Origin: Glacieibacterium arshaanense
GTDB lineage: Bacteria > Pseudomonadota > Alphaproteobacteria > Sphingomonadales > Sphingomonadaceae
DNA length: 64,000 bases
NCBI RefSeq assembly: GCF_004681125.1
Contig: NZ_SIHO01000002.1
Span: forward strand, 722,563-786,562
Direction: 5' to 3'
Positions 1 through 64,000 of this stretch are shown here, one piece after another. Position numbers and translations under genes: made by a program. The notes below the pieces were generated by a model. That model ran no database searches. It saw only the letters and a program-made list of their open reading frames with translations, and was not told the DNA's origin. Every line of letters starts with the position of its first letter. Position 1 is the stretch's first letter.

Positions 1-1427
1 CGCCCGCCGATGCCTCGTATTTCATTGTCGAGGTCAACGCCCCAGAAGGCGCCGCCATCACCCAGACCGACCGTGCCACGCGCTTTGTCGAAGCCGAGCT
101 CAAGAAGGAGCCGCTGATCAAGAAGGTGCTCGCCAACGTCGGGCGCGGCAATCCGCAGGTCTTCTACAACGTCCGCGAGACCGACCAGCGCAGCAACATC
201 GGCACCACCGTTGCGGTGCTCGACACCTGGGACTCGGTCGAAGGGCCGAAGCTCGTCGAGCGACTGCGCCAGCGCTTCGCCACCAACACCGACGCGCAGA
301 TCGTCATCAAGATCTTCCAGAATGGCCCGCCGGTCTCCGCACCGGTCGCGGTGTTCGTGCGCGGCCCCGACCTCGCGGTGCTGAAGCGCATCGCCGCCGA
401 GACCGAGGCAATCATGCGCAACACGCCGGGTACGCGCGACGTCAAGAACCCCGTCGCCGTCGACCGCATCCACCTCGAACTTGGCGTCGATGCCGACAAG
501 GCGGCGCTGCTCGGCGTCGCCCCCGGCGCAGCCCAGCGTGCGGTGCGCCTTGCGGTGGCGGGTGATCCGGCGGCGCGCTTCCGCGACGATGAGGGCGACA
601 GCTACAATGTCGTCGTGCGGCTGCCGATGGCCGACCGCCAGAACATCTCGGCGCTCGAACGCATCCATGTGCCGTCGACCAATGGCGGCGCGGTGCCGTT
701 GCTGCAGATTGCGCGTCCCTATCTCGAATCTGCGCCCGCCGAAATCAGCCGCGACCGCCAGCAGCGCAGCGTCTCGATCTCGGCGCAGGTGCAGCCGGGC
801 TATCTGACGTCGAAGGTCAATGCCGACGTGTTCGCGGCACTCGCCAAGATCAAGCTACCCGTCGGCTACAGCTTCAAGCAGGGTGGCGAAGCCGAAGCTG
901 CGGCCGAAAGCTTCGGCGGGCTGGGGCCGGTGATCGCGTTCGGGCTGTTCGGGATTCTCGGCGTGCTCGTCATCGAATTCGGCCGCTTCCGCGAAACCGC
1001 CGTGGTCGCCGGCGTCATCCCGCTCGGCATGTTCGGCGGCATCGTCGCGCTGTATCTGTCGGGCAACTCATTCAGCTTCACCGCGGTCATCGGCTTCATC
1101 GCGCTGATCGGTATCGAGATCAAGAACTCGATCCTGCTGGTCGATTTCACCACGCAGTTGCGCCGCGACGGCATGGCGCTGCGCCCGGCCATCGAACGTG
1201 CCGGCGAGATCCGCTTCCTGCCGGTGCTGCTGACGTCGATCACCGCGATCGGCGGCCTGCTGCCGCTGGCGTTCTCGGGGTCGGGTCTCTATTCGCCGCT
1301 CGCCTGGGTGATCATCGGCGGGCTGGTCTCGTCAACGATACTGTCGCGTGTCGTGACGCCGGTGATGTACCTGCTCATCGTGCGCGGCCATGTCGCGCCT
1401 GTGGTGGCACCGGCGGCCGCAACCTGA
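1..1427 (+). CDS. RND multidrug efflux transporter, C-terminal part (5' truncated by window)
   Basis: Inner-membrane component of a tripartite proton-driven efflux pump (AcrB/HAE-like). The reading frame is open from the first complete codon at base 3, so the gene starts left of the window; only about 475 residues are visible, roughly the C-terminal half of a family protein of about 1030 aa. The visible part begins in the second periplasmic porter region (start of text: ASYFIVEVNAPEGA) and continues into the terminal membrane block, with the typical IKNSILLVDF and LLTSITAIGGLLPLAF segments. The adaptor and outer-membrane partner are not visible beside it; the TolC-like gene at 6824 lies on the other strand and is not obviously linked. 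Substrate cannot be inferred. Confidence 0.93.
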   Translation, partial: PADASYFIVEVNAPEGAAITQTDRATRFVEAELKKEPLIKKVLANVGRGNPQVFYNVRETDQRSNIGTTVAVLDTWDSVEGPKLVERLRQRFATNTDAQIVIKIFQNGPPVSAPVAVFVRGPDLAVLKRIAAETEAIMRNTPGTRDVKNPVAVDRIHLELGVDADKAALLGVAPGAAQRAVRLAVAGDPAARFRDDEGDSYNVVVRLPMADRQNISALERIHVPSTNGGAVPLLQIARPYLESAPAEISRDRQQRSVSISAQVQPGYLTSKVNADVFAALAKIKLPVGYSFKQGGEAEAAAESFGGLGPVIAFGLFGILGVLVIEFGRFRETAVVAGVIPLGMFGGIVALYLSGNSFSFTAVIGFIALIGIEIKNSILLVDFTTQLRRDGMALRPAIERAGEIRFLPVLLTSITAIGGLLPLAFSGSGLYSPLAWVIIGGLVSSTILSRVVTPVMYLLIVRGHVAPVVAPAAAT

Positions 1428-1429
1428 TC

Positions 1430-1453
1430 GGCGCCCGCCGCGGGGCGGGCGCC
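1430..1453. terminator. GC-rich hairpin between convergent genes
   Basis: A perfect 10-bp inverted repeat (1430-1439 with 1444-1453) around the loop GCGG lies 3 bases past the RND stop and just before the end of the leftward gene at 1464. There is no T-run, so classic intrinsic termination is uncertain. The position between convergent genes fits a bidirectional terminator. Confidence 0.5.
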
Positions 1454-1463
1454 GCACCAGTCC

Positions 1464-1901
1464 TTACTTCATCGTGATCTTGACGCCGCCGGCGCCGGCG
1501 CTGGCCTGCAGGCCCTTCGAGTTGGTCTGCAGGTGCAGGATGACGCCATGTTCGTTCTTCAGGCGGATCGCACCGGCGCCGACGACGGCCGTCGCGCTGG
1601 CATCGATCTTCGAATAGGTGCCGGGGAAGTTCGACAGCTTGGTCAGGTTATAGACTTCGCCGCTCGCCTTGACCTTCGATGCGCCGATGTCGCCGACCGT
1701 CAGGCCGCCGATCTTGAAGTCATAGGTCTTGCCGTTGAAGTTGAGCTTGCCGCCGCCGGTGCTGCCGCCAACGAGAAAGCCGAATTGCGCTTCGTCGATT
1801 GCAATGGTGCCGCTGGGGTGCAGCGTTGCCGCAGACATCGGTGCGGCAAAGGCCATGGCGCAAGCGATTGCGACGGGTGCCAGGAAACGGGTGCTGAACA
1901 T
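1464..1901 (-). CDS. small exported protein of unknown function
   Basis: A 145-residue protein with a clear Sec signal peptide (MFSTRFLAPVAIACAMAFAA, then PMSA before the likely cleavage). The mature part of about 120 residues is rich in Gly, Ala and alternating hydrophobic residues (GFLVGGSTGGGKLNFNG, then VVGAGAIRLKN), the pattern of a small beta-rich periplasmic protein. The order of glycine motifs loosely resembles the DUF1134/EipA and SYLF lipid-binding families, but this is only a visual impression. It is monocistronic, convergent with the RND gene, with a long non-coding stretch upstream. The start at 1901 directly precedes the signal peptide. Confidence 0.8.
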   Translation of the reverse strand: MFSTRFLAPVAIACAMAFAAPMSAATLHPSGTIAIDEAQFGFLVGGSTGGGKLNFNGKTYDFKIGGLTVGDIGASKVKASGEVYNLTKLSNFPGTYSKIDASATAVVGAGAIRLKNEHGVILHLQTNSKGLQASAGAGGVKITMK

Positions 1902-2102
1902 GGGGAAAACCTTTCAAAAACTGTGTTGGTAATCAAACGCAGACTCAAGCCCTGGCTCACATACGGCCATTCCGCTTGGCCCGACAAGTAGCAAGCAATC
2001 GCGCACAAGGCATGCCCGTAATTGCCGCGACGCGAGGTTTGCACTGTGGAGGGAGATTCGGCCGCGCCGGGCGCTTTACGCCGTGCTCGACCCGCTCATT
2101 GT

Positions 2103-2136
2103 CGGCGGGGCAGGGCTGAGCCCTGCACCCGATTGT
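2103..2136. repeat. half-copy of the window's palindromic repeat family
   Basis: A single arm of the repeat seen as inverted pairs elsewhere: GGCGGGGCAGGGC, TGA, GCCCTGCACCCGA. The inner CAGGGC/GCCCTG stem is perfect. No inverted partner is visible within 200 bases, so this looks like a decayed or solo copy. Confidence 0.65.
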
Positions 2137-2242
2137 TTTCTGCGCCCCTGTCAGCACGGCAGGAGTCGATGGCGCGCACGCACGACGAATTTCCGGCCAG
2201 CGGATATCCCCGCCCCGGTCCATCGTCCTTGGGTACTGACCC

Positions 2243-2318
2243 CCACCGCCACGGTGGAGATGTAATCCTCTTCCCGATGACGGCTTCCGTGGTAGGTTGC
2301 TGGGTCATCGGGAAGAGG
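2243..2318. repeat. two inverted repeats in non-coding DNA
   Basis: A small palindrome (CCACCG at 2243-2248 with CGGTGG at 2252-2257) is followed by a perfect 15-bp inverted repeat: 2267-2281 pairs with 2304-2318 across a 22-base loop. Arms of this length are rare by chance. This could be the end of a decayed mobile element or a large hairpin. No transposase fragment was recognised on either strand, and the surrounding 1902-2667 stretch contains no convincing gene. Confidence 0.6.
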
Positions 2319-2557
2319 CAGGCTTTGTGTCGTTGGTCGAGGTAGCCGGGGGCGGAGGGCGTTTTTGCGGTTTCTTAGGCCGCATACGCGGTTTGGACGC
2401 GTGTTTGACGCGGTTGACGTACGCGTTTGATAGACGTGCCCTCCTTGGAACACTTGGAGCTGAAGTCCTCGACCTGACAGAGCGCGGGGCTGAAAAGCGC
2501 GGCGGTGAAACGACACGTCCGGGTACGCAAGTGGCGATCGTGAGCCCGGACAGGTTG

Positions 2558-2581
2558 GACGGGAAACACCCATTTCCCGTC
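2558..2581. repeat. perfect 9-bp hairpin downstream of the orphan promoter
   Basis: GACGGGAAA (2558-2566), loop CACCCA, TTTCCCGTC (2573-2581). It lies just inside the region that the leftward promoter at 2594-2622 would transcribe, so it would form an RNA hairpin near the 5' end of that transcript. Confidence 0.6.
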
Positions 2582-2593
2582 GCCTTGATGAAC

Positions 2594-2622
2594 CTACTAA
2601 CCGATTCGGTTCATAATGTCAA
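2594..2622 (-). promoter_or_regulatory. leftward promoter overlapped by a TetR-type palindrome
   Basis: On the minus strand a consensus -35 TTGACA (2617-2622) is followed after 17 bases by a weak -10 TAGTAG (2594-2599). The spacer holds a perfect 13-bp palindrome, AACCGATTCGGTT (2599-2611). That arrangement is typical of a TetR-family operator set on a promoter, though no tetR gene is present in the window. The region it would transcribe (about 2590 down to 1905) has no convincing ORF; it may be an orphan of a lost gene or drive a non-coding RNA. Confidence 0.5.
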
Positions 2623-2642
2623 GTAAAATCACGTACGCGGCG

Positions 2643-2665
2643 CCCTCTCCTCGGTGGGGAGAGGG
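2643..2665 (-). terminator. hairpin after valS
   Basis: CCCTCTCC (2643-2650) pairs with GGAGAGGG (2658-2665), directly downstream of the valS stop on the minus strand. There is no T-run, so it may be a weak terminator or an mRNA 3'-end stabiliser. Confidence 0.4.
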
Positions 2666-2667
2666 GT

Positions 2668-5361
2668 TTAGCCCAGTCGCGCCAGTGCCGCGCGCAGGCG
2701 TGTCGCTTCGCTGCTGCGTGCTGCCAGATCCTCGCGGGCCTTTTCGACCGCCTCGGGCTTGGCCTTTTCGGTGAAGCCGGGGGAGGCGAGGCGGCCGCTG
2801 AGTGCAGCGGCTTCCTTCTCCGCCGCGCTTGCTGCCTTTTCGAGGCGGGCGCGCTCGGCGGCAAGGTCGATGACGCCTTCCAAGGGCAGCGTGTAGGTTG
2901 CCGCATCGACGACGATCTGCGCCGCACCACCCGCGGGCGCAGCTTCGAAGCTGATCGCCGCAATGCGCGCCAGCCGTTCGAGCGCCGGCGTCTGGCGCCG
3001 GATGCGCGCTTGCGTCGCCGCGTCGGCGTCACGGACGTGCAGCGGCAGTTTCGCGGCGGGCGAGACGTTGAGCTCGGCGCGCCCGCCACGGATTTCGCTG
3101 ACCAGCCGGATCAGCCAGTCGATTTCGGCAGCAGTGTCGGCGTCGACCAGCCTGGCATCGGTGACCGGCCACGCCGCAACGATCAGGTCATGGTCACGGC
3201 TCCCCAGCTTGTGCCACAGCTCCTCGGTCAGGAACGGCATCACCGGGTGCAGCAGCACGAGAATCTGGTCGAGCGCCCAGCCGGTGACGGCGCGGGTTTC
3301 GGCCGCGATGCCGGCGTCGGCACCCTCGGCGAGCAGCGGCTTGGTCAGTTCGAGATACCAGTCGCAGAAGCGGCTCCACGCGAACTGGTAGATCGTGCTG
3401 GCATAATCGTCGAAGCGGAACGCCGTCATCGCGGCATCGAGCGCGCGCGCTGTTTCGACGACTTCGCCGATGATCCAGCGGTTGACCGGTGCGGTCGCGG
3501 CGGGTGGCATTGCCGAGGTGCTGCCGACGATGCCGTTCGACTGCGCGAAACGCGCGGCGTTCCACAGCTTGGTGGCGAAGTTGCGGTAGCCTTCGATGCG
3601 CTTTTCATCGAGCTTGATGTCGCGGCCCTGGCTTTCCATCGCGGTCAGCGTGAAGCGCAGCGCGTCGGCGCCGTACTTGTCGATCAGGATCAGCGGATCG
3701 ACGACATTGCCGCGCGACTTCGACATCTTGATGCCCTTGGCGTCGCGGACGAGGCCGTGGCAGTAGACGGTGGCGAACGGCGGCACATCGTCCATGAAAT
3801 GGATGCCCTGCATCATCATGCGGGCGACCCAGAAGAAGATGATGTCGAAGCCGGTGACGAGCACGTCGCCGGGATAGTGACGCGCCAGTTGCGGGGTTTG
3901 CTCGGGCCAGCCGAGCGTGCCGAACGGCCAGAGCGCGGAGGAGAACCAGGTGTCGAGGACGTCCTCGTCGCGGCGCAGCACGATGTTGCCGGCCTGGGCC
4001 TGCGCCTCGGCCTCGGTCTCGGCAACGAACACGCGGCCGTCATCGGCGTACCATGCCGGAATCTGGTGGCCCCACCACAATTGGCGCGACACGCACCACG
4101 GCTGGATGTTTTCCATCCAGTTGAAATAGGTTTTATCCCAGTTGGCGGGGACAAATTTGGTTTTGCCCTCGCGCACCGCGGCAATCGCCGGTGCGGCGAG
4201 CGTGGCTGCATCGACATACCATTGGTCGGTCAGCCACGGTTCGATGACGACGCCCGAGCGGTCGCCGTAGGGCATCTGGACGATCTTGTCCTCGACACGG
4301 TCGAGCAGGCCGAGCGCTTCCATTTCAGCGACGATGGTCTTGCGCGCTTCGAAGCGGTCGATGCCGACCAGCCGCGCGGGCACACCGTCGCACGCCGCAA
4401 CGCGCGCTTCGGCGTCGAAGATGTTGAGCATGTCAGCGGCGGCAATGCCGGCGCGCTTGCCGACTTCGAAGTCGTTGAAGTCGTGGCCGGGCGTGATCTT
4501 GACCGCGCCGCTGCCGAGTTCGGGGTCGGCATGGTCATCGGCGATGATGGGGATGCGGCGGTCGGTGATCGGCAGCTCGACGAATTTCCCGATGACCGAG
4601 GCGTAGCGCGCGTCGGCGGCGTTGACCGCCACCGCCATGTCGCCGAGCATCGTTTCGGGGCGCGTCGTGGCGACCACGATATGGTCGCGGCCGTCGGCCA
4701 ATTTGACGCCGTCCGCCAGCGGGTAGCGGAAGTGCCAGAAATGCCCCTGCACCTCGCGCGTTTCGACTTCGAGGTCGCTGATCGCGGTCTTGAACTTCGG
4801 GTCCCAGTTGACGAGGCGCTTGTCGCGGTAGAGCAATTTCTCGTTGTACAGCCGCACGAACACCTTGGTGACCGCGGCGCTGAAGCCGGCGTCCATCGTG
4901 AAGCGCTCGTTCGACCAGTCGCAGCTGGCGCCGAGGCGGCGGAGCTGGCGCGTGATGGTGCCGCCCGACACTTCCTTCCAGTCCCACACCGTGCGCAAAA
5001 ACGCTGCGCGGCCCATCTCCTGGCGGGTCACGGCCTGGGTGCTTTCGGCGAGCTGGCGCTCCACCACCATCTGCGTCGCGATGCCGGCATGGTCGGTGCC
5101 GACGACCCAAAGCGCATCCTCGCCCTTCAGCCGGTGATAGCGGATCAGCACGTCCTGCAGCGTGTTGTCGAGCGCATGGCCGATGTGCAGCGAGCCGGTG
5201 ACGTTGGGCGGCGGGATGACGATGGTGAACGGCTTGGCGTCGGGCCGCGCCGGGCGGAATGCGCCGGTCGATTCCCAATGCCTGTACAGCCGCGCCTCGA
5301 TCTCGGCGGGATCGAAGGTCTTGTCGATGATATTGGCGGAGGTGGTGTCTGGATTCGTCAT
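2668..5361 (-). CDS. valS: valine--tRNA ligase
   Basis: Charges tRNA-Val with valine in the cytoplasm; essential class I synthetase. The 897-residue protein starts [10 protein letters not shown] and carries the HIGH signature as HIGH at residues 59-62 ([10 protein letters not shown]) and KMSKS at 545-549, with the CP1 editing domain between them, and the C-terminal coiled-coil tRNA-binding arm rich in Ala, Glu and Arg over the last 70 residues. The frame stays open upstream of 5361, but the homologous N-terminus and the start overlapping the upstream stop (ATGA at 5358-5361) place the start here. That overlap couples it to the zeta-like kinase gene. Confidence 0.97.
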
Positions 5362-6137
5362 GCGGGGTCTTTTGCGGATAGTGGCGGCGAGGGCAAGTTT
5401 TTGCGCGGGGTCCGGCGGCCGCGCCGGCGCGGACGCGGCGTTTTTGCGGTCGGCGTGGCGTCGGCGGCCGGCTTTACCGGCTTGCGCCGGGTTTTGGCAA
5501 CCGGCTGCGGCAAACCCGTCAGCCCGGCCGCCAAAAGCTCGGCGCGCAGCGCGCTGCCGGGCTGGCGGTGCCAGACGATCGGCTTGTCGCCGCGCTTGGC
5601 GGCCATCAGTTCGGGACTGCCGCCCGAATTGTCGAAGATCGCCAGCAGGTCGACATGGTCGGCAAACCACGCCAGCTGTTCGAACGAGCGCGTGCGGCGC
5701 GCGCGGATCTTGTCTTCGGGCACATCATGCCCGCCGGTGGCGACGCGGATGCGGACGCGCTCGATCTGCATCTGGGCGTTGCGCAGCAGAACGAACAGCA
5801 TGCGGACCTCGAAGCCCTGCGCGCGCGCCTTTTCGACCAGCGCGCGGTATTTGGACGATGACAGCACGGTTTCGACGCCGATCGTCTGATAGACATCGAG
5901 CGACGTCAGCAACCACGATTCGATGCGCTGGACCGCCGCGAGGTTCGCCGCGAGCAGTTCTTGCGCTTCATGCTCGACGATGTGCTGCGTCAGCAGGTCG
6001 GGATTGATGATCCACACCGAGCCGCCCCAGCCTTCGATGTCCGAACGGTTGTAGAGCGACGATTTTCCCGAGCCATTAGGGCCGGCGATGATCCAGAGAA
6101 CCGGGCGTTCGGGCTTACGCGGGGTCTGTGGCGGCAC
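5358..6137 (-). CDS. zeta-toxin-like P-loop kinase
   Basis: The N-terminus contains a P-loop ([11 protein letters not shown]25 from the chosen start) preceded by the beta strand PVLWIIAG, as in zeta toxins and related small-molecule kinases. These families phosphorylate UDP-GlcNAc or other metabolites; the substrate here is unknown. Conserved stretches include the TVLSS-type segment and [18 protein letters not shown]. The last 60 residues are a basic Lys/Arg/Pro tail (RPRRRGRR). The start is uncertain: GTG at 6137 overlaps the upstream small gene by 23 bases, while ATG at 6209 would overlap it by 95. The stop overlaps the valS start (ATGA), so expression may be coupled to an essential gene. 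Toxicity is not established. Confidence 0.8.
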
Positions 6138-6318
6138 GCGCGCGCTTTCGCTGTTCGGCGCGGATGCGGCGGACGTTCGAACGGAAAGCGGCAAGCAGGT
6201 CGAGCTCAAGCGTGGCGCTGTCCGACTGGACGACCTTCATCTGCACGATGCTGCCGTCGGGCGCGCGGACGCGCTTGGTTTTCAACTTGCTGGGCGAAAC
6301 ATCGGCTTTGGTGGCCAT
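6115..6318 (-). CDS. 67-residue basic protein, partner of the zeta-like kinase
   Basis: A small protein starting MATKADVSPSKLKTKRV and ending in an Arg/Lys-rich helix ([16 protein letters not shown]). Its stop lies inside the N-terminus of the kinase gene, so the two are co-translated. The arrangement of a small basic protein overlapping a zeta-like kinase recalls antitoxin-toxin order, but the sequence shows no recognisable epsilon-antitoxin or DNA-binding fold. The start at 6318 has the purine-rich AAGGAGTTTTG just upstream on the minus strand, which decides it over longer options. Confidence 0.7.
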   Translation of the reverse strand: MATKADVSPSKLKTKRVRAPDGSIVQMKVVQSDSATLELDLLAAFRSNVRRIRAEQRKRARAATDPA

Positions 6319-6381
6319 GCAAAACTCCTTGGGGGCTACCGTAGCAAATGTCGCGCTGCGATGCACGGCCATTAGCGGGGA

Positions 6382-6510
6382 GAGCCTCCGGCGGGCAGGG
6401 GCTTGCCCCTGCACCCATATGTTGGTCGCGCCCAAGCGGTGCCGGCGGTGATCGTGACACGCGCCGCAAATTTACGGGTGCAGGGGCAAGCCCCTGCCCG
6501 CCGGAGGCTC
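6382..6510. repeat. palindromic repeat pair, copy B
   Basis: Two arms in inverted orientation, 6382-6417 and 6476-6510, about 58 bases apart. Each arm has the conserved outer part CCTCCGGCGGGC (or its complement) and a perfect inner hairpin, GCAGGGGC/GCCCCTGC. It fills the gap between the PopZ-like gene and the 67-aa gene, and abuts the PopZ-like stop at 6512. Confidence 0.9.
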
Positions 6511-6511
6511 T

Positions 6512-6820
6512 TTAACCGTGCCCCGTCAGCCGCTTGATTTCGGCGGCGACAGCGGCCTCGACAATTTCGGGCAAGTTCGCGTCGAGCCACGCCTGCAACA
6601 TCGGCTGCAGCAGGGCGCGTGCGGTGGCGTCGATGCCTGCCTCGGTCGGCAGCGCGGCGGGCTCTTCGGCTAACTCTGTCAGCGGCAGCGAATCGAAATC
6701 GGGGTCGAGCAGCGCGTCATCGATATCGGGTTCGGTCGCGGGCGCCTCGGCGGCCGGATCCTCGACGACGATCTTGCGGATCGATGCGAGGATATCGTCG
6801 AGGTTCTTGTCGCCCGCCAT
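6512..6820 (-). CDS. DUF2497/PopZ-family polar organiser-like protein
   Basis: A 102-residue acidic protein. The N-terminal helix (NLDDILASIRKIV) and C-terminal block (LLQPMLQAWLDANLPEIVEA, then EIKRLTG) match the two conserved ends of the alphaproteobacterial PopZ/DUF2497 family, which forms cell-pole condensates that anchor chromosome origins and polarity factors. The middle is an acidic, Pro/Ala/Glu-rich linker, also typical. It is shorter than Caulobacter PopZ (about 177 aa). Its location between tolC and valS is, from general knowledge, common in related genomes. Function is inferred by family only. Confidence 0.85.
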   Translation of the reverse strand: MAGDKNLDDILASIRKIVVEDPAAEAPATEPDIDDALLDPDFDSLPLTELAEEPAALPTEAGIDATARALLQPMLQAWLDANLPEIVEAAVAAEIKRLTGHG

Positions 6821-6823
6821 GGC

Positions 6824-8278
6824 TCAGCGCGGTGCGACGGGTACTGGCACGAAGTCCGACACCGACTGGCTGGCCGCGACCGGCTGCGGAAGCGGCTGCG
6901 CCGCCGGGTTCGGGTTGGTCGCCCAGTCGCTCCAGATGCCGCGGACGCGCTTGCCGTTGGCGGTCGAATCGTACGGCGTCACCGGCGCGCCGAGCACGGT
7001 GGCTTCGGCAAGGCCCATGCTGGCGAGCAGCTGGTACGACGCGACATATTCGTCGCGCTTGGCCTGCACGAGATCGACCTGCACGGTCAGCAGTTCCTGT
7101 TCGGCGTTGAGGACGTCGAGCAGCGTGCGGCTGCCGACCTGGTTTTCCTGCTTGACGCCTTCGAGTGCCAGTGTGTTGGCCTTCACCCCGACTTCGGCGG
7201 ACTGGATGGTGGCGCGTGCGGTCTGGACGTTCGAATAGGAATTGGTCGTGGTTTCGACGACGACGCGTTCGGTCGCGGTAATCTGCTCAAGGCGCTGGCT
7301 GCGGACTTCCTGCGCCTGGCGGATGACCGAGCCGACGGCGCCGGCCTGATACAGCGGCACCGTCGCGGAGACGCCGATGTTCTGCGTGAAATAATCGCCA
7401 TTAGGTACGACGCCACCGGCGCCGGTATAGTTGGCATAGCCGAGGCCCGCGCTGGCGGCGACGCTCGGCAGGCGCTGGCCTTCGAGCTGGCGCACGGTGT
7501 AGCGCGCGGCGGCTTCGTTGAAGCGCGCGGCGATCAGCGACGGGTTGTTGCGGTCGGCGATATCGACAGCCTGCGCCGGCGTGCCGGGCAGCGTCGGCAA
7601 GGGCGGCAGCGGTTCGAGGTCGACGGGCAGGCGACCGACGACGCGGCGATACGATTCGCGCGCCAGCGTCAACGTACCCTGTGCGGCAATCAGCTGGCTC
7701 TGCGACCGCGCCAGCCGGGCTTCGGACTGCGCGACGTCGGTGCGCGTCAGGTCGCCGACTTCGAAGCGGTCCTTGCTCGCCTGCAGTTCGCGCGACAGCA
7801 CCTTGACCTGGTTCTTGGTGAGTTCGACGACGCGTTCGAGCGCCAGCACATTGGCGTAGGCGGTGACGACACTGACCATCACGGTGTTTTCGGCAGCGCG
7901 CAGCTGGGCGCGCGACGCGAGCACGAGGTTTTCGCTGGCGCTGACCGCGGCCTTGGTCTGGCCGCCGGTGTAGAGCGGCTGGGTGATGGTGCCACCGGCG
8001 GTGAAGACCTGGCCGGCCTCGTTGAAATTGTCACCATTGGCCTTGTAGCCGACCGTTGCGCCGACGCCGGGGCGGTAGCCCGACAGCGCCTGCGGCACGG
8101 TTTCATCGACCTGCCGCGTCACGGCGCGCTGCGCCTGCAGCTCGGGGTTGGTTTCGTAGGCGCTGGCGAGTGCCGCTGCCAGCGTGTCGGCGCGCAGCGG
8201 GGTGCCGCCAAGCGCCAGTGCAATCATGGCCAGCGGCAGGGTACGGGTTGCGATACGGCGGGCGATTTCGGAATTCAT
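6824..8278 (-). CDS. tolC: TolC family outer-membrane efflux channel
   Basis: An outer-membrane channel that forms the exit duct for RND pumps and type I secretion. The 484-residue protein starts MNSEIARRIATRT with a signal peptide ending near LRADT, then two repeated halves of long amphipathic helices (for example YETNPELQAQRAV near the N-terminus and LLDVLNAEQELLTVQVDLVQ near the C-terminus), the TolC pattern. A longer frame exists to 8407, but the signal peptide fixes the start at 8278. Its stop is 3 bases from the PopZ-like start, and the methyltransferase-like gene lies 19 bases upstream, so the three probably form one transcript. Confidence 0.95.
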   Translation of the reverse strand: MNSEIARRIATRTLPLAMIALALGGTPLRADTLAAALASAYETNPELQAQRAVTRQVDETVPQALSGYRPGVGATVGYKANGDNFNEAGQVFTAGGTITQPLYTGGQTKAAVSASENLVLASRAQLRAAENTVMVSVVTAYANVLALERVVELTKNQVKVLSRELQASKDRFEVGDLTRTDVAQSEARLARSQSQLIAAQGTLTLARESYRRVVGRLPVDLEPLPPLPTLPGTPAQAVDIADRNNPSLIAARFNEAAARYTVRQLEGQRLPSVAASAGLGYANYTGAGGVVPNGDYFTQNIGVSATVPLYQAGAVGSVIRQAQEVRSQRLEQITATERVVVETTTNSYSNVQTARATIQSAEVGVKANTLALEGVKQENQVGSRTLLDVLNAEQELLTVQVDLVQAKRDEYVASYQLLASMGLAEATVLGAPVTPYDSTANGKRVRGIWSDWATNPNPAAQPLPQPVAASQSVSDFVPVPVAPR

Positions 8279-8297
8279 CGAGTCTTTTCCCTGGAAA

Positions 8298-8936
8298 TCA
8301 GAATATGAAGCGCGCGGGCGCTTCGAATCCCGGCAGTGGTGTTGCAGCGGTCTCGATGATGCTCGACCCGCCAAAGTGGCCGCCGGCAACGCGGCCAACC
8401 GTCGCACGGCCGACGCCGTCTTCGCCGATCAACACCATGCCGACGCGGCCGCCTTCACGCAGCTGCGCGATCAGCGCCGCCGACAGCGCCGGCACGGCAC
8501 CGTCGATCAGCAGCACGTCATACGGCGCAGCCGCCGCCCAGCCCGCCGCCAGCGGACCTTCGACGACATTGATGCCGGCGCTGCGCGCGTGTGCGGCGAG
8601 CGCCGCGTCGCATTCGAGCGCGGTGACATCCGACGTCAGTTCGCCGACCACGGCGGCGCTGTAGCCGGTAGCAGCGCCGACGATCAGCACCTTCTCGCCG
8701 GGCGCAATGCGCAGGTGCGTCAGCAGCAGCCCCAGAATCATCGGTTCGACCAAGCTGCGGCCACCGCCGAGCGCGACGGCGCCGTCGACATAGGCGAGCG
8801 CGGCGCGGGCTGCCGGCACGAAGCGTTCGCGCGCCACCGCAGCGACAGCGGCAAGCACGTCGGGATCATTGACGCCCACGGTGCGCATCTGGCTGTCAAT
8901 CATCGCACTGCGCTGGGCGGTAAAATCGGCGTTCAC
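8298..8936 (-). CDS. protein-L-isoaspartate O-methyltransferase-like protein
   Basis: A 212-residue SAM-dependent methyltransferase of the PCMT family. The N-terminus (MIDSQMRTVGVNDPDVLAAV) and the following RERFVP match the family, and the SAM-binding glycine loop is VLIVGAATGYSAAVV (canonical is GxGxGY; here the second glycine is replaced by alanine). Family members repair isoaspartyl residues in ageing proteins, but members next to tolC in alphaproteobacteria may differ in substrate. The C-terminus ends in an aromatic-hydrophobic ARFIF. It heads the leftward tolC/popZ-like run. Confidence 0.88.
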   Translation of the reverse strand: MNADFTAQRSAMIDSQMRTVGVNDPDVLAAVAAVARERFVPAARAALAYVDGAVALGGGRSLVEPMILGLLLTHLRIAPGEKVLIVGAATGYSAAVVGELTSDVTALECDAALAAHARSAGINVVEGPLAAGWAAAAPYDVLLIDGAVPALSAALIAQLREGGRVGMVLIGEDGVGRATVGRVAGGHFGGSSIIETAATPLPGFEAPARFIF

Positions 8937-9086
8937 GGAGCGTCCTGTCTGTCTGAAGGTGACTTATACGTGTAATACAGCTGAGCGGCAATCAAAATAT
9001 CGCGTGTCACAGTGCATTAGCGGTCTAGGTTGCGCTCGCCAAGCGGCATTGCTAAGGGAGCGCCTCTGTCGCGCCAGCGGCAGCTT

Positions 9087-9160
9087 GGCCCGATGGCGGA
9101 GTGGTGACGTAACGGACTGCAAATCCGTGAACCCGGGTTCGATTCCCGGTCGGGCCTCCA
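9087..9160 (+). tRNA. tRNA-Cys (anticodon GCA)
   Basis: A complete cloverleaf of 74 bases including encoded CCA: acceptor GGCCCGA pairs with TCGGGCC, anticodon stem ACGGA/TCCGT closes the loop CTGCAAA, so the anticodon is GCA, and the T arm contains GGTTCGATTCC. It stands alone between the methyltransferase-like gene and the metallophosphoesterase. No integrated element or duplicated 3' end was seen next to it. Confidence 0.97.
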
Positions 9161-9259
9161 AGACTTTCCAGCCTGTTGAATCGGCAAGTGTGTGCGAGTC
9201 GCCGCGCCTTCACCGATTGATCGTTTCTCCCGGCAGCGGTTTTGCAGTAGCCTCTGCGT

Positions 9260-11251
9260 ATGCCGCAGGATGTCAGTTCCGACCTGTCAATTGAACGGCG
9301 CCATGGCGGGCTGAGCCGGCGCGCTTTTCTGCGCTCGACCGGTGCAGTGCTGGGGGTTGCTGCAGCTGGCGGCGTGTTGCCTGCTCAGGCATGGGCAGGC
9401 GCACTGGCGCGCTACCCGATTGCCACACCTGCCGTCACCACGCGCGAGCGGATGCTGACGTTTCCGGCGAAGCTGACGCCCGGCCTTGCGAAAACCGAAC
9501 TCAACCAGATTTCGCGCTACGACGCGCTGGGCTACGGCGAATGGTCGTTCGGTGCCGGTCTGCCGGTTATGGAGCGGCTCGACCTGATGCCCGCCGGCTA
9601 CGCGCGACCCGCGGGCGGCGCCAAGGCCCGGATGGGGCGGTTCTTCACATTTTCCGATGTCCACATCACCGACAAGGAAGCCCCCAACCAGCTGATCCTG
9701 TTCCAGCAGACCGAGCCGACGGCGGCGACCAACACGTCGATCTATTCGCCGGTGATGCCCTACACCACGCAGGTGCTCGATGCGGCAGTGCAAACGGTCA
9801 ACGACTTGCACAGCCGCGCGCCGTTCGATTTTGGCCTGATGCTCGGGGACGCCTGCAACAACACCGCGTTCAACGAAATCCGCTGGTATGTCGATGTCCT
9901 CGACGGCCAGCGCATCGTGCCGAGCTCGGGCGCGCATCTCGGTACCGACAGCATCGGTTTCCAGAAGCCGTTCCAGGCCGCCGGGCTCGACAAGTCCATC
10001 CCCTGGTATCAGGTGATGGGCAACCACGATCATTTCCTCATCGGCTCGTTCCCCTTCGATGCCGACCCGGCGCTGGGGTTCCGGCAATCCTATACCGCCG
10101 ACCGCGTGTGGTCGGTCGGCAACGCGCTCAAGCCCGATTTTTCGAGCTTTCCGCCGATGTTCGACTACCGGAAGCTCGGGGCTGCGCCGCGTTACTTTCC
10201 GGGCGTGCTCGACGGCGCCAGCGCGAACGCCGACATCATTCATGCCGGCAGCGCCAGTGATCCGGCATTTGCGGGTGGCACGCCGCGCATTGCGCCTGAT
10301 CCGGCGCGCCGGCCGATCCTGCGGGCCGAATGGGTCAACAGCTTCTTCGATACCCAGTCGCACCCGGCCGGGCATGGTTTCAACCGCGGCGCCGGGGCGG
10401 ACGCCGGTTTCACCTGCTACAGCTTCGTGCCCAAGGCCGGGGTGCCGCTGAAGATCATCGTGCTCGATGTCACCCAATCCGAAGCCGACGGGTCGGTCGA
10501 TATCCACGGTCATGGCTACCTCGATGCGCGGCGCTGGGCGTGGCTGCAGGCCGAGCTGGCGCGCGGGCAGGCCGACAACCAGCTGATGATCATCGCCGCG
10601 CATGTCCCCATCGGCGTGTCGCCGGTCGGGTCGAAGATGGAATGGTGGGCGGGCGACGCCGACATGAAGCCCGGGTTCGAAAATGCCGTCGATCTGGCGG
10701 GGCTGGTCGCGACATTGCAGGCGACGCCGAACCTGCTGATGTGGATTGCCGGGCACCGCCATTTCAACACCGTCAAGGCGTTCCCCGCCGCCGCCGGCAA
10801 GCCGCCCGAGCAGGGGTTCTGGCAGGTCGAAACCTCATCGCTGCGCGACTTCCCGCAACAGTTCCGGACGTTCGAAATCAGCCTCAACAGCGATTACAGC
10901 GTGTCGGTCGAGGCGCTCAATGTCGACATCGCGGTGGCCGAGGGTACACCGGCGGCGCAGTCGCGCAAATATGCGGTCGCCGCACAGCAGATCATCGGCA
11001 ACGACCTGCGCTTCAACAGCCCGAATTTCGCGACCGCCGGCGGTCGCGGCACGCTGCCCATCGCCAGCATGGATCCGACACGCCCGCAAAGCGATGACCC
11101 CAAGGCCACCGACCCGAGCAACCGCTTCGTCGATTTATCGGCCGCGACGCCGCCGGTGCCGTATCATGCATCGTGCAACGTCGAACTGGTGCTGCCGCTC
11201 AGCCCGGCGATGGTCAGTCACCTCAGAATGGTATTTCCGGTCGGGCCGTAA
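9260..11251 (+). CDS. Tat-exported calcineurin-like metallophosphoesterase
   Basis: A 663-residue protein with a twin-arginine signal (SRRAFLRS, R20-R21) and hydrophobic core, so it is exported folded with its metals. Dinuclear-metal motifs appear in order: FSDVHITD (D133, H135), LMLGDACNN, GNHD (255-257), AAHVP and GHRHFN. This layout resembles the large periplasmic phosphoesterase group annotated as RPA4764-like; the exact family would need a profile search. Substrate is unknown (nucleotide, phospholipid or phosphoprotein are possible). The gene is monocistronic and convergent with the STAND gene, which ends 8 bases after it. Confidence 0.88.
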   Translation: MPQDVSSDLSIERRHGGLSRRAFLRSTGAVLGVAAAGGVLPAQAWAGALARYPIATPAVTTRERMLTFPAKLTPGLAKTELNQISRYDALGYGEWSFGAGLPVMERLDLMPAGYARPAGGAKARMGRFFTFSDVHITDKEAPNQLILFQQTEPTAATNTSIYSPVMPYTTQVLDAAVQTVNDLHSRAPFDFGLMLGDACNNTAFNEIRWYVDVLDGQRIVPSSGAHLGTDSIGFQKPFQAAGLDKSIPWYQVMGNHDHFLIGSFPFDADPALGFRQSYTADRVWSVGNALKPDFSSFPPMFDYRKLGAAPRYFPGVLDGASANADIIHAGSASDPAFAGGTPRIAPDPARRPILRAEWVNSFFDTQSHPAGHGFNRGAGADAGFTCYSFVPKAGVPLKIIVLDVTQSEADGSVDIHGHGYLDARRWAWLQAELARGQADNQLMIIAAHVPIGVSPVGSKMEWWAGDADMKPGFENAVDLAGLVATLQATPNLLMWIAGHRHFNTVKAFPAAAGKPPEQGFWQVETSSLRDFPQQFRTFEISLNSDYSVSVEALNVDIAVAEGTPAAQSRKYAVAAQQIIGNDLRFNSPNFATAGGRGTLPIASMDPTRPQSDDPKATDPSNRFVDLSAATPPVPYHASCNVELVLPLSPAMVSHLRMVFPVGP

Positions 11252-11259
11252 ATTCTGGA

Positions 11260-13740
11260 TCAGGATATAGGTTCGGCCATGTGTACGGCACCGCCCGAGC
11301 CACGCTTGGCGGGTCGCCCTTCTGCCTTGGGCTTTTCAATGCCCAGCATGTCGTAGAGCGCATCCCGCGCGTCGGTCCATTGCTGCTTCTTGATCTTGTC
11401 AACGGCGATACGCCGATTGGCCTGGGTCGTCATTTCATCAGTGATGCGCTTATCGAGTTCGGCATCTTTCTCCGGATCGATGACTGACCACAACGCAGTG
11501 GCAATATCGATGTATAGCGACATTGCTTCGACGCTATTGGCATCTTTCGCGAGCAACTGTCGCGCCGTCGACTCGGCAAGTTGGTACTTCGCTTTTGCCT
11601 TTTCAGGTGCGTCGGGCTGGTCAGCAGACAGCCAATCACCCCACGCCCGATAGCCTGTGGCGAGGTTGAAAAGGTAGCTCTTGTTGGCCGGCTGCTTCGC
11701 GACGAGATAGCGATCGACAGCGATTACAGCCTGATAGACCGTGTCGGCCCGGTCGGATGCGGCAATCTCTGCGTATTTGGTGAGCGCCGTGCCAAGATTT
11801 TCAAACCAGCTAAAATCATGCGTTTCAATTGCTCTGGCGCGCGCAAAATCGGCTGCGCCACTATAGCTTTTGGCTGCCTGATTGGTTTCGGCATGCATCT
11901 CATCGGTCAGCTTGATGATTTGCTCGTTTGTGCCAGCATCGGCGTCTGCTGCCGTCTGCGCATCGAGAATTGCCGCGTTTTTATCGATCGCGTTGCTGCC
12001 ATGGTCATCGCCGGTGACGATCATTTGCCAGAATTTGTTGCTGTCGGTGAGGTTGCCATTGGCGAGATCGCGATTGAGATCGCTGGTGCGCTTGAGCAGG
12101 TCCTTGCGCGCGGCTGCGGTGCCATCGATCGGATCGAGCTTGCGATAGACCGATGCGACCATCTCGCTGTTCTGCGTCGTTGCCTTCTTGATGGTTTCCT
12201 GAAGCTTGTACGCCGAAATGCTGAGGAACAGCACCGTGCCGGCGACCAGGCCGACGCGGGCGGCGCGCCACGCATACATGCCCCTGACGCTGCGCGTGAG
12301 ATAGCGCATCGCTGCCGCGAAATCGCCGTCGTGTTTCGAATAGCGCGCGGCCCAGCCTTCGGACGGTTTGGCGGCTTTGTTCCAATCGCGCGCCAGCCGC
12401 AATTCGGGGCCTTGCAGCGGGTCGGCGTCCTTGCGGGCATAGCGTGCGGCGCGGTCGACGAGTTCGACATAGCTGTCGCGCGACTTGCGTTCTTCATCTA
12501 CCCAGTCGCGCAGCCGCACCCATTGGCGGATCAGGCTTTCGTGCGAAATGTCGTAGCGCGGATCGTCGGGGCGGCCGTCGGGCGACGGGTGGACGAAACT
12601 GCGGCCATCGGCTTCGTAGCGCGTCATGATGGCTTCGACGGCGGTGCGATCGACGCCGGCGGCGGCGGCGAGTTCGCTGGTCCGCGCCGGGCTGCGGATG
12701 CGCCGGCCGCTCGAATCGGTATCGGTCAGGCGCTTGAAGATGCGTTCGACGGCGACCAGGTCGAGCCCGACCAGCGCCGCCTCGGCGTCCTTATTGAGCG
12801 CGCCTTCCAGTCCGCCAGCGCTATCGAAATGGCGCAGGTCGACGGGGCCGGTGGCGCCTTCGGCGAGCCAGGCGTCCCAGGTCCGCATCAGTGCGTGCTG
12901 GAGCACCGGTAGTCGGTCGAAGCGGTCGCCGAGCGCGTTGAGGACATGGTCGAGCAGCCGCGGCGCAACTTCGGCACCCGCCAGCAGCGCCGGACATTCA
13001 ACCGCATCGCGCAATTGCTCGCGCGTCATCCGCGGCACCAGATAGCGGCCGCGGTTGAGCGCTTCGGGCAGTCCGAAGAACAGGTCGCAGTCACCCAGAA
13101 AGTCGGTGCGCATCGTCAGCACGACATAGACCGGCAGCTCGCGCTGGTCGGCGAGCGTCAGCAGCAGGTCGACAAAGTCGCTGGCTTCGGCCTTGCGGCG
13201 CGCGCGCTCCTTGCGGCGTTCGGGGTCGGCATCGGGCTGGTCGTCGCTGTCGTCATCGCCGCGAAACGCGAAAAGCTCCTCGAACTGGTCGACGAGCACG
13301 AAAAGGTTGGCGTTGGGTTCCAGTCGCGGCCGGATGTAGTCGAGCGCCGCCGGCGTATGCCCGGCGCGTAGCGCGGCTTCGAGCGACTGCGCTGCGGGGC
13401 TGCCCGAATGGGCCTCGGCGTCCGGATCGTCCGACATCGCCGCGACGAGCCCGGCGGCGAGGTTGGCCATCGGCGCGTCGCCGGGCTTGATGCTGACGCG
13501 GCGCCAGCGGTCACGGTCGTGGACCAGAAAGCCGCCCAGCAGTGCCGGTACCAGCCCGGCACGCACCAGAGAGGATTTGCCGCTGCCCGAACTGCCGACG
13601 ACGCCGAGGAAGCGGTTGTTGCCGAGGATCGCCAGCAGCTCCTCGACCTGTGCATCGCGCCCGAAGAAGTACAGGCTGTCGGCCTTGAAGAACGGCCGCA
13701 GCCCGACATAGGGGTTGCGGCGCACCGCCTCGTCACTCAT
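11260..13740 (-). CDS. STAND-type NTPase (nSTAND1) with membrane segment and TPR-like C-terminus
   Basis: An 826-residue protein. The N-terminus (NPYVGLRPF, then YFFGRD) is the usual entry to nSTAND1 NTPases. Walker A is GSSGSGKSS (49-57), Walker B is LFVLVDQFEEL (D151), a sensor-like TMRTDFLG sits at 209-216, and the winged-helix signature DISHESLIRQW at 397-407. A hydrophobic segment at about 494-512 (GLVAGTVLFLSISA) predicts membrane anchoring, and the last 310 residues are alpha-helical with TPR-like repeats, a plausible sensor. STAND proteins act as switches that oligomerise on ligand binding. It lies 27 bases downstream of the CHAT gene on the same strand, so the two likely form one system. 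The C-terminal third is less G/C-biased than the N-terminal part. Confidence 0.9.
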   Translation of the reverse strand: MSDEAVRRNPYVGLRPFFKADSLYFFGRDAQVEELLAILGNNRFLGVVGSSGSGKSSLVRAGLVPALLGGFLVHDRDRWRRVSIKPGDAPMANLAAGLVAAMSDDPDAEAHSGSPAAQSLEAALRAGHTPAALDYIRPRLEPNANLFVLVDQFEELFAFRGDDDSDDQPDADPERRKERARRKAEASDFVDLLLTLADQRELPVYVVLTMRTDFLGDCDLFFGLPEALNRGRYLVPRMTREQLRDAVECPALLAGAEVAPRLLDHVLNALGDRFDRLPVLQHALMRTWDAWLAEGATGPVDLRHFDSAGGLEGALNKDAEAALVGLDLVAVERIFKRLTDTDSSGRRIRSPARTSELAAAAGVDRTAVEAIMTRYEADGRSFVHPSPDGRPDDPRYDISHESLIRQWVRLRDWVDEERKSRDSYVELVDRAARYARKDADPLQGPELRLARDWNKAAKPSEGWAARYSKHDGDFAAAMRYLTRSVRGMYAWRAARVGLVAGTVLFLSISAYKLQETIKKATTQNSEMVASVYRKLDPIDGTAAARKDLLKRTSDLNRDLANGNLTDSNKFWQMIVTGDDHGSNAIDKNAAILDAQTAADADAGTNEQIIKLTDEMHAETNQAAKSYSGAADFARARAIETHDFSWFENLGTALTKYAEIAASDRADTVYQAVIAVDRYLVAKQPANKSYLFNLATGYRAWGDWLSADQPDAPEKAKAKYQLAESTARQLLAKDANSVEAMSLYIDIATALWSVIDPEKDAELDKRITDEMTTQANRRIAVDKIKKQQWTDARDALYDMLGIEKPKAEGRPAKRGSGGAVHMAEPIS

Positions 13741-13767
13741 CGCATTTTGCCTGCGGGCTGAAGGTCA

Positions 13768-15864
13768 TCATTCGGTCGGCTTGTCGGCCGGAAACAGCGC
13801 ATCGACCCAGCTGCGATCACCGTCGCGCAGCGTGCTGATGGCGAGCCGGGCGGCCGAAATCGGCGGTGCCGTGACATTGGCGGCAGCGGCGTATTTGGCG
13901 ACGACCAGCTTGGCGCGCGATTTGACCGCCGAGCGCATGATGGCTACCTGCCGGTTGGCGACCCAGGCCGGATCGACCTCGCCGGCGACGATGACATACA
14001 GCCCGGTGCTGCGCACGGCCTCGTCGAGCGCCGGCAGATTGTCGATCGTTTCGCTGCTGCTGGTGTTAATGTTGGCCTCGACGTGGTTGGTCGCCAGATA
14101 ATCGAACAGGTCGATGGCGCGCTCGGCGTCCTTTTCGTGCGCGTCGATATAGGCGCGATGACCGGCGGCGCCGGCACTGGCAGCAGGCGCGGCAGCAGCG
14201 GCGCGGGCGCGCTTGATTTCGTCGAGCTTGGCGACGATAGCGGCGAGCATCTGGTTCTTGTCGGTGACGACGAATTCGAAGCGTGCCTTGTCGCGCGGCA
14301 TCGCTTCGATCTCGGCGATGCGGTCGGCATAGGCCTTGCCCATGTTGGCCTTGTCGGCTTCGGTGACCAGCACGATCTGCGATTTGGCGAGCTTGAGCCC
14401 GGCTTCGAGCTGCTGCAGCGGATAGGTGCGCAGCGGCTGGCCGTCATCGACATCGATGCGCCGGCCGGCATTGGCGCCGAGCAGATGGATGCACAGATCG
14501 GCCTCGCGCAGCAGCGCATCGACGCCGGCGCTGTAGTTTGTGTCATCGAGCGGGACCTCGGCGACGACGGCGCAATCATCGCGGGCGCCGAGTTCGGCGG
14601 CGAGCGCCTCGTGCTTCTTTTCCCAGTCCTGGTCGGGCGTGGCGAGATAGAGCTTGAGGCGGTCGCTGCCGGCGGCACCCCAGGCCGAGGCCGCTTCAGT
14701 TGCACGGACCGCTGCCGCAGGGGCAGGGGTGGTGATGGTCGTTGCCGGCGCGGCATCGGCCGGCGTAAACAGGTCGCCGCTGTCGGAGCGCATGTAGAGC
14801 ACCGGCGTTGCCCATTCGGGTTGCGCCCCCGAATAGATTGCCTTGCGCGCTTCGGCGACGGCGTAGTCGACCGGGCTGGCGGCGGCGATGCATTTATAGA
14901 AAGTTTCGGCAAACGCGATGGCGGCCCGGTCCGAAATCGGGAACTGCATCGCCAGCACCGCCGGAATTCGTTCGCGCACCAGTGCGGCGGCGACGCCGGC
15001 ATAGGGGTGCGCGCCCGATTTGGTGGCCGTGGTGCCGGTCTTGCAGGCATTCAGGAACACCAGCCGCAGCGGTTCGTCGGCGAGCATCATCGCGAAATCA
15101 TCGGCGCTGACGAAGTCGGGCTGGGCCTCGGCAGTTTCGAGCACAAGGCAGCCGCCGGTATCACCGGCATAGTCGCCGTGGCCCATGTAGTGGAGGACGT
15201 GGAAATCGGCCTCGCGCAGCTTGTCGAGGATTTGCTGGCGCACCGGCGGCGCGTAATCAACGCTGACGCTCGGCAGCTTGGCCCAGCTCGCCTTGATCCG
15301 CGCCAGTTCGTCGTCGAGCCCCAGCCCGGTGGTGCCGTTGGGGTTCGACATGATGACCAGAATGCGCAGCGGCGCGGTGAATGGTTGCGGGTTGAGCGGC
15401 TTTGGCGAATCGAAGACGCGGACCACGGCGCTGCGGTTCGACACGACCAGCGCGCGCTCGCCGCGCTTGCACATCAGTTCCCACGGCAGGCTGGCCACTT
15501 CGGCCATGCCGGTCTGCCGCAGGTCCATCGACAGCCGGATACGGACGCCGGTATCGGGCAGGTTTTCGGCGCGGTCCATGATGGCGGCGAGCCGTTCACC
15601 CACCTGATCCTGGAACAGCGCGGCGTACATGTCGGCACCGTAGTCGGCGGCGGTGCGCGACGGGGCTGCCTGCCCATCCGCGGTCACCTTGCCGATGCCG
15701 CGCGCCGTTTCGGCGACGCCGAATACCGCTTCCGACAGTTCGGCAAGCGTGAACGGCAGCTTGAGCGTCCCGTTGCCGATGCCCGCGTCCGACTGCAGAC
15801 GCACATTATAGACATCGTCCCCGCCGGGCGAGATGACGACGTTGACGTCGAGGTATTTGGTCAT
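13768..15864 (-). CDS. CHAT-domain protease fused to two TIR-like domains
   Basis: A 698-residue protein. Residues about 165-365 form a CHAT (caspase-like) peptidase with the catalytic pair in HYMGHG (H229) and LNACKTG (C274), preceded by SLPWELM, typical of CHAT proteins. After a linker (370-400) comes an alpha/beta domain (LKLYLATPDQDWEKK, then CIHLLGANAG), resembling the DUF4062/TIR-like fold, and a second similar domain (about 569-690; GLYVIVAGEVDPAWV). CHAT proteases cleave partner proteins in bacterial cell-death and defence systems. No signal peptide is visible, so it should be cytosolic. It is first in a two-gene leftward unit with the STAND gene. Assignment of the two C-terminal domains is by pattern only, and NADase activity cannot be claimed. 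Confidence 0.87.
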   Translation of the reverse strand: MTKYLDVNVVISPGGDDVYNVRLQSDAGIGNGTLKLPFTLAELSEAVFGVAETARGIGKVTADGQAAPSRTAADYGADMYAALFQDQVGERLAAIMDRAENLPDTGVRIRLSMDLRQTGMAEVASLPWELMCKRGERALVVSNRSAVVRVFDSPKPLNPQPFTAPLRILVIMSNPNGTTGLGLDDELARIKASWAKLPSVSVDYAPPVRQQILDKLREADFHVLHYMGHGDYAGDTGGCLVLETAEAQPDFVSADDFAMMLADEPLRLVFLNACKTGTTATKSGAHPYAGVAAALVRERIPAVLAMQFPISDRAAIAFAETFYKCIAAASPVDYAVAEARKAIYSGAQPEWATPVLYMRSDSGDLFTPADAAPATTITTPAPAAAVRATEAASAWGAAGSDRLKLYLATPDQDWEKKHEALAAELGARDDCAVVAEVPLDDTNYSAGVDALLREADLCIHLLGANAGRRIDVDDGQPLRTYPLQQLEAGLKLAKSQIVLVTEADKANMGKAYADRIAEIEAMPRDKARFEFVVTDKNQMLAAIVAKLDEIKRARAAAAAPAASAGAAGHRAYIDAHEKDAERAIDLFDYLATNHVEANINTSSSETIDNLPALDEAVRSTGLYVIVAGEVDPAWVANRQVAIMRSAVKSRAKLVVAKYAAAANVTAPPISAARLAISTLRDGDRSWVDALFPADKPTE

Positions 15865-15947
15865 TGATCCCTGTGTCCCGGCCCGCGTCCCCGAGGCAGT
15901 GCATTGGCAGCGAAATGCGCCGCAATGTCAACCGGCCGGGCGCCGGT

Positions 15948-16679
15948 TCAGCCGGTGCCGCGCGCCGAAAAATGCGCCGACAGGATGAAGGCGGTGCCGG
16001 GGAAGGTCTGGCGCACCCAGGTGATGCGTTCGGGCGCGCCGGTGTCGCCGGCGTCGTACCAGGTCCAGCGTTCGAGGCGCAGGCAGGCAGTGCCGCGCTC
16101 CAGCTTCAGCGCGGTGGCAGTGTCGGCATCGGCACCGACGGCGGCGATACTATGCTCGGCCTCGGTCCACGGCACATGGCCGAGCAGCCAGCTGCCGGGT
16201 GGTTCGGCGCTGAAATCGACCGCTGCGGCATCGGGCACGACGCCGAGGTTGATCAGCCGCTCTTCCAGCGCATAGGGCGCGTCGTCGGCAGAATGCAGGC
16301 AGCGCAGCGCCAGCACCTTGCCGGACCTGATCTGCAGCGCGGCGCGGTCGGCGGCGCTGGCGGTGCGTTCGCTGCGCGCCAGCAGGTCGAGCCGGTAGCG
16401 CCGGCCATGCGCCTGAATGTCGGCGCGAATGTCGGGGATGCTGAGCGCCGCATGGTGCAGCGGCGGCGCGGCGACAAAGCTTCCGGCGCGGCGGCGACGC
16501 TCGATCAGGCCGCTGGCCGCCAGTCGCGAAAGCGCCTTGCTGACCGTCATGCGCGCGCAGTCGTACTGCGCCATCAGTTCATGTTCGGCGGGGATGCGGT
16601 GGCCGGGCTTCCACGCGCCCGACATGATCTGCGCCGCGATATCGGCACCGATGCGGACGTGCAGGGGGGCGGCCCTCAT
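15948..16679 (-). CDS. hutC: histidine utilisation repressor, GntR family
   Basis: A 243-residue regulator with an N-terminal winged helix (IAAQIMSGAWKPGHRIPAEH, then MTVSKALSRLAASGLIERRR) and a C-terminal UTRA ligand domain, in which HutC proteins bind urocanate. It represses hut genes until urocanate accumulates. The gene follows hutF with an ATGA overlap at 16676-16679, so it is co-transcribed with a pathway gene and likely autoregulated through the operator at 18074-18083. Confidence 0.95.
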   Translation of the reverse strand: MRAAPLHVRIGADIAAQIMSGAWKPGHRIPAEHELMAQYDCARMTVSKALSRLAASGLIERRRRAGSFVAAPPLHHAALSIPDIRADIQAHGRRYRLDLLARSERTASAADRAALQIRSGKVLALRCLHSADDAPYALEERLINLGVVPDAAAVDFSAEPPGSWLLGHVPWTEAEHSIAAVGADADTATALKLERGTACLRLERWTWYDAGDTGAPERITWVRQTFPGTAFILSAHFSARGTG

Positions 16680-18025
16680 CCCGCGAGCACCTTGCGCATG
16701 ACCGCCAGATAGCGCGCGGTGACGCTGTCACGCGCGACGTGACGGCCGGCGGCGACGACCTGCCGGCCACGGCGCCAGACGCCGTCGATCAGGTCGCGGC
16801 GACCGCTGAACACCAGCGCATCAAACAAGGAATCGCCGTCACGGCCGACGAACGCCGGATGGTCGGCGGCGAGCGTGACGAAGTCGGCGGGTGCGCCGAC
16901 GGTGAAGCCTGTACCGTGCAGCGCCTGTTGCCCACCCGCCAATGCACCCGCGAACAGGCCGGCGCCGGTCGAGGCATGGGCGCCGCCGAGCAGGTTGCGC
17001 GACTGGTGGAGCAGGCGCTGGCCGTATTCGAGCGTGCGCAGTTCCTCGGCCATGTCGATGGCGACGTTCGAGTCCGAGCCGATGCCCCAGCGGCCACCTT
17101 CGGCAACGAAATCGCGCGCCGGGAAGATGCCGTCGCCGAGGTTGGCTTCGGTGACCGGACACAGGCCGGCGACGGCGCCGCTGGCGATGAGGCCGATGCG
17201 TTCGGCGGGCGTGATATGCGTGGCGTGGACGAGGCACCAGTCGGCATCGACCGGCGCGTTGGCGAGCAACCACTCGACCGGGCGCGCGCCGCTCCACGCG
17301 AGGCAGGCGTCGACCTCGCGTTGCTGCTCGGCGATGTGGATATGCACCGGCGCGGCGAGCGGCAGCAGCGCGCGCAACTGTTCCGGAGTGACGGCGCGTA
17401 GCGAGTGCGGCGCGATGCCGATGCGGCTGTCATCGAGTCCAGCGATGCCAGTGCGGCTGGCATCGTGGAGCGCCGCGTAGCTGTCGAGGCTGTTGATGAA
17501 GCGGCGTTGCGCCGGATTGGCGGGCACGCCGCCGAAGTCGGCGGTGGCGTAGAACACCGGCAGCAAGGTCAGCGCAATGCCGGATTCGTCTGCGGCGGCG
17601 GCGAGCGCTGCTGCCATCGCGCCGCGCGCGGCATAGGGCGCGCCGGTCAGGTCATGGTGCAGATAGTGGAACTCGCCGACGCGGGTGAAGCCGGCCTCGA
17701 GCATTTCGATATAGGCGAGCGCTGCGATGGCGGCGAGCGCATCGGGGTCGAGCCGGTCGACGAAGCGGTACATCGTGTCGCGCCAGGTCCAGAAGCTGTC
17801 GGTGCTGTCGCCGCGCACTTCGGCGAGCCCCGCCATGCCGCGCTGGAAGGCGTGGCTGTGAAGGTTGCCCATGCCGGGCAGCAGCACGCCGTGGCGCGAA
17901 TCGTCGGGCTGCGCTGGTGCGTCGGCGGTTATGGCGGCGATCAGCCCCGCGCCATCGACTGCGACGCGCACCGATTTCGCCCATCCTTCGGGCAGCAGCG
18001 CTGCGCTGAACCAGAAATTCTGCAT
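16676..18025 (-). CDS. hutF: formimidoylglutamate deiminase
   Basis: Converts N-formimino-L-glutamate to N-formyl-L-glutamate plus ammonia, the step before HutG in the five-step histidine pathway. The 449-residue amidohydrolase starts MQNFWFSAALLPEGW. Metal-binding features are GMGNLHSHAFQRGMAG (HxH), VHIHIAEQQ and the later VHATH and GSDSNVAIDMAEEL segments. A frame extension to 18103 has no homologous sequence. It is divergent from hutI, with 93 bases between starts holding the operator. Confidence 0.96.
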   Translation of the reverse strand: MQNFWFSAALLPEGWAKSVRVAVDGAGLIAAITADAPAQPDDSRHGVLLPGMGNLHSHAFQRGMAGLAEVRGDSTDSFWTWRDTMYRFVDRLDPDALAAIAALAYIEMLEAGFTRVGEFHYLHHDLTGAPYAARGAMAAALAAAADESGIALTLLPVFYATADFGGVPANPAQRRFINSLDSYAALHDASRTGIAGLDDSRIGIAPHSLRAVTPEQLRALLPLAAPVHIHIAEQQREVDACLAWSGARPVEWLLANAPVDADWCLVHATHITPAERIGLIASGAVAGLCPVTEANLGDGIFPARDFVAEGGRWGIGSDSNVAIDMAEELRTLEYGQRLLHQSRNLLGGAHASTGAGLFAGALAGGQQALHGTGFTVGAPADFVTLAADHPAFVGRDGDSLFDALVFSGRRDLIDGVWRRGRQVVAAGRHVARDSVTARYLAVMRKVLAG

Positions 18026-18073
18026 CTGACGTCCCTTTGCCGCACGCTGGACATTGCATGCGCCGCGCGAATA

Positions 18074-18083
18074 TGTATAGACA
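18074..18083. promoter_or_regulatory. putative HutC operator in the divergent hut promoter region
   Basis: TGTATAGACA, embedded in ATGTATAGACAAAT, is an imperfect palindrome of the kind bound by HutC/GntR-family repressors. It lies 35 bases before hutI and 48 bases before hutF, where one site could control both directions. This is inferred from position and sequence only. Confidence 0.55.
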
Positions 18084-18118
18084 AATAAACCGCGCCGCCA
18101 CAATTTTCAGGTTCCGCC

Positions 18119-19315
18119 ATGCTCGTCGACCGCATCTGGACCAAGGCCCGCCTGCTGCCGTGTACCGGCGCGGACGCCATCGACGACGCCTTGGTCGCCA
18201 GCCTTGATGGCCGCATTTTCTATGCCGGCGCGATTGCCGATGCGCCGGCGGGGCTCGACGCGCTCGATGTCCATGACTGCGACGGCCGCTGGGTCACGCC
18301 GGGGCTGATCGATTGCCACACGCACCTCGTCCATGGCGGCGACCGCGCGCACGAATTCGAATTGCGGCTGGCGGGTGCGAGCTACGAGGAGATCGCCCGT
18401 GCCGGGGGCGGCATCGTCTCGACCGTCGCCGCAACGCGCGCCGCGACCGAGGCCGAGCTGGTGGCGCAGGCGTTGCCGCGGCTCGACACACTGCTGGCGG
18501 AAGGCGTCACCACCATCGAAATCAAATCGGGCTACGGGCTCGACCTCGCCAATGAATGCAAGCAGCTGCGCGCAGCGCGCGAGCTCGGCGTGCAGCGTGC
18601 GGTCAACATCGTGCCGACCCTGCTCGGCGCGCACGCACTGCCGCCCGAAGCGCGCAGCGCCGATGCCTATATCGACCTGGTTTGCGAGGCGATCATCCCG
18701 CTGGTTGCCGCCGCCGGGCTGGCGACTGCCGTCGATGCGTTCTGCGAGGGCATCGGCTTCACGCCGAAGCAGGTGGCGCGGGTGTTCACCGCCGCCGGGC
18801 TGCACGGGCTGCGCGTCAAACTGCATGCCGACCAGCTGTCGAACCTCGAAGGTGCGGCACTCGCGGCGCATTTCGGCGCGCTATCGGCCGATCACCTCGA
18901 ACACACCAGCGCCGAGGGCGTCTCGGCAATGGCGAAGGCCGGTACTGTCGCGGTGCTGCTGCCCGGCGCCTACTACTTCATGCGCGAGACCAAGCTGCCG
19001 CCGATCGACGCGCTGCGCGCAGCCGGCGTGCCGCTGGCGATCGCCACCGATTGCAACCCTGGCACCGCGCCGCTGACCTCGCTGCTGGCGACGATGAACA
19101 TGGCGGCGACACTGTTCCGGCTGACCGTCGATGAATGCCTGATGGGCGTCACCGCCAACGCCGCGCGGGCGCTGGGGCGCGATGACATCGGCAGCGTCGC
19201 GCCGGGTCAGCAATGCGACCTCGCAATCTGGGACATCGAGCGCCCCGCCGAGCTGGTTTACCGGCTCGGCTTCAACCCGCTGCACGCGCGTATCGTCAAG
19301 GGAGTGCCGGCATGA
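18119..19315 (+). CDS. hutI: imidazolonepropionase
   Basis: Hydrolyses 4-imidazolone-5-propanoate to N-formimino-L-glutamate. The 398-residue amidohydrolase carries the metal motif [13 protein letters not shown] near the N-terminus, [17 protein letters not shown], the LHADQLSN histidine segment and the terminal [13 protein letters not shown]. It is first in the rightward hut operon, and its stop overlaps the hutH start by ATGA (19312-19315). Confidence 0.97.
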
Positions 19316-20844
19316 TCGACCTCGTTCCGGGCAAAGTCTCGCTTGCCGATTGGCGGCGTATCTATCGCGGCGAAACCGCGCGACTGGCCGATGGCTATCA
19401 GGCGGGCGTCGCGGCATCGGCGGCGACCATCGCGCGCATCGTTGCGAAGGGCGAGCCGGTCTACGGCGTCAACACCGGCTTCGGCAAACTGGCGTCGGTG
19501 CGCATCGAGGCCGATGACCTCGCGACGCTCCAGCGCAACATCGTGCTCAGCCATGCCGCCGGCGTCGGTGACCCAATGCCTGCTGACGTCGTGCGGCTGA
19601 TGCTGGCGCTCAAGATGGCGAGTCTGGCGCGCGGCGCCTCGGGCGTCCAACCCGCGACCTTGGCGCTGCTCGAGGCGCTGCTGGCGCACGACATTTTGCC
19701 GCTGGTGCCGGCGCAGGGGTCGGTCGGGGCGTCGGGTGATCTCGCGCCGCTGTCGCACATGGCCGCCGCGATGCTCGGCGTCGGTGAGGTGTTCGCGCGC
19801 GGTGTTCGCATGCCCGCCGACAAGGCGCTGGCCGCTGCCGGCCTCGCACCGCTGACGCTTGGGCCGAAGGAAGGCCTCGCACTGCTCAATGGCACGCAGT
19901 TCAGCACCGCCTATGCACTCGCCGGGCTGTTCGAGGCTGAGGCGCTGTTCACCGCCGCGCTCGCCACCGGCGCGCTGTCGACCGAGGCGGCCAAGGGCTC
20001 GGACACGCCGTTCGACCCGCGCATCCACGCCTTGCGCGGCCACGCCGGCCAGATCGAAACCGCCGCGACGTTGCGCGCGCTGATGGCGGGCTCGGCAATT
20101 CGCGCCAGCCATGCCGAAGGCGACGAACGCGTGCAGGACCCTTACTGCCTGCGCTGCCAGCCGCAGGTGATGGGCGCGGTGCTCGATCTGTTGCGGCAGG
20201 CGGCGGCGACCTTGGGCATCGAAGCCAATAGCGTGTCGGACAATCCGCTGGTGTTCGCCGAGGATGACAGCGTGCTGTCGGGCGGCAATTTCCACGCCGA
20301 GCCGGTGGCGTTTGCCGCCGATATGCTGGCGCTGGCGCTGTGCGAAATCGGCTCGCTCGCCGAACGCCGTGTCGCGATGCTCGTCGATCCGGCGCTGTCG
20401 GGGCTGCCGGCGTTCCTGACGCCCAAGCCCGGCCTCAATTCGGGGTTCATGATTCCGCAGGTGACGGCGGCCGCGCTGGTCAGCGAGAACAAGCAGCGCG
20501 CCTATCCCGCGAGCGTGGACTCCATCCCGACCTCGGCGAACCAGGAAGACCATGTCTCGATGGCGGCGCACGGGGCGCGGCGCTTGCTGGCGATGGCCGA
20601 CAATTTGCGCGGCGTGCTGGCGATCGAATGGCTGGCAGCGACGCAAGGCTGCGATTTCCACGCGCCGATGACGAGCAGCGGCGTGCTCGAAGCTTTGCGC
20701 GGCACGTTGCGGGCAAAAGTGCCGACGCTCGGCGAAGACCGCTACTTCCACCCCGACATCGCTGCCGCGAGCGCGCTGATCGCTGACGGCAGCGTCACCA
20801 AGCTGGTCGTTGCAGCCGGCATTTCTGCACCGGTACTGGCATGA
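19312..20844 (+). CDS. hutH: histidine ammonia-lyase
   Basis: Removes ammonia from L-histidine to give trans-urocanate, the first step of the pathway and source of the HutC inducer. The 510-residue protein contains the Ala-Ser-Gly triad at 140-142 ([14 protein letters not shown]) that cyclises to the MIO cofactor, plus [10 protein letters not shown] and [12 protein letters not shown]. The start [14 protein letters not shown] at 19312 is chosen because it overlaps the hutI stop; an in-frame extension further upstream lies inside hutI. Confidence 0.98.
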
Positions 20845-21656
20845 CGACTGCTTGGCTTTCGGTCACGCGCGGTGACGCGCCGCTGGTCATCGGGCTGCCG
20901 CACACCGGCACCGCGATTGCCGCCGACCTGCTGCCGCAGTTCGTGTCGCCGTGGCTGGCGCGCCGCGATGCCGACTGGTGGATCGACCGGCTCTACGGTT
21001 TTGCCGCAGCGATGGGCGCGACGGTGGTGCATACCGCGATTTCGCGAAGCGTCATCGATGCCAACCGCGATCCGTCGGGCGTGTCGCTGTACCCGGGGCA
21101 GGTGACGACGGGCCTGTGCCCGACCGAAACCTTTGACGGCGAGGCGCTCTATCGCCCCGGCCTCGACCCCGACGCCGCTGAAATCGAGCGCCGGCGCATC
21201 CGCTGGCACGCGCCATATCACGCCGCGCTGACCGAAGAACTGGCACGACTGCGCGCCCGCCACCCGCGCGTCGTGCTGTATGACGCGCACTCGATCCGCT
21301 CGCGCGTGCCGCGCCTGTTCGACGGCGAACTGCCGCAATTCAACATCGGCACCAACAGCGGCGCCAGCTGCGACCCCGGCCTGACCGCCGCGGTTGCCGC
21401 CGCGTCGGGCCCGAGCCCGATCATCAACGGCCGCTTCAAGGGCGGCTACACGACGCGCCACCATGGCAATCCCGGCGCCGGCGTCCACGCCGTGCAGATG
21501 GAACTCGCGATGCGCGGCTACCTCGATGAACCCGCCACGCCTGACGCCGACAACTGGCCGCCCGCTTACGACGCGGCGCGCGCCGAGCCGATGGTGGCGA
21601 CGCTCAAGACCATTCTCACCGCCTGCCTCGACTGGGCTACCAAGGAGCCGTCATGA
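20841..21656 (+). CDS. hutG: N-formylglutamate deformylase
   Basis: Hydrolyses N-formyl-L-glutamate to glutamate and formate, completing the HutF branch. The 271-residue protein shows family features [41 protein letters not shown] and [14 protein letters not shown]. It is linked to hutH by an ATGA overlap at its start and to hutU by another at its end. The presence of this enzyme with HutF and absence of HutE confirms the two-step route. Confidence 0.97.
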
Positions 21657-23320
21657 CCCGTATCGACAACAGCCGCCACATCAAGGCCGCGCACGGCACC
21701 ACGCTCACCGCCAAGAGCTGGCTGACCGAAGCGCCGCTGCGCATGCTGATGAATAACCTCGATGCGCAGGTCGCCGAACGGCCCGAGGAGCTGGTGGTTT
21801 ACGGCGGCATCGGCCGCGCCGCGCGCGACTGGGAAAGCTATGACCGCATCGTCGCGACGCTGCGCCGGCTCGAGGATGGCCAGACCTTGCTGGTGCAGTC
21901 GGGCAAGCCCGTCGGCGTGTTCCAGACGCACAAGGACGCGCCGCGCGTGCTCATCGCCAACTCGAACCTCGTCCCGCACTGGGCGACCTGGGACCATTTC
22001 CACGAACTCGATAAGGCCGGGTTGATGATGTACGGCCAGATGACCGCGGGCAGCTGGATCTACATCGGCTCGCAGGGCATCGTGCAGGGCACCTACGAAA
22101 CCTTCGTCGAAATGGGGCGCCAGCATTATGCCGGCAACCTCAAGGGCCGCTGGATTTTGACCGCCGGCCTTGGCGGCATGGGTGGCGCGCAGCCGCTGGC
22201 GGCGACGATGGCCGGCGCGTCGTGCCTCGCCGTCGAGTGCCAGCCGAGCCGCATCGAAATGCGGCTGGCGACGGGCTATCTCGACGTGCGCGCCGACAGC
22301 CTCGACGACGCGCTCGACATCATTGCCAAGGCGCATGCCGAAGGCCGCGCGGTATCGGTCGGGCTGCTCGGCAACGCCGCGGACGTGTTCCCCGAAATGG
22401 TCGAACGCGGCATCCGCCCCGACGCGGTCACCGACCAGACCTCGGCGCATGATCCGCTGAACGGCTATCTGCCGCGCGGCTGGACGCTCGACCAATGGGC
22501 GGCCGCGCGCGAAGCCGATCCGGCGGCGGTGATTGCCGCTGCCTCGGCGTCGATGGCGGTGCACGTGCAGGCGATGCTCGACTTCGCCAAAATGGGCATC
22601 CCGACATTCGATTATGGCAACAACATCCGCCAGGTGGCGTTCGACCATGGCGTCAAAAACGCTTTCGATTTCCCCGGCTTCGTGCCCGCCTACATCCGCC
22701 CATTGTTCTGCCGCGGCATCGGGCCGTTCCGCTGGGTGGCGCTGTCGGGCGACCCACAGGACATTTACAAGACCGATGCCAAGGTCAAGGAACTGATGCC
22801 CGACGCGCCAGACCTGCACCGCTGGCTCGACATGGCGCGTGAGCGCATCCACTTCCAGGGCCTGCCGGCGCGCATCTGCTGGGTGGGCTTGGGCGACCGC
22901 CACCGGCTGGGCCTCGCGTTCAACGAAATGGTCAAGTCGGGGGAGTTGAAAGCGCCGATCGTCATCGGCCGCGACCACCTCGATTCGGGCTCGGTCGCGT
23001 CGCCCAACCGTGAAACCGAAGCGATGCGCGACGGTTCCGACGCAGTCAGCGACTGGCCGCTGCTAAACGCGCTGCTCAACACCGCGAGCGGCGCAACCTG
23101 GGTGTCGCTGCACCACGGCGGCGGCGTCGGCATGGGCTTCTCGCAACATTCGGGCATGGTCATCGTGGCCGACGGCAGCGATGACGCGGCGCGGCGACTG
23201 GGCCGCGTGCTGTGGAACGACCCGGCCACCGGCGTCATGCGCCACGCCGACGCGGGTTATGCACAGGCGGTCGATTGTGCCAAGGCACAGGGGCTTGACC
23301 TTCCATCCATTATGGATTGA
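21653..23320 (+). CDS. hutU: urocanate hydratase (urocanase)
   Basis: Converts urocanate to 4-imidazolone-5-propanoate using tightly bound NAD. The 555-residue length is normal. Visible features are the NAD-binding glycine run [13 protein letters not shown], the FEHYAGN-like [29 protein letters not shown] and [17 protein letters not shown]. It follows hutG with an ATGA overlap. Its position after hutG rather than next to hutH is a local variation in gene order. Confidence 0.98.
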
Positions 23321-23325
23321 ATAAG

Positions 23326-23895
23326 ATGGTGCAATTGTTACATCCCCATGAATATCGCCCCATGCCCTGGCGCAATGGCGGCGGCGTGACGCATGAAATC
23401 CATGCGGCACCCAGCACGCATGACGATCATGATTTCGACTGGCGCGCCAGCATCGCCGTTGTCGATGTCGATATGCCGTTTTCCGAATACCCCGGTGTCG
23501 ACCGCAGCCTCGCGCTGCTCGGTGACGGCGGCGTGTCGATGGTCCACAACCGCGTCGGCGTCGCGATGACGCCGCACTCGCCGCCGTTCACCTTCGCGGG
23601 TGAGGACGACGTCGAAATGGCCGTCGCCGACAAGCCGGTGCTGGTTTTCAATCTGATGAGCCGGCGCGGCGTCAAGCATTCGCTCAGCCGCAAGACCTGC
23701 TCGCCCGAAACGCGCTTCGGCCGCACCGACAAGACGCAACTGCTGTTCGCCCTCGAAGACGATCACCTGATCGTCGACGGCGTCCCGCGCCCGCGCCACA
23801 GCAGCGTCGTCATCAAACCCCACGGCCACGGCGGCCCCGACCTCGATATCGCGTTCGCCGGTCACGGGCCGGTGCTACACGCCGAGATTCACTAG
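23326..23895 (+). CDS. hutD: HutD family protein
   Basis: A cupin-fold protein of the HutD family, proposed in pseudomonads to limit hut operon overactivity; its molecular role is not settled. The protein of about 189 residues starts MVQLLHPHEYRPMPWRNGGG, with the conserved PWRNGGG and FSEYPGVDRSLALLGD. A TTG at 23317 overlapping the hutU stop would add three residues; ATG 23326 is preferred. It is the last gene of the hut run, and a palindromic repeat arm begins 10 bases after its stop. Confidence 0.93.
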   Translation: MVQLLHPHEYRPMPWRNGGGVTHEIHAAPSTHDDHDFDWRASIAVVDVDMPFSEYPGVDRSLALLGDGGVSMVHNRVGVAMTPHSPPFTFAGEDDVEMAVADKPVLVFNLMSRRGVKHSLSRKTCSPETRFGRTDKTQLLFALEDDHLIVDGVPRPRHSSVVIKPHGHGGPDLDIAFAGHGPVLHAEIH

Positions 23896-23963
23896 ATTTT
23901 TCAAGGGCCTCCGGCGGGCAGGGCCTTGGCCCTGCACCCGATTTTTTAGGGGTGTCGCTGCAT

Positions 23964-23990
23964 AGCTGCCTGTCAGCTAGCGACCCCATT
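23964..23990 (+). repeat. 27-bp direct repeat, left copy
   Basis: Begins AGCTGCCTGTCAGCTAGC and ends GACCCCATT. It matches 24733-24759 at 26 of 27 positions in the same orientation, and contains the palindrome GCTAGC overlapping AGCT. The two copies bracket both small ORFs of the block. Confidence 0.85.
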
Positions 23991-24017
23991 GCGGACATAT
24001 CGCGTACAATGATGAGC

Positions 24018-24323
24018 CTATTTACGTGCGTGAAAATATCCGATCAGCCATCTCCAAGCTCTGAAGACTGGTTCGAGTATCAGAGAGAGGGCCAGCAGCA
24101 CCCAACTGAACCGAGACTCCCAGTAGTTCATCAGCTTTTGGGTGGCTGTCGCGCAGTAGGTGATACCTTTCACCTCGATGGTAACAAAGTTTATCGGGCA
24201 AGGTGGGTTGAGAGTATGCGGCCCGGATGTAAACTGGACCGCATGCCACCCGATCAGTATCGCGATAGCAAATAGCCCGAGGCTGACCAACGTTACCCAA
24301 TTAGGCACTACAGAACGGTCCAT
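24018..24323 (-). CDS. 101-residue predicted membrane protein (hypothetical)
   Basis: Unrecognised protein starting MDRSVVPNWV with two hydrophobic segments (about residues 9-30, VTLVSLGLFAIAILIGW, and 73-95, WVLLALSLILEPVF) separated by a Cys- and Thr-containing loop (ITYCATATQK), ending in a basic FHARK. Codon use is much less G/C-biased than in flanking genes, consistent with transfer. It sits in the AT-richer block between direct repeats, leftward like its neighbour. It could be non-functional. Confidence 0.5.
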   Translation of the reverse strand: MDRSVVPNWVTLVSLGLFAIAILIGWHAVQFTSGPHTLNPPCPINFVTIEVKGITYCATATQKLMNYWESRFSWVLLALSLILEPVFRAWRWLIGYFHARK

Positions 24324-24417
24324 ATTGCAGATATACCACCATAATGTTCACTTGGTTAGGCCGGGTCACCCCGTAGTCGTCATTCGTAAATGACTGACCA
24401 AATGTGTAAGCTGCCGT

Positions 24418-24672
24418 CTAGGTATGGCGCTTTGCAATTGCCAAAACCCAAGCAATTGCGGGCAACATGATCAGAAGTGGCCATTCGTTAGCATCTGATA
24501 TGCCCATAGATTTGAGGATCATCTGCCCAAAAATAATCGCGCCGACTGTACCGAGAGCAAAGGTCGCTATCAGTGCGAACCCTTTCCAGTGGCATGGCAT
24601 ATAAGACCATAGAACTTTCTCAAACCATATCTCGCGGTTCAATTTCAGGCCTTCTATCCAAATAGTGCACAA
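24418..24672 (-). CDS. 84-residue predicted membrane protein (hypothetical)
   Basis: Unrecognised protein with a Trp-rich N-terminal part (REIWFEKVLWSYMPCHWKG) and two hydrophobic helices (ALIATFALGTVGAIIFGQ and PLLIMLPAIAWVLAI), ending AKRHT. The frame opens with TTG at 24672; ATG at 24600 would give a 60-residue two-helix protein instead. Base composition again differs from the neighbours. It is 94 bases upstream of the 101-residue ORF on the same strand, so the two may be co-transcribed. Confidence 0.45.
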   Translation of the reverse strand: MCTIWIEGLKLNREIWFEKVLWSYMPCHWKGFALIATFALGTVGAIIFGQMILKSMGISDANEWPLLIMLPAIAWVLAIAKRHT

Positions 24673-24732
24673 ACGAATTTACCTTGATGGGCGCAATCGT
24701 TCAATGTCTGCATCGAGCATTTTTGCTTTGAA

Positions 24733-24759
24733 AGCTGCCTGTCAGCTAGCCACCCCATT
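24733..24759 (+). repeat. 27-bp direct repeat, right copy
   Basis: Same sequence as 23964-23990 except C for G at the nineteenth base (CACCCCATT instead of GACCCCATT). It lies 20 bases inside the right palindromic arm. Confidence 0.85.
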
Positions 24760-24814
24760 CCAGTCATTCCAAAACAATCGGGTGCAGGCCTCAGGCCTGC
24801 CCGCCGGAGGCTCT

Positions 24815-25117
24815 TCAGGGATTCGCCCGCAGATGGTCGGCGATTTCGTCGAAGAAGCGTTCGAGGTTGTGGATGACGTTGACCTTGAACTCGTAGTTCA
24901 CCTCCGGCGATGACGAGTCGATGATTTTCGATTCATCGACCTTTTCGGTGTAGAGCCCGGCGAGCGTTTCGACATAGGCGGGGGTCAGGTCGATCTGCTT
25001 CATTTCGTGGAGGATGCGCAGCTGGATGATCATCATCTGGCGCACCAGGATTTCGAGCGCGGTGATGCGCGCGACGGTGGCGACCGGATCGAGCTGGATT
25101 TCTTCGTCTTCTTCCAT
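24815..25117 (-). CDS. conserved small acidic protein, unknown function
   Basis: A 100-residue protein starting MEEDEEIQLDPVATVARI. It is predicted mostly helical, with ARITALEILVRQMMIIQLRI followed by polar helices and a C-terminal FFDEIADHLRANP; no signal peptide or membrane segment. The frame is open to 25321, but the acidic start preceded on its strand by TCCGGAGGCAGCC supports 25117. The stop lies 2 bases past the palindromic repeat arm. It is divergent from the epimerase. No family was recognised. Confidence 0.75.
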   Translation of the reverse strand: MEEDEEIQLDPVATVARITALEILVRQMMIIQLRILHEMKQIDLTPAYVETLAGLYTEKVDESKIIDSSSPEVNYEFKVNVIHNLERFFDEIADHLRANP

Positions 25118-25181
25118 GGCTGCCTCCGGATTTGGTGAGCGCAGTCTAGCGCAGGCGCGGGCGGCCCGATAGACGTTTGCC

Positions 25182-26162
25182 ATGACCATACAGCTTTCCG
25201 TGCGCATCGAACGCTTTCCGGTGCGCGGTGCTTTCACCATTTCGCGCGGTGCCAAGACACATGTCGATGTCGTGGTGGCGGAAATCGATGACGGGGCGTT
25301 GCGCGGGCGCGGCGAGGCCACCGCGATCTATTACCGCGGCGAGACGGCCGAGAGCGTGGCGGCGGCGGTCGCGGCGCAGGCCGATGCGGTGGCCGGCGGT
25401 GCGTCGCGGGCTGACCTGCTGACGTTGATGCCGCCGGGCGCGGCGCGCAACGCCGTCGATGCGGCGCTGTGGGATCTGGAGGCGAAGGCGTCGGGGCTGC
25501 CGGTGTGGCAGACGCTGGGGTTGCCGCAGCCGCGGCCGCTGCTCACCGCCTACACGATCAGCCTTGGCGAGCCCGGCGTCATGGAGGCGGCGGCGCGGGC
25601 GGCGGGCGGTTATGAACTGCTCAAGCTGAAACTGTCGGGGGAGGGCGATGTCGAGCGCGTCGCTGCCGTCCGGCGCGGCGCACCGCATGCGCGGCTGGTC
25701 GTCGATGCCAATGAGGCCTGGGGCGATCAGGATATCGAGGCGCTGTCGCACACGATGGCGGGCTTGCGCGTCGAGCTGATCGAGCAGCCGGTGCCGCATG
25801 GGCAGGATGCCTTGCTCGACGGGGTGAAGTCGGCGGTGCCGCTGTGCGCCGACGAAAGCGTCCATGACCGCGCCAGTCTCGACGTCGTTATCGGCCGCTA
25901 CCGCTTCATCAACATCAAGCTCGACAAGGCCGGCGGGCTGACCGAGGGCCATGCGCTGGCGCACGCCGCGAAACTGCGCGGGATTGGCATCATGACGGGG
26001 TGCATGCTGTCGACGTCGCTCGGCGTCGCGCCGGCATTCTATGTCGGGATGCAGAGCCAGTTCGTCGATCTCGACGGGCCGCTGCTGATCGAGGACCGGC
26101 CGGCGGGCATCGCGTTTTCGGGCGGCGAGATGTCGCCGCCCGAACGCGAATTGTGGGGTTAA
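25182..26162 (+). CDS. dipeptide epimerase (L-Ala-D/L-Glu epimerase-like, enolase superfamily)
   Basis: A 326-residue enolase-superfamily enzyme of the muconate-lactonising subgroup. The catalytic layout is visible in order: LLKLKLSG (KxK base), VVDANEAW (metal Asp), ELIEQPVP (metal Glu), CADESVHD (metal Asp) and NIKLDKAGGL (second Lys). Close families epimerise dipeptides such as L-Ala-D-Glu from murein recycling; specificity for other dipeptides is possible. The gene is monocistronic and convergent with the exported protein downstream. Confidence 0.88.
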   Translation: MTIQLSVRIERFPVRGAFTISRGAKTHVDVVVAEIDDGALRGRGEATAIYYRGETAESVAAAVAAQADAVAGGASRADLLTLMPPGAARNAVDAALWDLEAKASGLPVWQTLGLPQPRPLLTAYTISLGEPGVMEAAARAAGGYELLKLKLSGEGDVERVAAVRRGAPHARLVVDANEAWGDQDIEALSHTMAGLRVELIEQPVPHGQDALLDGVKSAVPLCADESVHDRASLDVVIGRYRFINIKLDKAGGLTEGHALAHAAKLRGIGIMTGCMLSTSLGVAPAFYVGMQSQFVDLDGPLLIEDRPAGIAFSGGEMSPPERELWG

Positions 26163-26165
26163 GGC

Positions 26166-26711
26166 TTACTTCGCCAGCGCCGCAGCTTGCGACTGGAGCT
26201 GCAGGATCGGCAGGCCCGAAGCGAGCTTGAGGTCGATCAGCATCTGCAGGCGACGGTCGATCTGGAAGAAGGTGGCGGTCTTGACGCCCGGCAGCACCTT
26301 GCCGACGATCGGCACATACTTGGCACGCAGCGACGTCACCTTGACGTCGACAGCGAGCCAGCGCGTGATGAAGCTGGTGGCGCCCTTGTCGTCATACTTG
26401 CCGAAGGTGTTCACATATTCGGCGATCAGCGCGTACTTTTCGTCGTTGATGACGGTGAGTTCGGCGACATACTTGTCATAGATCGGCCAGAACTTGGTAG
26501 CTTCGGCGTCGGTCAGCACGAGCGTTTCGGCAACCATTTGCTTGCGGGTCGAACGCAGTTCGGTGCGCAGGCCTTCGAGGTCGGCGGCGGTGAGCGGCGC
26601 GTCGGCGCTGGCGGCAGCGGTGGTCGTCGGTGCGGCGGTCTGGGCGCTGACCGGGGCGAAGGTCAACGTGGTGGCGGCGAGCAGTGCTGCGGCGATGAGC
26701 TTGATTTGCAT
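26166..26711 (-). CDS. exported helical protein of unknown function
   Basis: A 181-residue protein with signal peptide MQIKLIAAALLAATTLTFAP, a Thr/Ala-rich linker and then a helical region (GLRTELRSTRKQMVAETLVL, with FWPIYDKYVAELTVIND). The FWPIYDKY stretch and helical hairpin layout resemble small periplasmic helical proteins of the Spy/CpxP kind only in general shape, so no function is given. The start at 26711 precedes the signal peptide; the longer open frame upstream lies in repeat DNA. Confidence 0.82.
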   Translation of the reverse strand: MQIKLIAAALLAATTLTFAPVSAQTAAPTTTAAASADAPLTAADLEGLRTELRSTRKQMVAETLVLTDAEATKFWPIYDKYVAELTVINDEKYALIAEYVNTFGKYDDKGATSFITRWLAVDVKVTSLRAKYVPIVGKVLPGVKTATFFQIDRRLQMLIDLKLASGLPILQLQSQAAALAK

Positions 26712-26846
26712 CGAGGGGCTTCCCTTTGGATTGGCGTGCAGCGGAGGTGCTGCGGGCCCAAGGGTGCCTGGTCTGGTTGTGTGCCGCCCCCGGACGCGGA
26801 TTGCCCTAGCGGGATGCACCGTTTGGCGCAAGATGTGTTGGAGATT

Positions 26847-26990
26847 CCTCCCCTTTGGGGGGAGGGCGACTCGGCGTCCTCGCCGAGCGGGGTGGGGGTG
26901 CGGATGGTGAAGGCGTGCGGTGCGCTGACCTTGGGTACCCCCACCCCGCTCAGCTGCGCTGAGTCGCCCTCCCCGCAAGGGGGAGGGGGA
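26847..26990. repeat. second repeat family, copy 1 (inverted pair)
   Basis: Left part CTCCCC...GGGGAGGGCGACTCG followed by CGAGCGGGGTGGGGGT; right part is the inverse, CCCCCACCCCGCTC then GAGTCGCCCTCCCC. The same inverted pair occurs at 32464-32643. It fills the 419-base gap 26712-27130 together with the third repeat; nothing else was seen there. Confidence 0.8.
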
Positions 26991-26997
26991 GTAAGTA

Positions 26998-27119
26998 AGG
27001 GCGTCGTGGCAAAGCCACGCCGTGGGACGCGTTCGGCGGGATTTACCCGCCGCCCCGCCGGCCGGGCTTGACGCGAGTCCGCGCCTCATCTGCGATTGCG
27101 AAGGGCAATCCCCGATTAG
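26998..27119. repeat. third repeat family, copy 1
   Basis: Starts GGGCGTCGTGGCAAAGCCAC, contains the small hairpin CGTGGC/GCCACG, then CCGCCCCGCCGGCCGGGC and a degenerate tail around GCGATTGCGAAGGGCAATC. The segment at 61246-61385 is the same unit in the opposite orientation. Confidence 0.7.
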
Positions 27120-27130
27120 GCGCTGGCCGC

Positions 27131-28306
27131 TTACAAGACCTCGAAGAGTCCCGCCGCACCCATACCGCCACCAACACACATGGTGACGACGACATACTTC
27201 ACCCCACGGCGCTTGCCTTCGATCAGCGCATGGCCAGTGAGGCGCGAGCCGCTCATGCCGAACGGGTGGCCGATCGAGATGCCGCCGCCGTTGACGTTGA
27301 GCTTGGCGTGGTCGATGCCGAGCTTGTCGGCGCAGTAGAGGACCTGCACGGCGAAGGCTTCGTTGAGCTCCCAAAGCCCGATGTCATCGATCTTGAGGCC
27401 GTACTGCTTCAAAAGCTTCGGAATGGCATAGACCGGGCCGATGCCCATTTCGTCGGGTTCGAGACCGGCGACCGCCATGCCGCGATAGGCGCCGAGCGGC
27501 TGCAGGCCGCGACGGGCAGCTTCGCCGGCTTCCATCAGCACGCAGGCGCTCGATGCGTCCGACAGCTGGCTGGCATTGCCGGCCGTGATGCAGCCGCCTT
27601 CGATGACCGGCGACAGGCCCTTGAGGCCGGCCAGCGTGGTTTCGGGGCGGTTGCCTTCGTCCTTGGTCAGCGTGACGTCGTGATAGGTGACTTCCTTGGT
27701 CTCCTTGTTGGTCATCGCCATCTTGCTCGGCAGCGGCACGATTTCATCGTCGAACTTGCCGGCCTGCTGCGCGGCAGCGGTGCGCATCTGCGATTCGAAG
27801 CTGTATTCATCCTGGCGGTCGCGGCTGACGTTGTAGCGCTTGGCGACGATTTCGGCGGTCTGCAGCATCGGCATGTGGATGGCGGGGTGCATCGCCACCA
27901 GCTCGGGGTCGGCGCCGTTGTTCATGCGGGCGTTCATGATCATCGAGATCGAATCGACGCCGCCGCCGACGCAGATCTGCATGCCGTCGACGATGATCTG
28001 CTTGGCCGCCGTGGCAATCGCCATCAGCCCCGAAGCGCACTGGCGGTCGAGCGACTGGCCGGCCACCGAAACCGGCAGGCCGGCGCGAAGCAGCGCCAGG
28101 CGGGCGATGTTGCCGCCCTGGACGCCCTGCTGAAGCGCGGCACCGAAGACCACGTCATCGACTTCGGCACCTTCGATGCCGGCACGCTTGACGGCGTGGG
28201 CGATCGAGTGGCCGGCAAGCGTCGGCGACGGGGTGGCGTTGAACGCGCCGCGATGGGCCTTGCCGATCGGGGTACGCGCGGTGGAAACGATGACGGCTTC
28301 ACGCAT
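27131..28306 (-). CDS. acetyl-CoA acetyltransferase (thiolase)
   Basis: A 391-residue thiolase. Catalytic residues are visible: C90 in [10 protein letters not shown]347 in [11 protein letters not shown] and C377 in [10 protein letters not shown]. Thiolases either condense two acetyl-CoA or cleave 3-ketoacyl-CoA; the sequence alone does not decide. It is the last gene of a leftward run maoC - CMD protein - thiolase, a set that suits a short beta-oxidation-like or acyl-CoA degradation route. Confidence 0.95.
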
Positions 28307-28332
28307 GGAAATAATCCTTCAAAAATCTTGGT

Positions 28333-28878
28333 TCAGGCGGTCGGAATGGTCGCGGTGCCGGCTTCGTTGGGCAGCGCGAACGCACCGCACAGCAACGACA
28401 CCGAATGATAAAAGCCGACCAGCTGGACGATTTCGAAGCGCTGGGATTCGTCGAACGACGCCGACAGCCGCGCATATTCGGCGTCCGACAGCTTCTTGTT
28501 GGCGAGCAGCGCATCGACGGTGGCGATCAGTGTCGCCTCGGCGGTGTTCCAGCTGCCGTCATCACCGTGGCCCAATGCCAGCGACTTGACCTGTGCATCG
28601 GTCAGTTCGGCCTTGGCGGCGAAATGCTTGATGTGCAGGCCCCATTCGTAGCTGTTACCGCATTTGGCGACGGTGCGATCGATAACGATTTCCTTGTCGC
28701 GCATGCCGAGCGGCCCACGGCCGGCCATCGAGCCGCCCATGAACTTTTCGAGCGCGCGCATCGACTTGCCGAGCAAGGTGAACAGCGCCAGCGGCTCGGC
28801 GCCGGGGGCAGTGATCTTCTCCGCAACGGCGGCAAATTCAGGCGGATAGGGCTTGGTGAGCAGTTCGATGCGGGCCAT
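28333..28878 (-). CDS. carboxymuconolactone decarboxylase family protein
   Basis: A 181-residue all-helical AhpD/CMD-fold protein. The region RDKEIVIDRTVAKCGNSYEW, followed by HIKHFAAKA, matches the family core, but only one cysteine of the usual CxxC is present, so peroxiredoxin-like disulfide reductase activity is unlikely. It lies between maoC and the thiolase gene, with short gaps (11 and 26 bases), implying one operon. The start MARIELLTKPYPPEF at 28878 has AAGGAGAATTC just before it on its strand. Confidence 0.88.
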   Translation of the reverse strand: MARIELLTKPYPPEFAAVAEKITAPGAEPLALFTLLGKSMRALEKFMGGSMAGRGPLGMRDKEIVIDRTVAKCGNSYEWGLHIKHFAAKAELTDAQVKSLALGHGDDGSWNTAEATLIATVDALLANKKLSDAEYARLSASFDESQRFEIVQLVGFYHSVSLLCGAFALPNEAGTATIPTA

Positions 28879-28889
28879 GTGAATTCTCC

Positions 28890-29351
28890 TTAGATGTACG
28901 CCAGCGTCAGCCATTCGGCGACGAGCGCGGGCTTGTCGCTGCCTTCGATTTCAACCGAGACTTCGGTCGTCGTCTGCACCGAGCCGTCCTTGCGAACTTC
29001 GACATTGGCGAGCTTGAAGCGGCCGCGGACCTTGCTGCCTGATTTCACCGGCGCCATGAAGCGCACTTTGTTATGGCCGTAATTAACCCCCATCTTGGTG
29101 CCCGCGAGGCCGGGCAGCGCGCCGTAGGACATCACCGGCAGCAGCGACAGCGTCAGATAGCCGTGCGCGATGGTGGTGCCGAACGGTGTCGCCTTGGCGC
29201 GTTCGGGGTCGACGTGGATGAACTGGTGGTCGCCGGTCGAATCGGCAAAGGCGTTGATCTTCGCCTGATCGACTTCAATCCAGTCGGAAACGCCGACTTC
29301 GGTGCCGACGAGCGCCTGATATTCAGCCAGGCTGAGTGCATTGCGTGCCAT
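28890..29351 (-). CDS. MaoC-like enoyl-CoA hydratase/dehydratase
   Basis: A 153-residue hot-dog-fold hydratase. The hydratase 2 motif is visible as FADSTGDHQFIHVDPERA (Asp and His catalytic positions), followed by FGTTIAHGYLTLSLLP, typical of MaoC proteins acting on short or medium enoyl-CoA. First gene of the three-gene operon with the CMD protein and thiolase, divergent from putA with a 91-base shared promoter gap. Confidence 0.93.
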   Translation of the reverse strand: MARNALSLAEYQALVGTEVGVSDWIEVDQAKINAFADSTGDHQFIHVDPERAKATPFGTTIAHGYLTLSLLPVMSYGALPGLAGTKMGVNYGHNKVRFMAPVKSGSKVRGRFKLANVEVRKDGSVQTTTEVSVEIEGSDKPALVAEWLTLAYI

Positions 29352-29442
29352 ATAATCTTCCCCAAAAAAGACTCAGGCTCGTTGCGGCCCGAAGCGCAGC
29401 CTTATCGGCGCAGGTAACGTAAGCGTCAACTATGCTCTGGAC

Positions 29443-32400
29443 ATGCGCCCGTCGTATGACAGCGTCATGACGAGCCAGACTGCTGCCCGCGCCGCGATGC
29501 GTGCCCTTCACCGTGCCCCCGAAACCCAGGTGCTGAACGCGCTGCTGCCTGCCGCGCGGCTCGACAGCGCCAGCCGTGACCGCATCAATTCCCGTGCGCT
29601 GGGGCTGATTGCCGACCTGCGTGCGGCGCAAGGCTCGGGCTGGGTGAACCGCTTCCTGCAGCAATATCGCCTCAACACGCAGGAGGGGATTGCGCTGCTG
29701 TCATTGGCGGAGGCGTTTCTGCGCGTCCCCGATGCCGATACCGCCGATCTGTTGATCCGCGACAAGATCGGTGGCGCCGACTGGGGCGCGCACACCGGCC
29801 AGTCGGATTCGCTGCTGGTCAACTCGGCGACGTGGGGGCTGGTGCTGACGCGCGCGGTGGTCGGTGACAATGCTGGTGGCCGCGCGTCGGTGCTCAAGAA
29901 CCTGATTGCCCGCTCGGGCGAACCGTTCGTGCGGCAGGCGGTTGGCGCCGCGATGCGGATGATGGGGCAGATTTTCGTCATGGGCCGCACCATCGACGAA
30001 GCGCTCGCACGCGCCGATGACGCCGAAAACCGCGGCTTCACCGCGAGCTTCGATATGCTCGGCGAAGCGGCACGGACCTATGCCGATGGCGCACGCTATT
30101 ATGACAGCTATGTCGCCGCGATTGCCGCCACCGGCAAGCACAGCAACCGCATCGGCCATTCGATTTCGGTCAAGCTGTCGGCGCTGCACCCGCGCTATGA
30201 AACCGCACACGCCGCCAAATGCGTCCCCGAACTGACCGGGATGGTCGTGGCACTGGCCCGCCAGGCCGCCGGGCTCGGCATCGGGCTGACGGTCGATGCC
30301 GAGGAAACCGAACGCCTCGACATGTCGCTCGACATCATTGGTGCCGCCGCACGCGCCCCCGAACTGGCGGGCTGGGACGGCTTCGGCATGGCGGCGCAGG
30401 CCTATGGCAAGCGCGCCAGCGCGGTCATCGACTGGGCGCAGGCGCTTGGTGCCGACACCAAACGCAAACTCACCGTCCGGCTGGTCAAGGGCGCCTATTG
30501 GGACAGCGAGATCAAGCGCACGCAGGTCGAGGGGCTGCCCGATTATCCGCTATTCACGCGCAAATCGGCGACCGATGTCAGCTATCTGGCGTGCGCGAAG
30601 AAGATGCTGGCCAGCCCGAACCTCTATCCGGCGTTTGCGACGCATAACGCGCTGACGGTGGCGACGCTCGCCGAATGGGCGGGTGACCGCCGCGACTTCG
30701 AGTTCCAGCGGCTGCACGGCATGGGCGAGGGGCTGTACGAGCGCATGGTGCGCGAGCAGGGCTATCATTGCCGCAGCTACGCCCCCGTCGGCGGCCACCG
30801 CGACCTGCTGGCATATCTGGTGCGCCGGCTGCTCGAAAACGGCGCCAACAGCAGCTTCGTGCATCAGCTCGCCGACGCTAATGTCTCCGACGCCGACCTG
30901 CTCGCCGACCCGGCGATGAAGATCTTGTCGGTCGGCGTCACCCCGCATCCGTCGATCCCGCTGCCCGCCAATTTGTATGGTGAGGAACGCATCAATTCCG
31001 CCGGCCTCGATCTCGCCGACGCCCAGCAACTGGAGGCAATCGTCCACGCCATGACCAAGGTTCCCAGCGTCAAGCTGCCGCCGGCCAGCAATCCCGCAGC
31101 GGTCGCCAAAGCCATCGGCGTCGCGCACGCCGCCTTCCCGGCCTGGGACGCAACGCCGGTCGCCGAACGCGCCGCCTGCCTCGACCGGCTCGCCGACCTC
31201 ATGGAAGCGCAACGCGACGAGCTGATGGCGCTGTGTGTCGACGAGGCCAAGAAGACCATCCCCGATTCGATTGCCGAGGTGCGCGAGGCGGTCGATTTCT
31301 GCCGCTACTATGCGGCGCGGGCGCGGGTCGATTTCGCGACCATCGCGCTGCCCGGGCCGACGGGCGAACGCAACGAACTACATCTGGCCGGCCGCGGTGT
31401 GTTCGCGTGCATCGCGCCGTGGAACTTCCCGCTGGCGATTTTCGTCGGGCAGGTCGTTGCGGCGCTGGTCGCGGGCAACACCGTCGTCGCCAAGCCGGCG
31501 CCGCAGACGCCGCGCGTGGCAGCCTATGCTGTGGCGCTGGCGAAACAGGCGGGCATTCCCGACGGCGCGCTGCAACTCGTCATCGGCGGTGCCGAAGCCG
31601 GCGCTGCGCTGACCGGTGATGCGCGCGTCATGGGCGTGGCGTTCACCGGCTCGACCGGTACTGCACGGGCGATTGCGCGCAGCCTGCTCGACGATGAAAC
31701 CCGCCCGCTGGTGCCGTTGATTGCCGAAACCGGCGGACTCAACGCGATGATTGTCGATTCGACCGCGCTGCCCGAACAGGTGGTCGTCGATGTCGTGACC
31801 AGCGCGTTCCGCTCGGCCGGGCAGCGCTGCTCGGCGCTGCGCTTGCTGCTGCTACAGGAAGACATTGCCGACAAGACACTCGAAATGCTCGCCGGCGCGA
31901 TGGACACGCTTACCGTCGGCGCACCCGGCGACCCGCGCACCGATGTCGGGCCGGTGATCGACAAGGCGGCGCATGACAAGTTGGAAGCCTATCGCCAGTC
32001 GATGAAGTCGCGCTGGATCCACACGACTTCAGTGCCCCCAGAAGGCAATTTCGTCGCGCCGACCGCAATCCGCCTCGACAAGATTTCGGACATGACATCG
32101 GAATGGTTCGGGCCGTTGTTGCATGTGGTGACGTGGAAGGCCGGGACGCTCGACGCCACCATCGCCGCGATCAACGCCAGCGGCTACGGGCTGACGATGG
32201 GCCTGCACAGCCGCATCGCCTCGACTTCGGAGCGCGTACAATCGCTGGCGCGCGTCGGCAATCTCTACATCAACCGCTCGATGATCGGCGCTGTTGTCGG
32301 CTCGCAGCCGTTCGGCGGCGAGGGGCTGTCGGGCACCGGCTTCAAGGCCGGCGGGCCGCATTACCTGCTGCGCTTTGCCACCGAACGCACCGTGTCGATC

Positions 32401-32463
32401 GACACCACCAGCGCCGGCGGTAACGCCAGCCTGCTCAGCATCGAAGACGCCGCGACGCACTGA
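29443..32463 (+). CDS. putA: bifunctional proline dehydrogenase / L-glutamate-gamma-semialdehyde dehydrogenase
   Basis: Oxidises proline to glutamate in two steps: an FAD proline dehydrogenase domain in the N-terminal half (YLVRRLLEN, KGAYWDSEIKRTQVEG) and an NAD aldehyde dehydrogenase domain in the C-terminal half with E762 (LIAETGG) and nucleophile C796 (SAGQRCSALR). Length 1006 residues fits the short PutA type without the C-terminal extension. No N-terminal ribbon-helix-helix is evident, so it is probably not a self-repressor. ATG at 29467 is an alternative start, eight codons in. Its glutamate product joins the hut pathway output. Confidence 0.96.
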   Translation: MRPSYDSVMTSQTAARAAMRALHRAPETQVLNALLPAARLDSASRDRINSRALGLIADLRAAQGSGWVNRFLQQYRLNTQEGIALLSLAEAFLRVPDADTADLLIRDKIGGADWGAHTGQSDSLLVNSATWGLVLTRAVVGDNAGGRASVLKNLIARSGEPFVRQAVGAAMRMMGQIFVMGRTIDEALARADDAENRGFTASFDMLGEAARTYADGARYYDSYVAAIAATGKHSNRIGHSISVKLSALHPRYETAHAAKCVPELTGMVVALARQAAGLGIGLTVDAEETERLDMSLDIIGAAARAPELAGWDGFGMAAQAYGKRASAVIDWAQALGADTKRKLTVRLVKGAYWDSEIKRTQVEGLPDYPLFTRKSATDVSYLACAKKMLASPNLYPAFATHNALTVATLAEWAGDRRDFEFQRLHGMGEGLYERMVREQGYHCRSYAPVGGHRDLLAYLVRRLLENGANSSFVHQLADANVSDADLLADPAMKILSVGVTPHPSIPLPANLYGEERINSAGLDLADAQQLEAIVHAMTKVPSVKLPPASNPAAVAKAIGVAHAAFPAWDATPVAERAACLDRLADLMEAQRDELMALCVDEAKKTIPDSIAEVREAVDFCRYYAARARVDFATIALPGPTGERNELHLAGRGVFACIAPWNFPLAIFVGQVVAALVAGNTVVAKPAPQTPRVAAYAVALAKQAGIPDGALQLVIGGAEAGAALTGDARVMGVAFTGSTGTARAIARSLLDDETRPLVPLIAETGGLNAMIVDSTALPEQVVVDVVTSAFRSAGQRCSALRLLLLQEDIADKTLEMLAGAMDTLTVGAPGDPRTDVGPVIDKAAHDKLEAYRQSMKSRWIHTTSVPPEGNFVAPTAIRLDKISDMTSEWFGPLLHVVTWKAGTLDATIAAINASGYGLTMGLHSRIASTSERVQSLARVGNLYINRSMIGAVVGSQPFGGEGLSGTGFKAGGPHYLLRFATERTVSIDTTSAGGNASLLSIEDAATH

Positions 32464-32643
32464 CCTCCCTCCCCCTTGCGGGGAGGGCGACTCGCCAGTT
32501 GGCGAGCGGGGTGGGGGTGCTGCGGTTGTTAGTGCAGAACCGCCGCGTCCCGCATGGGCTGTTGGGCATAGCGGCATTGACCTACCCCCACCCCGCTCGT
32601 GGCAAGCGCCACGAGTCGCCCTCCCCGCAAGGGGGGGGAGGGA
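32464..32643. repeat. second repeat family, copy 2 (inverted pair)
   Basis: Left arm CCTCCCTCCCCCTTGCGGGG, GGGCGACTCG and GAGCGGGGTGGGGGT; right arm is its inverse ending CCCCGCAAGG. The hairpin GGCGA/TCGCC-like centre differs from copy 1, while the outer arms match. It separates putA from the coq4-like gene. Confidence 0.8.
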
Positions 32644-32709
32644 AAGTGGCGTGCTCGCTGCAACAAGCGCTCTTGCCGACTCGCGCAAAAGTGCGTAGTA
32701 ATACTCCGC

Positions 32710-33477
32710 ATGAACGCCATGACCCCTCCCGCGGCTTTTAAGCCCGACACCAAACTCCAGCCGCTCAAGCGCGACTGGCCGACCGCACTCAAGGCGCTGC
32801 GCAAGCTGCTCGGCGACAAGGACGACACCGTCCAGGTTTTCGAAATCATGCGTGCGCTCAACGGCCGCGCCACCCGCGACGGCTATGACAAGCTGCTCGG
32901 CACGCTCGGTGGCGGTCGCATGGCGTATGAACGCCGCGAGCTGTCGGCCGTCCTGATGGACCGCGAAGCGCTGGCGAAATACCCCGCCGGCAGCCTGGCC
33001 GCGCACTATCTGGCGTTCACCGCAAAGGGCCAGATCGATGCGCAGGGCCTCGCCGATGTCAGCCGCCAGGTCGAACGCGACAGCGGCGTCGATCTCGCAC
33101 ACCCCTACGCCTGGTTCGGCCGCCGCACCCGCGACGTCCATGACTTCTGGCATATCCTGACCGGCTATGACCTGACCGGCCTCGGCGAAGCCTGCCTCGT
33201 CGCCTTCTCCTACGCACAGACCCGCGCAATGGGCTGGGCCGTGATCGCCACCGGCGCCGCACTGCGCGGCGTCCGCAACCCCAGCGCGCCCTACGCCCGC
33301 GCCATCTGGGAAGGCTATCAGCGCGGCAAGTCGGCCAAATGGCTGCTCGCCGAGGACTATGAAGCGATGCTGGGCGAACAGCTCGAACCGCTGCGCGCGC
33401 GGCTGGGGCTGACGCCGCCGGTGCTGTTCGATTCGATTCCGGTCGAGATCCGCAATAACGGGTTGCCGAAGGACTAA
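32710..33477 (+). CDS. Coq4 family protein (ubiquinone biosynthesis)
   Basis: A 255-residue protein. It has the complete zinc-binding signature of the COQ4 family, HDxxHx11E: H144, D145, H148 (DVHDFWHIL) and E160 (GLGEACL). COQ4 proteins are needed for ubiquinone assembly and, from recent work on the human protein, for oxidative decarboxylation of the ring precursor. From general knowledge, alphaproteobacterial Coq4-like proteins are common near respiratory or lipid genes. The start MNAMTPPAAFKPDTK at 32710 follows the repeat; the longer frame is repeat-derived. Confidence 0.85.
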   Translation: MNAMTPPAAFKPDTKLQPLKRDWPTALKALRKLLGDKDDTVQVFEIMRALNGRATRDGYDKLLGTLGGGRMAYERRELSAVLMDREALAKYPAGSLAAHYLAFTAKGQIDAQGLADVSRQVERDSGVDLAHPYAWFGRRTRDVHDFWHILTGYDLTGLGEACLVAFSYAQTRAMGWAVIATGAALRGVRNPSAPYARAIWEGYQRGKSAKWLLAEDYEAMLGEQLEPLRARLGLTPPVLFDSIPVEIRNNGLPKD

Positions 33478-33570
33478 GGGCCTCCGGCGGGCAGGCCTGA
33501 GGCCTGCACCCATTTGAAGCGCGCATAACAATTGGGTGCAGGGCCTGAGGCCCTGCCCGCCGGCGGCCCT
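33478..33570. repeat. palindromic repeat pair, copy D
   Basis: Arms 33478-33511 and 33534-33570. The inner stems are CAGGCC/GGCCTG and CAGGGCC/GGCCCTG, both with loop TGA. It starts exactly at the base after the coq4-like stop. Confidence 0.9.
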
Positions 33571-33625
33571 TCAAGCTTGCCTTAAAGTTCCAGCCGTCTA
33601 ACTTGCCCCAAAATATTCTGGGGAG

Positions 33626-34684
33626 ATGACGATGACCGCGACGATGCAGGCCTTGCAAATGGTGGCCTGGCAGCAGCCGCCCGAGCTGCGGACGATTCCC
33701 ATTCCCGAGCCCGGCCCCGGCGAGGTGCTGATCAAGGTCGGCGGTGCGGGCCTGTGCCATTCGGACCTGCACATCATGGAAACGCCGGGCGAGGCGATCG
33801 GCTGGGCGCTGCCGTTCACGCTGGGGCATGAAAACGCCGGCTGGGTCGAGAAGCTCGGCCCCGGCGCGACAGGCTTTGCGGTCGGCGACGCGGTCATCAT
33901 CTATGGCCCCTGGGGCTGCGGCACGTGCCGCAACTGCAAGGCTGGCATGGACAATTATTGCGAGAACAGCGTCGGCGCGACGCAGGGTGGCGGGCTCGGG
34001 CGCAACGGTGGCATGGCGCCGTATCTGCTGGTGCCGTCGACGCGGCATCTGGTGCCGCTGGGCAAGCTCGATCCGCGCGACGCGGCGCCGCTGACCGATG
34101 CGGCGCTGACCAGCTACCACGCCGTCAAGCGCTCGGTGCACTTGCTGGGCGATGACAGTACCGCTGTGGTCATCGGCATCGGCGGGCTGGGGCAGATGGC
34201 GGTGCAGTGCGTCAAGGCGCTGAGCCCGAAGACCCGCGTGATCGCCATCGACAGCGCCGCCGACAAGCGCGCCGCAGCGCTCGCGATGGGCGCCGACGAA
34301 GCGCTTGAGCCCGGCGACGCCGCGATTGCACGCGTCAAGGCCGCGACCAACGGGCAGGGCGCGCAGCTAGTGCTCGATGTCGTTGGCGCCGATGCGACCT
34401 TGGCGATGGCGGCCGCGATGGGCCGGACGCTCGGCCATATTACCATCGTCGGGCTGGCGGGCGGGGCGCTGCCGGTCAATTTCTACACGGTGCCGCACGA
34501 ATGTTCGGTGTGCTCGCCGTACTGGGGCAGCGCCGGTGAGCTCGCCGAAGTCGTGGCGCTGGCGCAGGCCGGCAAGATCAAGCTGACGACGCAGCGCTTC
34601 AGCCTCGATCAGGCGGTGGCGGCGTATGACAAGCTGCACCACGGCCAGATCGCCGGGCGCGCGGTGGTGACGCCGAACGGTTAG
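33626..34684 (+). CDS. zinc-dependent alcohol dehydrogenase (MDR superfamily)
   Basis: A 352-residue medium-chain dehydrogenase. The catalytic zinc site is GLCHSDLH and GHENAGWVE, the structural zinc cluster is CGTCRNCKAGMDNYC, and the NAD-binding fold is VIGIGGLGQMAVQCVK. Members oxidise primary or secondary alcohols; the substrate is not determined. Monocistronic, 55 bases after the repeat and convergent with metW. Confidence 0.93.
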   Translation: MTMTATMQALQMVAWQQPPELRTIPIPEPGPGEVLIKVGGAGLCHSDLHIMETPGEAIGWALPFTLGHENAGWVEKLGPGATGFAVGDAVIIYGPWGCGTCRNCKAGMDNYCENSVGATQGGGLGRNGGMAPYLLVPSTRHLVPLGKLDPRDAAPLTDAALTSYHAVKRSVHLLGDDSTAVVIGIGGLGQMAVQCVKALSPKTRVIAIDSAADKRAAALAMGADEALEPGDAAIARVKAATNGQGAQLVLDVVGADATLAMAAAMGRTLGHITIVGLAGGALPVNFYTVPHECSVCSPYWGSAGELAEVVALAQAGKIKLTTQRFSLDQAVAAYDKLHHGQIAGRAVVTPNG

Positions 34685-35271
34685 GCGCGCCGCAGCACGA
34701 ACACAGCCTGCTCGGCGAGCAGATTGGCGAACGCGCCGCCGCGCTGCTGGCCGCCCGACAGGAATGCCGCGCTTTCGATGACGAAGCCGTGCGCGGCGAC
34801 CGTCGCGCGGAAGTCGTCAATCGTACACAAATGGATGTTGGGGGTTTCGTGCCACGACACCGGCAGCGTCCGCGTCACCGGCATGCGGCCGCCGAACAGC
34901 AGCGCCAGCCGCACGCGCCAATGGCCGAAGTTGGGGAAGCTGACTACCGCGCGCCGGCCGATGCGCAGCATTTCGCCGAGCACCGCGGCGGGTGCGCGCA
35001 TCGCCTGCAGCGTGTTCGACAGGATGACCACGTCGAAGCCGTCGGCGGGGTAGTCCACAAGGTCGGTGTCGGCGTCGCCCTGCACGACCGACAAGCCGCG
35101 CCCGACCGCACTCGCGACATCCGCCGCGTCGAGTTCGATGCCGCGGCCGTCGATTGCCGCGGTGGCGCGCAGCTCGGCGAGCAGCGCCCCGTCACCGCAG
35201 CCGATATCGAGCACACGCGCGCCCTGCGGCACGACGGCGGCAATCGCCGCAAGGTCGGGGCGCAGGCTCAT
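34681..35271 (-). CDS. metW: methionine biosynthesis protein MetW
   Basis: A 196-residue SAM-binding-fold protein with the glycine motif [15 protein letters not shown] and [20 protein letters not shown], typical of MetW. It forms a complex with MetX and raises its O-acetylation or succinylation activity. It follows metX with an ATGA overlap (35268-35271), as in many proteobacteria. Confidence 0.96.
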
Positions 35272-36392
35272 AGGGTTTCCACCGCACGCAGGAAGCCATC
35301 GACGACGCGGTTCATTTCGGGCGCGTCGAGCAGGAACGCGTCATGGCCGTGCGGGCTTTCGAGTTCGACGAAGCTGACATGCGCATTGGCGGCATTGAGC
35401 GCGCGGACAATGCGGCGCGATTCGCTCGTCGGATATAGCCAGTCGGAGGTGAACGACACCAGCGCGAAGCGTGTCGCGGTGTTGGTGAAGGCGTTCGCCA
35501 GCCGGCCGCCGTGCGCCTCGGCCATGTCGAAATAGTCCATGGCGCGGGTGATGTAGAGGTAGGAGTTGGCGTCGAAGCGTTCGACGAAGCTCAGGCCCTG
35601 GTGGCGCAGATAGGATTCGACCTGGAAGTCGGCGTCGAAGCCGAAGCTGAGCGCGTCGCGCGACTGCAGCCGGCGGCCGAACTTCGCGGTCAGGCCTTCC
35701 TCCGACAGATAGGTGATGTGCGCGGCCATGCGTGCCACCGCCAGACCCGCCGTCGGGGCACCGACGCCGTAGTAGTTGCCCCCGGCCCAGTTGGGGTCGG
35801 CCATGATCGCCTGGCGCCCGACTTCGTGGAACGCGATATTCTGAGCCGAATGACGTGCGGCGGTGGCAATCCCGACCACCGAGCGCACGCGCGTCGGATA
35901 GGTCGCGGCCCATTCGAGCGCCTGCATGCCGCCCATCGAGCCGCCGACGACCGCCAGCAACGTGCCGACGCCGAGGTGATCGAGCAATGCCGCCTGTGCG
36001 CGCACCATGTCGCGGATGGTGATGACCGGGAACGCCATCGCGTAGGGCTTCCCTGTTGCCGGATCTGTGCTGCCCGGCCCGGTGCTGCCCATGCAGCCGC
36101 CGAGGACATTGGCGCAGACGATGAAGTGGCGTGCCGGATCGATGGGTTTGCCTTCGCCCACCAGCCGGGTCCACCAGCCCGGTTTGCCGGTGCGCGGATG
36201 GTTGGCCGCGACATGCTGGTCACCAGTCAATGCGTGGCAGATCAGAATGGCGTTCGACGCATCGGCGTTGAGGGTGCCGTAGCTTTCATAGGCGATTTCG
36301 ACATGGGCCAGCGCCGCGCCCGAATCGAGCGCGAGCGGCAGCGCCAGCGTCACCCGCCGGTCGAGCCCGAAGCGTTGGTCATGTGCGTTCAT
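35268..36392 (-). CDS. metX: homoserine O-acetyltransferase / O-succinyltransferase
   Basis: Activates homoserine for methionine synthesis. The 374-residue alpha/beta hydrolase contains the nucleophile S152 in [13 protein letters not shown], an N-terminal CHALTGDQH and the later [14 protein letters not shown] segment. Whether acetyl or succinyl donor is used cannot be judged by eye. The longer frame to 36689 overlaps the amidohydrolase and is not used. No SAM riboswitch was recognised in the 115-base upstream gap. Confidence 0.96.
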
Positions 36393-36507
36393 CGCCCAAG
36401 CGGTTACGGGCTGCGACCGACGAGTGCAAGCGTCGCGCAACGCGCTTCCGTCAACGTCAATCTGTGATACGCTGGCGAAAACGAGACAAGCTCTGGGGAG
36501 AGTCGAA

Positions 36508-38247
36508 ATGCATGATCTGGTCATTCGCGGCGGCACGATTGTCGATGGCAGCGGCGGCAAGCCGTACACCGGCGATGTCGCCATCGACGGCAACCGCATC
36601 AGCCTGGTCGGCACGGTGACCGCCAAGGGCCGTGAGGAAATCGATGCCACCGGCAAGATCGTCACCCCCGGCTTTGTCGATATCCACACGCATTATGACG
36701 GCCAGGCGACCTGGGATTCCGAAATGGGCCCGTCGTCGTGGCACGGCGTCACCACCGTCGTCATGGGCAATTGCGGCGTCGGCTTCGCACCCGCCAAGCC
36801 TGACAAGCATGAATGGCTGATCGGGCTGATGGAAGGCGTCGAGGACATCCCCGGCACTGCGCTCGCCGAAGGCATGACCTGGGACTGGGAGACCTTCCCG
36901 CAGTATATGGACGCGCTCGAAAAGCTGCCGCGCACTGTCGATGTCGGCACCCACGTCCCGCACGGTGCGGTGCGCGCCTATGTCATGGGTGAGCGCGGCG
37001 CCAACAACGAAGCGCCGACCGAAACCGACATCGCGCAAATGTCGAAGATCGTCGAGGAAGGCCTGCGCGCCGGCGCGCTGGGGTTCTCGACGTCGCGCAC
37101 CATCCTGCACAAGTCGGTCGACGGCGTGCTGGTGCCCGGCACCACCGCGACCAAGGAAGAACTGCTCGGCATCGGCCGCGCCATGGGCCGCGCCGGCCAC
37201 GGCGTGTTCGAAATGGCGAGCGACCTCAAGCGCGAATGGAACGAATTCGAATGGATGGGCGACCTCAGCCGCGAAACCGGCATGCCCGTCACCTTCGCGG
37301 CGCTGCAGTCGATCGCCAAGGAACTGCCGCTCGACGAGCAGATTTCCGAAATGCGCGCGCAGAATGCGAAGGGCGCGAATATCGTCGCGCAGATCGCGCT
37401 GCGCGGTAACGGCATCGTCATGGCGTGGCGCGGCACCGTACACCCGTTCCGCCTGAAGCCCGCCTGGGCCGAAATCGCCGAACTGCCGTGGGCCGCGCAA
37501 TACGCCAAGCTGCAGGACCCGGCGTTCCGCGCGCGGATGATTGCCGAGGAATCGGTCTATCCCGAAACCGATGTGCTGCCGCTGCTGCAGGTCGTCACCG
37601 GCGGCTGGTTCACCCAGTATGAAATGGACGAAGGCTTCAACTATGAGCCGACGCAATCTGAATCGATCATGGCGCGCGCTGCTGCCGCGGGAGTGTCGGG
37701 CGCCGAATATGCCTACGACCTGCTGATGCGCAACGACGGCGCCGGGTTCATCTATTTCCCGGTCCTGAACTACGCCGACGGCAATCTCAACTTCCTCGAA
37801 TCGCTCCAGACCAGCGACGATTGCGTCAACTCGTTGTCCGACGGCGGCGCGCATTGCGGCACGATCTGCGACGCTGCCTCGCCGACGTTCATGCTCGAAT
37901 ATTGGGTGCGCGACCGCAAGCAGGGGCGCATCACGCTGGAAAATGCCATCAAGCGCCAGTGCCGCGACACCGCATTGCTCTACGGCCTCGAAGACCGCGG
38001 GCTGCTCGCACCGGGCTATCTCGCCGACGTCAACGTCATCGACATGGACCGTATCAAGCTCGGCAAGCCGTGGCTGGCGTTCGACCTGCCCGCCGGCGGC
38101 AAGCGACTGCTGCAAAAGGCCGAGGGCTATGTCGTGACGGTCAAGTCGGGCGAAGTCACCTTCCGCGATGGCGTGGTGCAAGCGGCGCGCCCGGGCCGCG
38201 TCATCCGTGGGCCGCAGTCGGCTGAACTGGCGATGGCGGCCGAGTAG
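36508..38247 (+). CDS. D-aminoacylase-like amidohydrolase
   Basis: A 579-residue metal-dependent hydrolase of the N-acyl-D-amino-acid deacylase group. The N-terminus [15 protein letters not shown] and metal-binding [14 protein letters not shown] (HxH), NCGVGFAP and the terminal [16 protein letters not shown] fit the family. Hydrolyses an acyl- or amide-bond substrate; specificity is unknown. The start MHDLVIRGG at 36508 is preceded by GGGGAGAG. It is divergent from metX and followed by a palindromic repeat. Confidence 0.88.
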
Positions 38248-38256
38248 GGCAGGGAA

Positions 38257-38386
38257 GAGCCTCCGGCGGGCAGGGGCTTGCCCCTGCACCCATAAGATTG
38301 CGGCGGAGCCATTGCGGCTGGCGCTACGGGTGAGGCACCGGCCTGAATTTCGGGTGCAGGGGCAAGCCCCTGCCCGCCGGAGGCCC
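38257..38386. repeat. palindromic repeat pair, copy E
   Basis: Arms 38257-38292 and 38352-38386. Inner stems CAGGGGC/GCCCCTG with loops TT and AA, nearly identical to copy B at 6382. Lies between the amidohydrolase and hisC. Confidence 0.9.
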
Positions 38387-38445
38387 TGTCACCTCATCGC
38401 CGCGCCCCTTGCGCAGCGCGCCGCAACGCGGCTAAAGCCGCGGCC

Positions 38446-39555
38446 ATGACCAGCACCCCGAAGATGAAGCCGTGGATCGATGCGATTCACGCCTATACAC
38501 CCGGCAAGTCGAAGCTCGACGGTATCGCCGAGCCCGTCAAACTGTCGTCGAACGAGAACCCGCTTGGGCCGAGTCCCAAGGCGATTGCCGCGATGGGCGC
38601 GATTGCCGGCCAGGCGCATCGCTACCCCGACGGCGCCTCGGTGGCGCTGCGCGAGGCGATTGCCGGACTGCACGGGCTGGAGGCCGACCGTATTGTCTGC
38701 GGCACCGGGTCGGACGAGATTTTGCAACTGCTGGCGCTCGCCTATGCCGGCGTCGGCGACGAAGTGCTGTTCGCGCGCAACAGCTTCATGGTCTATCCGA
38801 TTGCCGCGCGTCGCGCCGGTGCAACGCCGGTCGAGGCGGCCGACAATGACTATGCGGCCGACGTCGATGCGCTGCTCGCTGCCGTTACGCCGCGCACCCG
38901 CATTGTCTATCTCGCCAACCCCAACAACCCGACCGGCACGCTGATTTCGGGCGCCGAAGTGCGGCGGCTGCACGCCGGGCTGCGCAGCGATATCGTGTTT
39001 GTCTATGACGCGGCGTACGCCGAATACATCGACGATCCGGCGTATGAGACAGGGTTCGAACTGGCGCGCGACCATGACAATGTCATCGTCACGCGGACGT
39101 TTTCGAAGATCTACGGGCTGGCCGCCGAACGCATCGGCTGGGGCTATGGCGCGCCGGGCATCATCGATGCGGTCAACCGCATCCGTGGCCCGTTCAACGT
39201 GCCCAGCGCCGGTGGTGCAGGCGCGCTGGCGGCGATTGCCGACCAGGACTGGATCGCCAAGTGCCGCACGCACAACGCGCAGTGGCGGACGTGGCTGGCG
39301 GGTGAAATTGCCAGCATGGGCAACGCCGGGCTGCGCGCCATTCCGTCGGCGGGCAATTTCATTATGATCGAATTCCCGGAATCAGGGCCGGTGACCGCCG
39401 ACGGCGCCAACACCGCGTTGATGGCGGCGGGCTATCTGGTGCGCTGGTTGCCGGGGCAGGGGTTGGGCCGCTGCCTGCGCATTTCGATCGGCACCGAGGC
39501 CGAAACGCGCGGTGTTGCCGCCGCGCTGCGCGCCTATGTCGAGGGCGCCGCGTAG
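38446..39555 (+). CDS. hisC: histidinol-phosphate aminotransferase
   Basis: A 369-residue class II PLP aminotransferase. The N-terminus has PVKLSSNENPLGPSPKA, PLP-binding K221 lies in TRTFSKIYGLAAERIGWG, and LANPNNPTGT is present. In operon with a TyrA-like dehydrogenase, hisC in alphaproteobacteria commonly also transaminates aromatic amino-acid precursors, so the enzyme may serve histidine and tyrosine/phenylalanine synthesis. hisC's stop directly abuts the tyrA start. Confidence 0.95.
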   Translation: MTSTPKMKPWIDAIHAYTPGKSKLDGIAEPVKLSSNENPLGPSPKAIAAMGAIAGQAHRYPDGASVALREAIAGLHGLEADRIVCGTGSDEILQLLALAYAGVGDEVLFARNSFMVYPIAARRAGATPVEAADNDYAADVDALLAAVTPRTRIVYLANPNNPTGTLISGAEVRRLHAGLRSDIVFVYDAAYAEYIDDPAYETGFELARDHDNVIVTRTFSKIYGLAAERIGWGYGAPGIIDAVNRIRGPFNVPSAGGAGALAAIADQDWIAKCRTHNAQWRTWLAGEIASMGNAGLRAIPSAGNFIMIEFPESGPVTADGANTALMAAGYLVRWLPGQGLGRCLRISIGTEAETRGVAAALRAYVEGAA

Positions 39556-40470
39556 GTGCTGCCCTTCGAACGCGTCGCCATTATCGGCATGGGGCTGATC
39601 GGCTCGTCGCTGGCGCGCGCGGTGCGGGCGCTGATGCCGACGGTGCGCCTGACGGTGCATGACGCCGATGCTGATGTGCGCGCGCGCGTGCTGGCGCTCG
39701 ATCTGGCTGACGATGTTACCGATACAGCGGCGGCAGCAGTGGTCGATGCCGACCTGGTGGTGCTATGCGTGCCGGTGCGCGCGATGCGGGCGATTGCCGA
39801 AAGCTTCGCTGCGGATTTGAGCCCCGGCGCGGTGGTGTCCGACGTCGGTTCGGTCAAGGGCCAGGTGCTGACCGACCTTGGCGCGGTGCTGCCCAAGGGT
39901 GTCGCGCTGGTGCCGGCGCATCCGGTCGCGGGCACCGAAAAATCGGGGCCTGACGCAGGCTTTGCGACGCTGTTCGCCAACCGCTGGTGCATCCTGACGC
40001 CGGGGCCCGACGCCGATCCTGCGGCGGTGGCGCGCGTCGATGCGTTCTGGACGCGGCTCGGCGCCAATGTCGAAACAATGACGCCGGCGCACCATGACAT
40101 GGTGCTCGCGGTGACCAGCCATTTGCCGCATCTGATCGCCTATTCGATCGTCGGCACCGCGTCGGATCTGGAGGGCGTGACAAGCTCCGAAGTCATCAAA
40201 TATTCCGCGGGCGGCTTCCGCGACTTCACCCGCATCGCGGCGAGCGACCCGGTGATGTGGCGCGACGTGTTCCTGACCAACAAGGACGCGGTGCTCGACG
40301 TGCTGCAACGCTTCAGCGAGGATTTGACCGCACTGCAACGCGCCATCCGCTGGGGCGACGGTGAGTTCCTGGAGGCGCTGTTCACGCGCACCCGTGCGGT
40401 GCGCCGCACCATCATCGATGCCGGGCAAGACACCGACGCCGACGACTTCGGCCGCCCGCACGGGAGTTGA
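39556..40470 (+). CDS. prephenate/arogenate dehydrogenase
   Basis: A 304-residue cyclohexadienyl dehydrogenase (TyrA family). The NAD(P) fold is ERVAIIGMGLIGSSLARAV, followed by SDVGSVKGQV, VPAHPVAGTEKSG and a C-terminal helical dimer domain. Makes the tyrosine precursor from prephenate or arogenate. Starts with GTG at 39556 immediately after the hisC TAG, so translation is coupled. Whether it prefers prephenate or arogenate is not visible. Confidence 0.93.
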   Translation: MLPFERVAIIGMGLIGSSLARAVRALMPTVRLTVHDADADVRARVLALDLADDVTDTAAAAVVDADLVVLCVPVRAMRAIAESFAADLSPGAVVSDVGSVKGQVLTDLGAVLPKGVALVPAHPVAGTEKSGPDAGFATLFANRWCILTPGPDADPAAVARVDAFWTRLGANVETMTPAHHDMVLAVTSHLPHLIAYSIVGTASDLEGVTSSEVIKYSAGGFRDFTRIAASDPVMWRDVFLTNKDAVLDVLQRFSEDLTALQRAIRWGDGEFLEALFTRTRAVRRTIIDAGQDTDADDFGRPHGS

Positions 40471-40479
40471 GGCGGCGCG

Positions 40480-41454
40480 CTAGCGCCGCAACACCGGGCA
40501 CGGCGGTTGCTGGCCGCGTACAGGGCGTGTCTCCCAGCCCGCCGGCGGTTCGCCCAGCGTCACCACGCCGCCCTGCACCGTCACCGGCATCCGCACCGCG
40601 ACACGCAGGCGCTTTTCGGGCGGGGCGGGGGTGCCGGCGAACGCGGCACGCAGCATATGCGGGCAAACCGTCGTCACCGTGCCGGCAATCGCCAGCCGGC
40701 CGCCCTGCGGCACCGCGCTGCCGCTGGCGCTGAGCACTTCTCCGGTGGCGTCGGTCAGCGTCAATGCGGTCAGTTCGACCGTGCCGCGTTGCGCCCAGCC
40801 GGCATAGCTGCGGACCAGCGCGCTGCCGGTGGCATTGAAGTCGGCGGTCAAGGTCAGCGGGTCGCCGCCGCCGAGTTTGGCGCCCGCGCCCTTGAGCACG
40901 AATTGCGCGACGGGGGCGGCGGTGGGGGCGGCGCCCTCGGTTTTGGCGGGGGTCATCTCGCGTAGGTGGAGCTCGAAGCTGTCGGCAGTCAGCGGTACAG
41001 GCAGCAGGCCGATGGTGAGCGTTGCGTTATCGAAGTGCGTCGAGAGCCGTGCCAGCCGCTTGCCGTCAAGTCGCAGGCTGGCACTGCCGAGCGGGGCCGA
41101 CAGCGCGATGCTGGCGTCGGCGAGCGGTGGCACCGCGACGGCAAAGCGTGGTTGCTTGAACGCCAGCACCGTCAGATCGGGCTGCCATGGACCGCGGTTG
41201 AGTACCGCCACCTCGGCACTGGCAGTGGCGCGCAAGCCGGGGCTGTCGTGGCGCAGCGCTGGTGCCTTGATCTGGTCTTCGAGGCGGTAGGGAAAGCCGC
41301 TGACCTCGGTGGTCGCATCGGGCATCACCGCACGAATGTCATCGGCGAAACGGTCGCGGAAGCCGCTCCACATCAACCAATAGGCGCCAATGCCAAGCAC
41401 CAGCGGCACCAGCGTCAGCCACAACGGGAAACGACGTTTAGTAGGCGTATTCAT
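40480..41454 (-). CDS. DUF2125 domain-containing membrane-anchored protein
   Basis: A 324-residue protein with an N-terminal membrane anchor (FPLWLTLVPLVLGIGAYWLMW) and a large periplasmic beta-rich domain, with Gly/Ala/Leu-rich repeats such as SAPLGSASLRLDG. This is the DUF2125 pattern of alphaproteobacteria, function unknown, possibly an envelope or lipid-transfer role. Its start shares one base with the plsC stop, completing the leftward envelope operon. Confidence 0.8.
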   Translation of the reverse strand: MNTPTKRRFPLWLTLVPLVLGIGAYWLMWSGFRDRFADDIRAVMPDATTEVSGFPYRLEDQIKAPALRHDSPGLRATASAEVAVLNRGPWQPDLTVLAFKQPRFAVAVPPLADASIALSAPLGSASLRLDGKRLARLSTHFDNATLTIGLLPVPLTADSFELHLREMTPAKTEGAAPTAAPVAQFVLKGAGAKLGGGDPLTLTADFNATGSALVRSYAGWAQRGTVELTALTLTDATGEVLSASGSAVPQGGRLAIAGTVTTVCPHMLRAAFAGTPAPPEKRLRVAVRMPVTVQGGVVTLGEPPAGWETRPVRGQQPPCPVLRR

Positions 41455-42134
41455 CAGTTGAGCTGGTTGATCGCGGCGTGGATCTGCGCCTCGATATCCT
41501 CGCGCTTCAGGCCTGGCGCGATGGCCGGCAGGAAGCGGATGGTGATCGTGCCGGGGTGCTTGACCAACCCCTTTGGCCAGCACTTTCCCGAATCGAGCGC
41601 CACCGGCACCACCGGCACCTTGAGCATCTTGTAGAGCCCGGCGAACCCGGATTGGAGCTTGGGCTGGTCACCGACAGCAGTGCGCGTGCCTTCGGGGAAA
41701 ATCACGATCGGCCGGTCCTGCGCCAACGCACTGCGCGCCGCCGCCATCATCGCGCGCAAGGCGGATGCCGACCCGGCGCGGTCGACCGGGATGGTGCCGT
41801 GCTTGGCCGCGACAAAGCCCCAGAACGGGATCTTGTGGAGCTCGGCCTTCATCACTACGGCCGGGTTGTCGAACAGCCACAGCGTCAGGATCGCCTCGAA
41901 CCCGGCCTGGTGCTTCATCGCGACGATGACGCCGTTCTGCGGCACCTCGCCCTCGACGATCAGCTTGATACCCATCAGGTTGGTCGCGCACCAGTAGAAC
42001 CAGCGCGACCAGAATTTCGAGCCCCAGACCAGCGCCGCAGGCGAAATCAGCGCACCGGCGGCAGCCGCCAGCACCGTCGGCACCGAGCCGATGTAGAAGA
42101 CGATGGTGAACAGCAGCGACCGTAACCAGTTCAT
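41454..42134 (-). CDS. plsC: 1-acyl-sn-glycerol-3-phosphate acyltransferase
   Basis: A 226-residue membrane acyltransferase that makes phosphatidic acid. The N-terminus has membrane segments, then the catalytic HxxxxD-type motif occurs as KHQAGFE (His, four residues, Glu rather than the common Asp), and VIFPEGTRT. Substitution of Asp by Glu is seen in the LPAAT relatives and should be kept in mind. Placed between the YdcF-like and DUF2125 genes by 4-base and 1-base overlaps. Confidence 0.9.
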   Translation of the reverse strand: MNWLRSLLFTIVFYIGSVPTVLAAAAGALISPAALVWGSKFWSRWFYWCATNLMGIKLIVEGEVPQNGVIVAMKHQAGFEAILTLWLFDNPAVVMKAELHKIPFWGFVAAKHGTIPVDRAGSASALRAMMAAARSALAQDRPIVIFPEGTRTAVGDQPKLQSGFAGLYKMLKVPVVPVALDSGKCWPKGLVKHPGTITIRFLPAIAPGLKREDIEAQIHAAINQLN

Positions 42135-42727
42135 CGGGCAATTCCCAGCTTGAGCACGACCCAGCGCAACAGCAGCTTGTTATACTCGCGCGCGACGCGG
42201 GCGGCAGCCGGTTCATTGGGCACAGCATCAGTCACGATGACAATATTGGCGGGCAGTTGCGCGCGCAGTTCGAGTTCGGCGCGGCGCATGTGCCAGGCGC
42301 TGGTCACCAGCCGCAGCGAATGGAAATCGTTCGCGGCGATCCAGTCGGTGGTCTCCGCGGCGTTCGAGCGCGTGTCGACGGCGCTGTAGCCAAGGTCGAC
42401 GTGGCTGGCGAGCAGCCGACGGTTGGCGATGCGCGCTGCCGCATCGAGGCTGTGGCCATCGATATCGGAGTCGAGCGTCGCCGCGAGCTCGGCGCGCGTC
42501 ACCGCCTCGCCTACCCCCGACACCAGCATGCGCTTGGCCGAGCCGGCCTGCATGACCGCGACGCCGCGTGCCAGACGGCCCGGCCCGCCGGTCAGTACGA
42601 CCACGGCATCGGTCGCGACCGCCAGCGGCGTTGCTTCGGGAAGCGTCGCGGTGAACAACACGAACCCCGTCAGCCACGCCAGCGTCGCGACGGCACCGGC
42701 GCGCACCAACAGTCCGGTGGTGCTCAC
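42131..42727 (-). CDS. YdcF/SanA-like DUF218 envelope protein
   Basis: A 198-residue protein with an N-terminal membrane segment (GAVATLAWLTGFVLFTAT) and a DUF218 domain: AVVVLTGGPGRLARGVAVMQ, then SNAAETTDWIA and HMRRAELELR. DUF218 proteins such as ElyC and SanA act in envelope or peptidoglycan-precursor homeostasis. Overlaps mltG upstream and plsC downstream by 4 bases each. Confidence 0.85.
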   Translation of the reverse strand: MSTTGLLVRAGAVATLAWLTGFVLFTATLPEATPLAVATDAVVVLTGGPGRLARGVAVMQAGSAKRMLVSGVGEAVTRAELAATLDSDIDGHSLDAAARIANRRLLASHVDLGYSAVDTRSNAAETTDWIAANDFHSLRLVTSAWHMRRAELELRAQLPANIVIVTDAVPNEPAAARVAREYNKLLLRWVVLKLGIAR

Positions 42728-43719
42728 ATTTCACCCCGCGACCGGCGCAGCACATACCATTTCGCGACATTGGCATTGTGTTCGGCGAGCGTGGTCGCAA
42801 ACACATGGCCGCCGCTGCCATCGGCGACGAAATACAGCGCCTTGGTCGGTTCGGGATCGAGCACCGCGGCAATCGATGCACGCCCCGGATTGGCAATTGG
42901 CCCCTTCGGCAGCCCGGCGCGCGCATAGGTGTTGTAGCCATTATCGGCATCGAGCTCGGAGCGCTTGATGCGGCGGCCGAGCGGCTTGCCCTGGGTGATC
43001 GGGTAGATGACCGTCGGGTCGGCATCCAGCTTCATGCCAATCCGCAGCCGGTTCGAATAGACGCCGGCGATCATCCGGCGCTCGCTCGCCTTGCCGGTTT
43101 CCTTCTCGACGATCGATGCCAGAATCACCGCCTCCTCGGGCGTCTTGACGACGCTCAATGCGGTGCGCTTGGGCCAGAGTTCAGCGAGCGTGCGCTTCAT
43201 TGCCGCCTGCATCGTCGTGACCGCATCGGCGCGCGGACTGCCGTTGGCGAAATGATAGGTGTCAGGCAGTACCGAGCCTTCGGCTGGCACCGCGATATCG
43301 CCGGTCAGGTCTTCGTTACCACGCAGCCGTTCGGCGACCATCACCGACGGCCAGCCTTCGGGAATTGTCACGCGCGTTGTCGCCACCCGCCCCGACTGCA
43401 GCATCGACAAAATGCCGCCATAGCCCAGCCCCTTGGGGATTGCGTAGCTGCCGGCCTGCACGCCGCGGCCGCCGCCGACCGCCCGCGCCATCGCCACGAA
43501 CAGCGCGGGTTGCTCGACCAGTCCCGCGTCCTCAAGCTGTGCGGCGGCCTGCCGCAAACTCGCGCCCGCCGGCACCTCGACTGTCACCAGCGGCGCCCCC
43601 GCTGGCGAGCGCGCTGACCAGCGTTGCGCGGCGAAACCGGCACCGATGACCAGCAGCAGCGCCGCAATCAGCGCCCACCATGCCAGTGGCGAGCGCTTCG
43701 GTTTTCCGGGCGCGACCAT
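42724..43719 (-). CDS. mltG: endolytic transglycosylase MltG
   Basis: A 331-residue membrane-anchored murein enzyme, proposed terminase of glycan strand growth. N-terminal helix WWALIAALLLVIGAGFAA, a LysM-like part, and the YceG catalytic region with ILASIVEKETGKASERR, where the Glu is the likely catalytic residue. Located downstream of fabF on the same strand, but a palindromic repeat pair lies in between, so co-transcription is uncertain. Confidence 0.95.
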   Translation of the reverse strand: MVAPGKPKRSPLAWWALIAALLLVIGAGFAAQRWSARSPAGAPLVTVEVPAGASLRQAAAQLEDAGLVEQPALFVAMARAVGGGRGVQAGSYAIPKGLGYGGILSMLQSGRVATTRVTIPEGWPSVMVAERLRGNEDLTGDIAVPAEGSVLPDTYHFANGSPRADAVTTMQAAMKRTLAELWPKRTALSVVKTPEEAVILASIVEKETGKASERRMIAGVYSNRLRIGMKLDADPTVIYPITQGKPLGRRIKRSELDADNGYNTYARAGLPKGPIANPGRASIAAVLDPEPTKALYFVADGSGGHVFATTLAEHNANVAKWYVLRRSRGEM

Positions 43720-43750
43720 TGCTAGTTACAGCAAGACGGAGGGAAGCGAA

Positions 43751-43871
43751 GGGCCTCCGGCGGGCAGGGCCGCAAGCCCTGCACCCGAATGTTGGGCATA
43801 GCCCTGTGGGTGCGTATCGAGCGCATCGAAACTAATGGGTGCAGGGCCAAGGCCCTGCCCGCCGGAGGCTC
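43751..43871. repeat. palindromic repeat pair, copy F
   Basis: Arms 43751-43787 and 43837-43871 with inner stems CAGGGC/GCCCTG (loop CGCAA) and CAGGGCC/GGCCCTG (loop AA). It abuts fabF by about 11 bases. Confidence 0.9.
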
Positions 43872-43882
43872 TTTCCCCATCC

Positions 43883-45145
43883 CTAGACCGCGCGCATCAC
43901 CAGCGTCGCGTTGGTGCCGCCGAAGCCGAAGCTGTTGTTGAGCACGGCCTTGATCTTGCGCGTCTTGGCGACATGCGGGACGAGGTCGACGCCAATGCAA
44001 CCGTCCGACGGATTGTCGAGGTTGAGCGTCGGCGGTGCGACCTGGTCGCGCAGTGCCAGCAGGCAGAAGATGCTTTCGACAGCGCCGGCGCCACCAAGCA
44101 AATGGCCGATGGCGGACTTGGTCGACGACATCGACACGGTTTCGATCGCCGAGCCGAACAGCCGGCGCACCGCGCCGAGTTCGAGCTCGTCGCCCATCGG
44201 TGTCGAGGTGCCGTGCGCGTTGATATAGTCGATGTCCGACGGGTCGAGCCCGGCCTTGCGCAGCGCCATCTGCATCGAACGGAATGCGCCCGAGCCTTCG
44301 GGGTGCGGCGCGGTGACGTGATAGGCGTCGCCGGTCAGGCCGTAGCCGATGACTTCGCCGTAGATCTTGGCGCCGCGCGCCTTGGCGCGTTCATATTCCT
44401 CGAGCACCACCATGCCGGCGCCTTCGCCCATGACGAAGCCGTCGCGGTCCTTGTCGTACGGGCGCGAGGCCTTTTCGGGGGTGGCGTTGAAGCCGGTGGA
44501 CAGCGCGCGTGCCTGTGCGAAACCGGCGATGCCGATCGGGCAGATCGCACCTTCGGCGCCGCCGGCGACCATGACATCGGCGTCATCCATGGCGATCAGC
44601 CGTGCGGCATCGCCGATGGCATGCGCGCCGGTCGAGCAGGCGGTGACGACGGCATGGTTGGGCCCCATCAGGCCATATTTGATCGAAACCTGACCCGAAA
44701 TCAGGTTGATCAGCCGGCCGTGGACGAAGTGTGGGCTAACGCGGCGCGGGCCGCGTTCGAACAGCACGATCGATTCCTTTTCGATACCGGGCAGGCCGCC
44801 GATGCCCGAACCCATCAGCACACCGGCGCGGTAGCGTTCTTCCTCGCTCATGTCGGTCAGCCCGGCATCTTCGAGCGCCTGGCTGGCGGCGTCGATGCCG
44901 TAGATGATGAACGGATCGACCTGGCGCTGGACCTTGTGATCGACGCGGAGGTCGGCGTCGAAGGTTTCGCCGCTCCCATCACCGCGCAGCACTTCGCAGG
45001 CAATCGTGCAGGCATAGTCGCTGGCGTCGAAGCGGGTGATCTGGCGCGCGCCGGACTTGGAGGCGAGGATGTTCGCCCAGGTGCGCTCGACGCTGGCCCC
45101 CAGCGGTGTGACCATGCCCAGTCCGGTTACGACGACGCGGCGCAT
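43883..45145 (-). CDS. fabF: beta-ketoacyl-ACP synthase II
   Basis: A 420-residue condensing enzyme that elongates acyl-ACP with malonyl-ACP. The active-site Cys lies in VVTACSTGAHAIG, with histidines in INAHGTSTPMGD and KSAIGHLLGGAG. The start MRRVVVTGLGMVTPLG at 45145 is chosen over a longer frame. It follows acpP by 200 bases that hold a terminator, so it may have its own promoter. Confidence 0.97.
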   Translation of the reverse strand: MRRVVVTGLGMVTPLGASVERTWANILASKSGARQITRFDASDYACTIACEVLRGDGSGETFDADLRVDHKVQRQVDPFIIYGIDAASQALEDAGLTDMSEEERYRAGVLMGSGIGGLPGIEKESIVLFERGPRRVSPHFVHGRLINLISGQVSIKYGLMGPNHAVVTACSTGAHAIGDAARLIAMDDADVMVAGGAEGAICPIGIAGFAQARALSTGFNATPEKASRPYDKDRDGFVMGEGAGMVVLEEYERAKARGAKIYGEVIGYGLTGDAYHVTAPHPEGSGAFRSMQMALRKAGLDPSDIDYINAHGTSTPMGDELELGAVRRLFGSAIETVSMSSTKSAIGHLLGGAGAVESIFCLLALRDQVAPPTLNLDNPSDGCIGVDLVPHVAKTRKIKAVLNNSFGFGGTNATLVMRAV

Positions 45146-45265
45146 TGGCGCTTCCTTTCGTTGGTGGCGGCAAACCCTGCCGCCAGCGGGCGCTGTCTGG
45201 CCCATAATTCATACTGCCAGCGCTTGCGGACAAGCGCCAAAGAAAACCGTTTCGGAGCCGGTGCC

Positions 45266-45302
45266 AAACAAAACGGCTCCCCGGCGTGTGCGGAGAGCCG
45301 TC
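45266..45302 (-). terminator. intrinsic terminator after acpP
   Basis: On the minus strand the stem ACGGCTCTCCG pairs with CGGGGAGCCGT around CACACGC (one wobble) and is followed by TTTTGTTT. It lies about 45 bases beyond the acpP stop and fits a partial terminator between acpP and fabF. Confidence 0.8.
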
Positions 45303-45345
45303 TTGGCAGGTCGATGATCAAGCTGATCTTCCCGGCGCGCGCGGC

Positions 45346-45585
45346 TCAGGCCGCGGCGTTTGCCTCGATGAAGCCGATCGCGTCCTTGACGGTCAGGATC
45401 TTCTCGGCTGCATCGTCGGGGATTTCGACGCCGAATTCTTCTTCGAACGCCATCACCAGCTCGACAGTGTCGAGGCTGTCGGCACCGAGATCGTCGATGA
45501 AGCTCGATTCGGTCGTGACCTTGTCGGCTTCGACGCCGAGGTGCTCGACGACAATCTTCTTAACGCGGTCTGCGATGTCGCTCAT
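45346..45585 (-). CDS. acpP: acyl carrier protein
   Basis: A 79-residue acidic carrier. The phosphopantetheine serine is S37 in [11 protein letters not shown], with the usual [16 protein letters not shown] helix. In operon with fabD and fabG upstream; a terminator follows. Highly expressed in all bacteria, consistent with its strong ribosome-binding site (GGAACGAGC). Confidence 0.98.
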
Positions 45586-45716
45586 GCTCGTTCCTTCCGA
45601 AATTGGCTGACCTTGGCTGGCGCCGCGGTGCCCCTGTTTTGTGTCCCCCTAGCCGATAGCCGCGCTAGCGCGTCGTGGCAAGTGGTTGGGCGCGGCGCGC
45701 GGGCTTTCACCCCTTG

Positions 45717-46457
45717 CTAAATCATCGCCATCCCGCCGTTGACGTGTAGCGTCTGGCCGGTGACATACGCCGCCTCGCGCGACGCCAGATAGACCACGGC
45801 AGCGGCGATATCGGCACCTTCGCCGAGCCGGCCGGCGGGAATCCGTGTCGTCAGGGCTTCCTTCTGCGCTTCGGGCAGCACGTCGGTCATCGGCGAAGTG
45901 ATGAAGCCGGGCGCGACGCAATTGACGGTGACGTTGCGGCTGGCGACTTCCTGCGCCAGCGCCTTTGACATGCCGATGAGGCCAGCCTTCGACGCGGCAT
46001 AATTGACCTGCCCCGGATTGCCGGTGACTCCGACGACCGAAGTCACCGAGATGATGCGGCCGTGGCGCGCCTTCATCATCGGGCGCAGCGCGGCGCGGGC
46101 AAGGCGGAAGGCGGCTTCAAGATTGACGCGGATGACGGTGTCCCATTCCTCGTCCTTCATGCGCATCGCGAGGTTGTCGCGCGTTACGCCGGCATTGTTG
46201 ACGAGAATGTCAAGCGACCCGAGCGCTTCGACCGCGCGACCGACGAGCGCATCCACCGCCGCCGCGTCGGACAGGTCGCAGGCGAGCACCACCGACCCCG
46301 GCAGCTCGGCGGCGAGCGCCTCGAGCGGTGCGACGCGCGTCCCCGACAGCGCGACGCGCGCGCCCTGGGCGGCGAGGCCGCGCGCGATGGCGGAACCCAG
46401 CCCGCCGCTGGCGCCGGTGACGAGTGCGGTCATGCCGGTCAAATCGAACATGGTCAT
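45717..46457 (-). CDS. fabG: 3-oxoacyl-ACP reductase
   Basis: A 246-residue short-chain dehydrogenase using NADPH to reduce 3-ketoacyl-ACP. The coenzyme loop is TGASGGLGSAIARG, with NNAG (in LVNNAGVTRDNL) and the catalytic set S...YAASK (VNYAASKAGLIG). The start MTMFDLTG at 46457 overlaps the fabD stop (ATGA), so translation is coupled. Confidence 0.97.
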   Translation of the reverse strand: MTMFDLTGMTALVTGASGGLGSAIARGLAAQGARVALSGTRVAPLEALAAELPGSVVLACDLSDAAAVDALVGRAVEALGSLDILVNNAGVTRDNLAMRMKDEEWDTVIRVNLEAAFRLARAALRPMMKARHGRIISVTSVVGVTGNPGQVNYAASKAGLIGMSKALAQEVASRNVTVNCVAPGFITSPMTDVLPEAQKEALTTRIPAGRLGEGADIAAAVVYLASREAAYVTGQTLHVNGGMAMI

Positions 46458-47389
46458 AGTCCTTTCGCGAGAGCTTCGATGCTGTCCATGTCGCCGGCGT
46501 GTTCGACTTGCAGCTCGGGGGTGATGCGCTTGATCATCGGGCCGACGACCTTGCCGCCGAGTTCGACGAAGCATTCGGTGCCGAGTTCGGCCATCGCCAG
46601 CACCGATTCGCGCCAGCGCACCATGCCGGTGACCTGCTCGACCAGCAGCCCGCGGATGGTGTCGGGGTCGCTGACCGGTGCGGCGGTGACATTGGCGACA
46701 AGCGGCACGAACGGGCCGTTCAAGGCGGCGGTGGCGAGCGCCGTCGCCATCGCATCGGCGGCGGGCTGCATCAGCGCGCAATGGAACGGCGCCGAAACCG
46801 GCAGCAGCATGCCGCGCTTGACGCCCAAGGTCTTGGCGATCTCGATAGCGCGTTCGACGGCGGCCTTATGGCCCGAAATCACAACCTGGCCGGGGGCGTT
46901 GTCGTTGGCGACGGTGCAGGTTTCGCCCTGCGCGGCGTCGCGCGACGCGGCTTCGGCCTGTTCGAGGCTGGCGCCGAGCAATGCCGCCATCGCGCCGACA
47001 CCGACGGGGACGGCGGCCTGCATCGCGGTGCCGCGCAGCTTGAGCAGCCGCGCCGTGTCGGCGAGGCTGAGCGCGCCCGCCGCGCACAGCGCGCTATATT
47101 CGCCGAGGCTGTGACCGGCGACATAAGCCGCCTTGTCGGCGAGCCGGAACCCGTCGCTTTCGAGCACGCGCAGCACCGCGATGCTCAGCGCCATGATCGC
47201 GGGCTGGGCGTTGGCGGTCAGCTGCAGCGCATCCTCGGGGCCATCGAACATCAACGCCGACAGCTTCTGGTTCAGCGCGTCATCGACTTCCTCGAACGTC
47301 GCGCGCGCCACCGGGCTGGCGGCGGCGAGCGCCTTGCCCATGCCGACGACCTGGCTGCCTTGCCCTGGAAACACAAAAGCCCTGCGCAT
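46454..47389 (-). CDS. fabD: malonyl CoA-ACP transacylase
   Basis: Loads malonyl groups from CoA onto ACP, starting the fatty-acid cycle. The nucleophile is S94 in GHSLGEYSALCAAG, with the partner His later in SAPFHCALM, and the start is MRRAFVFPGQGSQVVGMG. A GTG one codon upstream (47392) is an alternative start. It heads the leftward fabD-fabG-acpP run, divergent from the TPR protein. Confidence 0.97.
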   Translation of the reverse strand: MRRAFVFPGQGSQVVGMGKALAAASPVARATFEEVDDALNQKLSALMFDGPEDALQLTANAQPAIMALSIAVLRVLESDGFRLADKAAYVAGHSLGEYSALCAAGALSLADTARLLKLRGTAMQAAVPVGVGAMAALLGASLEQAEAASRDAAQGETCTVANDNAPGQVVISGHKAAVERAIEIAKTLGVKRGMLLPVSAPFHCALMQPAADAMATALATAALNGPFVPLVANVTAAPVSDPDTIRGLLVEQVTGMVRWRESVLAMAELGTECFVELGGKVVGPMIKRITPELQVEHAGDMDSIEALAKGL

Positions 47390-47640
47390 CACTCACTCCC
47401 CTTGGGGCCGGTTGTGCCGGCGCCATCTCTTCGGTTCACGCTGCGGGCGATAAGGCAATCGGCCCGCCGCTGGCAACAATCGTCCGCTATCGGCAACATT
47501 GTTCCTTTAACCCGCGCGCCGGCTTTCTGCCATTTGGGTTTGCGCGCGACGAATGATTCGATAATGTCGCCCCGTTCATCAACCGGCCACACGCGGGCGG
47601 GTAGAGTCGATTTGTCTTTTTCAAACCCAAGAGGAACATC

Positions 47641-48765
47641 ATGAAGTCAGTCATGCAACGTATCGCTGCCCGGGCCTCGCTCGCCGGCGTGCTCGCCGCG
47701 CTGGTCGTCGCCGCCCCGGGTGCCGCTGCCGTTTCGTCGGCGGTCGGCAAGCCGTTGCAGTCGGCCGCCGCTGCCGCCAAGGCCGGCAACACCGGCGCCG
47801 CGATCAAGGCCGTCGATCAGGCCCGCGCTGCCGCCAAGACCGATGAAGAACGCAAGAAGGTCGCCGAGATGGCGGGCTATGTCTACACGCGCGCCGGCCA
47901 GTACGGTAAGGCGGCCGCCGAGCTCGAAAGCATCGGCGCGCCCGCGACGCAGCTGGCGCCGCTCTATTACCAGGCCGGCCAGTACGACAAGGCAATTGCC
48001 ACCGCCAAGCGTGCCGGCGGCGGCGAAGGCATGCAGATCATCATCGCGCAGTCGTATCTGCACACCGGGCGCGCCAAGGATGCGGTCGTCGCCTACCAGA
48101 ACCTGATCAAGGCCAATGGACCCAAGCCGGCGTATCTGTCGAGCCTGGCGTCGGCGCAGTACAAGGCCGGCGACAAGGCGGGCTATCTCGCCACGACGAC
48201 CAAGCTCATCAAGGTCGATTCGAGCCCCGAGCGCTGGAAGGCGCTGCTCACCAACTTCATGCAGACCTCGATGCGCCCCGAAGCGCGCCTCGCGAGCTTC
48301 TACCTGATGCAGCAGACCGGCGCGATCGACCGTCCGGTCGACTGGCTCGATTTCGGCAAACTGGCGATCGTCAACAACCAGCCCGGCACCGCAGTTGCGG
48401 TGCTGCCCAAGGCCGGCGACCTCAGCGGCGACCCGATGAGCGCCAAGCTGATGACCGCCGCCAGCTCGCGCGCCGCGCCGGCACTCGCCGCCGCGCCCAA
48501 GCAGGCCGCCAACCCGGCTACCGCGCTGCAGGCAGGCAACGCCTTCCTCGGTGCTGGCCAGTATCCGCAGGCCGCCGCAGCTTATGCAACGGCGGTCAAG
48601 GCCGGTGGCGCGACAGCCGACCAGGCCCGCGTCTATGGCGGCATTGCGCTGGTCAAGGCCGGCAACCTGGGCGCTGCCAAGGCGCAGTTCGCCGCGGTCG
48701 ACCCCAAGAGCTACATGAAGGATATCGCCGACCTTTGGGCGCTGTACGTTTCGACCAAGGGCTAA
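47641..48765 (+). CDS. exported TPR-repeat protein
   Basis: A 374-residue protein with a signal peptide (ASLAGVLAALVVAAPGAAA) and repeated helical hairpins from about 40 on, many starting with Ala-rich TPR-like units (GNTGAAIKAVDQARAAAK, AGQYGKAAAELESIGAP). Likely a periplasmic assembly or scaffolding factor; no partner is apparent. Alanine-rich low-complexity stretches (ALAAAPKQAANPA) lie in the C-terminal third. A terminator follows. Confidence 0.85.
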   Translation: MKSVMQRIAARASLAGVLAALVVAAPGAAAVSSAVGKPLQSAAAAAKAGNTGAAIKAVDQARAAAKTDEERKKVAEMAGYVYTRAGQYGKAAAELESIGAPATQLAPLYYQAGQYDKAIATAKRAGGGEGMQIIIAQSYLHTGRAKDAVVAYQNLIKANGPKPAYLSSLASAQYKAGDKAGYLATTTKLIKVDSSPERWKALLTNFMQTSMRPEARLASFYLMQQTGAIDRPVDWLDFGKLAIVNNQPGTAVAVLPKAGDLSGDPMSAKLMTAASSRAAPALAAAPKQAANPATALQAGNAFLGAGQYPQAAAAYATAVKAGGATADQARVYGGIALVKAGNLGAAKAQFAAVDPKSYMKDIADLWALYVSTKG

Positions 48766-48832
48766 GCCTGCCGAACCCGTGCCCGAGACCACTTGCGTTT
48801 CGGGCGCGGTTCTGACAAAGAGCATCGCGACG

Positions 48833-48863
48833 ACGGCGGGGCCTTGGCTCCGCCGTTGTTTTT
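48833..48863 (+). terminator. intrinsic terminator after the TPR gene
   Basis: ACGGCGGGGCC (48833-48843) pairs with GGCTCCGCCGT (48846-48856, one wobble) around TT and is followed by TGTTTTT. It separates the TPR gene from the ribosomal operon. Confidence 0.75.
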
Positions 48864-48908
48864 CGCATTCCGGTGCAAGCTGGTTGCGAAATTTCGAAAG
48901 CCGGAGGG

Positions 48909-48927
48909 GCGTCGGATTGTCCGACGT
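48909..48927 (+). promoter_or_regulatory. hairpin in the rpsF leader (possible S6:S18 autoregulatory element)
   Basis: CGTCGGA (48910-48916) pairs perfectly with TCCGACG (48920-48926) around TTG, extended by a G-T wobble, 28 bases before rpsF. Many bacteria carry an S6:S18-binding RNA structure with a CCG-containing bulge in this position; the bulge was not verified here, so this is only a candidate. Confidence 0.35.
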
Positions 48928-48954
48928 CAGCGATCGGCCAAAGGAGAGTATTTC

Positions 48955-49449
48955 ATGCCGTTTTACGAGCATGTCTTCCTTGCGCGTCAGGACTTGGCAA
49001 CTGCTCAGGTCGAAGCGTTGACGGAAGGCTTCAGCAAAATCATTACCGATGGCAATGGCCGCGTCGCCAAGAACGAATATTGGGGCCTGCGCTCGATCGC
49101 CTATCGCATCAAGAAGAACCGCAAGGCGCACTATGTGCAGCTCGACATCGACGCGCCGGCAACGGCAATCGCCGAACTCGAGCGCCAGATCGGCCTCAGC
49201 GAAGACGTCCTGCGCTACATGACCGTCCGTGTCGATGAACTCGAAGCCGGCCCGTCGGCGATGATGCGCCGTTCGGAACGCAGCGAGCGCGATGGCGCCC
49301 GTGGCGGTGACCGTGGCGAACGCGGCGGCTTCGGCGGCGAACGCGAAGGTCGCGGCTTCGGCGGTGACCGTCCCGAACGTGGCGATCGTCCCGAACGTGC
49401 CCCCCGTGCAGACGGCGAGCGTGGCGGTTTCCGCCCGCGCGCCGCTTAA
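48955..49449 (+). CDS. rpsF: 30S ribosomal protein S6
   Basis: A 164-residue ribosomal protein. Residues 1-100 are the usual S6 fold ([14 protein letters not shown], then [16 protein letters not shown]-like [17 protein letters not shown]). The last 60 residues form a charged tail rich in Arg, Gly, Asp and Glu with repeated RG-type units ([18 protein letters not shown]), absent from E. coli S6. First gene of rpsF-rpsR-rplI with AAAGGAGAG before the start. Confidence 0.97.
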
Positions 49450-49464
49450 GAAAGGACCTTAAAC

Positions 49465-49689
49465 ATGGGTCGCCCGTTTTTCCGTCGTCGCAAGAGCTGC
49501 CCGTTCTCGGGTGCCGATGCGCCCAAGATCGATTACAAGGACGTCCGCCTGCTTCAGGGCTTCGTCTCCGAGCGCGGCAAGATCGTCCCGTCGCGCATCA
49601 CCGCCGTTTCGGGCAAAAAGCAGCGTGAGCTGGCACAGGCGATCAAGCGCGCCCGCCACCTCGGCCTGCTGCCCTTCCTCGTCAAGTAA
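49465..49689 (+). CDS. rpsR: 30S ribosomal protein S18
   Basis: A 74-residue basic protein binding 16S rRNA with S6. The conserved [20 protein letters not shown] and the C-terminal [11 protein letters not shown] are visible. Middle gene of the operon, 15 bases after rpsF, with AAAGGACCT as ribosome-binding site. Confidence 0.98.
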
Positions 49690-49700
49690 GGAGAGTAGCA

Positions 49701-50309
49701 ATGGATGTCATTCTGCTCGAACGCGTCGAAAAGCTCGGCAACATCGGCGAGATCGTTTCGGTCAAGCCCGGCTTCGCACGCAACTTCCTGCTGCCGCGCA
49801 ACAAGGCGTTGCGCGCTTCGGAAGCCAACAAGAAGCGCTTTGAAGCCAATCGTGCCCATATCGAGGCCGAAAACGCGATGAAGCGCGACCACGCCATCGA
49901 AGATTCGAAGGCAGTCGAAGGCAAGTCGGTCATTCTGATCCGCCAGGCATCGAACACCGGCCAGCTCTACGGTTCGGTCGCCACCCGCGACCTCGCCGAA
50001 GCCCTGACCGAAGACGGCGCCAAGGTCAGCCGCAACCAGATCATCCTTGATCGTCCGATCAAGGCACTGGGGCTGTACGAAGTCCGCGTCGCGCTGCACC
50101 CGGAAGTGTCGGTGACCATCAAGGTCAACATCGCACGTTCGCCCGAAGAGGCCGAACTGCAGGCCAAGGGTGTCGATGTCACCGCCGACATGTTCGAACG
50201 CGACAACGCTGGCTTCACCGAAGACTATGATCCGAACGCCGAACCCGGCCTCGCGACCGACGAAGTCGTCGCCGCCGAAATCGTCGAAGAAGACACCGCC
50301 GAAGGCTAG
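49701..50309 (+). CDS. rplI: 50S ribosomal protein L9
   Basis: A 202-residue ribosomal protein. The N-terminal domain ([20 protein letters not shown], then [15 protein letters not shown]) and central helix are typical; the C-terminal domain ends in an unusually acidic extension ([13 protein letters not shown]). Longer than the usual 148-150 aa because of about 50 extra C-terminal residues. Followed by a strong terminator. Confidence 0.97.
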
Positions 50310-50330
50310 TCTTTGCGGCATACGCATTGA

Positions 50331-50370
50331 AAAATGCCGGTGCGGTTTCGACCGCACCGGCATTTTTTTA
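50331..50370 (+). terminator. intrinsic terminator of rpsF-rpsR-rplI
   Basis: A perfect 14-bp stem (50333-50346 with 50351-50364) closed by a TTCG tetraloop and followed by a run of T, preceded by A's, so it may act in both directions. This is the clearest terminator in the window. Confidence 0.95.
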
Positions 50371-50422
50371 TAGTTTGCAGGTGGTTGAAGGGCCTGCCCG
50401 CCACAGGCACTCGAATCGAAAA

Positions 50423-50454
50423 CGGCCGCGCATTTTGCGATGCGCGGCCGCTTT
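50423..50454 (-). terminator. intrinsic terminator of ompW
   Basis: A perfect 11-bp stem, 50423-50433 with 50440-50450 (CGGCCGCGCAT and its complement), loop of 6. On the minus strand it is followed by TTTTCGATT, 25 bases past the ompW stop. Confidence 0.8.
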
Positions 50455-50475
50455 GTCGTAGTTGGCGGAGCTGGT

Positions 50476-51141
50476 TTAGAAGCGCATGCCCAGACCGACA
50501 CCCGCGACGATCGGGTTGATGTTGACATCAACCTTGTTGACGACAGCGCCGGTCGTCAGTGTCGCCGTCGTTCCCATATCGATGTACTTGACGTCGAAGT
50601 TGAGGAAGACCTTCGGGCTGACATCGACATCGAAGCCGGCCTGGGCTGCCCAGCCGAAGCTGCTGCTCATCGAGACATCGGTCGCACCGAGCGCCGAATT
50701 GACGAACGAGCTGGCGCTTTCAGAATAGTAGATCGTGTAGTTGATGCCGGCACCGACATACGGACGCACGGCCGACTTCGGCATGAAGTGATATTGCAGC
50801 GTCAGCGTCGGGGGCAGCACCCAGGCGCTGAGCAGCGGCTGGCCGGCCAGCGCGCCCGAAGCGCCCGTTGCCGAATGCTTCGACGTGGCGAGGATCAGTT
50901 CGGCACCGATGTTGTCGGTGAACATGTAGGTAAAGTCGAGTTCAGGCACGAACTTCGTGTTGATATCGACCGTCGAAGCCGGGAACATCGGATTGATGCC
51001 GCCCGACGAGCCGGTCGGCGCGATCAGGATGCCGCGCAGACGGACGAGCCAGTCGCCCTTTGCGATACCGGTTTCGGCGTGCGCCGGAGCAGTCAGCGCC
51101 AATGCTGCGATTGCCGCGGTGATGAACAATTTGGTCTTCAT
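50476..51141 (-). CDS. OmpW family outer-membrane protein
   Basis: A 221-residue eight-strand beta-barrel. Signal peptide MKTKLFITAAIAALALTAPA, family segments GDWLVRLRGILIAP near the start, PPTLTLQYHF, RPYVGAGINYT and a C-terminal barrel strand ending GLGMRF with terminal Phe. OmpW proteins are small hydrophobic-molecule channels or stress-related porins. The start at 51141 is fixed by the signal peptide; GGAGGCTGAC precedes it. Confidence 0.93.
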   Translation of the reverse strand: MKTKLFITAAIAALALTAPAHAETGIAKGDWLVRLRGILIAPTGSSGGINPMFPASTVDINTKFVPELDFTYMFTDNIGAELILATSKHSATGASGALAGQPLLSAWVLPPTLTLQYHFMPKSAVRPYVGAGINYTIYYSESASSFVNSALGATDVSMSSSFGWAAQAGFDVDVSPKVFLNFDVKYIDMGTTATLTTGAVVNKVDVNINPIVAGVGLGMRF

Positions 51142-51292
51142 GTCAGCCTCCTGTGTGAACACACACAGCGAGTACTGCCGCAACCCGATTGCAACATTGA
51201 TCCAGCGCAAGAATGGCGTGTCGTTTCGGCAACAGTGCAGTCAATTCGCGCGCGAACTGCAAACCACCGCAGAAAAGATCACCACAGGCTGA

Positions 51293-52048
51293 CTAGCCGG
51301 CCAGTGACTCCACCGAATGCGCAAACGACATCCATGGCGCGCTGTTGCCGACCGGCACCAGCAGCAGTGTGTACGCTAGAATCAGCGCGGCGCCGATGAC
51401 ATAGACGCGCGGCACATGCCCGAGCCGGCGCCAGTCATGCACCATCGGGATCGCCAGCAGCGCCAGCGCGGCAAACCCCGGCGGCACCGCCACCATCACC
51501 GGCGGCGGCCCGACGGCGCCCGGCGGTGCGAACAGCAGCATGAACACCCGCGCGATTGCCGCGTGCATCAGCGGAATCATCGTCAGGATCATCAGCCGCT
51601 TGTGCATTTCGGGGCGCCGGACATTGGCAATCGCCAGTGCGAAAAAGCCGGTGAAAAGCGGCAGCGCCAGCAGCGGCACCACGACAAAGCGCCGCGCCGC
51701 ATCACCCATGCCGATGGCGTCAGCCACCTTGATCTCGTTGATTGATGCCAACACCACGGTGAATGCCATCCCCGACACCAGCGCGATGCCGAGCAGCCCC
51801 AGGCTGCGATGCAGCGGCACGCGGCGCGTCGCCACCAGCAACGTCTGGGTGAAATACAGCATCGTCCAGCTGAAGAAGAACAACCCATGGACATGCATCA
51901 CCGGATTGCCGGTAAAGCTGCCGGTCGCCAGCTTGGCCCAATAAGTCGGAATGAAGCCGCCGAACGCGATCACCGCGAACAGCACTGCCATGCCGACATA
52001 AAACCATTGATCGCTGCGCACGCCGATACGCGGTGCCAGTGTCGCCAT
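51293..52048 (-). CDS. multi-pass membrane protein of unknown function
   Basis: A 251-residue integral membrane protein with about seven hydrophobic segments (for example FYVGMAVLFAVIAFGGFIP, LFFFSWTMLYFTQTLLV, FAALALLAIPMV). Conserved-looking features are VMHVHGLFFFSW with two histidines in a helix and RPEMHKRLMILTMIPLMHAA, which could be heme or metal ligands. No enzyme family was recognised. Confidence 0.75.
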   Translation of the reverse strand: MATLAPRIGVRSDQWFYVGMAVLFAVIAFGGFIPTYWAKLATGSFTGNPVMHVHGLFFFSWTMLYFTQTLLVATRRVPLHRSLGLLGIALVSGMAFTVVLASINEIKVADAIGMGDAARRFVVVPLLALPLFTGFFALAIANVRRPEMHKRLMILTMIPLMHAAIARVFMLLFAPPGAVGPPPVMVAVPPGFAALALLAIPMVHDWRRLGHVPRVYVIGAALILAYTLLLVPVGNSAPWMSFAHSVESLAG

Positions 52049-52118
52049 ATAGTCCGTCCCCCGACCGAATATAATGGCTGCAAGAATCAGACGAATTTGA
52101 AGCTAGGTCAAGTGGCTA

Positions 52119-52208
52119 GAGCCTCCGGCGGGCAGGCCTGAGGCCTGCACCCATTTGTTTGGCGCTCTTCAATCGGGTGCAAGCCTCAGGCCTGCCCGCC
52201 GGAGGCTC
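52119..52208. repeat. palindromic repeat pair, copy G
   Basis: Arms 52119-52153 and 52175-52208. Inner stems CAGGCC/GGCCTG (loop TGA) and CAAGCC/GGCCTG (one A mismatch, loop TCA). Lies between the membrane protein and rarA, ending 45 bases before the rarA start. Confidence 0.9.
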
Positions 52209-52253
52209 TTCAATTCAACTGCAACTTATCCAGACCTGCGCTATCAACGCGCC

Positions 52254-53537
52254 ATGTCCGACCTGTTCCCTTCCACGCCGCCCGTCGCGCCGCTTGCCGA
52301 GCGCTTGCGGCCGGCGTCGCTCGCCGAGGTTGTCGGCCAGGAGCATCTTACCGGGCCGGCCGGCGCGATCGGGCGCATGGTGGCAGCGGGCAAGCTCGCC
52401 AGCATGGTGCTGTGGGGGCCGCCCGGCACCGGCAAGACGACGATTGCGCGGCTGCTCGCTGACGCAGTGGGCATGCGGTTTGTCGGGGTGTCGGCGGTGT
52501 TTTCGGGGGTGGCCGACCTCAAGAAGCTGTTTGCCGAGGCGCGTGCGGCATCGGTGCCGACATTGCTGTTCGTGGATGAGATCCACCGCTTCAACCGCGC
52601 GCAGCAGGATGGATTCTTGAGCGTTGTCGAGGACGGCACGGTGGTGCTGGTCGGCGCGACGACCGAGAACCCGAGCTTTGAACTCAACGCCGCTATTCTC
52701 AGCCGCGCGCAGGTGCTGATCGTGCGCCGGCTCGATGCAGCGGCGCTCGATGCATTGCTGGTGCGCGCCGAAACGCTCGAAGGCCGGACGCTGCCGCTGA
52801 CGGTGGAGGCGCGCGAGGCGCTGATCGCGTCGGCGGATGGTGACGGGCGCTTCCTGCTCAACCAGGCCGAGACGCTGTTTTCGCTGGCGCTCGAAGCGCC
52901 TCTGGAACCCGCGGCGCTGGGCGAGCTGCTCCACCGCCGCATGCCGGTCTATGACAAGGACCGCGAGGGCCACTACAATCTGATCTCGGCGCTGCACAAA
53001 TCGCTGCGCGGCTCGGACCCCGATGCGGCGCTATATTGGCTGGCGCGGATGCTGGTCGCGGGCGAGGAGCCGCTCTACCTGCTGCGCCGGCTGGTGCGCT
53101 TTGCCAGCGAGGACATCGGGCTCGCCGATTCGAACGCGTTGCAGGTCTGCCTCGCCGCCAAGGATGCCTATGATTTCCTGGGCTCCCCCGAAGGCGAGCT
53201 GGCGATCGTCCACGCCTGCCTCTACCTCGCTACCGCGCCCAAATCGAACCGCGCCTATGCCGCCGCCAAAGCCGCAATGCGCGCCGCGAAGGAAACCGGC
53301 TCGCTGACGCCGCCGCAAAACATCCTCAACGCGCCGACCAAGCTGATGAAGAACCTCGGCTACGGCAAAGGCTATGCCTATGACCATGACGTCGAGGGCG
53401 GCTTTTCGGGCGCCAACTACTGGCCCGACGAAATGGCGCCGCAAAGCTTCTACACGCCCACCGAACGTGGCCACGAAAAGCGCATCGCCGAACGCATGGC
53501 GTGGTGGGCCGAGCGTCGGGCCGAAAGAGCCAAGTGA
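52254..53537 (+). CDS. rarA: replication-associated recombination protein RarA (MgsA)
   Basis: A 427-residue AAA+ ATPase acting at stalled replication forks. Walker A GPPGTGKT (55-62), Walker B LLFVDEIHRFNRAQQD and sensor VLVGATTENPSF are visible, followed by the tetramerisation domain. The start MSDLFPSTPP at 52254 is used; the longer frame runs into repeat DNA. Its stop overlaps the GTG of the next gene. Confidence 0.96.
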   Translation: MSDLFPSTPPVAPLAERLRPASLAEVVGQEHLTGPAGAIGRMVAAGKLASMVLWGPPGTGKTTIARLLADAVGMRFVGVSAVFSGVADLKKLFAEARAASVPTLLFVDEIHRFNRAQQDGFLSVVEDGTVVLVGATTENPSFELNAAILSRAQVLIVRRLDAAALDALLVRAETLEGRTLPLTVEAREALIASADGDGRFLLNQAETLFSLALEAPLEPAALGELLHRRMPVYDKDREGHYNLISALHKSLRGSDPDAALYWLARMLVAGEEPLYLLRRLVRFASEDIGLADSNALQVCLAAKDAYDFLGSPEGELAIVHACLYLATAPKSNRAYAAAKAAMRAAKETGSLTPPQNILNAPTKLMKNLGYGKGYAYDHDVEGGFSGANYWPDEMAPQSFYTPTERGHEKRIAERMAWWAERRAERAK

Positions 53538-54421
53538 AAGGGCCTCCGGCGGGCAGGCGTGACCCCTGCACCCAACAATCGGGTGCAGGCGTCACGCCTG
53601 CCCGCCGGAGGCCCTTCGAAGCCTTTGTCGGCATCGACTGGTCAGGCGCGCGCGGCGCGCGGCACAAGTCGGTGCAAGTGGCCATCGCCGAATCCGGCGA
53701 TACCGCGCCGCGTCTGGTACTGCCAGCGAGCGGTGTCTGGTCGCGCCAAGGCGTGCTTGACTGGCTCGCCGCTTTGGACGGCGACGTGCTGATCGGCATG
53801 GACGCGGGGTTTGGCTTCGCCGCGGTGCCGGGGTTCGAAGGGCCGGCACGGGCGTTGTGGGCGGACATCGATGCGGTGTGCGCGGCTGAACCCGATCTAG
53901 GTGGCCATGCCTATGTCGACCACCGCCGCGATGCGTTCTGGCTGGGGGCGGCTGACGGCCCACGCCATTTGCGCGCGCATCTGCGCGCCACCGAAGCGGC
54001 CTATGCGGCGTCGAAGCTCGGGCAACCGACGTCGAACTTCGTGCTGCTCGGCGCGGCGCAGGTCGGCAAGGCGACGCTGTCGGCGATGCGGTTGCTGCAC
54101 CGGCTGCCGCATCCGGTGTGGCCGTTCGATGTGGTGCCTGACACGGGGCCGTTGCTGGTTGAAATCTACGCGCAGGCGTTCGCGCGGATGGGCGGGGTGC
54201 GTGGCAAGATTCGCGACAGCGCGACGCTCGACCGCGTTCTCGCGGCGCATGGCAGCGCGGCGATGCCGGCGGGGTTCGATGCGACATTCCCCGACCATGT
54301 CGGCGACGCGCTGGTGACGGCCGCCGGCCTGCGCGCCATCCATGCACAGCCGCACTGGTGGGCACCCGCCGGGCTTGCGGTGGTGGCGCAGACCGAGGGC
54401 TGGACGTTTGGGGTGGCCTAA
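53534..54421 (+). CDS. RNase H-fold-like protein (DUF429-like), N-terminus from a repeat
   Basis: A protein of about 295 residues. The core starts at FEAFVGIDWSGARG, an RNase H-like first strand with an acidic residue, and continues with VLIGMDAGFGFAAVPGF, resembling DUF429-type predicted nucleases. No ATG, GTG or TTG lies between the core and the repeat: the only nearby in-frame start is GTG 53534, overlapping the rarA stop (GTGA). Using it, the first 27 or so residues (KGPPAGRRDPCTQQSGAG) are translated from palindromic repeat copy H. The original start may have been lost, or the repeat may have been taken into the gene. Confidence 0.7.
   Translation: MKGPPAGRRDPCTQQSGAGVTPARRRPFEAFVGIDWSGARGARHKSVQVAIAESGDTAPRLVLPASGVWSRQGVLDWLAALDGDVLIGMDAGFGFAAVPGFEGPARALWADIDAVCAAEPDLGGHAYVDHRRDAFWLGAADGPRHLRAHLRATEAAYAASKLGQPTSNFVLLGAAQVGKATLSAMRLLHRLPHPVWPFDVVPDTGPLLVEIYAQAFARMGGVRGKIRDSATLDRVLAAHGSAAMPAGFDATFPDHVGDALVTAAGLRAIHAQPHWWAPAGLAVVAQTEGWTFGVA
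53540..53614. repeat. palindromic repeat pair, copy H (inside a coding start)
   Basis: Arms 53540-53575 and 53579-53614 with only a few bases between. The right inner stem is CAGGCG/CGCCTG (loop TCA); the left stem CAGGCG/CCCCTG has one mismatch. It is in frame with the gene that starts at 53534. Confidence 0.9.
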
Positions 54422-54472
54422 GATTCTGGCGGGGTGGCTTGATTTGGGCTTTCGCGCTAGAGAGACGCGATA

Positions 54473-54874
54473 ATGAACATGATTTCTGCTTTGCCGCCGC
54501 TGCTGCTGGTCGCCATCGGTGGTGGCACCGGTGCGATGTTGCGCTATCTGGTCGGGCGCTGGGCGCTTGCGGCGTTCGGCCCGGGGTTCCCGATCGGCAC
54601 GCTCGCGGTCAATTTGCTCGGCGGGCTGGCGATGGGGCTGGTGGTCGGCATGCTGGCGCGCGTCAATGAGGGCGGCGAGCATTTGCGGTTGCTGCTCGGC
54701 GTCGGCGTGCTCGGCGGATTTACGACATTTTCGGCGTTCAGCCTCGAAATGGTCAATATGGTAACGCGCAACCAACCCGGCCTCGCGGTCGCCTATGCCG
54801 CCGCCTCGGTGATCGGCAGCATGGCGGCGCTGTTCATCGGGTTGTGGATAGTGCGCGGATTGGGTGCAGCATGA
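54473..54874 (+). CDS. crcB: fluoride efflux transporter CrcB
   Basis: A 133-residue fluoride channel with four membrane helices. Signature segments are GGTGAMLRYLVGRW, FPIGTLAVNLLGG and GFLGGFTTFSAFSLE-like LGGFTTFSAFSLEMV. The gene overlaps the next by ATGA. No fluoride riboswitch was recognised upstream. Confidence 0.95.
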   Translation: MNMISALPPLLLVAIGGGTGAMLRYLVGRWALAAFGPGFPIGTLAVNLLGGLAMGLVVGMLARVNEGGEHLRLLLGVGVLGGFTTFSAFSLEMVNMVTRNQPGLAVAYAAASVIGSMAALFIGLWIVRGLGAA

Positions 54875-56052
54875 GTAACGAAATCAAGCCGGTGCCGGAC
54901 AATTTCCGGAGCTTCACCGTCGAACCTGACGATGACGGCATCCGGTTGGACCGCTGGTTCAAGCGCCATATGGTCGAAGTCAGCTTCAACACCGTGTCGC
55001 GCTGGGCGCGGACCGGCCAACTGCGCATCGACGGCAAGAAGGCGACGCCGGGCGACCGTATCTTGGCGGGCCAAGTGCTGCGCGTCCCGCCGGCCGATGC
55101 CGCGTTACCTGGTGCGACGATGGCGCCGACTGAAACGCGCCGCGTGTTGAGCCAGGCCGAAATCGACTATGCGCAGTCGCTGGTCATCCACAAGGACGCG
55201 CAGGCGATCGTCATCAACAAGCCCGCAGGGCTGGCGACGCAGGGCGGCACCGGCACAACGACGCATGTCGACGGGCTGCTCGACGCGCTGCAGTACACGC
55301 TGCCCAACCGGCCGAAGCTGGTGCACCGGCTCGACAAGGATACCTCGGGGGTGCTGCTGCTGGCGCGCACGGCACGCGCGGCGGCGTTCTTTTCGAAGGC
55401 GTTTTCGGGCCGAACCGCGCGCAAGGTCTATTGGGCGCTGACGGTCGGCATGCCTGAGCCCGAAGCCGGCGAGATAGATGCGCCTCTGGCGAAACAGCCC
55501 GGCACCGGCGGCGAGAAGATGCATGTCGATACCGAAGTCGGCTTGAACGCCAAGACGCGCTACCGCGTGCTCGACCATGCCGCGCTGCAAGCCGCCTGGG
55601 TCGAGTTCCAGCCGCTGACGGGCCGCACGCACCAGATCCGCGTGCATGCCGCGGCGCTGGGCCATCCGATTGTCGGCGATGCCAAATACGGCGGCAAGGA
55701 AGCGTTCCTGACCGGCGGCGTGTCGCGCAAGCTGCACCTGCACGCGCGCCGCCTGCTGATCGACCATCCCGATGGCGGCAGCCTCGACATCATTGCCGAC
55801 CTACCCAACCACATGAGCGAAAGCTTCAACCTGCTCGGCTTTGATCTCGCGAACGGCGATCTGCCGCTCGACGAGGTGCATTACCTCGACACCCCCGAAG
55901 GAAAGCGCAAGGCCGAAGCTGCCGAAGCCAAGGCACGCCGAAAGTCGCGCAAGGGCGAACGCCGCGGCCGCGGCGCCGAAGAAGCGCCGCGCGCTCCCGT
56001 CAAGGCGCCGCGCCCTTCCGGCGGCGCACCGCGCGGCCGCGGCCGGGGCTGA
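54871..56052 (+). CDS. RluA-family 23S rRNA pseudouridine synthase
   Basis: A 393-residue pseudouridine synthase of the RluC/RluD group. An S4 RNA-binding domain occupies about residues 20-70, and the catalytic Asp155 lies in KLVHRLDKDTSGVLLLA. The C-terminal 45 residues are a highly basic tail (ARRKSRKGERRGRGAEEAP) not found in E. coli RluC. The start MSNEIKPVPD overlaps the crcB stop. Confidence 0.94.
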   Translation: MSNEIKPVPDNFRSFTVEPDDDGIRLDRWFKRHMVEVSFNTVSRWARTGQLRIDGKKATPGDRILAGQVLRVPPADAALPGATMAPTETRRVLSQAEIDYAQSLVIHKDAQAIVINKPAGLATQGGTGTTTHVDGLLDALQYTLPNRPKLVHRLDKDTSGVLLLARTARAAAFFSKAFSGRTARKVYWALTVGMPEPEAGEIDAPLAKQPGTGGEKMHVDTEVGLNAKTRYRVLDHAALQAAWVEFQPLTGRTHQIRVHAAALGHPIVGDAKYGGKEAFLTGGVSRKLHLHARRLLIDHPDGGSLDIIADLPNHMSESFNLLGFDLANGDLPLDEVHYLDTPEGKRKAEAAEAKARRKSRKGERRGRGAEEAPRAPVKAPRPSGGAPRGRGRG

Positions 56053-56058
56053 GCAGCG

Positions 56059-56655
56059 TTGCACCCGGCAGCGGCGTTCAGCTGGGATGGTGCGGCGGCG
56101 CTGGCGTTTGCGGCTGATGTCGCGTTCGCGCACATCTTTGCACTGACGCCCGACGGCCCGCGCGTTGCGCATGCGCCGTTGCTGATTGCTGACGGGCGTG
56201 CGCGCTTCCATCTGTCGAACGGCAACGCGCTGACGCCGCATCTCGGCGGCGGCCACGCGACCGCGAGCCTTGCCGCGCACGACCATTATGTCAGCCCGAA
56301 CTGGTACGCCGCCGCCGATCAGGTGCCGACGTGGAACTATGTTGCGGTCGAACTGGCGGGGCCGTTGCGGCGCCTTGACCCCGATGAGTTGGTGGCGCTT
56401 CTCGATGCCAGCGCCGCCACGTTCGAGCCGCGTGTCGGTGAAGGTTGGACGCGCGCCAAGATGACGCCGGCGCGGTTCGAGGCGATGTGCGGCGGCATCA
56501 CCGGCTTTGAACTGACGATTGATACACTGCGCGCGACGCGCAAGCTCAGCCAGAACAAGCCTGACGCGGATGTTGCAGGATTGACGTCGGCGCTTGAAGC
56601 GTTGGGCCGCGACGATGTGGCGGCGGTGGTGCGGGCAACGCGCAACCCACTCTGA
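56059..56655 (+). CDS. PaiB-like FMN-binding protein
   Basis: A 198-residue split-barrel flavoprotein related to Bacillus PaiB. Hallmarks are HDHYVSPNWYAAADQVPTWNY and ARFEAMCGGITGFELTID. PaiB proteins affect sporulation and enzyme-gene expression, but direct DNA binding is doubtful in many members. TTG start at 56059 is used, just after the RluA-family gene stop at 56052. Confidence 0.85.
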   Translation: MHPAAAFSWDGAAALAFAADVAFAHIFALTPDGPRVAHAPLLIADGRARFHLSNGNALTPHLGGGHATASLAAHDHYVSPNWYAAADQVPTWNYVAVELAGPLRRLDPDELVALLDASAATFEPRVGEGWTRAKMTPARFEAMCGGITGFELTIDTLRATRKLSQNKPDADVAGLTSALEALGRDDVAAVVRATRNPL

Positions 56656-56741
56656 CGTTAACAAATACTAAACATTGATTAACATCGATATGGATTGTAT
56701 CGCTGTCTTGGCAGGGGCTGATTTTGAAGGGGTGCGACTCC

Positions 56742-57317
56742 ATGAAAAATGTCCTGGCGATTGCGGCGGCTGCCATGGCGCTGACGGCGGCTCCGGCGCA
56801 CGCGCTCAAGATCGTGCAGACCGGTGTGGCGATGATCGACCCCTATTCGGGTGGCGCCAATCTGCCTTTGCCGTGGCCGTCGGGCGGGCTGGCGCAGGGC
56901 ACGAAGTATCGCGTGTCGATTCAATTTTCGCGACCGGCGATTTTCTTCAATGTCAGCTATATCGAAAACCTGAGTTTTCTATATTGCGAATACCGAACCG
57001 GTTGGTGTGGCGGTGATGACTATGACCTCTATTACAACGTCGGGGCATTGAATACTGACAGTGTTTCCGGGACGTTCACCACCGGCAAAAATTCCTACAG
57101 CAGGTCGGTTGATCGCTGGGGCAATGTCACAACTTTTGAAGAATGGTACCGTTACGTAAACGGATATTTTGACAACCAGTTCGATGGGAGCGACCCCGTC
57201 GGCTACCGGATTGCGCTGCAATCGGTTCCCGAACCGGCAAGTTGGGCGATGATGATTACGGGCTTCGGCATGATCGGCGGTAGCTTGCGGACGCGCCGGC
57301 GCGCCTTGGCGGGCTGA
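56742..57317 (+). CDS. PEPxxWA-CTERM sorting-domain protein (1)
   Basis: A 191-residue secreted protein with signal peptide MKNVLAIAAAAMALTAAPAH and a C-terminal sorting signal VPEPASWAMMITGFGMIGGS followed by RTRRR, the sphingomonad PEPxxWA variant thought to be processed by an exosortase. The middle (aromatic- and Asn-rich, with CEYRTGWCGGDDYDLYY) has no known domain. Low-GC stretches in the centre differ from neighbours. Confidence 0.9.
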   Translation: MKNVLAIAAAAMALTAAPAHALKIVQTGVAMIDPYSGGANLPLPWPSGGLAQGTKYRVSIQFSRPAIFFNVSYIENLSFLYCEYRTGWCGGDDYDLYYNVGALNTDSVSGTFTTGKNSYSRSVDRWGNVTTFEEWYRYVNGYFDNQFDGSDPVGYRIALQSVPEPASWAMMITGFGMIGGSLRTRRRALAG

Positions 57318-57360
57318 GCGCCGCTTCCCCCGGCGTGCGGGGTGGGGTACAGCAGCGGCA

Positions 57361-58035
57361 ATGTCCGCAAACGCTTTTCCCCGCCTCGCCATCTTCGATT
57401 GCGACGGCACGCTGGTCGATAGCCAGGCCAACATCATTGCGGCGATGGGCGATGCCTTTGACCGCAACGGCCTGGTGCCGCCCGACCCGCACAATACGCG
57501 ACGCATCGTCGGGCTGAGCCTGATCGAGGGCATGCAGGTGCTGCTGCCCGACGCTGACGCGGCGTTCCATGTGACGCTGGCGAACGACTACAAGTACGCC
57601 TTCCACCGGCTGCGCGGGTCGGGCGGGCTGGCGCCCGAGCCGCTGTACCCGGGCATTGCCGACTGCCTGCTCGAACTCGAAGCGCGCGGCTGGCTGCTGG
57701 GTGTCGCCACGGGCAAGTCCGACCGCGGGCTCGCGCTAATCCTCGACCATCACGGGCTGGCGGGGCATTTCGTCACGTTGCAGACCGCCGACCGCCACCC
57801 GTCAAAACCGCACCCGTCGATGATCCACACCGCAATGCGTGATGCCGGTGCCGCGCCCGAATCTACAGCGATGATCGGCGACACCCACTTCGACATCGAA
57901 ATGGCGGTCAACGCCCGCGTCCGGCCGATCGGTGTCGATTGGGGCTATCACCACCCCGACGAGTTGCTGGCGGCAGGCGCACATAGCGTCGTGACCGATG
58001 TGAGCGCGCTGATTGCTGCACTGGAGGCCGAGTGA
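57361..58035 (+). CDS. HAD family hydrolase (phosphoglycolate phosphatase-like)
   Basis: A 224-residue phosphatase of the HAD superfamily. Motif I is FDCDGTLVDSQAN, motif II GVATGKSDRGL (Thr) and motif IV MIGDTHFDIEMA with two Asp. Substrate not determined. Overlaps the small membrane-protein gene downstream by 4 bases (start 58032). Confidence 0.92.
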   Translation: MSANAFPRLAIFDCDGTLVDSQANIIAAMGDAFDRNGLVPPDPHNTRRIVGLSLIEGMQVLLPDADAAFHVTLANDYKYAFHRLRGSGGLAPEPLYPGIADCLLELEARGWLLGVATGKSDRGLALILDHHGLAGHFVTLQTADRHPSKPHPSMIHTAMRDAGAAPESTAMIGDTHFDIEMAVNARVRPIGVDWGYHHPDELLAAGAHSVVTDVSALIAALEAE

Positions 58036-58250
58036 CCGAACCCGATCCATTCAAGGCGAAACTGTATCAACTGATGCTGCTGCGGCTGGCGGGCATCGCC
58101 GTGGCGTTCGCCGGACTGGTCTGGGCGGCGACTGACCGTTTCGGGGCGCCGTCACCCGTCGGTGGTGCGCTGGTCATTGCGGTCGGATTGGTCGGGTCGC
58201 TGGTGCTAGCGCGCTGGTTGCGGCTGCGCTGGCTCAAGGAGCGTTTGTGA
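58032..58250 (+). CDS. 72-residue predicted membrane protein
   Basis: A small protein with two hydrophobic helices (LMLLRLAGIAVAFAGLVWAA and GGALVIAVGLVGSLVLARW) and a basic C-terminus (RLRWLKERL). GTG start overlaps the HAD gene stop, and its stop overlaps the atp12 start. No family recognised; the position between a phosphatase and atp12 suggests only co-expression. Confidence 0.8.
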   Translation: MTEPDPFKAKLYQLMLLRLAGIAVAFAGLVWAATDRFGAPSPVGGALVIAVGLVGSLVLARWLRLRWLKERL

Positions 58251-58930
58251 AGCGTTTCTACAAGGTTGTCGCGGTCACTGATACGCTGGGCATCACGCTC
58301 GACGGCAAGCCGGTGCGCACGCCCGCACGTGTCGAACTTCGGCTGCCGACGCGCGCGCTCGCCGATGCAGTTGCCGCCGAATGGGACGCGCAAGAGACGG
58401 AAATCAAACCCGAAGCGATGGTGCTGACCGGGCTGGCGAATGCCGCGATCGACCGCATCGAACCGGCGCGCGCCGACTATGCGCAGGGCCTCGCCGCCTA
58501 CGCCGAATCCGATTTGCTGTGTTACCGCGCCGAAGCGCCGCCGGCGCTGGTGGCGCTGCAGGCGGAAAAATGGAACCCATGGCTGGCCTGGGCGACGGCG
58601 CGCTATGACGTGGCCTTCACCGTCACCGCGGGCATCATCCACACGCCGCAGCCGCCCGCGACCTGCGCGCGCATCGCCGCCGCCTATGCCGGCTTCGATG
58701 CCTTCACGCTGGCGGCGCTGAGTGCGGCGGTGACCATTGCCGGCTCGGCAATCCTCGGGCTGGCGTTCGGTGCGCGCGCCATCGATGCCGATACGCTGTG
58801 GCAGGCCGGCGAACTCGAAGAAATCTGGCAGGCCGAACAATGGGGCCTCGATCCGCTGGCGATTCCGGCACGTGAAGCGCGGCAGCGGTCATTGGCGGCG
58901 GCCGAACGACTATTGAGTTTGTTGGCATAA
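58247..58930 (+). CDS. ATP12 family chaperone
   Basis: A 227-residue protein required for assembly of the F1 ATP synthase alpha/beta module in alphaproteobacteria and mitochondria. N-terminal KRFYKVVAVTDTLGITLDGK and PVRTPARVELRLPTRALAD match PF07542-type proteins. Starts with GTG at 58247 overlapping the upstream stop. Its presence is a good marker of the alphaproteobacterial line. Confidence 0.93.
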   Translation: MKRFYKVVAVTDTLGITLDGKPVRTPARVELRLPTRALADAVAAEWDAQETEIKPEAMVLTGLANAAIDRIEPARADYAQGLAAYAESDLLCYRAEAPPALVALQAEKWNPWLAWATARYDVAFTVTAGIIHTPQPPATCARIAAAYAGFDAFTLAALSAAVTIAGSAILGLAFGARAIDADTLWQAGELEEIWQAEQWGLDPLAIPAREARQRSLAAAERLLSLLA

Positions 58931-59019
58931 GAGCCTCCGGCGGGCAGGCGTGACGCCTGCACCCAATTGAAGAGGCCATACAAATGGGTGCAGGCCTCAG
59001 GCCTGTCCGCCGGAGGCCC
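58931..59019. repeat. palindromic repeat pair, copy I
   Basis: Arms 58931-58965 and 58986-59019. Left inner stem CAGGCG/CGCCTG (loop TGA), right CAGGCC/GGCCTG (loop TCA). It starts on the base after the atp12 stop and ends just before the convergent gene at 59024. Confidence 0.9.
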
Positions 59020-59023
59020 TTGA

Positions 59024-59566
59024 CTACCGCGCCGGTACGAACCAGCGCGCCAATATGTGCCCCGCCGCGCACAGCGAGATGAAGTTGATCGCACCGACAT
59101 ACAGCGCGTTGCGCCAGTCATGGTGGAACCAGATCGGCTCGGACAGGTTGATGAACACCACCGCGACCAGTGCGATGCCGATGACCAGACGCACGCGCGA
59201 CGGGAAATCGGGGACGCGGCCGCGCACCCCCCACAGCGTCATGCCGAGCAGCAGCGCCGTGACGAACATATGGATGAAGCCGGTCAGCATGACTTGCGGA
59301 TCGACCATCGCGAAACCGCCGGCGTTGTAGTTGATCGTGGCGACCGGGCCGTTGGCGAATGCCGCTGTCGTCGCGGCACTGTCGCCTGACGGGATGACAT
59401 AGGTGCCGGTGCCGGGCAGCGCCTTGAGCGCGGTCTGCACGTCGAGCTGCACCGCATCGGTGGCCTGCCCGTAGCCCAGCCGCATCAGTGGGGTGCCGTA
59501 CGCCAGAAAGCCGATCAGGAACATCACGATGGCAGCAATCAGGCTGCCGGTCAGGACACGTAGCAT
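59024..59566 (-). CDS. membrane protein of unknown function
   Basis: A 180-residue protein with an N-terminal helix (LIAAIVMFLIGFLAYGTPLM), a periplasmic loop of about 80 residues (TGTYVIPSGDSAATTAAFAN) and three further helices toward the C-terminus (FIHMFVTALLLGMTLWGV, VIGIALVAVVFINLSEPIWF, AINFISLCAAGHILARWF). No family was recognised; the layout is consistent with a small envelope protein. Confidence 0.75.
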   Translation of the reverse strand: MLRVLTGSLIAAIVMFLIGFLAYGTPLMRLGYGQATDAVQLDVQTALKALPGTGTYVIPSGDSAATTAAFANGPVATINYNAGGFAMVDPQVMLTGFIHMFVTALLLGMTLWGVRGRVPDFPSRVRLVIGIALVAVVFINLSEPIWFHHDWRNALYVGAINFISLCAAGHILARWFVPAR

Positions 59567-59707
59567 GGTCCATCCTCCCCGTGTTGCGCCGGCGTTGGCG
59601 TCGGCGATGCTGTGATTCTAACACGCAAGGCTGGCATTGATAAGTGACAGGCCCTGCGCAAGGCGCTAGTCGCATGGGCGAATCGCAGTGATGGGGATTT
59701 GGGTTAC

Positions 59708-61240
59708 ATGTTGCAGACACTGGTCGAGCTCGAACGCCGGCGCGAAGCGGCACGCATGGGTGGCGGACAGGTGCGTATCGACGCGCAGCACAAGAAGGGC
59801 CGGCTGACGGCACGCGAGCGGCTCGATATCCTGCTCGATCCGGGCAGTTTCGAAGAGCTCGACATGTATGTCGAACATAATTGCGTCGAATTCGGCATGG
59901 AAGCGACCAAGATCCCCGGCGACGGCGTCGTCACCGGATCGGGCACGATCAACGGCCGGCTCGTCTATGTGTTCAGCCAGGATTTCACCGTGTTCGGCGG
60001 GTCGCTGTCGGAACGCCACGCGCAGAAGATCTGCAAGATCATGGACAATGCCATGAAGGTCGGCGCGCCGGTCATCGGGCTCAACGACAGCGGCGGCGCT
60101 CGCATCCAGGAAGGCGTCGCATCGCTCGGCGGCTATGCCGAAGTGTTTCAGCGCAACGTGCTGGCGTCAGGCGTCATCCCGCAGATTTCGCTGATCATGG
60201 GGCCTTGTGCCGGTGGTGCGGTCTACTCGCCCGCGATGACCGACTTCATCTTCATGGTGAAGGATTCGAGCTACATGTTTGTCACCGGCCCCGACGTGGT
60301 CAAGACCGTCACCAACGAAGTCGTGACGCAGGACGAACTCGGCGGCGCCATCACCCACACCACCAAGTCAGGCGTTGCCGATCTGGCGTGCGAGGATGAT
60401 GTCGATGCGCTGCTGCGCACCCGCGCGTTCTTCGATTTCCTGCCTTTGAACAACCGTGTCGGCGTGCCTTACCGGCCGAGCAGCGACGACCCCGAGCGTC
60501 TCGAAATGAGTCTCGATACGCTCGTGCCGGCGTCGGCGGCGAAGCCCTATGATATGCACGAACTGATCCGCAAGGTCGCGGACGAGGGCGAGTTCTTCGA
60601 AATCCAGCCGGCCCATGCGGCGAACATCATCGTCGGTTTCGCGCGCGTCGAAGGCTCGACAGTCGGCATCGTCGCCAACCAGCCGACGGTGCTGGCCGGC
60701 TGCCTCGACATCGCCGCATCGAAAAAGGCCGGGCGCTTCGTGCGTTTCTGCGACGCGTTCAACATTCCGATCGTCACCTTCGTCGATGTCCCCGGCTTCC
60801 TGCCCGGCACCGCGCAGGAGCATAACGGCATCATCAAGAACGGCGCCAAGCTGCTGTTCGCCTATGCCGAAGCGACGGTGCCGAAGATCACCGTCATTAC
60901 CCGCAAGGCGTATGGTGGCGCCTATGACGTCATGGCGTCGAAGCATCTGCGCGGCGATTTGAACTACGCCTGGCCGACCGCCGAAATCGCCGTGATGGGC
61001 GCCAAGGGTGCGGTCGAGATCATCTTCCGCTCGGATATCGGCGACAAGGAAGCCATTGCCGAACGCACCAAGGAATATGAAGCGCGCTTCGCCAACCCGT
61101 TTGTGGCGGCGTCGATGGGCTTCATCGATGAAGTGATCATGCCGCATTCGACGCGCCGCCGGATTGCGGTGGGGCTGCGCAAGCTGCGGACGAAGAAGCT
61201 CGAAAATCCGTGGAAGAAGCACGATAATATTCCGCTCTAG
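59708..61240 (+). CDS. pccB: propionyl-CoA carboxylase beta subunit
   Basis: A 510-residue carboxyltransferase that moves CO2 from biotin to propionyl-CoA (or acetyl/butyryl-CoA). Family segments include [56 protein letters not shown] and [14 protein letters not shown]. The alpha subunit gene starts 1.06 kb downstream, beyond a repeat and a PEP-CTERM gene, an unusual separation. ATG 59708 is used; a TTG three codons upstream is possible. Confidence 0.96.
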
Positions 61241-61245
61241 GCCAA

Positions 61246-61385
61246 GCCGGCCGCGGCTAACGCGGCAATTGCCCTTCCAATTGCCGCGTTAGCCGCGGAC
61301 TCGGCGCAGTGCCCGGCCGGCGGGGCGGGCGGCGCATTTGCCGCTCGAACCCGTCCGACGGCGTGGCTTTGCCACGACGCCCGCA
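61246..61385. repeat. third repeat family, copy 2, with a 21-bp perfect hairpin
   Basis: Opposite orientation to 26998-27119, containing CGGACGGCGTGGCTTTGCCA-type text (61356-61380) and GGCCGGCGGGGCGGG. At its left end 61251-61271 pairs perfectly with 61278-61298 (21 bp) around the loop CCCTTC. It lies 10 bases past the pccB stop and could act as a terminator or mRNA-end structure even without a T-run. Confidence 0.8.
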
Positions 61386-61486
61386 CCGCCTAGCATTTTG
61401 TCACCATTAATCAATTTTCACCATTTGAATTGCCCTAACCACATGTTACCGGTCTAGGACGTTCAACACGTACGGGGTGGCAAAAC

Positions 61487-62164
61487 ATGAAATTTTCATT
61501 GGCGATCACGGCAGCCGCGATCGCGCTCACGGCGCTGCCGGCAAGCGCGGTGCAGGTCTTTTCGACCAGCTATGATATGGTCAACGGCGGCGGTACCGCG
61601 TCAGGTGGCGGCTTGAACTATTGGGATGTAAACTACACCGGCAGCGGTTGCACCAGCTGCGACGGTGCCTATCTGTCGGGTGGCAGCGGCGACCTGACCG
61701 ATGGCGTCGTGCCGGCTTTGCCTTGGTATTCGTATGAAAACCTGGCGGGCACCGGTCCCTATGTCGGCTGGCTTTCTTTGGTCGAGAACAACCCGGTCAT
61801 TACCTTCCATTTTGCGGCGGGGACGACGGTGACTGGCCTGAGTGTCTTCGTCGACAACACGACCTATGGCGGCGTCTATGCGCCGGCCGCGATCCTGATC
61901 GATGGCGTCAACACCGCGTTCAGCCAGCCAGGCTATGGCAGCATCGGCTGGATCAATTTCACCGGCCTCAACCTGACGGGCACCAGCCACACGCTCGAAC
62001 TGCAGCAGTATTATCGCCAATGGGAATTCGTCGGCGAAGTGACGTTCGATGGCCGCACCAGTGGTGCCGTTCCCGAGCCCGCCAGCTGGGCGCTGATGAT
62101 TGCCGGCTTCGGCATGGTCGGCGGCACGCTGCGTAGCCGCCGACGCGCTAGCGTCGCCGCCTGA
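61487..62164 (+). CDS. PEPxxWA-CTERM sorting-domain protein (2)
   Basis: A 225-residue secreted protein with signal peptide MKFSLAITAAAIALTALPAS, a beta-rich middle (TVTGLSVFVDNTTYGGVYAP) and the C-terminal signal VPEPASWALMIAGFGMVGGT followed by RSRRR. Same sorting type as the protein at 56742 but with an unrelated body. It stands between pccB and pccA. Confidence 0.92.
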   Translation: MKFSLAITAAAIALTALPASAVQVFSTSYDMVNGGGTASGGGLNYWDVNYTGSGCTSCDGAYLSGGSGDLTDGVVPALPWYSYENLAGTGPYVGWLSLVENNPVITFHFAAGTTVTGLSVFVDNTTYGGVYAPAAILIDGVNTAFSQPGYGSIGWINFTGLNLTGTSHTLELQQYYRQWEFVGEVTFDGRTSGAVPEPASWALMIAGFGMVGGTLRSRRRASVAA

Positions 62165-62182
62165 AGCCAATCGATTGAAATC

Positions 62183-62216
62183 GGCGCGGACGCGGTAACA
62201 GCGTCCGCGCCTTTTT
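62183..62216 (+). terminator. intrinsic terminator after the PEP-CTERM gene
   Basis: GGCGCGGACGC (62183-62193) pairs perfectly with GCGTCCGCGCC (62201-62211) around GGTAACA, followed by TTTTT. It ends transcription before pccA, so pccA needs its own promoter in the following 86 bases. Confidence 0.93.
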
Positions 62217-62302
62217 CATGCGCGCCGTGCAGCGCGTCGCACTCACAGGTTGACGCGAACGTCATGAGCGGCTTTGAAGGGCGCGCAAAAGGAGCCTGCC
62301 CA

Positions 62303-64000
62303 GTGTTCGACAAGATCCTCATCGCCAACCGTGGTGAAATTGCCTGCCGCGTCATCAAGACCGCGCGCAAGATGGGCATCAAGACCGTCGCGGTTTATTC
62401 CGACGCCGACGCCGCCGCGCTGCATGTCGAAATGGCCGATGAAGCGGTGCGCCTCGGACCGCCGCCGGCTGCCGAATCGTACTTGCTGGGTGATGCCATT
62501 GTGCAGGCCTGCCTGAAGACCGGCGCGCAGGCGGTGCATCCGGGCTATGGGTTCCTGTCCGAACGCGAATGGTTCGCCAGCGCGCTCGCCAAGGAGAATA
62601 TCGCGTTCATCGGCCCGCCGCCCAAGGCCATTGCCGCGATGGGCGACAAGATCGAATCGAAGAAGCTCGCACAAGCCGCCGGCGTGTCGGTCGTCCCGGG
62701 CTTCATCGGTGAAATCAACGACACCGAGCATGCGGTCCGCATCGCCAACGAAATCGGCTACCCCGTGATGATGAAGGCTTCGGCCGGCGGCGGCGGCAAG
62801 GGCATGCGACTGGCATGGAGCGAGCGCGACGTCCGCGATGGCTTCCAGTCGACGCGCAACGAAGGCAAGGCGAGCTTCGGCGACGACCGCGTCTTCATCG
62901 AAAAGTTCGTCGAACAGCCGCGCCACATCGAAATACAGCTGATCGGCGACCAGCACGGCAATACCGTCTATTTGAACGAGCGCGATTGCTCGATCCAGCG
63001 CCGCCACCAGAAGGTCGTCGAGGAAGCCCCGAGCCCGTTCGTGACACCCGAAATGCGCAAGGCGATGGGCGAGCAGGCCGTCGCGCTGGCGAACGGCGTC
63101 GGCTATTTCAGCGCCGGTACCGTCGAGTTCATCGCCGGCGCCGACCGCAGCTTCTACTTCCTCGAAATGAACACGCGGCTGCAGGTCGAGCACCCGGTCA
63201 CCGAATGCATCACCGGGCTCGACTTGGTCGAATGCATGATCCGCGTCGCCGCCGGCGAACCGCTCGGCTTTACACAGAAGGACGTCAAGCTCGACGGCTG
63301 GGCGATCGAAACGCGCGTCTATGCCGAAGACCCGTACCGCGGTTTCCTGCCGTCGATCGGCCGCCTGTCGCGGTGCGCGCCGCCGGCTGAAGGTGACGGC
63401 GTCCGCGTCGATACCGGTGTCGTCGAAGGCGCTGAAATCAGCATGTTCTACGACCCGATGATCGCCAAGCTGATCACCCACGGCGCTACCCGCGCCGAAG
63501 CCATCGAAAAGCAGACGATCGCGCTCGACCGCTACCTCGTCCGCGGCGTCGGCAACAACATCGATTTCGTCTCGGCGGTCATGCAGCACCCGCGCTTCCA
63601 GGCCGGCGAGCAGGTCACCACCGCGTTCATTGCCGAAGAATATCCCGACGGCTTCCACGGCGCCCCCGCGACGCCGGAAACCATCCAGGGCCTTGTCGCC
63701 GCCGCTGCCGTCATCAACGCCGTCGATACTGAACGCGCGCAGCTCATCGACGGGCAATTGAACGGCTACGGCGCGCAATATGGCGAGGACTGGGTCGTCC
63801 AACTCGGCGGCGAAAACCACGCGGTTTCGGTGCTGGCCGCCGGTGACTCCTACGATGTCGCACTCGGCGGCGTGACGCTGCGGCTGACCACCGAATGGCG
63901 CGTCGGCGAGCCGCTGTTCGAAGCGCGCCTCGAAGACGAAGACGGCAACCGCCGCACCGTCGTCATCGCCATCGACCGCCTCGCCGCCGGCTTCCGGCTG
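62303..64000 (+). CDS. pccA: propionyl-CoA/acetyl-CoA carboxylase biotin-containing alpha subunit (3' truncated by window)
   Basis: The biotin carboxylase subunit partner of pccB. The GTG start at 62303 gives FDKILIANRGEIACRVIKTA. The ATP-grasp region shows KASAGGGGKGMR and EKFVEQPRHIEIQ, and the later EMNTRLQVEHPVTECITG. The frame is open to the window end at 566 codons, before the biotinyl (MKM) domain, so about 100 residues are missing on the right. The upstream AAAGGAGCC is a good ribosome-binding site. Confidence 0.96.
   Translation, partial: MFDKILIANRGEIACRVIKTARKMGIKTVAVYSDADAAALHVEMADEAVRLGPPPAAESYLLGDAIVQACLKTGAQAVHPGYGFLSEREWFASALAKENIAFIGPPPKAIAAMGDKIESKKLAQAAGVSVVPGFIGEINDTEHAVRIANEIGYPVMMKASAGGGGKGMRLAWSERDVRDGFQSTRNEGKASFGDDRVFIEKFVEQPRHIEIQLIGDQHGNTVYLNERDCSIQRRHQKVVEEAPSPFVTPEMRKAMGEQAVALANGVGYFSAGTVEFIAGADRSFYFLEMNTRLQVEHPVTECITGLDLVECMIRVAAGEPLGFTQKDVKLDGWAIETRVYAEDPYRGFLPSIGRLSRCAPPAEGDGVRVDTGVVEGAEISMFYDPMIAKLITHGATRAEAIEKQTIALDRYLVRGVGNNIDFVSAVMQHPRFQAGEQVTTAFIAEEYPDGFHGAPATPETIQGLVAAAAVINAVDTERAQLIDGQLNGYGAQYGEDWVVQLGGENHAVSVLAAGDSYDVALGGVTLRLTTEWRVGEPLFEARLEDEDGNRRTVVIAIDRLAAGFRL

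Follow-up and report, generated by a model that had tools for sequence, protein, structure and literature searches.

A predicted CHAT protease carrying a TIR-derived double module is paired with a putative membrane-anchored nSTAND1 NTPase in Glacieibacterium arshaanense

In bacterial NLR-like defence proteins, i.e., Avs, bNACHT and TIR-NLR, a STAND NTPase sits between an effector and a sensor. The locus described here differs in that its effector is encoded on a separate gene and would be joined to the NTPase via a TIR-derived domain pair, and in that the STAND protein has a predicted membrane helix. CHAT proteases are immune effectors in SAVED-CHAT, in the TPR-CHAT of Craspase and in Borvo, as given in the available text of two sources (PMC10952713; PMC9729208). 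Compared with these, our CHAT domain lies N-terminal to an adaptor and is paired with a STAND protein. In the effector, the PADLOC matches were confined to the CHAT part (SAVED_CHAT, E 8.4e-20, residues 165–381; BovA, E 4.8e-7). Pfam found no SAVED domain in it at E 1, and the BovA match (27.1 bits) covered residues 217–347 rather than the full length, so that by profile the effector is neither SAVED-CHAT nor Borvo. On the STAND protein, PADLOC gave weak P-loop matches (mad3, mad8); no whole system was called.

The available portion of a preprint (PMC13174449) describes DUF4062 domains as TIR-like NADases in antiphage defence, among them Swarozyc, a DUF4062 protein with an auxiliary domain that assembles with the phage portal. 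These are TIR-like as is our adaptor, but as far as that portion goes they use a glutamate that our adaptor lacks. For the EACC1 systems, nSTAND1 is said to occur in some (PMC8195603, available text), and their 5' gene carries a membrane helix (PMC7159879, available text). As outlined in these excerpts, EACC1 and our locus share two genes, a peptidase and one membrane helix. In contrast to EACC1, however, the 5' gene of our pair encodes no membrane helix, since not one 19-mer of the CHAT protein reached 1.6 on the Kyte-Doolittle scale. Finally, an excerpt on Thiohalocapsa reports CHAT and TIR in one protein and a periplasmic sensor predicted for one STAND-type target (PMC10907252).

The window, i.e., the whole analyzed stretch of 64,000 nucleotides, holds two open reading frames on the minus strand that are separated by 27 bases, as a preliminary description of this DNA had noted. 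The upstream gene (13768..15864) encodes the effector of 698 amino acids, and the downstream gene (11260..13740) an nSTAND1 protein of 826 amino acids. The preliminary description had named the first product a CHAT protease with His229 and Cys274, and this held: PF12770 matched residues 121–350 (14815..15504, minus strand) with E 6.2e-22 and 78.8 bits against a curated cut-off of 24. His229 (15178..15180) lies within HYMGHGD and Cys274 (15043..15045) within NACKTG. Both are invariant in both CHAT relatives of L014, and they align with a His and a Cys of the solved chain 8tl0_A, which we take to be the catalytic residues of that chain. The effector thus appears to be a CHAT protease with a predicted His229/Cys274 dyad. 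A single-sequence AlphaFold2 model of the whole protein had a mean pLDDT of 38 and was left out of the analysis. In the second product, PF20703 covered residues 10–440 (12421..13713, minus strand; E 1.3e-86), and the Walker A motif GSSGSGKSS (residues 49–57, 13570..13596) and the Walker B region LFVLVDQFEEL (residues 146–156, 13273..13305) were both found, in agreement with the earlier assignment as an nSTAND1 NTPase. We propose, with a probability of about 0.5, that the pair is a two-gene, STAND-gated and membrane-anchored conflict system with a swapped effector, probably abortive or self-killing, for which we infer every functional step.

The evidence for a swapped effector comes from the C-terminal part of the CHAT protein. 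TIR proteins encoded upstream of nSTAND1 homologues have C-terminal stretches of 280–300 residues that resemble the effector C-terminus. This double module follows a TIR domain, in a gene upstream of a related nSTAND1, at six other loci (L035, L037, L042, L046, L062 and L063) from Alphaproteobacteria, Caballeronia, Hymenobacter and others. A profile of the six relatives, from which the window protein had been excluded, matched the window adaptor with 43.6 bits, whereas the best of 1000 shuffles reached 11.6. When each of the seven members was left out in turn, all seven were recovered at 35.9 to 116.6 bits. With an earlier four-member profile, the window region had reached 32.5 bits and the full effector protein 28.8 bits (best of 1000 shuffles, 7.2), and none of the other open reading frames taken from the window and from eight loci scored above that best shuffle. 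The TIR-headed loci thus share with ours the double module, the upstream position of the effector gene and the chassis of nSTAND1 and membrane helix; the difference is in the head, which is a TIR domain there (TIR_2 over its cut-off in five of six, below it in L046) and a CHAT domain here. By sequence homology, the C-terminal pair is a predicted adaptor common to TIR-headed and CHAT-headed proteins, in which CHAT occupies the position that a TIR domain holds in the relatives.

We also approached the adaptor from the NTPase side. A search with only the NTPase part of nSTAND1 found three places besides the window's own genome, and two of these had a TIR-adaptor gene upstream, which a profile built without them detected with E 3e-19 and 8.5e-15. 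In genome G830 this gene directly precedes nSTAND1, and on contig C22 of G791 one nSTAND1-like open reading frame of 292 amino acids intervenes. The third place, contig C15 of G791, encodes a longer nSTAND1 protein with an N-terminal fusion (a kinase, by eye) and no adaptor. The preliminary description had been unable to match the domain order to a named system. A name was indeed not found, and neither the adaptor nor the gene pair was described in the literature searched, from which subscription papers were largely absent, so that absence from the literature is unproven; relatives do exist, however, namely the TIR-headed proteins that carry this adaptor and are encoded upstream of related nSTAND1 genes. 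PADLOC 2023 recognized in these relatives only the TIR heads and P-loops, with PDC-S66 in L062 as the best match (E 1.6e-12).

Across larger genome sets the adaptor was seldom found. In the phylum, 383 genomes were searched with the seven-member alignment; it matched six, three of them with full-length modules (the own genome, G791 and G830). This census contributes no new pair, because these three modules were already members of the profile, and four partial matches (G830 again, G868, G452 and G854) were TIR-domain proteins by eye. In the class, a five-member alignment matched 6 of 337 genomes at E 0.01, five of them with weak partial matches of 15.6–18.9 bits. The window adaptor alone found 1 of 296 genomes of the order, its own. 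Such a single-sequence search misses members, because G020 and G054, which a STAND query found at the same depth, carry the adaptor. Residues 395–698 alone matched nothing useful, and no relative was found in viral contigs. In tblastn searches of plasmids, the window adaptor had no useful match and the L037 adaptor none, and the adaptors of L042 and L046 recovered nothing beyond the records they came from or near-identical ones. Either few full-length adaptors exist, or they have diverged too far to be found by the searches used. One more locus, L036, encodes a TIR head, recognized by eye and without a Pfam match at E 0.01, followed by one TIR-like domain; we counted it as adaptor-linked in the tree described below and kept it outside the leave-one-out set.

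The CHAT-headed form of the adaptor protein was seen in the window genome only; on the related contig L015, the contig stops inside the adaptor and the head lies outside it. A search of the genome contigs with the whole effector found two loci. Next to weaker CHAT relatives in G094, G057 and G128, no nSTAND1 gene was noticed in the lists of open reading frames. In Ruegeria, a CHAT gene next to an ATPase gene was considered as the same pair and dropped, its partner being AAA_21/SIR2_2 and not STAND.

We built an nSTAND1 tree of 19 rows, from which a near-identical Caballeronia SBC1 plasmid and a short G030 match were left out. Nine rows are linked to the adaptor, four follow a CHAT gene without adaptor, three (L043, L044 and L045, all without adaptor) follow another gene, and three are N-terminally extended, i.e., L050 with an annotated helix-turn-helix and L064 and L038 with, by eye, kinase and DUF4062-like extensions. 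The nine adaptor-linked proteins form one clade (90/99) with three adaptor-less Bacteroidota proteins, L043, L044 and L045, which are nested inside it. The four nSTAND1 proteins behind adaptor-less CHAT genes, two of them from the window genome, form a distant clade (100/100). At these loci (L017 twice, L018 and L021), most of which also have a C14 caspase-DUF7379 gene, CHAT likewise lies directly upstream of an nSTAND1 with membrane helix, but unlike in our pair it has no adaptor. Because the partners of adaptor-less CHAT proteins fall into the distant clade, the CHAT-STAND pairing probably arose twice.

The other end of the STAND protein is variable as well. For its C-terminal region (residues 564–806, 11323..12051, minus strand), a two-sequence AlphaFold2 model was all-helical with pLDDT mostly between 75 and 90. 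Fold comparison gave the best Z of 14.2 to RabGGTase and 12.8 to the TPR of LGN, a range usual for helical repeats; at a threshold of E 0.001 Foldseek returned nothing, and Pfam had no match in this region. The C-terminus that the preliminary description had called TPR-like is predicted to form helical repeats, and its resemblance to TPR and other alpha-alpha repeats is at scores common among helical repeats. Among 18 other nSTAND1 proteins, the window C-terminus is similar to that of L015 alone, a congeneric contig of an uncultured Polymorphobacter MAG. Even there it is only 61.6% identical with dS 0.90, versus 96.8% and dS 0.24 for nSTAND1 (NG86, one pair); for comparison, dS was 0.16 for PCMT and 0.27 for TolC. 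This one pair, analyzed by a simple method, suggests that the C-terminus was exchanged with a diverged allele and changed in addition. Such sharp divergence is as expected of a sensor, and we regard the C-terminal region as a putative one. The relatives carry WD40 (L062 and L042), weak TPR (L063) or C-termini without family match. An open reading frame beside the STAND gene of L035 was considered as a split-off exported sensor and rejected; its start is signal-peptide-like by eye, but none of the STAND C-termini resembled it convincingly.

In the window, the pair lies between hutC and a tRNA-Cys gene (9087..9160, plus strand), with a metallophosphoesterase gene between pair and tRNA. Comparison with congeners marked this tRNA as the edge of a variable slot. 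In G097, apparently the MAG of L015, the pair is directly beside tRNA-Cys, and on another G097 contig hutC is followed by an ion-channel-like open reading frame. In G003, the 1.85 kb after hutC are unrelated and include an ion-channel gene; a stretch aligning to tRNA-Cys follows, and the genome has no CHAT match. One of the two congeners examined hence lacks the pair and holds other DNA in the slot. The pair occurs patchily in the genus, in a variable slot next to tRNA-Cys. Among the relatives, some are on plasmids, the L035 locus has a phage integrase nearby, and at L062 a Mutator transposase lies on one side and a similar open reading frame on the other. Such a setting is typical of exchangeable genes of the conflict type. 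An enrichment of defence genes, which the preliminary description had suggested looking for, was not seen: Pfam on six proteins including the pair, and NCBIfam on the same or a similar set, found no defence gene next to it, and the neighbours examined (hutC, hutF, TolC, PCMT and the metallophosphoesterase) were metabolic or housekeeping. In the same six-protein neighbourhood, the neighbours were not Cas genes.

Such neighbours would also suit a housekeeping or envelope-stress regulatory protease, in which STAND would respond to a physiological signal and CHAT would process a regulator, with neither cell death nor defence. Between the window and L015, the adaptor end is 96.1% identical, and for this end and nSTAND1 we found dN/dS of about 0.09 (NG86). 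Because of this value both reading frames are under selection, and purifying selection of such strength on NTPase and adaptor end is likewise in line with a regulatory role, as is the resemblance of the CHAT region to HetF. The HetF score of 78.4 bits, however, is below the NCBIfam equivalog cut-off of 1200, and the patchy slot, the plasmid, integrase and transposase contexts and the exchange of heads and C-termini among relatives all speak against a housekeeping function, which we hence consider unlikely.

The membrane anchor of the proposed conflict system depends on one segment of the STAND protein. The preliminary description had noted a membrane segment, and we placed it at residues 493–511 (12208..12264, minus strand), preceded by positive charges. 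Its Kyte-Doolittle value of 1.56 is the highest of all 19-mers in the protein, and marginal taken alone. In 19 of 19 homologues, however, the most hydrophobic 19-mer lies behind nSTAND1; its hydropathy exceeds 2 in 11 of them and is below 1.6 in four, the window included. A helix in the middle of the protein, which the preliminary description could not match to a named system, is thus typical of these proteins. The net charge ahead of the helix is positive in all 19 and exceeds the charge after it in 18, with L017a as the exception, where the charge after the helix is greater. By positive-inside reasoning on these flanking charges, the C-terminus would lie outside the cytoplasm.

An opposite topology, with a cytoplasmic STAND sensor, its C-terminus inside and the hydrophobic segment forming a buried or peripheral helix, would fit the marginal hydropathy of the window segment. 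Moreover, the WD40 and TPR domains of known STAND proteins are mostly found in the cytoplasm. We nevertheless judge this topology rather unlikely, given the constant position of the segment, its hydropathy in the 11 homologues and the positive charge ahead of it.

For the adaptor, the earlier proposal of two C-terminal TIR-like domains stood in part. Neither TIR nor DUF4062 was matched by Pfam in the window adaptor itself. Among the seven adaptor members, four matched TIR_2 and three DUF4062, i.e., five members overall and all under the curated cut-offs (best E 3.1e-5 and 2.5e-4, weakest 0.16), with L042 and the window matching neither. These matches lie at about residues 5–73 and 160–278 of the module. 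Compared by hhalign with a profile of 15 TIR domains, domain 1 (residues 402–567, 14164..14661, minus strand) reached a probability of 84.7 (E 6.6e-6) and domain 2 (residues 568–698, 13771..14163, minus strand) 93.4 (E 2.6e-7), both being single comparisons without an unrelated control profile. The fold assignment of the adaptor is based on profiles and not on a model. Through the relatives and hhalign, we take both domains to be TIR-related by descent.

The WxxxE catalytic glutamate is kept by all but one of 15 intact TIR domains (6/7 heads, 8/8 others); in the exception, the L046 head, it is one residue off. In contrast, none of the seven copies of adaptor domain 2 has it. At this column the window has Arg (WVANR in place of WxxxE), L035 and L037 have Gln, L046 Phe, L062 Met and L063 His, and L042 has a gap. 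In domain 1, whose alignment is less certain, no glutamate is conserved. With the catalytic glutamate of domain 2 missing from all seven members, an adaptor fits better than an enzyme, and the TIR-like pair is probably a non-catalytic, TIR-derived adaptor. That these domains are instead themselves the effector, through NAD+ cleavage or signalling, with CHAT merely maturing or activating them, would accord with the NADase activity of DUF4062 proteins in the available preprint text (PMC13174449) and with the sub-cut-off matches of the relatives, yet is improbable, because the missing glutamate disfavours a NADase role and the relatives combine the module with a separate TIR domain that mostly keeps it.

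In the conflict system that we favour, the nSTAND1 protein would be located in the inner membrane, with the NTPase on the cytoplasmic side and the variable helical repeats on the far side of the membrane. A trigger acting on these repeats would lead the NTPase to bind nucleotide and to cluster, as expected from established STAND biology. The cluster may then recruit the effector via its two apparently dead TIR-like domains, a step for which the conserved adaptor and the gene pairing argue. Clustering would activate the CHAT protease at His229/Cys274, which would cleave a substrate and thereby cause arrest or death. A visible substrate gene for the protease was not found.

More tentatively, and short of an even chance, the pair and its relatives may represent a modular transmembrane NLR-like chassis. 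The dead TIR pair would then act as a universal adaptor, comparable to animal CARD and death domains, through which CHAT or an NAD-consuming TIR could be plugged onto the STAND switch, and the exchangeable extracytoplasmic domain would sense envelope attack. If this is true, one conserved adaptor would explain how STAND switches change their killing enzyme while the switch itself stays unchanged, and the adaptor would serve as a signature for finding such systems. The family would moreover include a STAND sensor that spans the membrane and monitors the periplasm, and it would offer a natural TIR-to-protease exchange for testing TIR domains as pure assembly modules in bacteria.

Between the STAND gene and tRNA-Cys, the window carries a metallophosphoesterase gene (TIGR03768; 9161–11251), which, unlike in the window, is missing at the corresponding site of the sister contig L015. 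Over its final 19 bases (11233–11251), the metallophosphoesterase stretch repeats the 3' end of tRNA-Cys with 15 identities, including an uninterrupted run of 11. The stretch looks as if it had been inserted at tRNA-Cys.

The window CHAT protein shares up to 50% identity with the N-terminal part of its relatives in Sandarakinorhabdus rubra. Here, an array (L014, 969–9885) consists of consecutive genes for a caspase-DUF7379 protein, two proteins of CHAT-membrane-Sel1 architecture and one of TIR-TPR type. Where the window CHAT protein has its adaptor, however, the L014 CHAT proteins possess a membrane helix and Sel1 repeats. Two further pairs of CHAT and nSTAND1-WD40 genes were found in the window genome itself (L017, C1:496000–515900), one of them accompanied by a C14 caspase-DUF7379 gene. 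Moreover, the loci L018 and L021 contain caspase-CHAT-nSTAND1 triads with a TIR-TPR gene close by. In large proteins of L090 and L092, a TIR domain and, behind it in the same polypeptide, a CHAT-like stretch were recognised by eye.

On a Persicobacter plasmid (L045, 1–11353), a multi-membrane HEAT protein gene precedes the nSTAND1 gene, and genes annotated as tail sheath and DUF4255 surround it. These surroundings are perhaps a contractile injection cluster.

Close to the TIR-adaptor genes of L035 and L042, we found genes for a DUF4231 protein (L035, 1537–3372, with a match below cut-off; L042, 1137–2870), a possible third component at both loci. In L035, an ORF (3447–6377) overlaps the STAND gene by 83 bases. 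Its product has a signal-peptide-like N-terminal start and weak TPR matches, and is possibly an exported sensor subunit.
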